NCBI GenBank assembly: GCA_963965975.1
Contig: OZ014415.1
Location: forward strand, 6,763,001-6,827,000
Direction: 5' to 3'
From: Xestospongia bergquistia
Lineage: Eukaryota; Porifera; Demospongiae; Haplosclerida; Petrosiidae
Length of the DNA stretch: 64,000 nucleotides
This document shows positions 1-64,000 of the stretch, piece after piece; the first letter of the stretch is position 1, and every line of letters starts with the position of its first letter. The notes below the pieces were generated by a model, which saw only the letters and a program-made list of their open reading frames with translations, had not been told where the DNA came from and ran no database searches. A program made the translations under genes and the position numbers.

Positions 1-430
1 ATATGTCTCTCTTTTTGTCTATTCATTTGTCTATTCATCTACCCATTCATTTTTTCATTTCTCTCTGTCTCTGTCTCTGTCTCTGTTTCTGTCTCTCTCT
101 CTCCCTCTCCCTCTCCCTCCCTCTCTATCCATCCATGTATCCATCATTCCATCCATCTATTAATTCTTCCATCCATTTTTCCATTAATGTTGATGGATTG
201 ATGAATGGATAATTTGATAATATCCCTTACTCCACCCACTTATTCATTTATTTAATCTTCTGTCCATTTTGATGGTTGAATAAATACAATGAAGAGAAAA
301 ATGGAAGATAATAAAGGGATGGAACAGGATTGATGGATGGATGTTTTGATCCATCCACTCATCAATATAAATTTATATATTATCAGTAAACTCCACCCAT
401 TGACTTTTTATTGTTCATTATTTTATATAG
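1..430 (+). other. Intron of the first phosphatase copy
   Basis: This is intronic sequence ending in an acceptor (tttatatag) at about 430. It holds a CT-rich run (about 60-130) and ATCC/ATTC simple repeats. It aligns base for base with the intron at 14,522-14,938 of the second phosphatase copy, including its simple repeats, so the two copies are recent duplicates. The upstream exons of this gene lie outside the window. Confidence 0.7.
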
Positions 431-764
431 TGGTTCTATGGGACCAGTTGGAGTATTTGCTGCTCTCAGTTACTGTTTTCAAAGAGCTGGAAAGGAGCGT
501 TTAGTTGATCTCCTTCAAACTGTCAATCATCATCATCTGCAATGTCCTGGACTAATCAGTAATCTACAACTGTATGCTTACTGCTATGACTGTTTAAAGG
601 ACTACACAACAAAGTTATTGAAAGAGACATCAGAGCCTCCAATCTATGAGAACATTGCCTCATTTCGTGGCAAATTACAACCTTCACCAGAACCCACTTT
701 ACCCGAACCCATTGATGAGGCCTGTCTAGAAGTTGAAGAACTAGGATATGATATAGTTGACTAA
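431..764 (+). CDS. Receptor-type tyrosine phosphatase, C-terminal exon (copy A, partial)
   Basis: This is the last coding exon of a tandem-domain protein tyrosine phosphatase; the rest lies before the window. It encodes about 110 residues and starts in the phosphatase signature loop of the second domain (GSMGPVGVF). It continues through the helices that follow the P-loop, including the YCFQRAGKERLVDLLQTV segment, and ends in an acidic proline-containing tail (PTLPEPIDEA) before TAA. Exon 14,939-15,272 and the decayed copy at 26,735-27,069 are nearly identical. The signature lacks the usual CxxGxxRS/T pattern, so this second domain should be catalytically dead, as in many receptor phosphatases. 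It converges on the minus-strand Kelch-Death gene. The start at 431 follows an AG acceptor; there is no start codon in this exon. Confidence 0.8.
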
Positions 765-2313
765 ATGTATTACAGTGATAGCAATGTTCATAGTGTATTA
801 AATTATATGGATCATTGTGTATTATCAATGATAGGGACTTTGATGTGTATTGACATTGACTCTTCATTATGTTCTGTATATAGTTCATTTAAATGAGATA
901 ACATGTTATTTTTTAATATGTTTCTCACTTTTTTTGTTTTTGTTGTTTAGTACTTTATTATATCCACACAATAACACTAAATACAAACTTGTTTATTTGT
1001 TTTTTATCTTGTTCTATGTCTGGACTTTATAGATATATACTGTGTTCTACTTTGTATACACAATTAAAACATGATCATTATTATAACTATTAATATTATT
1101 AATATTAATAAACATCAAATTAATAATATTAATGTAACTTAACTAGCAATACATTGGTATTATAAGAACTACAGCTAAGAGTGGCTGAATAAATGAAGGA
1201 TATTTGGAGTTACTGTATAAGGTTGTGAACACTCATAGTTTCTTGAATCATTCTCATATACCATTCTATATAAATGTAAAGACATGAAGTTTAAGAAAAC
1301 TAAACTTCAACAAACTATATTAAACAATATAGTTGAAACATCATACATACTTACAAGCCATTATAATATCTAATGTTACAAGTAAAAATAATATATTGTT
1401 TAAATATGTCAATATAAATAATTTATATATAATACCTAAGAAATTCTAAAGGGATGAAAATCATGTCTACAACTTAGTTTTAATGCTGTTAGCAATATTA
1501 TTTACTCTATGGTTATCTTAAAGTGTAGTTAGATGTTACTTTGTATCTCTGTTGTGAGTTTGTAGCAAATTGAACAGTTCATATTTACTTTTCTTGCCTT
1601 CCAATAATTAGAGACATCTTCTGTAGAATAATAGGTAAGTAGAGAGATGCCTTGCTCAGCATTCTATCTAAATATCTAATCCTCTTTATATCTATTTTTC
1701 TATTGATCTTAATGAATGGTTTGAATAATAATTAATCTTGTTTTATTATTTAGTTATTATTTATTCATTCATCTGTTCATTTATTTATTCATTTCTTCTT
1801 TTACCTATTCTGATAGATGGATGAATCCAATGGATGGATAGATGGAGAATTGAATAATAAGTAGATAGTATAAAATATATACTGGTACAATAAATATTAA
1901 TTTATATATTTTGTCTCTTATTATTAAAATTAACAGAACAATTTTCTCTTTTAATCAAACAAGGTATATAGTCAATTATTACATAATGTCAGTGTCATAG
2001 ACTCTGTATCCACTGCAATGAAGATATTTGGACTATAATATGGAAAACTCTTGAGAAGTAGAGTGACTGAAACAATATGTAAAATGTCTTGTACTTGTTG
2101 AAATTAAAGATATTCTTTGGAGAAGGAAATTATATGGAAAACAAAAATTATTATAGTAACTCACTAAGAAAACAAACAATACAAATAACTTTTAATAACT
2201 CACTAATTAATGTGACATGTATATTTTAAAACAATAGTACATGTACTTTAAAACATTAAATGTCATAATAAGTAAAGTCCTATAGTAAAATGTAGAACAA
2301 ATTACAATAACAA
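765..2313. other. Convergent intergenic region with one relic exon
   Basis: This is AT-rich sequence between the 3' ends of the phosphatase and Kelch-Death genes. It is closely similar to 15,273-16,850, the matching interval in the next block. Apart from the relic CARD exon listed separately and ATTC-type simple repeats near 1,750-1,850, I see no gene. Confidence 0.6.
1470..1645 (-). pseudogene. Relic CARD-encoding exon
   Basis: On the minus strand this stretch resembles the C-terminal exon of the Kelch-Death gene at 2,314-2,633. The segments matching the ANSI end, the FNLLQ segment and the SNYRKARK segment can be recognised in order, but no open frame survives. A second copy lies at 15,985-16,160. 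It is a decayed duplicate of the 3' exon and suggests that this exon was duplicated before the large blocks were. Confidence 0.55.
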
Positions 2314-5300
2314 TTATAACTTAGCAATGATACTGTTTGCAATATCTCTTAATCTCAGATCATCTTGTTTTAAAAGTACATTACAAATCTGAGTTAGATA
2401 TTGCTTTGGGTTTCCATGCGCTTGTAACAGATTGAACAGTTCATGAACTACTTTTCTAGCTTTACGATAATTAGAGACACCTTCTGTAGTAGTAAACTGT
2501 ACTATAGATTGTCCTATTATTCTTTCAGCAAACAATCTGTCAGTTACTCGATCAAGATCAGTGGCAATAGCTTCACTAAGATCAGCACTGTGAGTACGGA
2601 ATATCTCAGATGGATTGGACTGTTCTACTTGTACTGAAAATTATAGAGAGAACATTTATAATTACCAATATTAAAAGATATAAACAAAACATATAATTAC
2701 ATCTCATTATTTTGTTAGTGTGTTTATCCTAATCTCAATACTGATGAGAATTTATGATGAACATCAAATTGTGCTTAAAACTCAGAGAAAATATGTAATT
2801 AAAATTACTTTAAATCTTATTAGTACAATATACATTTAACTCACTTTCAATATTATGTAATGCTCTAAGTGGTTGTTGTACATTTGTAGCTATATAATAA
2901 AGACATTATGAGATAACTTGCTTTGCTTGATTGTCAGCACTCACCAAGTGATCGTACAATATAGATCTTTGGGGAGAGTGGTTCTTCAGCTAAATTGATA
3001 CCTTTCAAAGTAATACTGTAATGAATTTCTGGGACAGTAGTGTCACTTGGAATAGCAGATACTGTCACTAAACAAGAAGGAAATTGGGGAGGAGTATATT
3101 CTCCAAACTTGTCAACAACTCCTTGAGTTATCTATAAATAGGAATAATATTTTGTCATTAATTTGTCAATGTTTTGTACCCTGGTAGGATATAAATGAGG
3201 ACGGATATTCCATCCTTGAAGTGAATATTCTTGCTCTTCTCCAATACATAACTCTATATAACCATTTTCTTCTTGAAATTTGAATGATATACTGACATCT
3301 TTCTCAACAGTTGGTAGTGAAGCATCAATGTACTATCAAACACAATATAACAATATCCTTCATTTTGTATGTAATATATAATACTTACCTGTAGGAGGGC
3401 ATCAAGATGTTGAGCTACCATAAACCTCATAAGCCATTCATTTTGTTGTTTAATTTCATACACTACTTGACCTACATACAAATTGACTGGAGACTGTCCT
3501 GTCTCATCTACAGTAACATAATAATTATATTAAGTAATAGTCTTTTTGTACTTTGTAAGGTTAGTGGAGCTTCTAAAGGTGAATCAGAAATGTTGTCTTG
3601 GTGTTCAGAAACTTCCTCATAATCATGACGAAATTGTCGCCTTATTGGTCTTATCAGAGCTCTGACAATAGACTTTATAGAGAACTTAGTGAGATGGATA
3701 CTACCATATTGGTCTCTGGGGTAGAACTGTCCTCCTTGTTCTAGTCTGAACTGGTAAGGAAGTACAGGTTGATATAGATCAGCTGTAACAAAACTAAGAT
3801 AACTAGTGTGTTCTTGAGTCTCTAAAGATACACAATGTTGAATGGATAACTGGACAGGTTGAAGAAGAGCTCTGGAAACAGAAATGGCGTAAACAGCACT
3901 GACAAGTGAAGTACCAGAGGGAAACACAAACTTTCCCCCTACAATTGCTGCAATAAATACTTCACATATTTCATCAGCAGGTATCGTTCGATGAGGTACA
4001 TTAATCCTCAAACCATACTCTTCCCAATTTAATAATTGAGTACGTTCTCCTTGTATATAGAATAATGTTTTACCAGCTATATGAACACCAGTACTATCAA
4101 GATACTCTAGCTGATCTAATATATAAGATATATCAATATAACAATATAATAGATACAATTACTGACATACCAAGAGAAGGAACAAGATAATTGAACTGAC
4201 ATTCTACATCTTTGGTACCCATTGCTGTACCACCTATATCAGTGGATATAACAGATATTTGTGTGCTGTATTCTCCTTTTTCTTGTGTTGATAAATCAGT
4301 TTGTTTTAGTTCTTGTAAACCTAAAAATGACATAGACATTAATATATACTGATGTTCTGTAATGGTTTTATAAATTGTTTAAGTAATATAGTAAATATGC
4401 AAATTTTAATTGTAACAATATGTCCTCTAACTATCAATATTTTATTTGAAATTACTTTTACAATGAATAATATTAGACATTATTTATTAAAATGATAACA
4501 AATAGGGTTATAGTAAGGATTATGTCCAATAGTGTAAATAGCTTCTAGGAGATATGGTTTAGATTATATTATGTAATAGTTATATTAATAAAAGCTATAG
4601 TATGTGGCTCTCTTTCATATAGATATTTGATTTATTTTTCATGATTGAAGTTAACCATATGAAACATGCTAAAAAATTTAATGTAAAATGTTTTGATAGG
4701 GTAGATCAAACTGTGAACATTATTGCTATTACTAAAGAAAGGTAATGAGCAACATATGCCTATTTATTCATCTCTTCACCATTGATTGATACATTCATCC
4801 ATCTATCTATGGAGTACATGTAACTTCAATATAGCTCTTACCAGGAATGACATGTTTCATGTTAAGATGAAGCAGAGCTTCTTCCAGTTGTGTCAATGTA
4901 CCTCCTTTTAGAGACCATTCCTCTAACAAGTACTTCATTTGTTCTGTAGAATCTCCTTTACTTCTGATATCAGTCAGTACAGATTGATCTATATTAAGTT
5001 GTAGACCCAGTTGTTCCCAATACTCTTGTACTGGTTGTAGAACAACAGCCAGTTTGGGAAGATAACTGACAATATCTGATGTGATATGTAAAATAAAATA
5101 ATTAACTATTAATTACGATAATAACTAGTTGTCCTTCTCTTGTACTATAGTGAAGTAAGTAACAACACTTAATGAAATATAGTTTGTTTGTTCAATACAT
5201 GAACAGGTATATTAATTAACTATCCTTTGTTTTGTCTATTTATTTATGTAATCATTCATCCATTACTTCATTCATTTATAACAAACTCATTTATTCTTCT

Positions 5301-8300
5301 CGTCATCTTTTCATTTGTCCATATGTGGTATTCATCCATATATCCATACATCCATATATATCCTACCTTCTTTAGATTCTAATTCCAGCAGTCTCTCTTG
5401 AAGACTCTTTACATTTTGTTGAGCAACTAAGAGATCATATTTGTAACTAGGAGCTTTCTTTGATAATGAATTATCTTGACTTTGTTGTATCCACTCTCTC
5501 CTTACTTCTAGGAGTCGATTTAATACTATTTGTTGATAGTTATAAGTTAAGAACAAATCATCAGAGTCTAGTACAAACCCTACTGACCATTGACCATCAT
5601 TGAGGACTATATGAGAGAACACAACTGTAAATGCCAGTATACAATGTAGTACTACTAGTATAATATATAGTACATATAATAAAGGAAATATTAGTAGTTA
5701 TCATTAAATGAATACTTACTACATCAAATATCTATAACTAATGAGAGTTAAATATATGTGGTCATTAGATAATACATTTCTATTTGTATATATTCAACAG
5801 AACTATTACAACTATATGTACATATACATGTATGTAGTTCTTATGATATATAATATAAAGTTAACATTGACCACACCTACCAACAGTACTACAGAGGTAA
5901 AATTTGAAAGAGGTCATAATTTATAATATATTATCATATGATAAGAACCTCTACCACACACCCTTAATAATCTCTAATATCCATTGTGTCTATATGTAGT
6001 CAATGTAATATCTATATTGTGTATGTAATGACTTACTTACCTAGTTCAAACAACATTGTTATATTGGGGTCTGTGACACCTGAACCTTGAAACTGTAGTG
6101 CACCTCCTACAACTATTAGCCACATACGATATGGTCCCATGATAAATGTTGATAGAGAATGGCCTTCTCTTTCAGTGACAGAGTCAGGTAGATTAATCTG
6201 TAGTATATAGAGACATAAATATTATTACATCATTTATATGTGTATACAGATTGTAGAGCTATATTACAGTAATAGCTATTGATATGATATTAAAACTCAC
6301 AATTACTTGGTAACTTGTTACAAAGAGATATAAATCATAAATACTAACTCACAAAGTAATATAATTTTAATATTATTTTCATTTATATAACCTTTTATAT
6401 AGTATATTACTATAGTATGTTCTACTCAGTCTGTTTGCTCTGTTTAAGACATTTTATGGTCATGGAGAAATAACAATACAATGGTGAGCTAAATTGTATC
6501 AAAACACTTTTCATGCATACTCTATAACATTTAAATAAAAGTAGCATTCCTACTGACTACTAATACACAGCAAAAAACACAAGATTAAAACTACCCGTAA
6601 TGATTGTATCAACTACAATACAAATTGGTTATATGTAATTGAAGTGACACTCCTGGGTAACTTTAACTAAAATGGGTTAATGTAACTAAGTTGGTTAAAG
6701 CTACCATGTTGACTGACTGTTACTATAACTAGGCTAGGTAGTTTAACACCAAAATAACAATGTAATCTAGTTATTAAAACAAATTTGGTAAAAGGGAGAC
6801 AAAACAATATTAGTTTACATAGTGTTTTAGATAAATATAAGTCAAACCATCTGTTAGTTTATGACCATGATAAACACTATAATCAAATAAATCAGATATT
6901 AATGACTGGTGTGAAGAAACAGAAAAGACATAGGAATAATAATGCACTTAAAATAGCATTTTGTCATTTCAACTGTTGTCCTCGTTATCAGAATCTCATC
7001 AAGTTGATGTAAGCCTAATATTGAGTTACCACAAAGCCAAAAACTGGTCTAACTTAATATGTGAAAAGCCAACTAAAACTATATCCAATAACTGAAATTA
7101 TGAGGGAGAAGTAGATACTGTTTCAACCTAACTAACTAGATTAATTAAGTTGAAATAGTATCTGCTTATAGCTTCAATTGAAGCCATGATTCGACTACTA
7201 TAGCAAAGTGGGTGTAAAAGCAATGTGGTTGTAGATGCAACTAGTTCGCTTCATGTTTATTGAGTTACACTTGTATATTGGCCTTGTAGGAACTTTGAAT
7301 TGGTCTTACATGATATTGATGTAACTGTAGTAATGAAGACCTTAGTTAAAATGACAACATGCTTTTTTCAGTATGGCTATCAAAATAAAGTACATTACAT
7401 GATGAAACCAAAAAAAGAAGCGTTTCACCACCAATGATTTACATTAACAATATTAGTTATAACAACCTATTTTGTTAGTTATGATAACTACAACATATAT
7501 TAGAATCAAACCTACTAAGTGTTACAGTAATTAGTGCATGAAGTTAAAGTAACAGCAATTGTTACATCAACTACTTATGTCAGATGTTACTTTAACTATA
7601 AGTGTGGGTTATAATCACCAATACATTTGACAGTTGCTTTAACTATTATTTTCATTGGGTTATTTTAACCCAAGACAGGGGTTACCTGAGTTGCAGGTGT
7701 TTTGACCCAAATGTTTGGGTACTTTCTACCCATCACTTTTTACTGTGTACACACTAAAAACAGGTCATAATCAGAGTTGGGGTCAAATAAACTAGTATTT
7801 CTATTTAATTATATTTAAATACATTTTAAAAGCATTTGTATTTGTATTTGTATTTTGAAGTTTGACAACTAAGTACAGTTTTTTGCCCAGAAAGGTGCTG
7901 TTTAAGTGATAAAACTTTTGAAATGCAATGTTTGTTCAATGTAACCAATAATACTAATCTAAGATTGTGTTCAATTTAACTTATGAAACCTTTGGAACAT
8001 ATCAATGGAAGTATCTGTATTTGTATTTGTATTTGAAATACAATTGTAGTATTTGTAATTATATTTCAAATACAATGTTGTAAACAGTACTTGTATTTGT
8101 ATTTGTATTTGGCCTTTTTCAAAGTATTTAAATTTGTAATTAAATACTTTGCAATGTATTTGACCCCATGTGTGGTCATAACTGTGGCTCAAGTGAACCT
8201 ACCTACATAAGTCTACAATGTACCAAGGTCATCTAGTTAATTTTTTAATCTCTAGTTTAAATATATTGTAATTTTATACAAAGGTAATAATTATGATAAC

Positions 8301-10536
8301 AACATATTATAATATATTAGTATAATATGTTATTTATCAGTTATTTATTTAAATTAAATTTATGTATATTCAGATTGAAGAACTATATTAGAGTAATAAT
8401 TTAGTTTAAGTAAACTGTAATTTTGTACAAAGGTGATAATTATGATAACAATAAAGATAACAACATATTATAGTATATCAGTAGTAAATGAATATGATTT
8501 ATTATACTTCTAAATATATGGACAGTTATATGTACTAACTTAGTAACTATTATTGTATAATAAACTAGAGGTAATATGGTATGTTATCAATGACATACCT
8601 TTGTCCATGACTTCTTATTAATATCCAGTATCCAACAGTCCTTTATTGTATTGTTTGCCTTATCCAGTCCACCTATCATTACTAGTATAGGTGATATTGT
8701 TCCAACGATAATACTGGCAGCATGACCCCACCTTTCCTCTGGCCACTGTACTACTAGGTCAGGTTTAGCTATAGTCTGCCAGTGCTAGATAGACAAATGA
8801 ACTCAACTAACACTCATTATATAACATGTTATCAGTCAATGTATGAATGACAATATAACTTACCACTGTATGGTTGTTGATAATATCCAGTATATAGAGT
8901 GTATTAGATACTGTGTCTTCAACATTACCACCAAAGATGATTGCTCTTGTATTGTTTACTGCTTCCATAACAAAGCTCCTATTAGATGGCATACAGTGTC
9001 CAATAATCTCAGGTATGATCCATTGACCTAAAAGGAGAACATACTCATCATTATACTTGTATCATAATAATAGTTAGATAATTCATCATGACACAATGAT
9101 CAGTAAAATGTATTAATACTTATAATATGTCAGGTAGTCCTATAATTTTTATGGATCATGTGGAATTTCTTTATATAATTGCATATTGTGTAATTTAGCA
9201 AATGTAGCAAATTTAATATATTGTTGTATGTCACTTTCAAGAATAACAAATGAAATTAACTACATTCTATAACCACTGATACACATAGCAACCAATGAAT
9301 TTTATTAACCAGTGCTACAAAAACATTGTATTAATTATAACAACAATTATATTTCTCTTTAAATGTATTCAAATATTTTAATAAACTTACATTACAAAGC
9401 CAATCTATCAAACTTAGTAATAACCTTTAAAAATTACTGAATTATTAACTACAATATAATGTTATGATAATAGAATATATTAATATATTATTATTATTTT
9501 AACTTATATGTATTACAGTTATATAATGTTAATACTAAATATAACTAGTACAGAGAACATATAATAATACATCATATAATAATTACATGTAGTAACATTG
9601 ACTGTAAAAAGTGATATCTGATAATATAATATGATATATTAATGTTATTACCTGTTGTCAGGTCATATAGATTATGTTCATTAGTACGTACTCTACCACT
9701 AGGAAATTGATAATATTGAGCTTGTGGTAATTGTATAGAGGGTAGGGATCCGATACCTCCAATAAGTAAAAGACAATGATGTCCTGCTTGTTCACTTGAC
9801 ATAATACCACCATAGCCTCTCTTCATCACTGTTATGTTGTCATCAGTAGGTTGTAGTTGGGTCCAGGTGAGGGTAGAAATATCTAACTCATTGAGATTGT
9901 TATGGTAACAGCTGTCATGATAACACCAACCACCGAAATAATAAATTTTGTCATTTATTGAAGTACATAAGTACCCTTTTACCCCTAGAGGGGGTCTGCC
10001 GTTGGTTGGTCTAGAGTTCCATATGCCAGAGGTAATGTTAAATATTGTAATCTGTGATGTTAATCTTCTCTTCTCATCATTATTGTGTACTTGAGGTACT
10101 TCATTCCCACCCCACAGGTACAGGTTATCTCCAATCACTTGAGTGCTATGGTCAACTCTTACATCAAGTTTGTATTGTCCTATAGAGAATGATATGTACC
10201 ATATCTTGAGATCAGGTTACAATTATAAGGTAATATACCTACAGTATGTGATCATATCTACTACAAGACTTGTACAAAGACTATACTAATTATATACTTG
10301 ACATATACTTCACAAACCTAACCCTCATCTTCTACTATATATTATGATACATGTAGTCCATACATTATACTAGTCTCACTAGTTAGACACTCAATGTAGA
10401 GAAACTGAGAAAGATGGTCTAGTTAGTGAGACTACATAATATCTACAAGTTTAGATACTTATTGTACTACTACTAATAACGTATTACATGATATCTAGTA
10501 AGTAGTAACATTACCTGAAGGGTGTTCAGTAGCCAT
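2314..10536 (-). CDS. Kelch - coiled coil - Death - ZU5 - CARD multidomain protein, copy A
   Basis: This is a split gene of about 14 exons and roughly 1,000 residues, probably a cytosolic adaptor or scaffold. Exon 1 (10,515-10,536) encodes MATEHPS. Exon 2 (9,652-10,179) and exons near 8,866-9,027, 8,601-8,786 and 6,042-6,199 encode Kelch repeats (LYLWGG, IYYFGG, LLLIGG, IIFGG, VMIGG, IVVGG). The exon near 5,368-5,626 is partly coiled coil. Exon 4,842-5,075 is a 78-residue Death domain (YWEQLGLQL, LLEEW). Exons near 4,172-4,320 and 3,552-4,115 hold a ZU5 domain (YGLRINVP...SLVSAVYAISVS). Exons 3,389-3,507, 3,182-3,333, 2,948-3,131 and 2,845-2,893 encode a beta-rich region I cannot name. The last exon (2,314-2,633) is CARD-like (SNYRKARKVVHELFNLLQ). 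Unlike copies B and C, it lacks two coiled-coil exons and the Gly/Ala-rich hydrophobic stretch after ZU5. Domain calls are by motif only. Confidence 0.75.
6566..7747. mobile_element. Non-autonomous DNA transposon with TA target duplication
   Basis: This 1,182-bp insertion lies in an intron of Kelch-Death copy A. Its ends are imperfect inverted repeats (CACAGCAAAAAA at the left, complement CACAGTAAAAAG at the right). It is flanked by TA on both sides, while the same intron in copy B has a single TA at an uninterrupted site (ctgaTAcacacta). TA duplication points to the Tc1/mariner superfamily or another TA-targeting group. No transposase is visible; the longest frame (6,785-7,012) matches nothing I recognise. 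Confidence 0.65.
7771..8173. mobile_element. hAT-type MITE with 8-bp target duplication
   Basis: This 403-bp element is flanked by a perfect 8-bp direct repeat GGTCATAA (7,763-7,770 and 8,174-8,181). Its ends are near-perfect inverted repeats built around GGGGTCAAATA. The interior has TTTGTA-type repeats and AT-rich sequence but no open frame. The paralogous intron of copy B shows an empty site (acaggttataactgtgg). An 8-bp duplication is the hAT hallmark. It inserted about 25 bp from the TA-flanked element. Confidence 0.8.
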
Positions 10537-10612
10537 CTCTTAAAATACGCCTCCAACTCCAACTATGTGTAAATGCTACGCCCTATTTACTAAAGGGTGG
10601 AGCTCAATGATA

Positions 10613-10644
10613 GATAGTATAGACTACTCGTAGTCTATACTATC
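10613..10644. repeat. Perfect 15-bp inverted repeat (hairpin)
   Basis: The arm GATAGTATAGACTAC is followed by a 2-base spacer and its exact reverse complement. It lies about 80 bp upstream of the start codon of Kelch-Death copy A. The matching place upstream of copy C is where a hAT-like sequence begins (about 35,624), right after the shared gatagtatag. It could be a solo end, an excision scar or a cruciform target. Confidence 0.75.
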
Positions 10645-10789
10645 GATGCGATCAAACAGGTTTACCTTTTAGATTATGTGGATGGATGAATGAATGGACT
10701 AGAATTAGAGATGGATTAATGTTTGGATTGGTATACAAATATATTAATAGATATATTAGTAATTATTATTCTCTGTTATTCATTTTTAG

Positions 10790-10944
10790 AGTAAAAACAA
10801 GTTAAGTATTCATCATATGCATTATCAAGACTGGCAAACTAAACATCTTCCTCGTGTTGATAAATTTGTTAAGTCTGTTTTGGAGTGTCTGAGAGAAGCA
10901 GATAAGCCAGATCGTAATGGTAGACCAATGTTGATACATGATGA
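10790..10944 (+). pseudogene. Orphan phosphatase D2 exon
   Basis: This is a duplicate of exon 14,357-14,521 of the phosphatase gene (HYQDWQTKHLPRVDKF... ending PMLIHDE). The open frame and both splice sites survive. The exon that should follow it (GSMGPVGVF) is missing; instead a CT-rich intron start and unrelated sequence follow. It is probably a remnant left between tandem copies. Confidence 0.7.
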
Positions 10945-12392
10945 GTTAGTTAGTTAACATTTGTCTATTCACACACCCATTCATTTTTTCATTTCTCTCT
11001 CAGTCTCTCTTTCTGTCTCTGTCTCTCTTTGTCTGTCTGTCTCTCCCTCCCTCCCTCCCTCTCTCTCCATCCATCCATATATCCACTTGAAGAAACGACC
11101 AGTAAATATTTAAATGGAGAAATAGGTTTACTAAAGATCAAAGTCTTAGCAGCTGTCTCCTGTTTATACAACAATGTAGGTCTTAAACCTCAACTTCCAG
11201 TGTCCTGTTCAGGATCAGTGACTATGATCATCTTTCTCCTCTGACTTCATCAAAAATGTCCTCCACTTTTGCTCTCATGCATTCTCTAAAGAGCAACAAA
11301 ATGATACTAAGGTTACTGGGTAGTCTATGACTACAAGTACCTAAGTCTTATAACGAACAAAAACACACAATAAACTCAGACATTGTTGATCCATACTCAG
11401 ACATTGCTGATCCATACAGAAAGGTAAGTGATAATATAATAGATCAATATTTGTAAATTAAGGCTGTTCATTGTAAAATATGTTAATAAATATATTAACA
11501 ATATTACTAAGTACATTTATTACAGTTTACTATAATACATGTATGTACTTTGTATGTATATAGTTTGGTAAGATTTGTGGTTGGTAATATAAACTCATAA
11601 TATATATATTTGTAAATTTTCTAACCACAGATCACACATACTACATGCATAAGACCTGTATAGTCAGTAGATAATGTAATGAAATAACCAAGAAAGAAAA
11701 ATATTCACAATATTTAAATTGACAATTGTAGACTCTAACTTTAACAAAGAATTCAATGTAGGTTCATGTGACACACTAAATAATAGTTTGATATTCATTT
11801 TTAAAATTCATTAAATTTTCTATTAAAATTCTATCAATATTTCCTACTATACCATAGTGTCCTTAGTATAGAGATGTTACTACAATATAATTTAGTTTAC
11901 TGGTACTGGTATAAATGTCCTTAATAACACCTTACTATTCAATGTATAAATCATATATCTTGTTTACTACTTAAATAGTAAATAAGTACACTGTCCTTAA
12001 TATAGAAGTTACCATTGTCAATATAGAGGTTATATAATACATCAATTAAAGTATATATGTAGTATTTGTCATTACATGTCAAAGCTTTAGGTTTAGTTTA
12101 TATAAGTATTGTGTCTATTAAGTAGGTGTGTCCTAATAGTAGTTTGTATAATGTATGGTTTATACCCACTAAATGGATGAATGGATGGATTGATATATTG
12201 ATGGCAGACAGTTTATATACTTCTTTTATCTTTACCAGTTAATTCTGAAGAATTCTATTGAACAACCTGCTACAGCTAGTGAAGAGGCTGTCATGTATCA
12301 TATAGTATTATTTACTGTATATCACTTTCTTTTCTTACTCTACCTTCCACTCACACCCTTTCTCATCTTCCCACTCTCTATCTTTTCTTTAG
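10945..12392. other. Region between orphan exon and phosphatase copy B
   Basis: This holds CT-rich simple repeats (about 10,990-11,080), AT-rich sequence and some short open frames. The first half of phosphatase domain 1, which should precede 12,393, is not recognisable here. A possible exon at about 11,380-11,422 (SDIVDPYSDIADPYRK followed by a donor) has no clear homology. Confidence 0.4.
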
Positions 12393-12546
12393 CCCAAATG
12401 TTATCAGTACTGGCCCAGTGGAGGAGAGAAAGCATATGGTAATATTGTGGTTGGAGTAGATAGAAATATTGTCCTACCTCACTATACAATCAGAAGTTTA
12501 AAAGTGTTTTTAGTAAGTTCTATTGTTTTTTTGATTTAGTTTGATT

Positions 12547-12602
<56 letters not shown>

Positions 12603-14580
12603 ACAGGCAACATCTGATGATGAAGAACGTACTGTTTTACAGTTTCATTACACAGCTTGGCCAGATAAGAATGTTCCTGCTCAAGCTTCACCAGTTCTTG
12701 ACTTTCTCAGAGCCGTAAACTCTGCTAATAACTTGTCATCTTATGGACCAATGGTGGTTCACTGCAGGTATGTGAAAAATAATTATTTGACTGATAGTTA
12801 GATAGATAGATTGATGAATGGACTGATATTAAAAAGGATATATGAATGAATGGATGTATGGTTAGATACTTCAATTTAATGGACACTTACAACATTTATA
12901 GAGACAAGTAGTTACTTTATCTTTCTATATTTTTAGTGCTGGTGTGGGAAGGACTGGTACCATTATTGCTCTTGATATTTCACTTGACCAGTTAAAAACA
13001 GAAGATGAAGTTGATGTAAAAAGAGTTGTTAGTTTCTTAAGAGAACAAAGAACTCAAATGGTTCAAGTCTTGGTAAGTAATGAGGAGATCAGTGACAAAT
13101 GAAGGGAGAGTGACTGTAATATTAATAATGACATACACAATAGATGATAATCAGAGGTCAAAGGTCGAGGTAAGAGGTCAACAATGAAGAGTCAGTACTT
13201 GTGTTTAGACTACATGTTTGTGTAAATATTGTGTTTTGGTTGGCAAAAGAGTAAAAGATGATTCTCAGTGGACATTAGCATGATTTAAATATATGCATGC
13301 CAGGAGCTGTAATCTAAGGGTTACATTGACCTTTGACCTTTGGTGTTTTAATAGTATTCAGATACTCCTTTCTAAGAGTTCAATTAGACTATCATTTGTC
13401 ATTATTTTTTTTTAAATTATATTTTTAGCCTCAGTACATTTTTATTCATCATGCTATCCTTGAGGACATTGTCTATGGTGACAGCTCTGTATTAGTAAAT
13501 GACTTCTCAGAACATTACAATTTGTTGCAGACATCAGAATGTACACTTATTAGTGATGAATTCAATAAGATAGGAAATGTAAGACCACCTGCTCAGGCCA
13601 GTGCAGGACCTGCTGTTGTTCCTCTAATAACAGAAAGTAAGTAAAGAGAGAGAGAGAGAGAGAGACTAAGTAATCAGAGCCACAAACTGTTGTATTGACT
13701 CACACTGATTGTAGGAGTTAGCTAATAAATGTGATTTGATCTTATAATTACTACATGTACTTCTAATCTTTGTCTTGTCGTTAGATAAAGTGGATGTTGA
13801 TAACTACACTGCTCACTATCTTGATGTAAGTTTTAATATTATTATTTAACACCGCTTTAAATAATATTGTTTACTATTTAGAGTTACTGGATACCAGAAC
13901 TCTTTATTGCTAGTTCCTGTCCTACTAGTGCTAACTTGGAACATTTCTGGAGATTGATATGGGAAGAAAAGTGTACTCAAGTCATCAACATGTCTCCTAA
14001 AGACACTAATGTAAGTGACCTACCTACCCTCTGGTGTGTAGATATTTTATTACAAATGTATTGAGATTAGTACATGTATTACTGGGTATGTTTTCCTTAG
14101 ATATTTAATTATTTCCCTGAGTCTGGTTCAAAAAAGATAATCATAGGTGACCTTAGAGTAGAAGTACAACAGAAATATTTTATGGCTGGATATATTTCAA
14201 GAACTATTATTGTTTCATCTGAACAGGTTTGAACAAATAGATGAATGGATAGATGGATGGATGGACTAGAAAAATAGATCAATTAATGTTTAGATTAGTA
14301 TACAAATAGATTAATGGGTGTATTAATAATTATTATTCTTTGTTATTCATTTTTAGAGTAAAAACAAGTTAAGTATTCATCATATGCATTATCAAGACTG
14401 GCAAACTAAACATCTTCCTCGTGTTGATAAATTTGTTAAGTTTGTTTTGGAGTGTCTGAGAGAAGCAGATCAGCCAGATCATAATGGTAGACCAATGTTG
14501 ATACATGATGAGTTAGTTAACACACATGAACATAATATGTCTCTCTTTTTGTCTATTTATATGTCTGTTCATCTTTCCAA

Positions 14581-14633
<53 letters not shown>

Positions 14634-15272
14634 CATCCATGTATCCATCATTCCATTCATCTATTAATTCTTCCATCCATTTCTCCATTAATGTTGATGG
14701 ATTGATGAATGGATAATTTGATAATATCCCTTGCTCCACCCATTCATTTATTAATTCTTCCGTCCATTTTGATGGTTGAATAAATACAATGAAGAGAAAG
14801 ATGGAAGATAATAGAGGGATGGAACAGGATTGATGAATGGATGTCTTGATCCACCCATTCATCAATGTAAATTTATCCATTTATATATTATCACTAAACT
14901 CCACCCATTGACTTTTTATTGTTTATTATTTTATATAGTGGTTCTATGGGACCAGTTGGAGTATTTGCTGCTCTCAGTTACTGTTTTCAAAGAGCTAGAA
15001 AGGAGCGTTTAGTTGATCTCCTTCAAACTGTCAATCATCATCATCTGCAATGTCCTGGACTAATCAGTAATCTACAACTGTATGCTTACTGCTATGACTG
15101 TTTAGAGGACTACACAACAAAGTTATTGAAAGAGACATCAGAGCCTCCAATCTATGAGAACATTGCCTCATTTCATGGCAAATTACAACCTTCACCAGAA
15201 CCCACTTTACCAGAACCCATTGATGAGGCCCGTCTAGAAGTTGAAGAACTAGGATACGATATAGTTGACTAA
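12393..15272 (+). CDS. Receptor-type tyrosine phosphatase, copy B (5' end missing)
   Basis: Nine exons are readable: 12,393-12,512, 12,607-12,767, 12,937-13,072, 13,429-13,636, 13,785-13,825, 13,882-14,010, 14,101-14,226, 14,357-14,521 and 14,939-15,272. Domain 1 shows KCYQYWP, the WPD loop (TAWPDKN) and, across a splice junction, the complete signature HCSAGVGRTG, so its catalytic Cys and Arg are present. Domain 2 has IHD followed by GSMGPVGVF, with Asp in place of the catalytic Cys. Vertebrate receptor phosphatases gamma and zeta also have Asp there, so D2 is probably a pseudophosphatase. The N-terminal half of domain 1 and any membrane segment or ectodomain are not visible upstream, so this copy is truncated or its 5' exons have diverged beyond recognition. 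Long CT runs lie in introns (12,546-12,600 and 14,580-14,629). It converges on Kelch-Death copy B. Confidence 0.75.
12546..12600. repeat. (CT)n microsatellite
   Basis: An almost pure CT run forms the polypyrimidine tract directly before the acceptor of the WPD-loop exon at 12,607, so length changes here could affect splicing. Confidence 0.9.
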
Positions 15273-16850
15273 ATGTATTACAGTGATAGCAATGTTCATA
15301 GTGTATTAATTATATGGATCATTGTATATTATCAATGATAGGGAATTTGATGTGTATTGACATTGACTCTTCATTATGTTCTGTATATAGTTCATTTAAA
15401 TGAGATAACATGTTATTTTTAAATATGTTTCTCACTTTTTTTGTATTTTGTTAATTTTTTGTATTGTTTTGTTTTTGTTGTTTAGTACTTTATTATATCC
15501 ACACAATAACACTAAATACAAACTTGTTTATTTGTTTTGTGTCTTGTTCTATGTCTGGACTTTATAGATATATCTACTTTGTATACACAATTAAAACATG
15601 ATTATTATTATAACTATTAATATTATTAATATTAAGAAACATCAAATTAACTTATATTAATGTAACTTAACTAACAATACATTGGTATTATAAGAACTAC
15701 AGCTAAGAGTGGCTGAATAAATGAAGGGATGTTTGGAGTTACTGTATAAGGTTGTGAACACTCATAGTTTATTGAATCATTCTCATATACTATTATGTAA
15801 AGTAATGAAGTTTAAGAAACCAAAAATTCAACAAACTATTAAACAATATAGTTGAAACATCATACATACTTACAAGTCATTATATTATCTCACATTACAA
15901 GTAATAACAATATATTGTTTAAATATGTCAATATAAATAATTTATATATAACACCTAAGAAATTCTAAAGGGATGAAAAACATGTCTACAACTTAGTTTT
16001 AATACTGTTAGCAATATCATTTACTTTCTTGTTTTAATAGTACATCACAAAGTGTAGCTAGATATTACTTTGTAGCTCTGTTGTGAGTTTGTAGTAAATT
16101 GAACAGTTCATATCTACTTTTCTTGCCTTCCAATAATTAGAGACATCTTGTGTAGAAATAAATGGATAGAGAGATACCTTGCTCACCATTTTATCTAAAT
16201 ATCAATTCTTCTTTATATATCTTTTTCTATTGATCTTAATGAATGTATTGATAATAATAATTAATCTTGTTTTATTATTTAGTTATTATTTATCCATTCA
16301 TCTGTTCATTTATTTATTCATTTCTTCTTTTACCTATTCTGATAGATGGATGAATCCAATGGATGAAAAGATAGAGGATTGAATAACGAGTAGATAGTAT
16401 AAAATATATACTGGTACAAAAAATATTAATTTATATATTTTGTCTCTTATTATTTAACTAACAGAACAATTGTCTCTTTTTAATCAAACAAGGTATATAG
16501 TCAATTATTACATAATGTCAGTGTCATAGACTCTGTATCCACTGCAATGAAGATATTTGGACTATTATATGGAAAACTCTTGAGAAGTAGAGTGACTGAA
16601 ACAATATGTAAAATGTCTTGTACTTGTTGAAATTAAAGATATTCTTTGGAGAAGGAAATTACATTGAATACAAAAATTATTATTGTAACTCACTAAAAAA
16701 ACAGATAATACAAATAACTTTTAATAACCCACTAATTAATGTGTTATGTGTGTATTTTAAAACAATAGTACATGTACTTTAAAACATTAAATGTCATAAT
16801 AAGAAAGTCCTATAGTAAAATGTTGAACAAATTACAATAACAATTATAAC
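15273..16850. other. Convergent intergenic region, second block
   Basis: This is a paralogue of 765-2,313 with small insertions and deletions (for example extra TTTTTGTATT repeats near 15,440). It holds one relic CARD exon (listed separately) and ATTC simple repeats, and no other gene. Confidence 0.6.
15985..16160 (-). pseudogene. Relic CARD-encoding exon, second block
   Basis: Counterpart of the relic at 1,470-1,645. It keeps recognisable segments of the CARD exon on the minus strand but has no open frame. Confidence 0.55.
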
Positions 16851-16851
16851 T

Positions 16852-17960
16852 TAGCAATGATACTGTTTGCAATGTCCCTTAATCTCATATCATCTTGTTT
16901 TAAAAGTACATTACAATCTGAGTTAGATACTGCTTTGGGTTCCCATGTGCTTGTAATAGGTTGAACAATTCATGAACTACTTTTCTAGCTTTACGATAAT
17001 TAGAGACACCTTCTGTAGTAGTAAACTGTACTATAGATTGTCCTATTATTCTTTCAGCAAACAGTCTGTCAGTTACTCGATCAAGATCAGTGGCAATAGC
17101 TTCACTAAGATCAGCACTGTGAGTATGGAATATCTCAGATGGATTGGACTCTTCTACTTGTACTGAAAATTATAGAGAGAACATTTATAATTACCAATAC
17201 TAAAAGATATAAACAAAACATATAATTACATCTCATTGGTTTGTTAGCGTGTTCATCCTAATCTCAATATTGATGAGAATTTATGATGGATAACAATTGT
17301 GTTCAAAACTTGAAGAAAATATGTAATAAAAGTTTTTTAAATCTTAATAGTGCAATATACATTTAACTTACTTTCAATATTATGTAATGCTCTAAGTGGC
17401 TGTTGTACATTGTAGCTATATAATAAAGACATTATGAGATAACTTGCTTGATTGATTGTAAGCAATCACCAAGTGATAATACAATATAGATTTTTGGAGT
17501 GAGTGGTTCTTCACTTAAATTGATACCTTTGCAAAGTAATACCATAATGAATTTCTAGTATCACTTGGAATAGCAGATACTGTCACTAGACAAGAAGGAA
17601 ATTGGGGAGGAGTACATGCTCCAAACTTGTCAACAACTTCTTGAATTATCTATAAATACAGTGATTATTAAGTGTACTTTGCCAATGCTTGATAGGATGT
17701 AAATGAGGACAGATATTCCATCCTTGAAATAAATGTTCTTGCTCTTCTCCAATACATAACTCTATGTAACCATTTTCTTCTTGAAATTTGAAGGATATAT
17801 TGACATCTTTCTCAACAATTGGTAGTGAAGCATCAATGTACTTTCAAAAGACATTTAAAAGCTCTATCATTCTGTATGTAATATATAATACTAACCTGTA
17901 GGAGGACATCAACTAACATAAATGTCATAAGACACTCATTTTGTTGTTTAACTTAACTGG
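16852..17960 (-). pseudogene. Relic A-type 3' exons of a Kelch-Death gene
   Basis: The stretch at 16,852-17,165 is nearly identical to the CARD exon of copy A (2,314-2,633) but has lost one base in a run of A (about 16,913), which shifts the frame. Upstream, 17,370-17,960 matches copy A's beta-rich exons (2,845-3,507) with several deletions, including loss of the segment encoding the VPEI region. These pieces lie beyond the stop of copy B's own gene and are not part of it. They show that a second, A-type 3' end once existed in this block. Confidence 0.7.
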
Positions 17961-18224
17961 ACATCAGCTGGAAGAAAGGAGTGATGAAGGGACACATATG
18001 CAGATGTTCTTAACTTGATCTTCTTAAATCTTAAGTGTTTCTTGACATTAAATAGTATAATTATGAAAAAGGTATATATTAATAAATTAATGAAATCAAA
18101 AGTGTGTGTTTGTGTACATTTTAAAGAAATAGTTTAAGTAATTAAAAATATATATATTGTTAATATAACAGTAATTAAGCAAATACTGTTTAACTAATAT
18201 TGACAAAATAGCAAACTAAAAAAC

Positions 18225-21200
18225 CTATAAACACAACTTTCCTTTAATGTTGTTAGCAATATCTCTTAATCTTGGATCATCTTGTTTCAATAGTACCTCA
18301 CAAAATGTAATTAGATATTGCTTGGGATCTCTGTGAGCTTGTAGCAAATTGAACAATTCATGAACTACTTTTCTTGCTTTCCGATAATTAGAGACACCTT
18401 CTGTAGTAGTAGACTGCAGTACATCTTCTCCTATCAATCTCTCTGAGAACAATCTGTCAGTAATTTCATCAAGATTAGAAGTAATGGCTTTTATAAGATC
18501 AGCCATATTAGTACGAAATATTTCTATTGGATGTTGATCTTCAAGTGCTGTAAAGTAAAAAAAAATAGCTATTAACAAAGCAATCTTATTATCTTGTACT
18601 ACAAAAAATAATCTGACATTAGTACAAACCTGTAGTTGACTCTAGTCCTCTACTTATATCTTCATTGTCAGTAGCGTGTGAACCTGAATTAAATGTTTAT
18701 ATATGATATATTTTCAAGATACTTACTATAATCATCCAGTGATACATCAAGGACAATTTTTGGTTGATTGTTGTTAGATGATATTTGACTTTTAGTATCA
18801 GTTACTTCAATACCTTCAATAGTTAGAGGATATTGTAGTTGTTCTTCAAAGTCACTTGTGTTAGGATGAGCACATATTAGTACAGGAATATATGGAGGAC
18901 TAGCACTCTTTGATTGATTATAATCATCAACATCTCTTTTGTTGATCTATAAATAAAATAGATATCATAACTAATTTGATTATAACATTACATTGTTCAC
19001 TTACTAAAGAAGGTATACGTAGAGGTTGTACTCTCCAACCTGAAGACATTACATCATCAGCAGGGAATCCTGAAAGCTTTAACATCATTTCTGTATCACT
19101 CTCCGTCTCAGCTCTTTCCTCTATTTGTCTTGATCGAAGTGTGTTAGTAGAAAAATGAAATCGAAAGTGAGAATGCTTTACTCCAAATTCAGCACTAGAT
19201 GACAAATCTTGAAGACACTATAGAGGCAGTGTATGTAGTTAGACATGAATTCTAAATAATTTTATTACTTTTGAATACTGGATATCTTGTGTAATAGCTA
19301 AGTTTATATGCCATTTCTTAGGACCCATACGTTTATAGAAGATATAAGCTTGATAGTAACAGTTAGGATATTTGACATCATCACCTAATATTATAAGAAT
19401 AATTAATTAATATATATAATATAATTGATCATTTCTTACCAAGTCCTACTACAAGATGTACTACTAAGGCAGCACCACCTACCACAGCAGCTGCACCACC
19501 TCCAACTACAGCTCCACCAAAAGCACCACCAACTGCAGCAGCTGTACTGCCAGCAATAATGAGTACTATAGCCAACAATGAGAACTGTTTGCAAGATATA
19601 GTGCCACATTGAGACTCAGAGGAGAATGATCCTCCAGGTAGGTAGTAAAACTTAAAGGGTGGACCTGATTTAGCAGAAACAAATGACAAATATTGTGTCT
19701 GTATCTCATCAGTTATATGAGCACAATGCATTAACTCAACAGTAACTGGTTTGTTGAGCGCAGACAAACTGGATACTGATATAAAACACACTCCACTGAT
19801 AAGTGTGCTACCTTTGGGGAACTCAAATTTGCCTGCTCCCCATAAACCTTGAGCAGCTACTTCATATACAGATTCTATTGGTATGATGACCTCTCCAGGG
19901 ATGACAAGTCTTAACCCACATTCTTCCAATATTAACTCATGTTCAGTATGAGCATTGAACAGACAGAGCTTCTTTCCTACTGTCACCATTCCTTCAAATG
20001 AGTCTATACAACATTAACAGTACATTAGTAAAGTACTACATATGATAAGTATAGGTTACCTGATATGTTAGTGTAATTCCAATAGTCACATTGTATAGAC
20101 TTATCATTGAAGTTAGTAGAGACTTGTGTCTTGTCTTGTAGATCAAGTAAACCTAATGATAAGTCATATTTATGTTCAAATCATACATAGACAGTTATTA
20201 TAATTTAGTGTATCTCTTTGCTATTACTAAAGAGATATTACTCGCTACACATCCACCAATCCATTCATAACTAGATTCATCCATTCATAAACCTGTCCAT
20301 CTTTAATTATTCCATCAATCCATTCATGAAGTACATGTACATGTACATATAGCTCTTACCAGGAATGACATGTTTCATGTCAAGATGAAGTAGAGCCTCT
20401 TCAAGTTGTGTCAATGTACCTCCTTTTAGAGACCATTCCTCTAACAAGTACTTCATTTGTTCTATAGAATCTCCTTTACTTCTGATATCAGTCAGTACAG
20501 ATTGATCTATATTAAGTTGTAGACCCAGTTGTTCCCAATACTCTTGTACTGGTTGTAGAACAACAGCCAGTTTAGGAAGATAACTGACAACATCTGATGT
20601 GATATGTAAAATAAAATAATTAACTGTTAATTACAATAATAACTAATACCTGTAGTCTTTTGAGAACTCCTGAGTGAAAATTGTTGATGACTGGTTACCT
20701 TGAGTTGTTGTAGTGCATCTTCCTTCTCTTTTAAGACAGTAAGTAATCTACGATTTAGTTGAGCTATATAGCTATCCTTTTGTTGTACTAGATCATGTAG
20801 TTGTTGTAAGCCATGATGATCACTGGTAGTTGAGACTATAATATAATGAAATGATTGAATTAATACAATAACAACATTCATTAATCAATCTCCAATACAC
20901 TATTCATCTATTTATACTTTGACCCTATATAAATACATGTATATACATACACATGTACACTTACTCTCTTGATTAGATTGTTCTAGTTGTTTCTGTAGTG
21001 TTGTTATGATCTCATCCTTCTTTTGAAGTTCAGCTATATAGCTATAGTTCTCTTGTACTATAGTGAAGTAAGTAACAACACTTAATGAAATATAGTTTGC
21101 TTGTTCAATACATGAACAGGTACATTAATTGACTATCCTTTGTATTGTCCATTTATTTATTTAATTATTCATCCATTACTTCATTCATTTATCCATTCTT

Positions 21201-24200
21201 TTATACCATGTATCCTTCTGTCGAACTGTCCATCCATCCTTTCATTAATTCACACATGTAATTCATCCTACCTTGTTCAGATTCTAGTTCTAGTAGTCTC
21301 TCTTGAAGACTGTTTATGCTTTGTTGATAAACTAAGACATCACGAAGATGAGTTTCACTATTAGTTTGAGCACCTTCTTCATTGTCTTTTGGTTGGAATA
21401 CCTCGAGATCAAAGTCAATGCCCTCTTTCCTACATCGTTTTCTATTATTAAATCTCATTATATCTTTGATGACTCCAGAAGGATCTGTCAGTGCATTAGA
21501 GTCTAGTACAAACCCTACTGACCATTGACCATCATTGAGGACTATATGATTGAACACAACAGTACTAATGTCAGTATACAATGTAGTACTACTAGTATAA
21601 CATATATGATAGTAATAAGACTATACTATGTAATACACTACATGTAACATTACTTATACTTATACATGATGTACATGTAATAGTAAATAATAGTGGTTAT
21701 TGACCACACCTAATAACAATACTACAGACATAAAATTCAAAGAAAAAGGTAAAAGTGTAATCAATGTAATATCTATATTATACGTGTAATGATTTATTTA
21801 CCTAGTTCAATCAACATTGTTATATTGGGGTTTGTGACATCTGCACCTTTATACTGTAGTTTACCTCCTATAACTATTAACCACACACAATGTGGTCCCA
21901 TTATAAATGTTGATAGAGAGTGGCGTCCTCTCTCAGTGACAGAGTCAGGTAGATTAATCTGTAGTATATAGAGATATAAATATTATTACATCATTTATAT
22001 GTGTATGCAGATTAGACAGCTATATTACAGTAATAGTTATTGATATGATATTAAAACTGACAATTACTTGGTAACTTGTTACAAAGAGATATAAATCATC
22101 ATAAATACTAACTTACAAAGTAATATAATTTTAATATTATTTTCATTTATATTACCTTTTATATAGTATATTACTATAGTATGTTCTACTCAGTCTGTTT
22201 GCTTTGTTTAAGACATTTTTCATGGTCCATAGGAATAACAGTGCAATGGTGAACTAATTGTATCATTTTAGATGTATACTCCTTAATATTTTAAAATAAA
22301 AAATAGAATTTCTAGTGACCACTGATACACACTAAAAAACAGGTCATAACTGTGGTTCAAGTGAACCTACCTACGCAAGACAACAAAGAGATATAAGTCA
22401 TCACAAATGCTAACTCACTAAGTATAAATTTCTAATATTATATATTTTCATTTATACTACCTTATATATAGTATCTTACTCTAACATGTTCTACTCAGTT
22501 TGTTTGCTGTGTTTAAGGTATTTTTCATGGTCCATGAGAATAACAATACAATGATAATTGCATCAAAAAACTTTAGATAAATACTCTATAATAAAAGTGT
22601 ATTCCTAGTGAGCACTGATACACACTAAAAACAGGTTATAACTGTGGTTCAAGTGAACCTACCTACATAAGTTCACAATGTCCTAATGTCATTTAGTTAA
22701 TTTTATAATATCTAGTTTAAGTAAACTGTCATTTTATACAAAGGTGATAATTATGATAACAATGAAGATAACAACATATTATAATATATCAGTAGTAAAT
22801 GAATATGATTTATTATACTTCTAAATATATGGACAGTTACATGTACTAACTTAGTAACTATCATTGTATAATAAATTAGAGATAATATGATATATTATCA
22901 ATGAGATACCTTTGTCCATGACTTCTCATTAATATCCAATATCCAACAGTCATTTATTGTTTTGTTTGTCTTATCTAGTCCACCTATTATTACTAGTATA
23001 GGTGATATTGATCCAGTGATAATACTGGCAGCATGACTGTCTCTTTCCTTTGGCCACTGTACTACTGGGTCAGGTTTAGCTATAATCTGCCAGTGCTAGA
23101 TAGACAAATGAACTCAAGTAACACTCATTATATAACATGTTATCAGTCAGTGTATGAATGATACTATAACTTACCACTGTATGGTTGATGATATCCAGTA
23201 TATAGAGTGTATTAGATGATTTGGCTTCAACTACACCACCAAAGATGATTGCTCTTGTATTGTTTACTGCTTCCATAACAAAGTGAGTATTAGGTGGCAT
23301 ATACTGTCCAATAATCTCAGGTATGATCCATTGACCTAAAGGAGAACACACTCATCATTATACTTGTATCATAATAATTAGATAATCCATCATGACACAA
23401 TGATCAGTAAAATGTATTAATACTTATAATATGTCAGGTAGTCCTATAATTTTTATGGATCATATGTAATTTCTCTTTATATTTTTACATTATATATGTC
23501 CACTTTAGCAAATTTGTACGTTTAAGAGCAATAAATGAAATTAAGCCATATTCAATATTCATATTCAATAACCATTGACACATACAGAAACTAATGAATA
23601 CTATTAACATAGCAACCAATGAACTTTATTAACTGGTGCCACAGCAGTGACTGATAATACTCGCTAGCTTGCTTCTTTACCTAATATTTAAAAGCTATTC
23701 TTGTCCATAGCTACTGCTGTTAATTATATAATCATTGTAGCTCTATATAGTTAGTGTTGATTGTGAAGTCAGTATCTTACAAAGCAATCATAAGATGATT
23801 TTTTCAATTAATATATTGTATTAATTATAACAACAATCACATTACTCTTTAAATGTATTCAAATATTTTAATAAACTTGAATTACAGAGCCAATCTATCA
23901 AACTTACTTATAACCTTTAATAATTACTGAATTATAAACTAAAATATAATGTTATGATAATAGAATAAATAATATATTATTATTTTAATTTATATGTAAT
24001 ACAGTTATATAATGTTAATACTAAATATAACTAGTACAGAGAACATATAACACTGACTGTAATAAGTGATATCTGATAATATAATATGATATATTAATGT
24101 TATTACCTGTTGTCAGGTCATATATATTATGTTCATTAGTAGATATTCTACTATCACGATGCTGATAATATTGAGCTTGTGGTAATTGTATAGAGGGTGG

Positions 24201-24946
24201 GGATCCAATACCTCCAATAACTAAAAGACAATGATGACCTGCTTGTTTACTTGACATAATACCACCATAGCCTCTCTTCATAACTGATATCCTGTCATCA
24301 GTAGGTTGTAGTTGGGTCCAGGTGAGGGTAGAAATAACTAACTCGTTGAGACCGTTATGGTAACAGCTGTTGTTTTCACATCGACCACCAAAATAATAAA
24401 TTTTGTCATTCATTGAAGTACACAAGTACCCTTTCACCCCTAGAGGGGGACTTCCATTGGTTGATCTAGAGCTCCATATGCCAGAGGTAATGTTTAATAT
24501 TGCAATCTGTGATGTTAATCTTCTCTTCTCATCATTATTGTGTACTAAAGGTACATCATACCCACCCCACAGGTACAAGTTATCTCCTATTACTTGAGTG
24601 CTATGTTCAACTCTTACATCAAGTTTGTATTGTCCTATAGAGAATGATATGTACCATATCTTGAGATCAGGTTACAGTATAAGGTAATATACCTACAGTA
24701 TGTCATCACATATACTACAAGACTAATTATATACTTGACATATACTTCACAAACCTAATCCTCATCTTCTACTATATATTATGATACATGTAGTCCATAC
24801 ATTATACTAGTCTCACTAGTTAGACACTCATTGTAGAGAAAGATGCTCTAGTTAGTGAGACTACATAATATCTACAAGTGTAGATATTGTACTACTACTA
24901 ATTAAGGTAGTACATAACATCTAGTAACATTACCTGAAATAGCCAT
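18225..24946 (-). CDS. Kelch - coiled coil - Death - ZU5 - CARD multidomain protein, copy B
   Basis: About 16 exons. Exon 1 (24,934-24,946) encodes only MAIS. Kelch repeats lie on 24,107-24,634 (same 528-bp length as copy A) and near 23,175-23,337, 22,908-23,096 and 21,801-21,959. The exon near 21,273-21,560 and two exons near 20,963-21,058 and 20,648-20,835 are coiled coil. The Death domain is 20,360-20,593 (78 residues, nearly identical in all copies). ZU5 is on 19,440-20,003 (CGLRLVIP, SLISGVCFISVS) and ends in a long Gly/Ala-rich hydrophobic stretch (LLAIVLIIAGSTAAAVGG onward). Exons between about 18,630 and 19,390 encode a region with GPKKWHINLA and FRFHF and a short acidic linker. The last exon (18,225-18,548) is CARD-like. 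The hydrophobic stretch may insert in a membrane or be buried. Function is inferred from domains only: an adaptor in a Death-fold pathway. Confidence 0.75.
22000..22700. repeat. Internal duplication inside a Kelch gene intron
   Basis: Two roughly 300-bp segments of this intron of copy B repeat each other, each with a phrase close to ggtccataggaataaca, a phrase cacactaaaaacaggt and a phrase ggttcaagtgaacctacc. The last is a short palindromic motif (TTCAAGTGAA). The intron is the one that received both transposons in copy A. Confidence 0.5.
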
Positions 24947-25251
24947 TTACCAATAAGAGGTCAGTGAAAGAATATCTGTAGGAGTCAGTTATCACATCCT
25001 AGAGTTAAAACAACTCTGATGCTTTCACATGATCATGGTACAAGCCACTCCCCTAATTTTTCATTACTGCTGTTAGCAGAATGCTAAAAAGCACGGAGAC
25101 TCAGTTTACTATAGGTGAGCGTGTAATGTTGTAAAAAGTATTGTATTAATGTCACTATGTATCTGTATTGCTGGATATAAGTACTATAATAAATTATTTA
25201 TAACTATATACTTGTTCAATGTACCATAACTAACTTAATTACAATATTGTA

Positions 25252-25464
25252 TTGTGTGTAACTGTATCGCTCATTTCATTACAAACATACAGAGAAAGAG
25301 ACATACAAATTATGGCAGAGTTAAGTCTCAGCAATGCCCTATTAGATGGTATAATACTCACACATACTATCCATCCTGATGATGAGGATGATGATAATCA
25401 TGAACCCACTGAACCAGAGTATCAAGCTCTTGTCTATAGTGATCTTTACAAAGCATTAAACTGA
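25252..25464 (+). CDS. Small acidic hypothetical protein or exon
   Basis: This is an open frame of 70 codons; a shorter start at 25,312 (MAELSLSNALL) is more likely to be real. It has an acidic patch (HPDDEDDDNHEP) and ends YSDLYKALN before TGA. It lies about 300 bp upstream of and divergent from Kelch-Death copy B. I do not recognise it. It could be the first exon of the decayed phosphatase copy C or a chance frame; no conserved counterpart exists in the other blocks. Confidence 0.25.
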   Translation: MCVTVSLISLQTYRERDIQIMAELSLSNALLDGIILTHTIHPDDEDDDNHEPTEPEYQALVYSDLYKALN

Positions 25465-25499
25465 ACTAACCCACAAAGACTGTCATTGATATAGATTAA

Positions 25500-26090
25500 T
25501 CCATTGCTTCATCACCTTCAAGACGTGTTATACAAAGTATCCAGAAAAGCAGCAGCTGCACCACCAGAAATAATGAGCACTATAGCCAGTAAAGAGAACT
25601 GATTGAGAGATATAGTGCCATATTGAGGACTTTGGTAACTTTGGTTGTAATTTTATCAAATCCTGATAACATTAATATTTCTTCTCTTTCCATTTGTTTT
25701 CACCACTGATAACAAATACTATAGTTAGTAAAGAGAACTACCAACTGCAGCAGCTGTACCACCAGCAATAACGAGCACTATAGCCAGTAATGAAAATTGT
25801 TTGAGAGATATAGTGCCACGTTGAGACTCAGAGGAGAATGATCCTCCAGGTAGATAGTTAAACTTAAAGGGTGGACCAGATTTAGCAGCAACAAATGACA
25901 AATATTGTGTCTGTCTCTCATCAGTTATATGAGCACAATGCATTAACTCAACAGTAACTGGTTTGTTGAGCGCAGACAAACTGGATACTGATATATAACA
26001 CACTCCACTGATAAGTGTGCTACCTTCAGCTAACACAAATGAAATTTGCCTGCATACTTCTTTCATCTCTCAGTTCTGAAGACTTTTGTT
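25500..26090 (-). pseudogene. Relic ZU5 exon fragment of a Kelch-Death gene
   Basis: The minus strand matches the second half of the ZU5 exon of copies B and C (STLISGVCYISVSSLSALN through the LLAIVLVIAGGTAAAV stretch) at 25,725-26,050, with a second, more decayed repeat of the hydrophobic end near 25,540-25,625. The first half of the exon and all neighbouring exons are missing, so it cannot make the domain. It lies between blocks, near the broken phosphatase copy. Confidence 0.7.
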
Positions 26091-26264
26091 AAATAACATG
26101 TTATTGGTAGTGAAGAAGAAAATCACTCCACATATTTGTATCTATAGTTGATAGAGGAATGGATACATTATTTATTGGATGTACTAAAATGATGGATGTC
26201 TGGATTGGTGTACTAATGCATTGATGGATGTATTAACAATTATCACTCTCTATTTTTCATTCTT

Positions 26265-27069
26265 TAGAGTAAAGACAAGTACGAGTTAACTATTCATTAT
26301 TTGCACTATCAATATGCATTATCAATATGCACCATCAAACTTTGTTGAGTTTGTTACGGAGTTTCTGAGAGAATCAGATATACCAGATTGTAATGGTAGA
26401 CCAATAACAATACATGATAAGTTAGTAAACACACATGTTCTACATAATGTGTTTGTCTATTGATCTCCATCTATTCATCATTCCATTTCTCTCTCTCTCT
26501 CTCTCTCTCTGGATAAATACAATGAATGGATAGAAGAAAAAAGAATGATTTATAATTTAATCTATGGATAGATGAATGTATTGATGGAAAGATAATGGAT
26601 TGATGGATTGTAGATAGATGAAAGGACAACTTACATCATTAACATTAATATATTTATCATTACACTTACCTATTCATTGATATATCCATTTATTCCATCC
26701 ATCCATTCATTTATCTATCTATTCATTTTATAAAGTGGTTCAATGGGACCAGTTGGAGTATTTGCTGCTCTCAGTTACTGTTTTCAAAGAGCTAGAAAGG
26801 AGCGTTTAGTTGATCTCCTTCAAACTGTCAATCATCATCATCTGCAATATCCTGGACTAATCAGGAATCTACAACTGTATGCTTACTGCTATGACTGTTT
26901 AGAGGACTACACAACAAAGTTATTGAAAGAGACATCAGAGCCTCCAATCTATGAAAACATCGCCTCGTTTTGTGGCAAATTACAACCTTCACCAGAACCC
27001 ACTTTACCAGAACCCATTGATGAGGCCCGTCTAGAAGTTGAAAAACTAGGATACGATATACTTGACTGA
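26265..27069 (+). pseudogene. Receptor-type tyrosine phosphatase, decayed copy C
   Basis: This holds the last two exons only. The exon at about 26,268-26,430 matches 14,357-14,521 but has an insertion (an extra HYLHYQYALS-type repeat) and a frame break before the VCYGVS-like part. The final exon (26,736-27,069) is intact and over 90 percent identical by eye to the other two, with GSMGPVGVF. All upstream exons, including the catalytic domain, are absent, so it is almost certainly not a functional phosphatase. A CT run lies at about 26,490-26,512. Confidence 0.7.
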
Positions 27070-28287
27070 AATGCATTACATTGATAGCAATGTTCATAGT
27101 GTATTAGCTATATAGATCATTGTGTATTATCAATGATAGGGACTTTGATGTGTATTGTTGTAATTGACATTGACTCTTCATTATGTTCTGTATATAGTTC
27201 ATTTAAATGAGATAACATGTTATTTTTTAATATATTTCTCACTTTTTTTGTATTTTGTAAATTTTTGTATTGTTTTGTTTTTGTTGTTTAGTACTTTATT
27301 ATATCCACACAATAACACTAAATACAAACTTGTTTATTTGTTTTGTGTCTTGTTCTATGTCTGGACTTTATAGATATATACTGTGTTCTACTTTGTATAC
27401 ACAATTAAAACATGATTATTATATAACTATTAATATTATTAATATTAATAAAACAATAATAATATAACTACATGTATAGAATAGTTTAATAAAATACAAC
27501 ACTCAATTAATTAATCATATTATATGATATTATGTTGATAGTAATAATGTACTGATATATAATATAGATAGAGAGTGGGAAGATGAGAAAGGGTGTGAGT
27601 GGAAGGTAGAGTGAGAAAAGAAAGTGACAGAAAGTAAATACAAAGTACATGTATTGTAATGTACTGGTATATAATATGAGTAGTTTGTTTCACTCTATAC
27701 AATGATGTTAATATTATAACCTCTTATAACTACATATACTGTACATAGAATAGTTATTATCATGAATCTAGTGACATATCACTGTATATTACCAGTTTTG
27801 TGAATTAGAAATTCAGAGTAGAGAAAACAAAAGTAGATGAATTAAGTAATCAAGTTGAGCATAATATTACATGTATCTATAATGATCCACTCCCATTATT
27901 GCAATATTAATTTGACACAGAAGACACACCATACTAGAGATAAGAGAATACAGGAATGGTCTAAAGAGTGAATATACAATTCAGTATTCATTGAGTTAGA
28001 GCAATTACAGAATTGTAATATACCAGAAGAGGAGAAATATTGACATAATTTATGATCAAAATAAATATATTATAATTTCAATTTGAGCATTTTAATATTT
28101 CTAACAATTTTTTAGTGTTAGAAATTATACTAACTTGACAATAACAAACTAAATATTATCATCATAATTGTGTTCATAATGTGTAAAGTGTTTGTTTGTT
28201 AATAAAATGAAAATGATCTCATTTTGTTTTCTTTACTTTCATGTAACCAATTCTAAAACAATAAAGAGTAATTACTAAAGTAAGTAT
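27070..28287. other. Convergent intergenic region, third block
   Basis: The first about 380 bp match the other post-phosphatase regions (765-1,130 and 15,273-15,620). The similarity then stops. The rest is AT-rich with one inverted fragment of a phosphatase intron (listed separately). No gene seen. Confidence 0.55.
27555..27632 (-). repeat. Inverted copy of a phosphatase intron fragment
   Basis: The sequence here is the reverse complement, with very few differences, of about 12,315-12,390, the intron just before the KCYQYWP exon of phosphatase copy B (shared phrase gagagtgggaagatgag). It marks an inversion or inverted duplication in this block. Confidence 0.7.
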
Positions 28288-31200
28288 TTAATATATCATA
28301 CCTTTATATTTTGACATTATTTTATCAGCTAAGTCTTGTTGATTTAAACTATCATCTCTTAAAATATCTAGGAAAATCATGAAGGTACTAGTATTGTGTT
28401 TGACATGATCCTTTAGATCATCAAGAATATAGTCAAGACGATCTGTAGTAGTATCTCCTGTTTTCTTGTCTTTAACAATTTTGTAAACATCCTCAGAAAT
28501 AATTTCTTTTGAATACAGTTTCCTTGCTAGGGCAATGGGGTCAATATTAGACACAACAATAATATCGGTACATTGAACTAATGTCCTTCTACATATTTCA
28601 TAGTTTAAAGTATCATCTAGAGTAAAGAGACAAAACATAGAGTTGTTAGTAATTTATCAAAAAGAAAAGGTCATCTATAATGAGATGAATAGTCTGTATC
28701 AGATGACATGCAGTCGTGACATTTATTAATGTGATACATATATCTCTTGAAACATAAACAATCTGAAAGGTTAATACTGTGACTCACCTGCAGCTGAATG
28801 CTTCACACCTTCATCATGACTAATAGATGAACCTGAATAGGAAAAGAAAACATTTCAGTAATCATGCAGTAACATCCATTGGGTTTATTGTATTTGGTAT
28901 TAATTTAAAAACTCATTAAAGTCTGGATCATTTCAATTTAGACAAAATTGGACAATAATACATCATGTTAGACTAAATGGTTATAAATGTACTGAAAGAC
29001 ATTGGAATACAGTGATCTGAAAATTCCATTTGCACTTGACTAAGTTTGTTTCAAGACAAGTAAAGCTACAAATATAACTGATACTTTAGAAAAGTATCAA
29101 CTTACCTCTTTTTGAGTCTTCTCTTTTAAAACGTTTGCTACTAATCATCTCAGTATTATCTAATAGAAATATAATGAGAGTAATGTACTAATGTTATCAA
29201 AATAACAACTAGTATATTATAGTTTACAATGTTATCAGTAAGTACCTACTTCTATGATCTAGACAATAAATTTTTTACCTTATTACTAACAACCTACTTG
29301 ATTTAATAATTCAACATATGTACTCATTCATGTACATAGCATAATCAAGTTATGTACTGTTTATTATTGGGTTAATAAATGTTGTCAATATGTCTCCTAT
29401 TGAGACTATCATATACTATGAAAATAATCTGACATTAGTACAAACCTGTCGTTGACTCTAGTCCTCTACTTGTATCTTTATTATCAGTAGTGGATGAACC
29501 TGAATTAAATGTTCATATGTGATATATTTTCAAGGTACTTACTATAATCATCCAATGATACATCAAGAACAATTTTTGGTTGATTGCTGTTAGCTGATCT
29601 TTGACTTCTAGTATCAGTTACATTGATACCTTCAATAGTTAGAGGATACTGTAGTTGTTCTTCAAAGTCACTTGTGTTAGGATAAGCACATATTAGTACA
29701 GGAATATATGGAGGACTAGCACTCTTTGATTGATTAAAATCATCGACATCTCTTCTGTTGATCTATAAATAAAATTTATATCATAAATTACTTTGATTAT
29801 AACATTACATTGTTCACTTACTAAAGGAGGCATACGTAGAGGTTGTACTCTCCAACCTGTAGATATTACATCATCAGCAGGAAATCCTGAAAGCTTTAAC
29901 ACCATTTCTGTATCACTCTCCCTTTCAACTGTTTCCTCTTGTTCTCTTGATAGAAGTGTGTTAGTGGCAAAATGAAATCGAAAATGAGAATGTTTTTCTC
30001 CAAAATCATCATTAGATGACATATCTTGAAGGCACTATAAATATAGTATGTGTAGCTAGACATTAATTTAAATAAGGTTATTACTTTTGAATATTGTGTA
30101 TCTTGTGTAACAGCTAAATTCATATGCCATTTCTTAGGACCCATACGTTTATAGAAGATATAAGCTTGATAGTAACAGTTAGGATATTTGATATCATCAC
30201 CTAATATAATCAGAATAATTAATTACTATAATATAAGTGATCATTTCTTACCAAGACCTCCTACAAGATGTACTACTAAGGCAGCACCACCTAGCACAGC
30301 AGCTGCACCACCTCCAACTACAGCTCCACTAACTGCAGCAGCTGTACCACCAGCAATAATGAGCACTATAGCCAACAATGAAAACTGTTTGAGAGATATA
30401 GTGCCACATTGAGATTCAGAGGAGAACGATCCTCCTGGTAGGTAGTAAAACTTAAAGGGTGGACCAGATTTAGCAGCAACAAATGACAAATATTGTGTCT
30501 GTCTCTCATCAGTTATATTAGCACAATGCATTAACTCAACAGTAACTGGTTTGTTGAGCTCAGACGAACTGGATACTGATATATAACACACTCCACTGAT
30601 AAGTGTGCTACCTTTGGGGAACTCAAATTTGCCTGCTCCCCATAAAGCTTGAGCAGCTACTTCATATATAGATTCTATTGGTGTAATGACCTCTCCAGGG
30701 ATGACAAGTCTTAACCCACATTGTTCCAATATTAACTCATGTTCAGTATGAGCATTGTAGAGACAGAGCTTCTTTCCTACTGTCACCATTCCTTCAAATG
30801 AGTCTATACAACATTAACAGTATATTAGTAAAGTATTACATATGATAAGTATAGGTTACCTGATATATTAGTGTAATTCCAATAGTCACATTGTATAGAC
30901 TTATCACTGAAGTCAATAGAGGTTTGTATCTTGTCTTGTAGATCAATTAAACCTAATGATAATTTATCTTTACATTCAAATTATACATAGACAGTTATTG
31001 TGTTTAATTTAATGTATCTATTACTAAGGAGACACAATGAGCTATACATATCCATCCTTCTCTCTGCCCTCCATTGATCTATTCATTTATCCATCCATCC
31101 ATGGAATGTATATACATTCAATATAGCTCTTACTAGGAATGACATGTTTCATGTCAAGATGAAGTAGAGTCTCTTCAAGTTGTGTCAATGTACCTCCTTT

Positions 31201-34200
31201 TAGAGACCATTCCTCTAACAAGTACTTCATTTGTTCTGTAGAATCTCCTTTACTTCTGATATCAGTCAGTATAGATTGATCTATATTAAGTTGTAGACCA
31301 AGTTGTTCCCAATATTCTTGTACTGGTTGTAGAACAACAGCTAGTTTGGGAAGATAACTGACAACATCTGATGTGATATGTAAAATAAAATAATTAACTG
31401 TTAATTACAATAATAACTAGTACCTGTAGTCTTTTGAGAACTCCTGAGTGTGAGTAGTTGATGACTGGTTACCTTGAGTTTTTGTAGTGTGTCTTCCTTC
31501 TCTTTTGAGAGAGTGACTACTTTACGATTTAGTTGAGCTATATGTCTATCCTTTTGTTGTACTAGATCATGTAGTTGTTGTAAGTTATGATGATAACTGG
31601 TAGTTGAGACTATAATATAATGAAATGATTGAATTAATACAATAACAATATTTATCCATTAACATGTCAATACATTTGTCCATTCATCCATACACTATCC
31701 ATGTATCCATCCATTGACCCTATATATATACATGTACATAATATACTCATGTACACTTACTCTGTTGATTAGATTGCAGTGTTGTTATGATCTCATCCTT
31801 CTTTTGAAGTTCAGTTATATAGTTGTCCTTCTCTTGTACTATAATGAAGTAAGTAACAACACTTAATGAAATATAGTTTGTTTGTTCAATACATGAACAG
31901 GTACATTAATTAAATTTTGTATTGTTCATTTATTTATTTAATTATTCATCCATTACTTCATTCATTTATCCATCCTTTCATTCCATTGTATCCTTCTGTC
32001 AAACTGTCCATCCATTCTTTTGATTATCTGGCCATCCTTTTATTAGTCCATTATATCCATTCATCTATCCATCCTACCTTGTTGAGATTCAATGTCTAAT
32101 AGTCTCTCTTGAAGACTCTTTATGTTTTCCTGTGCTACTAATAGATCCTTTCGATAGTTAGATTCAAGTTCTTTCTCTTGTGAACTTTCTTCCCTCAAAT
32201 CTTTTTCTGATTTCTTCTGAGGTTTTCTGTTGTCATAGACTACATTGGTAACACTTAGTGCTTTTGAGTCTAGTACAAACTCTACTGACCATTGACCATC
32301 ATTGAGGACTATATGATAGAACATAATAGTACTAATGTCAGTATACAATGTAGTACATAACAAGTTACTTGTAATACAAGTACACACTGCAATATATATG
32401 TTATGAACATGGAAAGAGATGTATAAGAGTAAAATGCTACAGGTCTTAATGAGCTAATTATCACTTTATACTATATTCATAAATGTTGATGTACCTAGTT
32501 CAATCAACATTGTTATATTGGGGTCTGTGACATCTGCACCTTGAAACTGTAGTTTACCTCCTACAACTATTAACCACACACAATGTGGTTCCATGATAAA
32601 TGTTGATAGAGAGTGGCCATATCTCTCAGTGACAGAGTCAGGTAGATTAATCTGTAGTATGTAGAGACATCAATTGATCAAACATTGAGGGTATATAGTA
32701 AGATTTTCCAGGTATTATAGGTAGTATGTATATTAACATGATACTTTGATAAGGTCAAAAAATTGAGGCTAAATAAACAATAAAAGTCTTTTTAATGATT
32801 TTTAATTTTTAGTAGAAGCACAAACTTTGTGTATTTAATTTTACTATTTTAACACATATTCTAGTAATAGAGTATAAGATTTCATGAGTAGCAATTGTTA
32901 AAGTGTATTATTAATTATTTGTTAACCAATCAAACTATTACTCTGAAAAAACATCTACATAAGATATATGCTATATCATAAACTGAATATAATGATAGTA
33001 CATGATATACATCATTTATATGTGCATACAGATTGGACAGCTATATTACAGTAATAATTTAGTTTAAGTAAACTGTCATTTTGTACAAAGGTAATAATTA
33101 TGATAACAATAAAGATAACAACATATTATAATATATTAGTAGTAAATGAATATGATTTATTATACTTCTAAATATATGGACAGTTACATGTACTAACTTA
33201 GTAACTATCATTGTATAATAAATTAGAGGTAATATTTTATATTATCAATGACATACCTTTGTCCATGACTTCTCATTAATATCCAGTATCCAACAATCCT
33301 TTATTGCTTTGCGTGTCTTGTCCAATCCACCTATCATTACTAGTATAGGTGATATTGATCCAGTGATAATACTGGCAGCATGATCTAGTCTTTCCTTTGG
33401 CCACTGTACTACTAGGTCAGGTTTAGTTATAGTCTCCCAGTGCTAAATAGACAAATAAACTCAACTAACACTCATTATATAACATGTTATCAGTCAGTGT
33501 ATGAATGATAATATAACTTACCACTGTATGGTTGTTGATATCTAGTATATAGAGTGTATTAGATGATGTGCCTTCAACCATACCACCAAAGATGATTGCT
33601 CTTGTATTGTTTACTGCTTCCATAACAAAGTTAGCATTAGGTGGCATACTTTGTCCAATAATCTCAGGTATGATCCATTGACCTAAAAGGAGAACACACT
33701 CATCATTATACTTGTATCATAATAGTAGTTGATAATCCATCATGACACATTGATCAGTAAAATGTATGAACAAATAAAACATTCATCATTATAAAACAAA
33801 ACACATCCAATCAATATCTGGTAATAGTAAACTTTTATATAAAAAAATTATGATACATTGTACCTTAATGTATGAAATGACATAATAATTACATGTAGTA
33901 ACATTGACTGTAATAAGTAATATCTGATAATATAATATGATATATTAATGTTATTACCTGTTGTCAGGTCATATATATTATGTTCATTAGTAGATACTTT
34001 GCCATAAGGATACTGATAATATTGAGCTTGTGGTAATTGTATAGAGGGTGGGGATCCAAAACCTCCAATAAGCAGAAGACAATGTTGTCCTGCTCCTTTA
34101 CTTGATATCATACCACCATTAGATCTCTTCATCACTGCTATTCTGTCATCAGTAGGTTGTAGTTGGGTCCAGGTAAGGGTAGAAATATTTAACTCATTGA

Positions 34201-35526
34201 GACTGTTATGGAAGCATTTATCATGTCCACAATACCCACCGAAATAATAAATCTTGTTATCGACTGTTGCACAGAAATAACCATCTACTCCAAGCGGAGG
34301 ATTACCCCTAATAGTCTGATTGTTCCATTTACCAGTAGTAATATCAAATACTTCGACATGTGAAGTTACCTTCTTTTTCTCCTCACTATTATGTACATCA
34401 GGCAAATCATCTGAGTCTCCAGCCCACAAGTATAGAGAATTATCAATCACTTGAGTGTGATGATAGACTCTTACATCAAGTTTGTATTGTCCTGTAGAGA
34501 ATGATATGTACCATATCTTGAGATCAGGTTAAAGTATAAGGTAATATACCTACAGTCATAGGGGTAGGAACCAGGGGGCTAGGGGGGCTTTAGCCCCCCT
34601 AATGTTGATTAAGGGGGGCTTAGCCCCCTTAATATTGTTAACAAAGTAAAGTTACATGTATATATATCTATTAAAACAATTAATCATGCATGCAAAGGCT
34701 TGTTTGTAGTCAGCTGCTTTTCAGCACAAGCTAAACCTTTGACCTAATTAGTATGTATTTAGTACCTCTTATGTCAAAGTCATTTAATCCATCCCACTTA
34801 TACTGAAAAGCAGCTGAACATCAAGAAAGGTAGAAAATGGCATCAAAGCAGTCAACTTTACTTGACTGTGCCAATGACATCTGCAACAGCAGAACAAATG
34901 TTCTCATCACTTCGAAGACTGAAGAATTATTTAAGGTCCACAGTGTCTCAAAAAAGACTTAATAATGTAGTACTAATGCACACACACAAGGAGTGTGCTG
35001 ATAAGGTAAATTTGTTAAGTATCGCAAAGGATTTTGTAACCACCAACGAGAGACGTGCAAACTGTTTTGGACATTATTAACATATTTTATTAGGTCAGGT
35101 ACATATATGTCATTCTTTAATTCAGTCATAATCATCTGTTATCATTTAACATAATTTTACAAGGTTTTCAAACTAAAACTTCTGGGAATGAACCCCCTGC
35201 TCATGGAACAGTTATTACTACTGATAACATTTTAGCCCCCCTAATCTCTACTATCTTCCTACCCCTATGCCTACAGTATGTCATCACATCTACTACAAGA
35301 CTTGTACAAAGACTATACTAATTATATACTCGACATATACTTCACAAACCTAATCCTCATCTTCTACTATATATTATGATACATGTAGTCCATACATTAT
35401 ACTAGTCTCACTAGTTAGACACTCACTGTAGAGAAAGATGGTCTAGTTAGTGAAACTACATAATATCTACTAATAATGTATTACATGATATCTAGTAACA
35501 TTACCTGAAGGGTGTTCAGTAGCCAT
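28288..35526 (-). CDS. Kelch - coiled coil - Death - ZU5 - CARD multidomain protein, copy C
   Basis: About 18 exons. Exon 1 is 35,505-35,526 (MATEHPS as in copy A). Kelch exons are 33,958-34,491 and near 33,522-33,682, 33,257-33,442 and 32,495-32,653. Coiled-coil exons lie near 32,078-32,350, 31,758-31,840 and 31,424-31,612. The Death domain is 31,134-31,367. ZU5 is 30,252-30,803 with the Gly/Ala-rich hydrophobic end. Exons near 30,083-30,200, 29,819-30,034 and 29,544-29,762 match copy B. Then come short linker exons (GSSTTDNKDTSRG, KRFKREDSKRG, SSISHDEGVKHSAAG) that copy A and B do not share fully. The last exon (28,288-28,618) is a different CARD-like domain (LARKLYSKEIISEDVYKIV). Intron 1 carries a hAT element, and another hAT-like relic starts about 98 bp upstream of the start codon. 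Confidence 0.75.
34557..35269 (+). mobile_element. Internally deleted hAT transposon
   Basis: This 713-bp element has perfect 13-bp terminal inverted repeats (CATAGGGGTAGGA at the left, TCCTACCCCTATG at the right) and a perfect 8-bp target duplication CCTACAGT (34,549-34,556 and 35,270-35,277). Copies A and B have the uninterrupted site (acctacagtatgt). Just inside the left end is a subterminal palindrome (GGGGGGCTTTAGCCCCCC). The frame at 34,862-35,080 keeps only the hAT C-terminal dimerisation region (SATAEQMFSSLRRLKNYLRS). It lies in intron 1 of Kelch-Death copy C. Confidence 0.9.
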
Positions 35527-35623
35527 CTCTTTACATTTTAAAATACGCCTCCAAGTATATGTAAATGCTATGCCCAATTTACTAAAGAGTGGAGCTCAAT
35601 GATGGATTTATAGATAGTATAGC

Positions 35624-37960
35624 AAGGGCTGATCCAGGGGGAGTGGTAAGGGTGGATTTCCACCCCCCTTTTCTCATGAATTACTTAATATAAATAATTT
35701 TAATAAAGGTAATAATTAATCAATTGAAAAGGACTGAATCACAAGTAATTTTTTTAGGGTCTCTTAATTTAAATTGTTCACAACATTTTTCTATACTTAT
35801 TTCATAATTAAATCCTTGCATCCCTATTACACCTAAATTGCCAAGTCTGTCAGAAGTCATTGTTGTTCGCAAACATGTGTGAATCTGTCTTAAACACGAA
35901 AATGATCTTTCTGCTTCTGTACTACCTATTGGAAGAACTGCCAGGATACATAAAAGCTCCCTGACATTTGGATAAAAAATGGAATCAGTATCTAATTTAA
36001 GTAGACTCGTTACTGATCTTGGTTCTTTGATACTTTCACAGTGTACTTTCCATCGTCTAAGTTCACTTTCAAAGTATCTGGTGATGGCATCAGATGGGTC
36101 CATTTTGAAGCTAGGAGATCAGCTGTGTCACTAATATTACTTTCATCCTTTTTAGTGATGATTTCAGGAATTAAGGAGCAAAGCTCATAATGTGCCCGTT
36201 TTTCTGGTGCAAACCTACACTCTAACTCAGAAACAATTGAGTCAAGGAAGGGAATTGTAACTGTTACTTTCCAGTAATCCTTTGGAGATGTAACATCAGG
36301 ATTTGATCTCATTGTTTGTCTTCCCTTCAGTATGCGTGGCATGTCCTCATTACTCCCTATGTCATCTGCCAGCTTGAGAGCTTTAGAGTAAACAGAATTG
36401 TGCTGAGTAGATACATCTTCCCTCATTCTCTTGTAGGCCTCTTTTACTTCATCAACCTTTTTAAAGCCAAAGTAAACTTCCTGTAGTCTTCCTTGAAGGC
36501 ATTCAGCAATTGGACGAATTGGTTCCAAAAGTTCTTTTGCAATCAAGAAGATGACTATGTGCTCTAATTTACAGAAAGTGTGTCGAAGCCATTTGCATAA
36601 CTGCGAGACTCAGAATCCCAGTTCCAATGATTGCCTTCTGGATATAACTGTTCCTCATCACTTGGATGGCATATTTCATTCCAAGTTTGAACAAGATATG
36701 GATATAATTCAAAAATAGCTGTAAAAGTGGTATGTTGTTCAATCCATCTGGTTTTGCATAGGTCATTTATTTTAACTTTCTTTGCATGATTAGGACAAAA
36801 ACATTTGATTACCATTTCAAGAAATCTTTGGCGCTTTGGGGAATTATCAAAGAACAAAAATGCTTGATGGCAGCTGTCTATCATATAACAGATGAAATTT
36901 TCGAGGAGTTGCATATTACAAGGTTTAAGCTATGTAATACGCATCCTTGGTAAATCGCATCATGCAGGAGCAAATTTCTGAATATGAGCTTATACACCTG
37001 ATCTTGAAGAACTCATAGAGGCTGTAGTGTCGTATGCTTGCCCACGACATTTTGTTACATCGATTTCATGACATTCAAATACCTTTAGGATACCCTCAGC
37101 TATCTTTTCCCCTGTGATTCTTTCTAAGAAGTGAAAATCCAAGAGGATCCCGGACCTCGTGTTTCTTGGCAACAAATTCAGTGTTAGTCCTAACTTCCAG
37201 AAAGCGTAAGCAAACTGATAAGATCTCTTTACCATGAGAAGTTACTTCATCTGCTATCACTGAAAAGTGAGGACAAATCATCAAGCAATCTCGATAAAAT
37301 TGACGAATTTGTGTGGCAGCTATTTCTAGGGTTTCATTTTGGATTGTTTTGCTAATGCATTTTTTGGACCAGAAACTATAGATGCGCCTGCAAAGTGCTG
37401 TTTGTTTTGGCAAGCAGTCTTAAAATAGCTATGAAATTACCTTCATTGAAACATTGAGGCTTGGACAAATCTATCTTGACTTGTTTATGTCCTTGCAAGG
37501 CCACTTTCTGCCTGGCACAAGTTAAAACTGCTTCTACTAAGACATGTAAAATTTCAGAATTGAACAAAAAATTTTTCTGATTAGTATCTGTGAGTCTACT
37601 GTCAATTCTGATTTCTGGATTGGAATAGCTAGCTTTGAAGGTGTACGATCTCTGAACTGCACGCAAGTGATAAACATTTTTGCATCCTAGTCTTTCGGCA
37701 TAGGACGACCAAGTTTCTTGGCTTGGGGTGAATTGAGAAATTTTTCCTTGAACTGACATGACTTTACCCTCGTCGCCAATGTTGTAGCCGAGCACGCTAT
37801 GAAAACAACTTTAACTATAATGAACTTTTTAACAACAGGACTAACGACAGAACAGAACTAAACTAATAAAAAATATTAGAGCTATATATACACATATAAG
37901 GTTTCAACGGAAATTAAGTAAAAAAAGCCTTAACAGAAATAATAACTCAAAATGAATATT
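35624..37960 (-). mobile_element. Degenerate hAT transposon relic
   Basis: Similarity between the upstream regions of Kelch-Death copies A and C stops at about 35,624, where this element begins (caagggctgatccaggggg, with a GGGTGGATTTCCACCCCCC palindrome inside). It holds the broken transposase listed separately. The other end is not clear; Kelch-type intron sequence resumes at about 37,968. I could not find a matching inverted repeat, so the right end may be truncated. Confidence 0.65.
35720..37795 (-). pseudogene. hAT-family transposase, broken (ZMYM/P52rIPK-like)
   Basis: Fragments in several minus-strand frames line up in the order of a long hAT transposase: an N-terminal part with GHKQVKIDL...NEGNFIAILRLLA (37,376-37,795); a DUF4371-like part with FSVIADEVTSHGKEILSVCLRFL (37,096-37,413); ITGEKIAEGILKVFECHEID...KCRGQAYD (36,990-37,235); a middle helical part (36,010-36,914); and the C-terminal dimerisation part with STEAERSFSCLRQIHTCLR (35,720-36,103). 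At least four frameshifts or stops separate them, so it is inactive. The family is known from many animals as TTF-type or zinc-finger MYM-type hAT elements. The first about 30 residues (FTPSQETWSSYAERL) resemble a Gag-like motif; I give that little weight. Confidence 0.8.
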
Positions 37961-37967
37961 TATAGTT

Positions 37968-38125
37968 ACCACAGTCCTATAATTGTTTTGGACCATATGA
38001 AATCTATGTATATAATTATATATGATACTGTTCACTTAGAAAAATTTAATGTATTGTTGTAGTGACTTTCAAGAGCATCAAATGAAATTAAACTACATTC
38101 TATAATCACCAACACATATACCTTT
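37968..38125 (-). repeat. Orphan fragment of a Kelch-Death gene intron
   Basis: This matches about 9,130-9,290, part of an intron between two Kelch exons of copy A (shared phrase tgaaattaaactacattctata against tgaaattaactacattctata). No exon accompanies it. It is the only sign of a fourth Kelch-Death copy on this side apart from the coiled-coil exon array at 41.3-42.9 kb. Confidence 0.65.
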
Positions 38126-39295
38126 ACCCCCGGCAATAGAGAACCCTAGACCAGAGGGACTTCTTTGTAGAGTAACATAATGAATACTTTTAAAAGGATA
38201 GTGACAGAAATAACAGATATTCAATGTTATTTAGATTTGGTTGGAATTTAGGGTTTGTGGTTAGACATAGTAAGCTGTATAAGTGATGACAAAATTAGTT
38301 ATGATTATGTGATGCTCTGGGTAACAAATCAAGACAGTGAGAATTTCATTTCAAATTCTCCCTGTAACTTTTGTTTATTATTTTATAATGATCACTACTT
38401 TATTATTTTCCTCAAGATCTTAGAATACAAGATACATAAGCAAAACATATAATACAGGAATAAAATATTAGCTAGAGATTTTAAAACTTGTGTAATTACA
38501 GATGACCCAGAACAGCTGGATGTGATATGTTATATTAATACAGCAAATGTTATAAAAATAGAAGTGAAAATATAATAATTGTATAAAAATATAATTTCCA
38601 TGTTGTTTTAATACCAATATATATAATATAAATCTATAACAACAGAGAAAATAGATAGTAATAACAGAAATACAAATAAAAGCTATATTACTACAATAAT
38701 ATAGTAGTCTCATTCCTAAACCTCATGTATGATTGTGTATGAAACCAAATAACCCAAGTTCAATAATAATAACCTCAGCAAGTGTGTTATATGCTATTGT
38801 TGTTAGTTTCCCATGCCACTTTGGTCATAGTTCTTTATTATGATGACCAACTAGAGGGACATTTCAGAGCCCCAACTCTAACAAATTGCGTGTGAGACAC
38901 ATACATTTCACATTAAACTTATAGTGGACCAACTTATTCATTCTGGTCTAATATACTCTGATAGCTGGCAGTTGAAATAATGTAATGTTAACTGCATATT
39001 TCAATTGGAATTGAAGATAATTTACATGTACTTATGCTTCAAATTTTAAAGTATCTGGGTATTGAAAGTAAGTAAAATATAAATGCCTTCACAACATGAA
39101 ATTATCATGTCATGATTAACAAATTTTTTAAATTTATTGCTACATTAAATGGATTTGAGATTATATTTATAATATAATAATTAATAATCAAGTAATCAGT
39201 TTATTACTACTTGCATAGGAAAATCTTAACAGTAACAAAATTAGTTTTATTTTACTATGTTATTTTACAATGTTTATCTGCTTTATCACAGAAAT
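38126..39295. other. AT-rich intergenic region
   Basis: I see no gene or convincing exon. Short frames at 38,255-38,452 and 38,468-38,713 have low complexity and no splice context. Confidence 0.5.
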
Positions 39296-40866
39296 ACAGA
39301 TACTAGCTCAACAAATTTATTCCCAATGGCTACAGTAGAGAAATGTATTATCATTAATATTGTATATCAGTAATATCACAACTTACCAGTTAGAACCCCA
39401 TAATTATGTAGAAATATTGCTATTAATATTCCAATTATAATGTGAACAACTTTTATTACATGTTTGTCTACAAAAATACAAGAAATAAATACAGTTAATA
39501 TTTTATATATGCCTGTTACAACAAATATATACCTTCTTCAGGTTTAAGTATCCGAAGAAATCCTATTAAAATCACAATAAGGATAGCAATACCTATTCCT
39601 ACTATTGCTACAACATTATCTGCAACATTAAGTTTTAATAACAAATTACCAATAATCATAGTAGCTATTACCTTTAATAAATTTCAGAAAATTGTCCCAT
39701 ATTGTTAATATTATTTTATCTGTTAAAAATGTGACAGAATTATGTTAAACAATTTTTAAGAACATACCACCAAAAAATGCAAAATATATTTTGTCATCAT
39801 AAGAGTTACGAAATTTTATGAATGACTTGTGAGTATCACAGTTACTTGTTTTATATTGCATTATAATATCAGATGAAACAGGTTGATTTTTTATGGTCAT
39901 CTGAAAATTATTGCAAATGTAAGTACATATAGTGCAAAGTATAAAATAGTATTTACTGAGTTATTATATGTACTTCCTGTGATGTTCCAACATTCTATAG
40001 GCTCAACTATCAAGTAGACAGTCCCATTTCCAACCAACCCTTGAGTACATGAGTTATCACTTGCTATCCAACCCTGACTTTGCAGTTCTTCCTCCAAATC
40101 CTAAATAACGGTTTTAAATTTGAAGTTATAAGCTCAAATATATATAAGAATTAGGAAACCTTGCTTTGTGTGAATGGGAAAACAATACACCGAATCAGTA
40201 ACAGAGGATCAGTCTCATAACTTTTAAGTTGTCTATAGAAGGCCAGCCAATAGGTTTGATTGATGTGATCAAGTCCAATGACTACAATATGACATAGATT
40301 TGACAATTGAAAAGTAATATAAGTAGAATTAGGTTCTGCTTTCCCATGAAATATTTCCTTTTTACCCTCGTCACTGAGGTAAAGAATAGCAAGTGACTCT
40401 GCCACTTCTCTGTTTGTGACAGCTGCATTATGTTTAAGAGTAATGGACACTGGACTTTGGAGCCTTTCACTAGCTGTTATTTGATATTTTGGTGAAAGCA
40501 GTTTATATCCTTTAGGAGTTTCAAGTTGAAAGTAGTGATCTATTGAAACTAACACATCTACATGATTTCCTTTTGGAAAGCAATTAGCAAAAATATTCAT
40601 TGTAAAACTGGAGTCTGCCCATTGAATATAGTCTACAGTTCCTCCAATTACTCTTTTACTAATGTGCAGTGTATCTATGGGATATATAAATAACAATATA
40701 ACTATAATTTAGTCCTCCATCATCAAATACACATAAAGTACCACAATGAAAGACTTTTGAAAGTGAAATTTTACTGACCTGTTTTTACATTTACAGCTAT
40801 AATATTTATTTGGGCTATCACAACTGCAAGAAGTAGAATTGCAAAGGCTGCTATTAAGAATTCTAC
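39296..40866 (-). CDS. ZU5-like domain membrane protein (5' end uncertain)
   Basis: Eight exons in consistent phase 1 (one phase-0 join). The first visible exon (about 40,784-40,864) is a membrane segment (FLIAAFAILLLAVVIAQINI). Exon about 40,161-40,676 holds a ZU5-like beta domain (GGTVDYIQWADSSFTMNIFA, ITASERLQSPVSITLKHNA). Exon about 39,957-40,099 (GWIASDNSCTQGLV) and exon about 39,772-39,900 (QPVSSDIIMQYKTSNCDTH) follow. Then come DKIILTIWDNFLKF, a strong membrane segment (VVAIVGIGIAILIVILIGFL), a second one (VIKVVHIIIGILIAIFLHN) and a short tail ending VSVFL. So it has a ZU5-like domain between membrane segments, an odd place for a domain usually cytosolic. I find no clear start codon exon upstream. 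The ZU5 domain is only distantly like that in the Kelch-Death genes. Function unknown. Confidence 0.6.
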
Positions 40867-41319
40867 AAATAAAATATATTTAATGAATGCAGTCTAAGGA
40901 ATCAAATTATATAATCATAAAGTTCTAATCAAATAGCAAATTAAATTCATTGATATAATGATGATATTATTTAAAAGACTTTTCATTTTTGATTATTAAT
41001 TTGCTCATCTTTCTAATTACATACTCAATTTATCTATAATAACTACAAGTAACAATCTGCAACTATCGATTGTTTTGTTAACACTTTAAATCAGTCCAAA
41101 ATCAATTAACAACTTTTCAGGTTTTTTAGAAATAGAGCACATAGGTGTGGTCTCAACAACACTACATTGCTACATCACTACATTGCATAGTTTAAACACC
41201 ATAAAGCACTTGGAACGGTACTTTTAATAGTTACTATATAAAAGGTGCATTTTTTAATTAAGTAAAAGTAGCCTGTTTATATGTTAATACACTCTAATTC
41301 TAAACTGGAAGACAGATGA
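40867..41319. other. AT-rich intergenic region
   Basis: This should hold the first exon of the ZU5-like gene, but I cannot identify it. Nothing else is seen. Confidence 0.4.
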
Positions 41320-42856
41320 AGTTGTTCCCATCCACACATGCATCTATCCATTGACCCTATATACATACATGTACATAATGTACACATGTACACTCACTCT
41401 GTTGATTAGATTGTAGTGTTGTTATGGTCTTAACCTTCTTTTTAAGTTCAGTTATATAGTTGTCCTTCTCTTGTACTATAGTAAAGTAAGTAACAACACT
41501 TAATGAAATATAGTTTGTTTGTTCAATACATGAACAGATACATTAATTAACAATCCTTTGTATTGTCCATTAATTTATTTAATCATTCATCCATTACTTC
41601 ATTCATTTATCAATTCTTTCATTATATCCATTGACCCTATATACATACATGTACATATATACACATGTATACTCACTCTGTTGATTAGATTGTTCAGGTT
41701 GTTTCTGTAGTGTTGTTATGATCTCGTCCTTCTTTTGAAGTTCAGTTATATAGTTGTCCTTCTCTTGTACTATAGTGAAGTAAGTAACAACACTTAATGA
41801 AATATAGTTTGTTTGTTCAATACATGAACAGGTACATTAATTAACTATCCTTTGTATTGTCCATTAATTTATTTAATCATTCATCCATTACTTCATTCAT
41901 TTATCAATTCTTTCATTATATCCATTGACCCTATATACATACATGTACATATATACACATGTATACTCACTCTGTTGATTAGATTGTTCTAGTTGTTTCT
42001 GTAGTGTTGTTATGATCTCATCCTTCTTTTGAAGTTCAGTTATATAGTTGTCCTTCTCTTGTACTATAGTAAAGTAAGTAACAACACTTAATGAAATATA
42101 GTTTGTTTGTTCAATACATGAACAGGTACATTAATTAACTATCCTTTGTATTGTCCATTAATTTATTTAATCATTCATCCATTACTTCATTCATTTATCA
42201 ATTCTTTCATTATATCCATTGACCCTATATACATACATGTACATATATACACATGTATACTCACTCTGTTGATTAGATTGTTCTAGTTGTTTCTGTAGTG
42301 TTGTTATGATCTCGTCCTTCTTTTGAAGTTCAGTTATATAGTTGTCCTTCTCTTGTACTATAGTGAAGTAAGTAACAACACTTAATGAAATATAGTTTGT
42401 TTGTTCAATACATGAACAGGTACATTAATTAACTATCCTTTGTATTGTCCATTAATTTATTTAATCATTCATCCATTACTTCATTCATTTATCAATTCTT
42501 TCATTATATCCATTGACCCTATATACATACATGTACATATATACACATGTATACTCACTCTGTTGATTAGATTGTTCTAGTTGTTTCTGTAGTGTTGTTA
42601 TGATCTCATCCTTCTTTTGAAGTTCAGTTATATAGTTGTCCTTCTCTTGTACTATAGTAAAGTAAGTAACAACACTTAATGAAATATAGTTTGTTTGTTC
42701 AATACATGAACAGGTACATTAATTAACTATCCTTTGTATTGTCCATTAATTTATTTAATCATTCATCCATTACTTCATTCATTTATCAATTCTTTCATTA
42801 TATCCATTGACCCTATATACATACATGTACATATATACACATGTATACTCACTCTG
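41320..42856 (-). repeat. 294-bp tandem array of a coiled-coil exon
   Basis: Six register points of the same phrase (gttgattagattg) fall at 41,401, 41,680, 41,974, 42,268, 42,562 and 42,856, giving spacings of 279 and then exactly 294 bp. Each unit contains, on the minus strand, one exon (93 bp in full units, for example 41,971-42,063) with intact splice sites and symmetric phase 1. It encodes a 31-residue coiled-coil piece (QEKDNYITELQKKDEIITTL and onward). The same exon occurs once in Kelch-Death copies B (about 20,963) and C (about 31,758). Units 2 and 4 share two base variants against units 3 and 5, so there is a 588-bp higher-order period. The array runs into an assembly gap. Confidence 0.9.
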
Positions 42857-43056
42857 NNNNNNNNNNNNNNNNNNNNNNNNNNNNNNNNNNNNNNNNNNNN
42901 NNNNNNNNNNNNNNNNNNNNNNNNNNNNNNNNNNNNNNNNNNNNNNNNNNNNNNNNNNNNNNNNNNNNNNNNNNNNNNNNNNNNNNNNNNNNNNNNNNNN
43001 NNNNNNNNNNNNNNNNNNNNNNNNNNNNNNNNNNNNNNNNNNNNNNNNNNNNNNNN
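42857..43056. other. Assembly gap (200 N)
   Basis: Exactly 200 unknown bases. It separates the tandem exon array from the 3' part of a two-pass membrane protein gene. The round size suggests a placeholder, so the true distance and even the join are uncertain. Confidence 0.95.
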
Positions 43057-43629
43057 ATGCTGGATTATAAATATTATAAGACATTTCATCTCCTATTTTG
43101 AGGGAAGTAGTAATGAGTTGATTTGGAGTATAAGACTTGAGTAAAAGACCAGTACCAATAGCACTAGATATCAAAAAAACACCAATGACCACGGCACATG
43201 TAGTTATACACTTTCTATGTATCTTCTTATTCTTGTCTATGAAGATTTAAGATCTTGATAAAGATGGGTATCAATAAATATTCTTTACTAACCTGAGTTA
43301 ATAATGTTAATTGTTTCATCATTAGCTGTTGGAAGACCTTGAATACTGCCATAATTAGATACTCTATTGTGTAATGATGATTGATGATAGAGACTTTCAC
43401 TTGATGAATATTTATTATTACTACTTATAATATTTTGAGTACTTTCCATGTCTACACAAGAATAGGTAAATATGCTAAATTAATAGATTGTTAATATTAA
43501 TACCAAAATCACTTAAGTCTGTAGGCAAATCATTGTGATCTTTTATAACTTGCTCTGTTGATACTAAATATGGTCATTATATAGAAGTAAGTTCATCTAT
43601 AATATTCATAACTTACCATTTTGGGCCAT
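43057..43629 (-). CDS. Two-pass membrane protein family, member 1 (N-terminal part; cut by gap)
   Basis: Four exons are readable. Exon 1 (43,617-43,629) encodes MAQN. Exon about 43,502-43,564 gives an acidic stretch (DHNDLPTDLSDF). Exon about 43,293-43,451 gives the cytoplasmic motif SSSESLYHQSS...NYGSIQGL. The next exon begins at about 43,239 and encodes the first membrane segment (CAVVIGVFLISSAIGTGLLL) and the start of the ectodomain (SLKIGDEMSYN). It then enters the assembly gap. The exon pattern and both motifs match member 4 at 53.5-54.9 kb (ETLHHQSS...NYGSVQGL, SLKIGDN). It is head to head with the small protein gene at 43,931, about 300 bp away. Confidence 0.7.
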
Positions 43630-43930
43630 TTTTTAGTTCACAGCAAATGATGCTATCCAGGCAAATTGTACATAATCAGTAGTTTTGATAGGCAGGTCTT
43701 GGCATCGTAGACATGGCAAATATTAATTGAATGATATCTACTACAGTGTGACATAGGTTGTCATAACAATGCCATTTATGGTTATTAGTATATATAGAGT
43801 AAAAAAAACAGTTATGGGTTAGCTTCTACATGCACTTTAACACATGTTATATAACAAGATTCATTAGGTGTTATTTTCTGTATGTGGTTTGTCACTTCTT
43901 CTAATAGGATAGGGCTGTGTCTTTAGAACA
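43630..43930. promoter_or_regulatory. Bidirectional promoter region, pair 1
   Basis: A 301-bp space between two divergent start codons. It must hold the promoters and 5' leaders of both genes. I see no clear TATA box with fixed spacing. Assignment rests on gene orientation only. Confidence 0.45.
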
Positions 43931-44760
43931 ATGGCTGAGAGGTCAGTCTGTGAAAACCATGAGATTATCATTGGTGGTACCAGTGAAAGAACCAAACAAG
44001 GTGATGTCGTTCTTGTGATTACCCAACTAGGAATCCTTAAAAAGGATTTTCAAGTCAAGAAGGTGACTAATGAAGAAGAGCAATATTACAAAATAACAGC
44101 TGATTATAATACTATCAAACGAGTTTACAATGGGAGAGATCGTCTTCCTAAAGAATGGTACATTCAAGATCAAGATGCAGAGGCTCAACTTCAGTCATTA
44201 GTTGGCATTCCAGCCATGTTAAAGTCACTAGGAACTCATACTGATCCTTTGGAATCTTTTCCATGCTTACAGGCACCCAGCCAGCATGATCCTTTAGTGG
44301 TTAGTCTAACTTACTCAACAGCTTCAAGTTCATCAGAATCTACATGTGAAGACTGGCCAAAAAATTTCATACAAAAAATTCAGTCTTCACATACAGTAAG
44401 TGTGACAATTATTTATAATTTATTAATTATCTCATGACCAGATGAGTTATGGTATTTTAGTTGAGGTACATGATACTGAAACTCGTGCTTTCTATAATGA
44501 TATGCTTTCAAGTACATCAGCTACGCAACCAGTCATTAAAGTGGATATTAGAGGACTAATTAGTTCAAGCCCTGGTATTGGTATAGTTAAAACAATATGT
44601 GAAGCAATACGTGGAATTTGGGTTGGCTATTGGTAAGACTTCTTTACTAATTCTATGACAAAAAAATTTACTCTATTTTAGTATATCTTTGACAACAAAT
44701 TGTAAAGATGATCAAGTCAAAGTCGTACTCATACCTTCTTCAGAACAACTACCTTTTTAA
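43931..44760 (+). CDS. Small orphan partner protein, member 1
   Basis: Three exons with consistent splice sites: 43,931-44,395, 44,442-44,632 and 44,682-44,760, making 244 residues. It starts MAERSVCENHEIIIGGTSER. The N-terminal part alternates strands and helices (QVKKVTNEEEQYYKITADYN, then RDRLPKEWYIQ). The second conserved part has DPLVVSLTYS and, across exons 1-2, YGILVEVHDTE...QPVIKVDIRGL. The end is short (VVLIPSSEQLPF). There is no signal peptide or membrane segment, so it is presumably cytosolic or nuclear. Members at 47,844 and 60,336 share the same three-exon plan and exon 2 length of 191-200 bp. I do not recognise the fold; an alpha-beta sandwich of the ferredoxin type would fit the N-terminal pattern but is a guess. 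Confidence 0.75.
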
Positions 44761-45097
44761 AAAATTCTGTCATCACTTCCTTAATGGTTGTTAAAATCAT
44801 AATAAAGGTTTTTGTGTGATACCTAACTATTATAGTTTAATTATTACATGTATTAAATCTATCATAGTTTTGTTATGGCAGGTATTATGTCTATGAGGTC
44901 ACCTTGCATCACACATTACACAGAAAACACAATAATATAACCAATGTCATTTATTTAGGTGTGTATTTTTATACTTATCAAAAATGTTTATTAATTTTAA
45001 ATATTTAAAGTTATACTTATGAGTATTAAGTCAAACAGTACCACTACTAAGTGCATTATCATACTAATTTTCATCAAGTTTCATGATCAAAAAATGG

Positions 45098-45189
<92 letters not shown>

Positions 45190-45808
45190 TTAGATGCTGC
45201 AAGCCCTGTAGTTTCATGAGAATAATCACTGAAGGAGAAAGGTTACTAAATGCAGAAATATCTAAATTTGTCAAGCATAGGAATAAGTATCCATTACTTG
45301 CTAATAACTTCATTAAGTCAAAGTTGTCTCGTGTTTTATAGCTATTTTAATGTCAAGGTTTTCTATAACAACTAGAAACATAAGATGACATATTTATATA
45401 TAGAGGTAAAAGTCATATTAATTGTTATAATTGAATAAAGCTGTAGTTATTATATTTACAGGAGTATTAGGTTTGTCTTCATCATTAGATCCTGTGATAT
45501 TTTGTTTCACTCACAATATATAATAATAATCCTAGGGTCTACTCAGGAATAGCAAATGTTTATAGTAAAGACTTTGCATTTTATTGATAATGAGCCTGAC
45601 AATAATTATCAACATGATAGTTGTAATAGTTCTTGTTTCAGAACAAAAATATGCTTACATGTTCAAAACAGTTAACTATAAAAGGCTGTAATGCACTTAA
45701 GAAATACATAGTAAATTTTTAAAAATGATTTCTGATGAAACTCGTACTATATAGAAGAGTTAGTGAATTATTATATATAGAATATGATAATGTCGATTTT
45801 TAAAAAAA
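44761..45808. other. Intergenic region with microsatellite and a duplicated block
   Basis: This contains the TA/AAT microsatellite listed separately. The stretch 45,450-45,610 is duplicated at 47,560-47,720 (shared phrase tagggtctactcaggaatag), which supports duplication of whole gene pairs. A short frame with poly-Asn is just the repeat read through. Confidence 0.6.
45099..45190. repeat. (TA)n then (AAT)n microsatellite
   Basis: About 16 TA units run directly into about 20 AAT units. Confidence 0.95.
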
Positions 45809-47185
45809 TTAGCAATAAATTCCATGTCTATAGCGCTTACACAAAGTTATTGTAACAATCAGTAAAGGAATTCCAATGATTACAGTGAAGATTATAAGAC
45901 TAATTATGAAAAAGGTCATTCTCGTTTGCCCATAAATTCTTGGAGCAGAAAAAAAATAGGACACTTGGACGTTTCCAGTAGGATTCACCAATAAGTATTC
46001 GTTATTTCTATTGCAATAGAATTGGCTGCACAAAGTTATTTGGCACAATGGATGGTCAGCAGACAAAGGTACTGTACAATTATCTGGACTCTTCAGTCCA
46101 TTTATGTTATAATACACATGAAATACTGACACATTACTGTCAACAGTGATGCCATTATCTATCTCTATGCCAACATAGTAAGAACCAGTGACATTGATCA
46201 TCCAAGTGATGTTAGTTGATGATTGTGTGATGTTCACAGGAAGACAAGGTGAAAATGCCACTGCATTTATAGATCTAGATTTGTTGCTTTTAAAATTAAT
46301 ATATGATGAGAAATTGTCGAAGAGGTAGAGACGAGCTGGACATTTAGAATTGTTGTTAATGACTATGTTCATGATATATGTGAAATGTGAGTTGGGTAAT
46401 AAGTAAATAGGTTCATCTGCACCATAATAGTTGTAATTGTAACGTGATAATCCAGGGAGTTTTGGTATTTCTACTCGTGGCAAGTATTGTGACTTTTTAG
46501 TTGGTTTAGATGAACTTATGTAAACAGTAGCGGTTTCTCTTTGTGATTCTATCAGTTTTATGCTGACTAAAGCAACAGGTGAGGAAAGAGATATGAGAGC
46601 AGAACTGCTAGAACTCTCATCTCCAATACCCTGTAAAGAGCTGGGAGGAGCCTTAGATGATAAAATTGATGACAAAAGGATTGCAATACCAACTACAAGT
46701 CCAAACACACAAAGTGTTATTATACTTATGATGATGATTCTCTCTATTGAAAACGTTTTAAGATAAGTTGTTATAAACAGAGAGTGAGTAGTTATTACTA
46801 ACTTACTTCTTTTTTTATTAACATTAGTTGGTGGAATAGGTATGGCATCATAATTGGAACCATCAGAGCTAAGTGTCAAGTGTCTTTCTTCTTGAATTGT
46901 GGGAGTCACATGTGAACGACTTTTAGAGAGACCAGTTACTCTTTCATTTAGTGGAATCCTAAGACCCACATCTTGATTTTGATGAGGATTTGTTAAGTAT
47001 TGTTCTGTAGGATTTAAATATTACATCAAATTGAGAGACCTACAAAATAACACCACATATGTCAAGTTTAAGAAATAACCTGATTCAGATATGTCAGCAG
47101 TTCGGGAATGATTATAGCTGTCGCTCTGAGCCGGTTCAGGATGCACATATTGCTGTCCTATTTCTTCTGAATCGTTTGAAGCCAT
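45809..47185 (-). CDS. Two-pass membrane protein family, member 2
   Basis: Three exons: about 47,080-47,185 (MASNDSEEIGQQYVHPEPAQ), about 46,804-47,014 (to NVNKKR) and 45,809-46,743. The cytoplasmic N-terminus of about 100 residues is followed by a membrane segment (IIIISIITLCVFGLVVGIAI). A lumenal or outer domain of about 250 residues follows, then a second membrane segment (FFIISLIIFTVIIGIPLLIV) and a short basic tail. Family signatures in the ectodomain are RYNYNYYGADEPIYLLP, CPARLYLFDN, YYVGIEIDNG and a Cys-rich end (LSADHPLCQITLCSQFYC). There are many N-glycosylation sequons. I do not recognise the ectodomain; a beta-sandwich is likely from the strand pattern. It is divergent from the small protein gene at 47,844. 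Confidence 0.8.
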
Positions 47186-47843
47186 AATGTATTTGAAGTT
47201 ACTAAAGTTGCTAATTTGACATGACAGTGCACATTAACGAGAATTCATGACATCATGTTCCAATCACATGAAGAGTATGAATAATATTTGACTTTTGAAC
47301 TGTATGTACAGATATGTACAATATTTGCTGTATCACTACTGCTTCATTTTGTTATTATGTACTCAAATAACTGTTAGATTTCTAGACAGTATGACACATC
47401 ATCATTATATAAACAAAATACATTTTATAGACTTGTAAATTGTAAACCAATTGGTTGGATGAGCATGATCATTTTATACTGTAATAAAACAAATGCTTAT
47501 AATAATAATCGTAATAGTTAATCTAACAACATTAAGTTAAAATATCATTAGAATAATCTGCTGTAATTATGTTTACAGCATTAGGTTCGTCTTAATTATT
47601 AGATCATGTGATATTTTGTTTTGGTCACAATATACAATAATGCTAGGGTCTACTCAGGAATAGCAAGTATTTATAATAAAGAATTATATTTTATTGATGA
47701 TGAGTCTGACAATAATAGAGCCTGACATGGTAGTTGTACAGTTATATTTTTTGATAGTATAAGGATTCATAGTGTGTAATGAATATCTAATTAGATCATA
47801 TGACCAATTGTGTTTTCAAAGACTTCCTTGACAAAACAATATA
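47186..47843. promoter_or_regulatory. Divergent promoter region, pair 2, with conserved E-box block
   Basis: The 658-bp space between divergent start codons contains a block at 47,263-47,274 (ATCACATGAAGA) followed by AATAATATTT. The same block lies at 50,903-50,914 and 51,809-51,820, each time 77-100 bp upstream of a two-pass gene start or its relic. CACATG is an E-box. The far half (47,560-47,720) duplicates 45,450-45,610. Confidence 0.5.
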
Positions 47844-48818
47844 ATGGCTGTTAGTGAGTCAGGAAAAATTTATATCTCTGGAACTAAAAGAGGGGCAAGT
47901 GACTTAGATGTGGAGCATGCAATTACAAGTAGGCTTAGGATAAAAAAAGAAAACATTCAAGTTAGAAAGATAATTCGTGGCAAAGAATGGTTTCATGAAA
48001 TAATTGCTGACCAAGATATTATTCATCAGCTTCATGAAAGAAAGCATTCTCTACCTCGTCATTGGACTTTACATCCAGTAATAAGCCTACAAGATCAAGA
48101 GACAAATGCCCTATCATTAACGTTGACCTTCTGGCCAGATGTCTCAGTATCTCCAGCCCCACCATCACCAATTGATGAGGATGGATTGAAAAAATTCTTT
48201 GCATCTCTGACAAATACTCAACAACCTGTAAGGCAATAGGGTATGTCACTGGTTTTAAATGAAATCACTATTTATAAATTAGCTACAAGACTAGCAATAT
48301 TTGAAATCTAAATGGAAAATGTATTTAATAAGTACAATTTACTAACTTCAGCATCCTGTAATGAGGAACAATATCCTTATTTGGAATATGAACAACAGTC
48401 ACTTATGATCATATTTTTGAATTATTAAGTTAATGAATACAATTATAGTATATGTAAAAACAAGTTTGTACAAAAGGTCATGTTACAATAATACTATTTA
48501 TAATGGAATTGTAAAATATATACTTTATAATTGTATTCAGGTCAATTTTAACTATGACATTTTATTGTCTGTTAATGTGGGGGATGGTCTTCGTACTTAT
48601 TATGATCGTACAAATAAAGTTTTCAAACCACTTATGGAAATGAGTATACAAAAACATCCTGATGTCTGTCCAAGTCAACAAGATTTGGAAAAAATATCTG
48701 CTGTGGTTAAGTCATCTTTCAGCAAGTATCAGTAAGTTTATAGATATGTTGATATATTATTGATTAATATATTTTCTTTAGTATTGAGACTGATACATCT
48801 GGGTTTTATCTGATATAA
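47844..48818 (+). CDS. Small orphan partner protein, member 2
   Basis: Three exons: 47,844-48,227, 48,541-48,731 and 48,782-48,818, making 203 residues. The first exon encodes MAVSESGKIYISGTKRGASD, then IKKENIQVRKIIRGKEWFHE and RKHSLPRHWTL, the same pattern as member 1 (KKDFQVKKV..., RDRLPKEWYI). Exon 2 is 191 bp as in member 1 and starts VNFNYDILLSVNVGDGLRTY, aligned with YGILVEVHDTE. It diverges after that (PLMEMSIQKHPDVCPS in place of QPVIKVDIRG). No membrane segment. The first intron is longer than in its paralogues (313 bp). Exon 3 encodes only IETDTSGFYLI. Confidence 0.7.
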
Positions 48819-49031
48819 TTAAGTCTAAAATTATGCCATTTTAATGACCACAATATTAAAGATACTGCAATTGTTAAGTCTTTGTTTTTGTTTTAAAATT
48901 TTATAGAACTATATGTAGTTAGAAATGTCACATAAGTTTAAGCAGCAAAGGATTAAATTTAATTTTTATCCAAAATTACTTATACATGAACGCATAATAT
49001 TTTTCACAAAATGAGCAAACAAATATTAAAA
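48819..49031. other. Short convergent intergenic spacer
   Basis: Only 213 bp separate the stop of the small protein gene from the stop of two-pass member 3, so their 3' ends may overlap in the transcripts. Confidence 0.5.
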
Positions 49032-50600
49032 TTAATCTGTTCTTGATTGACAGTTAAAAATGTGCTTACAACAATCTATTAATCTTTTATTTTTGTAAGC
49101 AAGTATAGGCAGAGTGATTGCAATAATAATGGCAGCGACAACGAACAGTAAACTAATGATGAAGCCAGCCATCTTTGCCGACCCATATATTTTAGGAGTA
49201 GAGAAAGAATAGAACACTTCAACACTGCCGTAAGAATTAACTAACAAATATTTGTCACCTCTATAACAAAAGAAGCTGCACAATGTGACTAGGCAGGATG
49301 GATGATCAGCGGACAGGTACTCAGGACATTCACTGGGTCTCTTAAGTCCTGTAATGTTGTAGTATACACGAATTACTGACACATAACTAATTACATTTGT
49401 TCCAGTGTCTATCTCAATGGCAACATAGTATAAATCTCGTTTAGTAATATTGAAACTGAAATTACTATTCATATGCGACTGTGCCATGCTTTTAGGAAGA
49501 CATGGTGATGATTCCACCTCAGTGAATGATTTATTGTTCTTAAAATTGACATAAGATGTCACATTATCAAAAAGATAGAGACGAAGTGGACAAGTAGAGT
49601 TGTTATTTACAATTGCATTTATGATGTATATCAATTTTGAATTTGGCAATAAGTAGATTGGTTCATCACCACCATAATAATTGTAATAGTGACGAGATGG
49701 TCCTATCAGTACAGGTATTCTATTTTGTGGAAGATGTTTGCTAATTTCAACTGGTTTATATGAACTTAAATAAACATCAACTGTTACACTTCCAGGTCTG
49801 ATAAGTGTTATATCAACTGAAGAGACATTTGAAGAAAGGATCATAAGAGATGAACTGTCAGGACTTTTGTCTCCAATTACAACATTCTCTGAATTATTAG
49901 AAGGAGGGGTAGGTAGTAAAATCGTTGGCAAAAAAGTAGCAATACTGATTATGATAACAACAAAAGTCACCACAATAGTTATAATACTTGTTAGACAAAT
50001 CTTTTTGCATTCTATGATAACAAATGATATTGAAAACAAGTTAACATTATTTTGTCTCTTACTTGTAGAGCTGCTGTCATTAGCGTCATTGTTAACACTA
50101 TTGTTGAAAGAACAATAATCACGGAGAAAAATTCCACGATTATTTGTCTTCCCACTATCAGTTGCTGGGATAGGGTGGCGTAGTAGGGGAGTATTTTCAT
50201 GATTCAGCCCTAGGCCTTATTGGTAAAAGTTAATAAATTGTACAATTGTCTATGTATTAAGCTATATATTGTTATATATTATGTTGTATTATTTAATTTA
50301 TAATAAGTATAATAGAAGCGCGAGGCAACTACTCCTAACGGTGCTGCAAAGTCTCACTCCTTAGATTAGTGGTTCGATCAAGCTTAGGAATGCACTAAAC
50401 TCGATGAAATGAAAAGCAAACATATTTAAAACAATTAAAATATGTGTATAAGATGTCTAGAGCAGTGTGAAAGTGAACAAGATCAAAGACTAAGTTAGAA
50501 GTTTGGTATACAAAATTATGTTACAAATAGTAACTTTTATTTTGTAAGTCCCATTTGTCATCAAATCTAACCTATCACGGCACGGGACAAACCCCGTACT

Positions 50601-50676
<76 letters not shown>

Positions 50677-50804
50677 ACAACAACAACTTAAGATTGATTG
50701 CATTTATTTATTTATTTCAACATACTGTTTGCAGACTGGGGAGTAAGATTTGTAGCCTGTACTGGAAATGGATAATCCCGCTCATTTTCTTCAGATAAAG
50801 CCAT
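49032..50804 (-). CDS. Two-pass membrane protein family, member 3
   Basis: Three exons: 50,726-50,804 (MALSEENERDYPFPVQATNL), 50,063 to about 50,210 (ENTPLLRHPIPATDSGKTNN) and 49,032-50,011. The first membrane segment is SIITIVVTFVVIIISIATFL. The ectodomain carries RHYYNYYGGDEPIYLLP, CPLRLYLFDN, YYVAIEIDTG and LSADHPSCLVTLCSFFC. The second membrane segment is AGFIISLLFVVAAIIIAITL, then a Lys/Cys tail ending CQSRTD. Closest to member 2, with the same exon plan. The acceptor of exon 2 has two in-frame choices four bases apart in effect, so a residue or two is uncertain. Intron 1 contains an AAT microsatellite. The small partner gene that should stand upstream is missing here. Confidence 0.75.
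50602..50688. repeat. (AAT)n microsatellite in intron 1 of member 3
   Basis: A run of AAT units with one AGT interruption, ending in CAA repeats. Confidence 0.9.
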
Positions 50805-50859
50805 GACGAGACTATTTTATTAATAAGCAATTTTCTTCTAATTTTTTTATCTACCTATA

Positions 50860-52600
50860 TACATCATGACATTGCATGATCGGAACTGCTCAGCATCTGC
50901 TGATCACATGAGGACAAGAATAACATTTACATTTTCCTTATTCTGCATACCTATATATATCATTTATATAAACTTTGATATAAATAAAGTCTGCTGACAC
51001 ATTTTGTTACTATCATTTAAAATAACTCTATTGTTCTGTTATCAGACTAGCTTAGTATGACCATTTCAAGCCTCATTTTAATAGAGTCTACATTCTTTAT
51101 CAATACAAAGCTATTGAAATTTTTAACCACTTCTCTTTAAATAAGCAGCTTTTATAGTGTTTCTGCATGAACTTTATAACTAATGTTAATTAGTATATTA
51201 TTTTTATATTTTGATACTTAGTTGAAAAAGACTCTTAGTTTCTATGTTTAAAAATTATATATGTATCAAGCAATGATAAATAATAAAGCTATTAGCAAAA
51301 TAATAAATCTTGCCAGCTTAACTAGTGCCACTCCCCTTTTATTTAGTTGGAGTTGGTAAAAACAATAGCAAATGAAAAGTAACAAATGATTAGTTAGACA
51401 ATGACATACGAAACAAACTAGTTTTGAATTAGAGAGTATGTATATTGGATACTCATCAATATAGTCGTATATATTGTAATGTGATTGTTTGTTACATACA
51501 CACTGTAAGTATGCTTTAGCTACAAGAGGTATATTACCTGTTTATTCTCTTGGTTCCATAAGTAATAATACATTTATTGGCTGTATACATTCATACTAAC
51601 ATACTATAATGAATTCAAAAATTTATGAGTTACTTCCTGTATAATTTGTTGTTTTGTAATTTATAGTACAACATACCAAGAAATTATATTGTTGGTAGTT
51701 CAGAAAGTTCTGCTTCTTCAGAAAAAGCCATGATGTTTTATTCATAAGCAAATTTCTTCTAATTTTCTAGTTACACACATCATGACATGCATGACTCAGC
51801 ACCTGATGATCACATGAAGACATGAACAATATTTAATTTTGGCTTATTCTGCATACTTATATCAATTACGTAAATTTTTATATAGATGATATCACTCCTG
51901 ACACCTTTTGTTACTATCATTTAAAATAACTGTATTGTTCTGTCATCAGTCTAGCTTAGCATGCCTATTTCATGCCTCATTTCAGTCTACATTCATTATC
52001 AATACAAAACTACTAAAAATTGTAACCACTTCTCTTTAAATAAGCAGCTTTCATTGATGATGGTAATTCTGTATGAACTTTATAACTAATGTTAATTAGT
52101 AGATTATCTTTATACTTTAATACTTAGTTGAAAAAGACTCTTAGTTTCTATATTTAAAAATTATATATATAGCAGACAATGATAAATAATAAAGCTATTA
52201 CTAAAATAATAAATCTTGCCAGCTCTCCTTTCATTTAATTGGAGTTGGTAAAAATAATAATAATAGCAAATGAAAAATAATAAATGGTTAGTCAGACATG
52301 CAGTGACATACGAAACAAACTAGTTTTGAATCACAGAGTATATAAACTGGATACTCATTAGTATAGTTGTTTATGTTGTGATGTGATGGTTTGTTTGGTT
52401 TATACACTGTAAGTGTGCTTTAGCTACATGAGGTACATTATACCTGTTTTTTCTCTTGGTTCCATAAGTAATACATTTATTGAGTCTATACATCCATACT
52501 AGGATGGAATCAAAAATTTATGAGTTACTTGCTGTATAATTTGTTGCTTTGCGATAGTACAACATACCAAGAAATTATATTGTTAGTAATTCACAAGAAT
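50860..52600. repeat. Direct duplication upstream of member 3
   Basis: The segments about 50,860-51,660 and about 51,775-52,600 are direct repeats with scattered changes (shared phrases ttaaataagcagctttcat or close forms, aataaatcttgccagct, acgaaacaaactagttttga). Each begins just upstream of a two-pass first exon (50,804 and 51,731) and carries the conserved E-box block. No small partner gene is found in either copy. Confidence 0.7.
51687..51731 (-). pseudogene. Orphan first exon of a two-pass gene
   Basis: The frame MAFSEEAELSELPTI followed by a stop starts at 51,731, parallel to MALSEENERDYPFP at 50,804. No further exons of this copy remain, since member 3's upstream duplicate begins directly after it. 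Confidence 0.5.
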
Positions 52601-53477
52601 TATTGATTCTATAGTAACCCCCCTAATTTATGCTATATATTGGTTGTTAAAACAACTGACTTTTTGTGTCATTGCTAATGGCAACTGATGTGCATGTCTT
52701 GCAATCTCCACTCAAATGGAAAACGTCAGTATAGTTTGTTGATAAATATGTAATACTGAGTATTAACTAATATATATTCAGCATATGTTCAGGAAGATGT
52801 TATAGCAATTAAATCAAATCAGCTGTAACTCTACAATTAACTGTATAGTGTTATGCATTGACAGCAAATACTTATCAGTTATAGTCAGTCAATTGACATA
52901 TGTTATTCTTACAATCAATTCTTTGCGTAGGCCTCAACAATAGTTTGTTTTAGTACATGTGTAAGAGTATAGCATGTTTGGATTGTTTATAGAAACTGAA
53001 ATTGACTCCTGATCATGAGAGATATTGATCCAATTGTATAAGCATTGTCAGAAGTACATGAATAAACACTCTCATTGAAGTTTCTTATTTAAATGCATCA
53101 ATATAGTATATATTGTGTAAGTAAACTCATTCCTAATCTTCAAGTTTTTTGATAAAAAATATTTACATGCACTTTAGGAGACTTGTTAAAATTAGTTTGC
53201 ACTTTTACTTCCTCAGAGGTCAACAGGATATGTTATAAATGACTGTGTAAACTAGAGTCTGATGTCATTTTATGACCTATTGATTTGATAATAATATATA
53301 TTGTGTAAAATTAGTAAGAGGGAATTGCCACACAAAATCATTAAAAAATAATTAAAGTAGTGATCAGATTGAAATCAAGACTAAGTGTAAAATAAATACA
53401 TAGGAGACTAAGTAGTATAGACAAAACCAACATAAGATAGAAACCAAATAAAATTATGAATGGTGTTAGTATTGACT
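52601..53477. other. AT-rich intergenic region
   Basis: No gene, repeat unit or relic exon recognised. Confidence 0.5.
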
Positions 53478-54898
53478 TTATTCAGAATTTATTTCTGATC
53501 TAGCTGAAGGTATATGCTGTATGTATTTTATGATTAATACTCGATAGTAAATGAGAAATAAAAAGAATGATACTAATGCTATTAGAGAAATGATAAATAA
53601 AAATAGAGAGAAGCCAAAGCTGATAATATTATCTTTTCCATGAATATTAGCATTTGAAGTAGTATATGTTATCTTGACACTACCCGTTGGTTTGATAAAG
53701 ATGTAAGTAGTAGCTATTGGTCTGTTACATATAAAGTCACTACTGCATAGTGTCCACTTACAAGATGGATTATTGGCAGACAGAGGCTGACTGCACTCAC
53801 TTGGACTCTCCAATCCTGTTGTGTTATATTGTATACTGATTACAGACACATTACTGGTCACACTAACTCCATCATCTATCTCAATACCAACATAATAAAG
53901 GGAAGGCTCAGTTATATTGAGTGTAAATGTTGTACTAAATGTTGTGTTTGGTGGGTGTACTGGTGAACAAGATGTGTATGTTGCTTTATAAGGTTCATAG
54001 TTCTTAAAATTCATATAATTTGTTTCATTACTAAAGAGGAAGAGGCGGGCAGGACAATCGGATGGAATATCAACAAAAATAAGGAGTTTGTAAATCAGTA
54101 CTGACTTTGTCAATAAGTAGATTGGTTCATCAGCACCATAATAGTTGTAATTATAACGAGATGGGCCTGAGAGCTCAGGGATTCTAGTTCTTGGAAGATG
54201 CTCCATCCTTTCAATAGGCAGTGTAGCAGTTTCATAAACAACAGCTTTTACATATCGTGGATGTATTAGTGTTATTTTTATGGAAGAGATTGATGACTTT
54301 AGATTGACTAAGGGAAATAGGTAAGCTGTAGAAATTCCATTGGAAAATGCATTATCCCCAATTTTGAGTGATTTGGTGAATTGATTGGTTGGGTTATATG
54401 AACTACAAAAAAGAACTGCGCCAACACTGCCAGATATTAAAAATATACCAATTACTATAACAAATGTAATTGTACACTTTATTAGAATCTTCTTATCATT
54501 ACCTATAATAATAAAATATGGATGATGATGATGATAACCTTCTATGCATTATTACTGACGTTTGCCTCTATTATCGATGGCCTCATCATAAAGTATTGGA
54601 TTATTTACTAGCCCTTGAACACTGCCATAATTAGATCTTTTTATGGGGGATGATTGGTGGTGAAGAGTTTCATTGGACGAATATTGATCAGATCTGTCAA
54701 TAAGATTACGAGTTTCTTCAATGTCTATTATATAAGGCAAAATAGTAAAGAAAGATTATTAAAGTTATATATACCTGAGTCATTTGAGTCGCCTATTTCG
54801 TTTTCTATATCTGTTGCAACTTGTCTAGATCCTAAATGTGTTTATTATATATATAGGGAGGAAAATTTGTATATATTCTTACCACTTTGAGCCATCAT
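53478..54898 (-). CDS. Two-pass membrane protein family, member 4
   Basis: Exon 1 (54,883-54,898) encodes MMAQS; exon about 54,775-54,832 encodes GSRQVATDIENEIGDSNDS; exon about 54,560-54,727 has NETLHHQSS and NYGSVQGL; the last exon (53,478 to about 54,505) holds the first membrane segment (CTITFVIVIGIFLISGSVGA), the ectodomain (RYNYNYYGADEPIYLL, CPARLFLFSN, YYVGIEIDDG, LSANNPSCKWTLCSSDFIC) and the second membrane segment (GFSLFLFIISLIALVSFFLF). It ends IPSARSEINSE. It is closest to member 1 in the N-terminal exons. The donor of exon 3 is unclear: the obvious GT leaves the wrong phase for the next exon, and only a GC donor at AGAG/GCAAAC would fit, so this splice is either unusual or damaged. 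Confidence 0.75.
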
Positions 54899-55094
54899 TT
54901 CTTTAATTTCGAACTATGCCTATCTCGTATCAGAACAGTAAAGAACAGGAAGCTACGACAACTATGACCTTATATTCCTACGCAAAGTGCACGTGCTGTA
55001 TTGTGATCATGATCAAGCATACATATTACAACACTATTAAACATATCTATAACTCAAGAAAATTATCTTCCTACTATATATGACTAGTTTGCAT
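54899..55094. promoter_or_regulatory. Upstream region of member 4
   Basis: The space between member 4 and the decayed partner gene. It includes an E-box palindrome CACGTG in the phrase gtgcacgtgctg (about 54,989), as does the promoter region of pair 5 at 60,155-60,160. Confidence 0.35.
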
Positions 55095-55550
55095 TCTCGA
55101 TCAAGCTTTGGAAATCAGCCCACAGTCGTTAGTGAATATCCCAGCAATGTTAAGGTCACTGATTCTAGATCTTTTGCAATTTTTCTATGTTTATAGACAC
55201 CTAGCCAGTGTGACCCTTTAACGGTGACTCTAGCTTACTCAAAAACGTCAAGTATATTGGAATGTACATGTGAAAACTTATTGAAACATTTCATTAGAAA
55301 TCTTAAGTCTTCTCAGAAGGTATGTGTAACAAATCATTAAAATTGTTATAACAGATGAGTTCAGCATTTTGGTGGAGGTACATAATAGTGAAATTTGTGC
55401 TTTCTATTTGTTTTCCAATACATTAGTCACACAACCCATCATTAGAGTGGATATCAGAGGACTAATGATTTTATGTCCTGGTATTAATTGATATAGTTGA
55501 TGTAAAGCAGAACGTGACATTTCATTGGCCTGGCTGTTTAATTTGTAGGA
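55095..55550 (+). pseudogene. Decayed copy of the small orphan partner
   Basis: It aligns with 44,180-44,640 of partner member 1: the segments for QSLVGIPAMLKSL, the SQHDPLVV segment, the exon 1/exon 2 junction with a donor-like ggtatgtg and a short intron, and VDIRGL are all recognisable at DNA level. The frame is broken by stops and small deletions, and the first about 85 codons and the last exon are missing. It lies head to head with member 4, where a partner gene would be expected. Confidence 0.75.
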
Positions 55551-56098
55551 CCTATTAAATTCTTTGATAACAGAAATTTACTCGATTTCGGTATATATCT
55601 TGATTAAAAATTGTACAGTCAGATCTATAATTATAAAGTTTTCTTATACCTACTTCAGAAGAATAACCTTTCTTTAAACTTCAATCAAGGCACTAATCTG
55701 GGTCTCTCTGACTATAGTTGATGATCAATAATGGTTAGATAATCACTACAATTGTAAGCAATACAATTAATTTGGTAAATCTAATATTCTGCTATCACTA
55801 TTGAATAGCCTGTGTTACCAGGTTGAAAATGATTATGACAGTCTCTTGAAGCCAGTTCACAATTGCATGGAACTGCTCTCTTTCCAAAATCATTGGAAGC
55901 CATAACATGTGAGCTTTTAACTTGTCATAATATACAGATTGATTATTTAGAAGGCATTTTATGATGGTATAAACCCTCCAGCACAGTTTTGTGGTGTAAC
56001 AATGCACGTAATGTATATAAAAACTGAAAATGTCATTCCATTGTTTCTATATACAGCTATGACATCATTATGCATTCAACTTTAAAGATCTATCAATG
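55551..56098. other. Intergenic region with a possible relic first exon
   Basis: On the minus strand at 55,802-55,912 the frame MASNDFGKREQF starts like member 2 (MASNDSEE). Nothing else of a gene follows. The match is only five residues and may be chance. Confidence 0.25.
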
Positions 56099-56620
56099 TC
56101 ATAAATGCATTATAACATAATGTTGTAGATTCCATGTCTGTTAAGCATTAAATGCATTATAACATGATGTTGTAGATTCCATGTCTGTTAAGCATTAAAT
56201 GCATTATAACATAATGTTGTAGATTCCATGTCTGTTAAGCATTAAATGCATTATAACATGATGTTGTAGATTCCATGTCTGTTAAGCTATTAATTGCATT
56301 ATAACATGATGTTGTAGATTCCATGTCTGTTAAGCATTAAATGCATTATAACATGATGTTGTAGATTCCATGTCTGTTAAGCTATTAATTGCATTATAAC
56401 ATGATGTTGTAGATTCCATGTCTGTTAAGTATTAAATGCATTATAACATGATGTTGTAGATTCCATGTCTGTTAAGCTATTAAATGCATTATAACATGAT
56501 GTTGTAGATTCCATGTCTGTTAAGCATTAAATGCATTATAACATGATGTTGTAGATTCCATGTCTGTTAAGCATTAAATGCATTATAACATGATGTTGTA
56601 GATTCCATGTCTGTTAAGCA
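56099..56620. repeat. 47-bp minisatellite, about 11 copies
   Basis: The unit contains gcattataacatgatgttg and tagattccatgtctgttaag. Most units are 47 bp; some have the variant ctattaattgc and are 48-49 bp. Copies are nearly identical, so the array is young or homogenised. Confidence 0.95.
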
Positions 56621-57379
56621 ATCCATATACTATAACATTTAAATTTATTTTTACTAGTATTAGTATCAATTGCAATACTGTAATAATGTATATAAAAATT
56701 AATATAAGAGAGCAATTTAAGAAATATTATTAATTAACACTCATTTAATTCATATCTATTTCAAACGATTAAAGTGAAGACATACATACTCAAAAGCACA
56801 CAGTCAATTCACACATACAAAGATAACACTTAATCACATCTATGCCATTTACAAAAAAATAATAATAGTCTTTAAAAAATCTAGAATATACAGGTTTCAA
56901 AAATACATTTATTTTGATTAGACAAGTTTATTTTTTAAATTATACTTGGTTGGCTGTTTTATCAGGATCAATTTTCTCTAAATAACTAATGAAAAAGAAA
57001 TTTAATGTGTATGTTTTCATAGAAATAATGTGACACTCAAAATGGTAGTTCTATGTAAAACATCATGTTTTCAAGTTGGACATATATGAATTCCATAGTA
57101 ACTGAGATTATACGGTATTTTATTTTTAACAATAGCTCCTATAGCACATTGGAAACCAGAATGTTATGCCAGTACTATTTGATTTGGTTTATTTTGCTAT
57201 AACATGCAATCTGATAGATGACCATACATTAGATAAATCTACAAAACAATTTTTACAATGGGCTTGAATGCATCCTTTTTAAAAATTGACTTAATGTTTA
57301 ATCAGTTACAGCTGAAGTACAAAAAAATGATTGCCTTATTTAGTATAATATCTCATTAGCTGTATATTCTTTTACTTTA
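56621..57379. other. AT-rich intergenic region
   Basis: This lies downstream of the Death-domain receptor gene. I see nothing in it beyond AT-rich sequence. Confidence 0.5.
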
Positions 57380-58180
57380 TTAGTTGCTAATTAAGGTGAT
57401 TTTTATTTTGCTTTCACTTACAGCTAATAAAGAAATATTCTTACCCTTAACAGTATTATCCTGTAATTGACTTGCTATTTTGTGAGCTAACTTCTCTTCA
57501 TTTATAGATGATGAGGAAAGAATACTTAGCATTGTGCACCAGTTAAATCGAGTTTGATTAGCTTCCCATTGTTCTAAAACTGCCCTAAAGAATTCCTTAG
57601 GATCTCCACCATATGATGTGTTTTTTTTAATTCCATCTAGCTGATTTGGCCCAATTCCTAGTTGAGTAGCAACATTTTGCCATTCACCGGGAATCTTTAC
57701 AACAGAATATATATGTAAAGTAGTATAATATGTATAATATGCAAACTGTACATTCATACATGTGTTCAACCACATGACTGCTAACTGTATGTGCAGGTAT
57801 ATACTGTAAAATTGATTATTTGGTTATGTACGTTACAATTACAATCTTAATTTTGTTGAAAAAGTAATCATGCGTTCAACCACATGACTGCTAACTGTAT
57901 GATCAGGTATACTGTAAAATTGATTATTTGGTTATGTAGGTTACAATAATTGTAATTTTATTTTTGTTGAAAAAGTAATCACAATACTGTTTATATTACT
58001 AATGTACTACTGCTTATGTAGCTACATAGCCATTAATGTCATAGTATATTAGTAATGAAAATAGTGTTATGTTTACTTTATGTATATGCAACCTGTATAT
58101 AACTATGTATTAGTTAATCAACTACCAATTTTTACAGTGTACTGCATACACATGACTTCATAACTAGCATAGCTTATATC

Positions 58181-58222
<42 letters not shown>

Positions 58223-58719
58223 GGTTGAAGTATTAAGGTGCTTTTTATCTCTAGAGATGAAATAGATTACTTTTTTTACAAAAGCAAAAAAAGAACTCAT
58301 GGAATAAATAAAAAATAAATATCATGCTGTTAAAATATATTAGTTGTTTTAACCAATTTATGATCACTACATGTAGATTGCATACATGCCTACAAAATAC
58401 ATTGAAAAGTCTTGATAACATACGCGGTTTTGTTTCCTAATTATTAAAATTAACAGTTCATGTACTTCAGGAAATGACTTGTCAGAAAGGACATATATGT
58501 GATATGTAGGACAGACCTATTATAAATTCCGCAGTGACATACATAGGCCCATGCAGCATCCATAAAAAAAGTTTTGCTAAGCAATGAGGTATTGAATGTT
58601 ATACATTGACAATTAACTACATAATCACCAAGTGCAATCATATATAACAGTGTGATGTTTAATTTATCAGTGTCTTATATGCACGCTAAATGATTTATAT
58701 ATATACGTGTGTGTGTGTG

Positions 58720-58758
<39 letters not shown>

Positions 58759-60104
58759 TGTTTGATTATATCCTTACCTCAGCCACAACCAAGTTCATCA
58801 ATGTAGGTATATCAATACTATATTTTGAAGTGTTACGGTATTGAATGAATTCTGAAAAAGCAAATAATGTATGAACATCATTATAGGAATTAATTGACTC
58901 ATGAACATGTATGTATGCATGGATTTATTTGATTGAATGTTAACCTTTTTTATCTTCTATTGGCAATGACACTGTATGTTTTCTTTTATCGACAGTTTTA
59001 TCTATATTTTTAGAAAGTGTGAATTGATTGACTGTTTGCATTAACAGGTAATACTGAATTAGTTATACTTGAAACATGGCTATGTATATACATGAAAATT
59101 ATACTTTATTATACCTGATGAATTTCTTCTTATTGACCAACATACACAGATACAAATCAACACAGAAGAAATGATAACAACTACTAGAACAATTAAAGCA
59201 ACACTTAGAGTGGCAATTTGTCCTCTCTTTTTTGAAAAGAATTGTTCCTCTCTTTTAGTATATATAATGTTACTGGTAGAGTTTACTAGCAAATAGTATT
59301 GATCATTACAGGCAAGGGCTTTTTGGCATATTGTCACCTTACAGTAAGGATTGTTGTTAACAGACAGCTGTTCACTACAATAATTTTGTTTATCAAAGTC
59401 AGCTGTATTATAGAATACATGTTCCACTGAAATGTAACCAAAAACAGAGGTATTATAACCAATATATATACCGGCATAGTAAGATGCTGTTATAGTAATT
59501 TCAAAACTCCATGTTTGGTTATGTGGAGCAGGAAACAAACAAGATGAATTATCGAATGAATTTGTGTAGCCATTCTTAAAATTTTCATATGCTTGCCTGT
59601 TCTTGAATAAATAAAGTCGTGCTGGACATGATGAAGTAGTTATACCAGTTACAAACAATATATATATAAGTTTTGAACCAGCAAACAAGTAAATAGGAAC
59701 ATCACCACCATTGTAATTGTATACATATGGAAATGGTCCATTACGTTGAGACTTTGAAATCACTCCACTTAATTCCCTGTGCTCTGTCGGCTTATTAGAA
59801 GTTAAAAGAGCATTTATCTGTGCTTCTTTAGGCTCTATTAGTGTAATAATGATTGAAATAACTGATGAATCAAGTTTAATAAGTTCAGGGCCTTGTGTTG
59901 TTATTGGTTTGGTGGTGTATATAGGTCTTGTCAACAGTAATGATGGAGCAATTATACAAGATATTACAACAACTGTAGCAATAATACATGTAGTTATTAT
60001 AGTACCTACCAAACAAAAAAAATTGTATAAGTAATGGAAGCAAGGATGTAGATACAATATACATAGAATTACTTACAATCAGCTTTTCTCGAAGTCATTG
60101 TCAT
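57380..60104 (-). CDS. Two-pass membrane protein with cytoplasmic Death domain (member 5)
   Basis: Five exons in good phase: 60,077-60,104 (MTMTSRKAD), 59,115-60,005, 58,945-59,001, 58,778-58,851 and 57,380-57,694, making 454 residues. The very short N-terminus leads to a membrane segment (IIATVVVISCIIAPSLLL). The ectodomain follows the family pattern (YVYNYNGGDVPIYLFAGS, CPARLYLFKN, YYAGIYIGYN, LSVNNNPYCKVTICQKALAC) with several sequons. The second membrane segment is ATLSVALIVLVVVIISSVLI. Then comes a basic linker and a Death domain over the last two exons: IDIPTLMNLVVAE, then WQNVATQLGIGPNQLDGIKK and FFRAVLEQWEAN...INEEKLAHKI. The Trp, the LG pair and the EQW motif fit the Death-domain family well. 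Other members of the cluster lack this tail. It should signal to a cytosolic Death-fold adaptor. Head to head with the small protein gene at 60,336. Confidence 0.8.
57765..57985. repeat. Tandem duplication of about 110 bp in an intron
   Basis: Two adjacent copies share ttcaaccacatgactgctaa and tgattatttggttatgta. They lie in the intron between the last two exons of the Death-domain receptor gene. Confidence 0.85.
58180..58222. repeat. (TA)n microsatellite
   Basis: TA run interrupted by one CA, within the same intron of the Death-domain receptor gene. Confidence 0.9.
58697..58757. repeat. (TG)n/(TA)n microsatellite
   Basis: TG units then TA units then CA units, close to the donor of exon 4 of the Death-domain receptor gene. 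Confidence 0.9.
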
Positions 60105-60335
60105 ATTTGCCTATATGGCAGAAATATTGCTGATTGTACTGCTATGACAACTGTCACGTGAAACCAAAGTTATTTACGGAAGCCGAGGGCCGAAATTAAA
60201 ATTCCATGAATTTTTCTAATTACTGATAGCGGATTCCAATATCAAATTAATATAGTCTATTCGGTTGCTGCCACCAGCTCGCCCTACAATAAAGCTTGCT
60301 TGCACGTCCTTGTGACGATAATACTAACACGCAGA
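60105..60335. promoter_or_regulatory. Bidirectional promoter region, pair 5
   Basis: 231 bp between two start codons on opposite strands. It contains an E-box CACGTG (60,155-60,160) and a CCAAT-like ttccaat near 60,236. A longer plus-strand start at 60,300 would shrink the space to 195 bp, but the internal start at 60,336 aligns with the paralogues (MA...). Confidence 0.5.
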
Positions 60336-61078
60336 ATGGCTCAACTTATTATAGACGGATGTCGTCAGTGTAACGTAGCTGAAGAGATTGAAGAACTAAC
60401 AAATATTCCTAGAGACAAATTTCGGATTAAGAGAGTTCCGTCTGAAAAAACTAGTGGAGATTCTTTTGACGTAGTAACAGGTCATCGATCCATCATCGAA
60501 CAAATCTACGAAGCCAGAGCTAATTTTCCTCGTTGGTGGAGCATTCCAGATGCTCCAGGTCCTATTGATCCGTTTGTGGTCAAACTTACATATTCATCGT
60601 GTGCAGTTACTAAAATTCCTGCCGATGGAATACACGAGATATTGCTTAATGCAATTGAAAATGATAGTCATCAAGTTAGTAAATAAAATGTCAAAAAGAC
60701 TTTACAGACAGTTCTGTATTTTTTACAGGTTGTTTATAGTATTTTGCTAAAGATACAGCTCGAGGATACACCTAATTGGTATAGAGATTTTTCTACACCA
60801 CATGCACCTGTACAACCAGTCCTTAAAGTTGATGTGAGAGGATTTACACCATCAATTACAACACCTGGTATTTTTGACCTTGAAACTATTTGTGAAGCAG
60901 TTAATGATACTTGCTGGGGTGATCACTGGTGAGATACTCATCTTTAGCTTTGTACATTTATCCTTTCAATAGTATTCTTTTAACATCTTCATGTACTTGT
61001 TTGGAAAGACCAAAATTTATCCCAGTTCCAAGAACAAAACCATATCTACCACTGCCTCAGCCTCCAGACCATAACTAG
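60336..61078 (+). CDS. Small orphan partner protein, member 3
   Basis: Three exons: 60,336-60,674, 60,729-60,928 and 60,973-61,078, making 214 residues with the frame closing exactly. It starts MAQLIIDGCRQCNVAEEIEE. Shared blocks are IPRDKFRIKRV...FDVVTGHRSIIEQIYEARA, FPRWWSIPD, DPFVVKLTYS, then YSILLKIQLEDTP and QPVLKVDVRGF, the last matching QPVIKVDIRGL of member 1. The tail is proline-rich (YLPLPQPPDHN). No membrane segment. The acceptor of exon 3 was chosen at 60,972 because it restores the family's Cys-Ile/Leu-Leu-Thr start (CISLTTNC in member 1); a later AG gives a shorter tail. It forms a divergent pair with the Death-domain receptor gene. Confidence 0.75.
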
Positions 61079-61619
61079 TGTTATTATTGTGTATCTAATA
61101 GTTCAAATAGTTCAAAGCAATACTTTGTTTTATTAATTTAATTTTGTATAATTGAGTGGATAAAGACAAAAATTATTGACTTTTTGTTTATGACATTGTG
61201 AGAGAATTTTAGATTATTCATCCTGAACACCAATTTTAAGCAACATCATAAATTAACAATTACAATTAAAATAAACACGAATGACAATAGAATTTATTGT
61301 TAAACAGATTGGTTGTTTGAACCAATTCATTAACTGTTACTTGTGTTGCATGCATGAACCAAATATATTATTGTATTATCATATTGAAAGTATTAACAAA
61401 ATAAACTGTTTTGATTATTAAATATATCTTTGATTACTAACTACAATGGAATGGAAAGTTGGTTTACTTGAACAAAAGACTTTTTGTGTATGTAGTATAT
61501 GGGGATTTTCTAAAATCTATAGTGAAAGTCCTTATACACACAATGACATAGTGACAAAGTGACAGCTAATCCTCACATACAGGCCCAACATCCATGAGAC
61601 TTATTTTGTCTGTATTAAT

Positions 61620-61641
61620 CATATATATATATATCTATATA

Positions 61642-61710
<69 letters not shown>
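61620..61710. repeat. (TA)n microsatellite
   Basis: About 90 bp of almost pure TA. Confidence 0.95.
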
Positions 61711-61715
<5 letters not shown>

Positions 61716-62571
61716 CACAGACACACATATATATAGCTGCTAAGACACATTAAATAGAGCCTTCATTGCTCTTACAGTTAACTATATACAACTATCAATC
61801 ATATCGTTATATTTTAGTAATGACAGTAGTGTCTTGTATATACATATAAAAGTAGTCAGAGACATGCCAGACGCTAGAATTTAGATACACTCCTAACAGA
61901 AAACTTTGTATGTTTGTACTGAACCAAATAGCACTATCACTAACATAGTACCTTAATAGTAAGACTGTGCAGAAAGTTTGGGTATTACAAGTTGTTGTAG
62001 TTGTTTATGTCTCTTGAGAGTTTTTTTCTGAGCTGCATAGACTTTTATTGTTATAGTTTTGTGATCAGGCAGTGATGTGAGTAGATGAGAGAGATATGTC
62101 ATTGTTAACAAGAAAACAAATGGTATATGCATTGTTAATGAATTGTGTTGAGTTTTGCTATGTTGGCTTAAAATGAAAATGAATAGAAACAATATTCAGT
62201 TATATATGGCAATACAACTGGATATTGTTATGACAAAAGCCATAATAACAAAGGTAAAAATAATACTATCGTTCAGGAAATATCAGTAAGCTTGCTGATC
62301 ATGTGATGATATTGTTGATTGATGTTTGTTTCATTAGTAATGAGATATATTGTTGTCTGAGTTTTTATCTAAAATTTTTTAATGTAAAATTAAGACATTA
62401 TAGAAAAAGGATTCTACTTTATTTTGTTTTTTTAAAGTTATATTAAAAATATAAAATAGATAAGGAATGTCAATATTTTTGTGGGTCATATGAAATAGTT
62501 TCATTTTTATACATTAATGTACAAGTAAATAAAATATTTTCTAAAAATATACGGAGAGTCTTGCAATGCAT

Positions 62572-62598
62572 ACATATATATATACATACATACATACA

Positions 62599-62632
<34 letters not shown>
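62572..62632. repeat. (TA)n/(TATG)n microsatellite
   Basis: TA units, CATA units and TATG units in palindromic order. A plus-strand frame rich in Tyr, Met and Val is only this repeat translated. Confidence 0.9.
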
Positions 62633-62633
<1 letters not shown>

Positions 62634-62771
62634 TTTCATGCGTACTCTTGGCGGCCATTCCTTAGTAGGAGGGGCCAGTCGTTCAGCTGCCTACTCTAGT
62701 GGGAGTCTAGGGACAAGGACTAAGAAAATAAATGGAGAAGAAGGAATCAACAGCAACTGAAAAGGCAAAAA

Positions 62772-63812
62772 ATGGTCAGTTTAGAGAGAGTATATAACAA
62801 TAAATATTTCATTAAGTTTATAGGATATCTTTCCAAGGTAGGAAAGTCAGGAAACCATCTCTTCTGTTTTATGATAGTAGTAATAGGAACATTATTGTTA
62901 GTTTGTGTTCTTGGTATGGTAGGTTTCTTAGTGAATTCCAAAGTAACAGCTCATAAGACACCAGCTACATTTGAGACAGTAGTTGCAGAGGATGATACTA
63001 TAGTTTTAGTTAATATTGACGTTGCTTTAGTTAAAACGATATCAATCAATGAAAAAATCAATCAAGGTGATAATAATCATCATATAACATTAAGTTTAGT
63101 CCCAATCAACCAATTGACATACAAAACAAAAATAGAGCAACACTTTTGGAATGGATCAACAATTGTAGACAACTTACCCATTATTAATGAAATGTATGTA
63201 TATTTACTTCATGGCTCAATCTTGAAGTATAAAATTTGCTTGGGCAATGCTCAAAGAATAGCTTCAACATATCTATATATTTTCGATAATGAAGAAAGCT
63301 ATATAAATTATATGGAATACAGTGCTTTAGATCCACCAGTACTAAAACAAGAGATACAAATTGGCGGGAAAAATATTACCATTTGTACTAACATCACTTT
63401 TGAAGCAAAAGTAGATGCTTACTATTATGCTGTGTTGTTAGCACCTGAAGCAAGTACTGATTTCTCTTACAATGTGATAGCTACTGAGAATGTAGTAGAC
63501 ATTAATGATTATCTTGCAGATTATTCTACTTGTGTCATTGATAATTCTAATGTGTGTGTTTTACAAACAAGTTCATCGTCATTTCCTCATAGTGAAGAAA
63601 TGGTTTTATTAGCTTATGCAAAACCTAATTACAATTTTCAATCGAAAATTAATCATGTTCAAGTATCTTTCAAGGGCAGATCTCTTATAATTGTAATAAT
63701 AGCTTCTGTACTAGGAGCAGTCATTGTTTTATTAGTTTTAGTCTTTTTTGTTGTCATTTTTGGTGTTTTTATGTTGAAAAGGAAAAGGAGTGGATATATA
63801 CCAATTAACTAG
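62772..63812 (+). CDS. Two-pass membrane protein family, diverged member 6
   Basis: A single open frame of 346 residues. It has a short N-terminus, a membrane segment (FMIVVIGTLLLVCVLGMVGF), an ectodomain of about 240 residues and a strong second membrane segment (LIIVIIASVLGAVIVLLVLV), then KRKRSGYIPIN. Size and topology match the minus-strand family, and there are local echoes (STYLYIFDNEESYINYM against ARLYLFDN...YINF; AYYYAVLLAP against SYYVGIEID; Cys pair near the end). The YNYYGADEPIYL block is reduced to EMYVYLLHGSILKY. So it is a distant relative in the opposite orientation, without a partner gene in view. An upstream coding exon cannot be excluded, as a second frame (MEKKESTATEKAKNGQ) overlaps the start. 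Confidence 0.7.
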   Translation: MVSLERVYNNKYFIKFIGYLSKVGKSGNHLFCFMIVVIGTLLLVCVLGMVGFLVNSKVTAHKTPATFETVVAEDDTIVLVNIDVALVKTISINEKINQGDNNHHITLSLVPINQLTYKTKIEQHFWNGSTIVDNLPIINEMYVYLLHGSILKYKICLGNAQRIASTYLYIFDNEESYINYMEYSALDPPVLKQEIQIGGKNITICTNITFEAKVDAYYYAVLLAPEASTDFSYNVIATENVVDINDYLADYSTCVIDNSNVCVLQTSSSSFPHSEEMVLLAYAKPNYNFQSKINHVQVSFKGRSLIIVIIASVLGAVIVLLVLVFFVVIFGVFMLKRKRSGYIPIN

Positions 63813-63932
63813 TGTGTATTATGACATGTTTATATTTTACAATATTTTTGATAACTATATCTGTTGTGGCACTTTCAGTGTTGACATAGTGACATAAGTA
63901 GTGTGTGGACTACTATATCAGGGGATCTTCAC

Positions 63933-63993
63933 AAATGGGTGTTTTCATAACAATGAATAAAATTATTAAAAGCTCATATAACAACACCCATTT
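63933..63993. repeat. Inverted repeat with 11-bp arms
   Basis: AAATGGGTGTT and its reverse complement AACACCCATTT lie 39 bp apart, with further matching (ACAA/TTGT) outside. It could be a very small palindromic element or one end of a larger one beyond the window. Confidence 0.6.
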
Positions 63994-64000
63994 TGTTAGT

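Follow-up and report, generated by a model that had tools for sequence, protein, structure and literature searches.

The minus-strand gene at 57380..60104 of the window (the whole stretch of 64,000 nucleotides that was analysed) very probably encodes a protein in which a first membrane segment, an ectodomain and a second membrane segment are followed by a Death domain, and belongs to a family whose members are joined to different cell-death modules. Taken as a whole, the explanation we lean towards is a two-pass receptor for death or defence that would be clustered by a ligand. The family suggests a type of death receptor that is not built like our own.

A five-exon gene had been proposed at this place from a reading of the sequence alone, and the gene model bears it out: the coordinates are exact, the frame is open and in phase throughout, from the ATG at 60104 to the stop codon that ends at 57380, and the introns are GT-AG in four of four cases. 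The predicted product of 464 aa consists of a short N-tail, a first hydrophobic segment (TM1), an ectodomain of ~240 aa, a second hydrophobic segment (TM2) and the Death domain, joined in phase.

60077..60104, minus strand: exon 1, with the start codon and the N-tail MTMTSRKAD (9 residues); phase 1 at its end; donor GTAAGTAA
59115..60005, minus strand: exon 2, 891 bp, phase 1-1 symmetric, with TM1, ectodomain and TM2
59932..60005, minus strand: TM1, residues about 10-34, Kyte-Doolittle up to 2.69
59218..59931, minus strand: ectodomain, residues about 35-272
59131..59217, minus strand: TM2, residues about 273-301, Kyte-Doolittle up to 3.42
58945..59031, minus strand: exon 3, 87 bp, phase 1-1 symmetric; a linker, cytosolic in the two-pass reading
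58778..58851, minus strand: exon 4, initial portion of the Death domain; begins in phase 1 and ends in phase 0
57380..57694, minus strand: exon 5, remainder of the Death domain, which extends to about 57461, then a short tail and the stop codon

The ectodomain contains six cysteines and four motifs for N-glycosylation. The donors of exon 2 (AG/GTATAA) and exon 3 (GTTAAC) are poor compared with the consensus; that of exon 2 is identical in a sister gene of 62% identity, and since exon 3 is symmetric, the Death frame is kept even if this exon is skipped. An earlier AG was considered as the acceptor of exon 3 and rejected, as it breaks the frame; the next AG gives an open one. ATTAAA follows about 77 bp downstream of the stop codon, and a minisatellite-like array with many unit copies containing TGTTGTAGATTCCATGTCTGTTAAGC has been seen by eye downstream of the gene, at 56120-56620 of the window.

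The Pfam Death profile (PF00531, cut-off 22.6 bits) scores the exon 5 ORF at 21.5 bits, the whole protein at 19.2 bits and exons 4 and 5 together, which fall just under the cut-off, at 22.4 bits. A joint profile of six modules, compared with a target profile of seven other Death domains taken from the Death matches of the same genome, has reached a score of 43.6 (E 1.4e-7, hhalign probability 94.0), a value attained by none of 100 column shuffles (shuffle maximum 16.1). Relatives of the Death domain have been found at seven places on C1 and C13 (40-53% identity), and it is 43-54% identical to five modules located there; five such domains, scanned without their first exon, yielded three Death matches below the cut-off, one weak match to a gag protein and, in one case, nothing. 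Between the window gene and the five other modules, the L040 module having been left out of this comparison, a phase-0 intron site is common to six of six, with GT directly after it, AG directly before it and the residues VVAE, VVAK, IVSQ, IVAE or IVAK at the site; this sharing is more than chance. Judged by eye, the acceptor at the entry of every one of the six modules fits phase 1, with L039 as the least certain case. As the intron site and the phases are common to the six modules, exons 4 and 5 resemble a mobile Death module of two exons. Together with the gene model, the profile comparison and the common intron site uphold the proposal that a Death domain follows the second membrane segment within one gene.

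With regard to the six-helix Death fold, structure prediction for exon 5 alone, from a single sequence, returned five helices and low-confidence strands (pLDDT 65), with structural matches that do not discriminate. The dN/dS of the Death exon is 0.21-0.29 in four of four pairs, at dS values of 1.2-2.4 that are near saturation, and that of the ectodomain against the sister is 0.60 (NG86) or 0.48 (YN00); because the depths of these comparisons differ, the contrast is only indicative. The same two-exon module has also been observed downstream of tyrosine-kinase exons at L043 (G000:C1:1936422-1940432), which may represent a Death-tailed kinase.

Searching the genome with exon 2 yielded 28 candidates, every one of which was scored, and led to 20 places; these lie without exception on C5, some of them in the window and the others at 7.485-7.676 Mb. 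The diverged member at 62724, used as the query, found five places, also on C5. In a table of 20 ORFs, for which a script selects the best peak in each end of the ORF, all 20 show a hydrophobic peak near each end (2.1-3.7 and 2.6-3.6, respectively) and, between the peaks, 4-8 cysteines and 3-12 N-glycosylation motifs; this table omits a broken second ZU5 copy, a partial match at 7517028-7517429, the member at 7621061, the N-interrupted stretch 42782-43246 and small fragments. Four members, the window gene and three others with in-phase joins, are joined to modules. For 16 of the 20 tabulated members, no cell-death module has been found by the Death profile on the fetched regions or by ORF reading, which is not proof of absence. 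The further family members of the window and the three joined relatives are the following.

53481..54755, minus strand: family member with a short C-tail; its N-tail is possibly encoded by the adjacent ORF 54552-54755
49035..50216, minus strand: family member with a long N-terminal open stretch and a short C-tail; matched by the exon 2 search
45812..47020, minus strand: family member with a long N-terminal open stretch and a short C-tail; matched by the exon 2 search
42782..43246, minus strand: family-like fragment broken by the window's N run; seen by eye, not among the exon 2 matches
62724..63809, plus strand: diverged two-segment member, not among the exon 2 matches; APD1-4_M 16.1 bits (cut-off 25)
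G000:C5:7490503-7493000: caspase sister, 62% identical; exon 2 ends at the same donor as in the window gene, with a 42-bp exon and then the caspase exon behind it
C5, 7499593-7501457: member of 449 aa with a Death domain before TM1 (34.9 bits), joined in phase
C5, 7675806: ZU5-like member; after a 49-bp intron that keeps phase 1 comes an exon resembling ZU5, at 16.6 bits against a cut-off of 21

In the caspase sister, the 42-bp exon is of phase 1-1, and exon 2, the 42-bp exon and the caspase exon form one open frame, the first exon lying outside the model. The tail matches Peptidase_C14 (PF00656) at 74.4 bits against a cut-off of 21.4 and carries GHGG and DCC stretches, which we take to be the putative catalytic His and Cys. 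In a comparison with caspase relatives, 9 of the 25 other rows have homology that starts ahead of a potential internal ATG. A phase-1 acceptor of the caspase exon is visible by eye in the four relatives displayed (4/4). The nearest caspase, at C4:7237787, is 69% identical and likewise shows, by eye, an exon of 42 bp that agrees in phase and has a similar peptide (tblastn E 0.036); both in this comparison and in that of the acceptors, the script's motif missed the L049 caspase. Upstream of the C4 caspase lies a Death ORF of 30.0 bits, over the Pfam cut-off, and the two may form one gene. The DNA alignment between the window gene and the sister extends 32 bases into exon 3, a hint that the sister may originally have carried the tail of the window gene and exchanged it later. 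At G000:C5:7482635-7483178, the receptor caspase recurs as an incomplete second copy with one in-frame stop.

Downstream of the ZU5-like member, Death-type ORFs have been matched solely by the profile built here. A second copy of the ZU5 type has an in-frame stop in its ectodomain, and behind it come ORFs of ZU5-like, Death-type (two, at 32.2 and 16.2 bits) and CARD-like character. The joining of different modules in phase to an exon of the type TM-ectodomain-TM points to a family with exchangeable cell-death tails in some of its members, and the tie between the membrane cluster and Death-fold signalling, first drawn from the window gene, now comes from several family members.

The mechanism by which such a receptor would signal death or defence is one for which we see the balance as even. 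Both ends of the receptor would lie in the cytosol, and an outside ligand or a surface protein of a neighbouring cell would cluster the receptors. The clustered Death domains may then nucleate a Death-fold assembly and recruit a Death-containing protein from the cytosol; this could be an apparent Death-caspase like the one at C4:7237787, whose caspase activity would lead to a death or defence response. In the sister gene, where the caspase is fused directly, the adaptor step would be skipped, and short-tailed members could be co-receptors, decoys or partners of the ligand. The Death-tailed receptor and the caspase-tailed sister form a natural comparison, so that the idea of an adaptor bypass is directly testable. 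Death domains also act in non-lethal pathways, and an assembly that serves such ends (self-recognition, NF-kB-like activation) in place of death is a real possibility, which we nevertheless rather doubt: clustering on one chromosome and divergence of the ectodomains would suit recognition, but the sister carries a caspase directly.

For the topology, a distinct reading takes TM1 as a cleaved signal peptide, which would leave a mature single-pass receptor with a Death tail. The N-tail of only nine residues in the window gene would agree with it. However, the hydrophobic stretch comprises about 25 residues, which is long for a signal peptide, and other members are open for up to about 105 codons before TM1 (stop to stop), one of them with a Death domain there, so that we regard cleavage as unlikely. 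The position of both ends in the cytosol, as assumed in the sequence-only reading, gains support from this relative, whose Death domain before TM1 is Pfam-positive and speaks for an uncleaved, two-pass arrangement; it is not proof, and the charges around TM2 are not decisive.

One may further suppose that the Death exons are part of another gene and that exon 2 ends a short-tailed protein, as in most tabulated members. The 16 of 20 tabulated ORFs with no recognised module and the weak donors of exons 2 and 3 would fit such a division, but exon 4 requires an upstream exon that ends in phase 1, the gap between exons 2 and 4 is only 263 bp, and the same exon 2 donor leads in phase to a cell-death module in the sister; we therefore judge two separate genes to be quite improbable. 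That a Death domain came to lie behind a membrane exon by accident, or in a pseudogene, might be entertained in a genome whose predicted Death repertoire is very large (at least 150 places over the Pfam cut-off, 150 having been scored among 983 candidates) and in which one family copy has an in-frame stop, but it is hardly credible for a gene that is open and in phase, with a shared Death intron site, a low dN/dS of the Death exon and three other members joined in phase to cell-death modules.

Death receptors of the TNFR type, such as Fas and TNFR1, are single-pass proteins with cysteine-rich repeats outside. The two-pass receptor proposed here would share with them an outside domain, a membrane passage, a cytosolic Death domain and the logic of clustering, and differs in having two hydrophobic segments and no TNFR match. 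Pfam scans that admitted E values up to 1, with filters that drop most matches above 0.1, gave no match to TNFR repeats, in line with the initial view that the ectodomain is not of the TNF-receptor type. UNC5 and PIDD-type proteins combine ZU5 with Death, and one family member resembles them in its ZU5-like exon joined in phase with Death-type ORFs downstream; unlike them, the window gene is without ZU5, and the ZU5 match of the family stays under the Pfam cut-off (16.6 vs 21 bits).

For the sponge Amphimedon queenslandica, the excerpted text of PMC4979521 gives two CRD proteins, none of them with a Death domain. A large expansion of Death-type and TRADD-N proteins with varied C-termini, including caspase, appears in the excerpt of PMC8195603; this sponge Death-type expansion parallels the present case in its varied C-termini, but the account, within that excerpt, names no two-pass receptor of the type of the window gene. 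More generally, no two-pass Death receptor of this type is described in sponges in the excerpts of PMC4979521 and PMC8195603.

With a confidence that falls a little short of even, we suggest that death receptors arose a second time, as a two-pass family of a sponge lineage, perhaps derived from APD1-4, which would swap Death, ZU5-Death and caspase tails and include a receptor-caspase. If this is true, the receptor-caspase would unite sensing and killing within one polypeptide, and the family would show how an animal of an early branch could transmit a death signal through the membrane in the absence of TNFR-type death receptors.

The ectodomain had been regarded as an unknown family. This holds insofar as no Pfam family passes its cut-off there in the family members scanned, and it is qualified by a fairly probable distant relationship to APD1-4, for which the evidence is mixed. 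PF16041 (APD1-4_M, cut-off 25) gives 15.3 bits (E 0.1) in one of 17 members and 16.1 bits in one further member, and PF16040 has no match in any of the 17. Two proteins on C12 pass an APD1-4 cut-off and appear by eye as TM-ectodomain-TM. Against the profile of these C12 proteins, which consists of two sequences only, the family has been aligned with a probability of 93.8 (E 1.8e-7) when the membrane segments are included. With these removed, 17 members have reached a score of 27.8 (E 0.0025, probability 11.7, 0/150 shuffles) and 19 members 36.9 (E 8.6e-5, probability 60.1, 0/150 shuffles); the two most diverged members alone scored 21.0, which one of 150 shuffles reached. The layout of the two C12 proteins and a profile similarity over about 115 columns link the family to APD1-4, whereas its scanned members stay under the Pfam cut-off. 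Plant APD1-4 members are two-pass RING ligases with a C-terminal RING, and no RING has been matched by Pfam in the scanned proteins of the window gene and its family.

The Kelch genes of the window had been put forward as a source of partners for the Death domain. Preferred partnership by kinship is not borne out, as the identity to the three Kelch-gene Death domains amounts to 25-29% in a rough alignment (best BLAST E 4e-4), compared with 43-54% to the modules on C1 and C13. The terminal domain of a Kelch gene (2317-2640) matches the CARD-like last ORF behind the broken family copy at 32% over a length of 96 aa (E 3e-15); between the same two, the ZU5 parts (E 0.32) and the Death parts have given no significant match.

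Several minor features accompany these genes. A small-protein gene at 60336..60935 of the window (plus strand; two-exon reading by eye) stands head-to-head with the Death gene, the two ATGs being 232 bp apart, and its first ORF has no Pfam match. In eight of nine cases, a member of this small-protein family has a receptor-family ORF as its head-to-head neighbour at a distance of less than 1.5 kb, the Death and caspase receptors included; among these eight, a tail-to-tail member is nearer in two, and one is the mixed ORF at G000:C5:7516509-7517486 (minus strand), where the first half of a receptor-family protein is fused in a single ORF to the small protein of the head-to-head pairs. Three ORFs that closely resemble one another are spread along the array of Kelch genes, at 390-761, 14898-15269 and 26734-27066 of the window (plus strand). 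Transposase-like ORFs, presumably of the hAT type by their motif, occupy 35723-37810 (minus strand), in the region that separates the Kelch genes from the receptor cluster.
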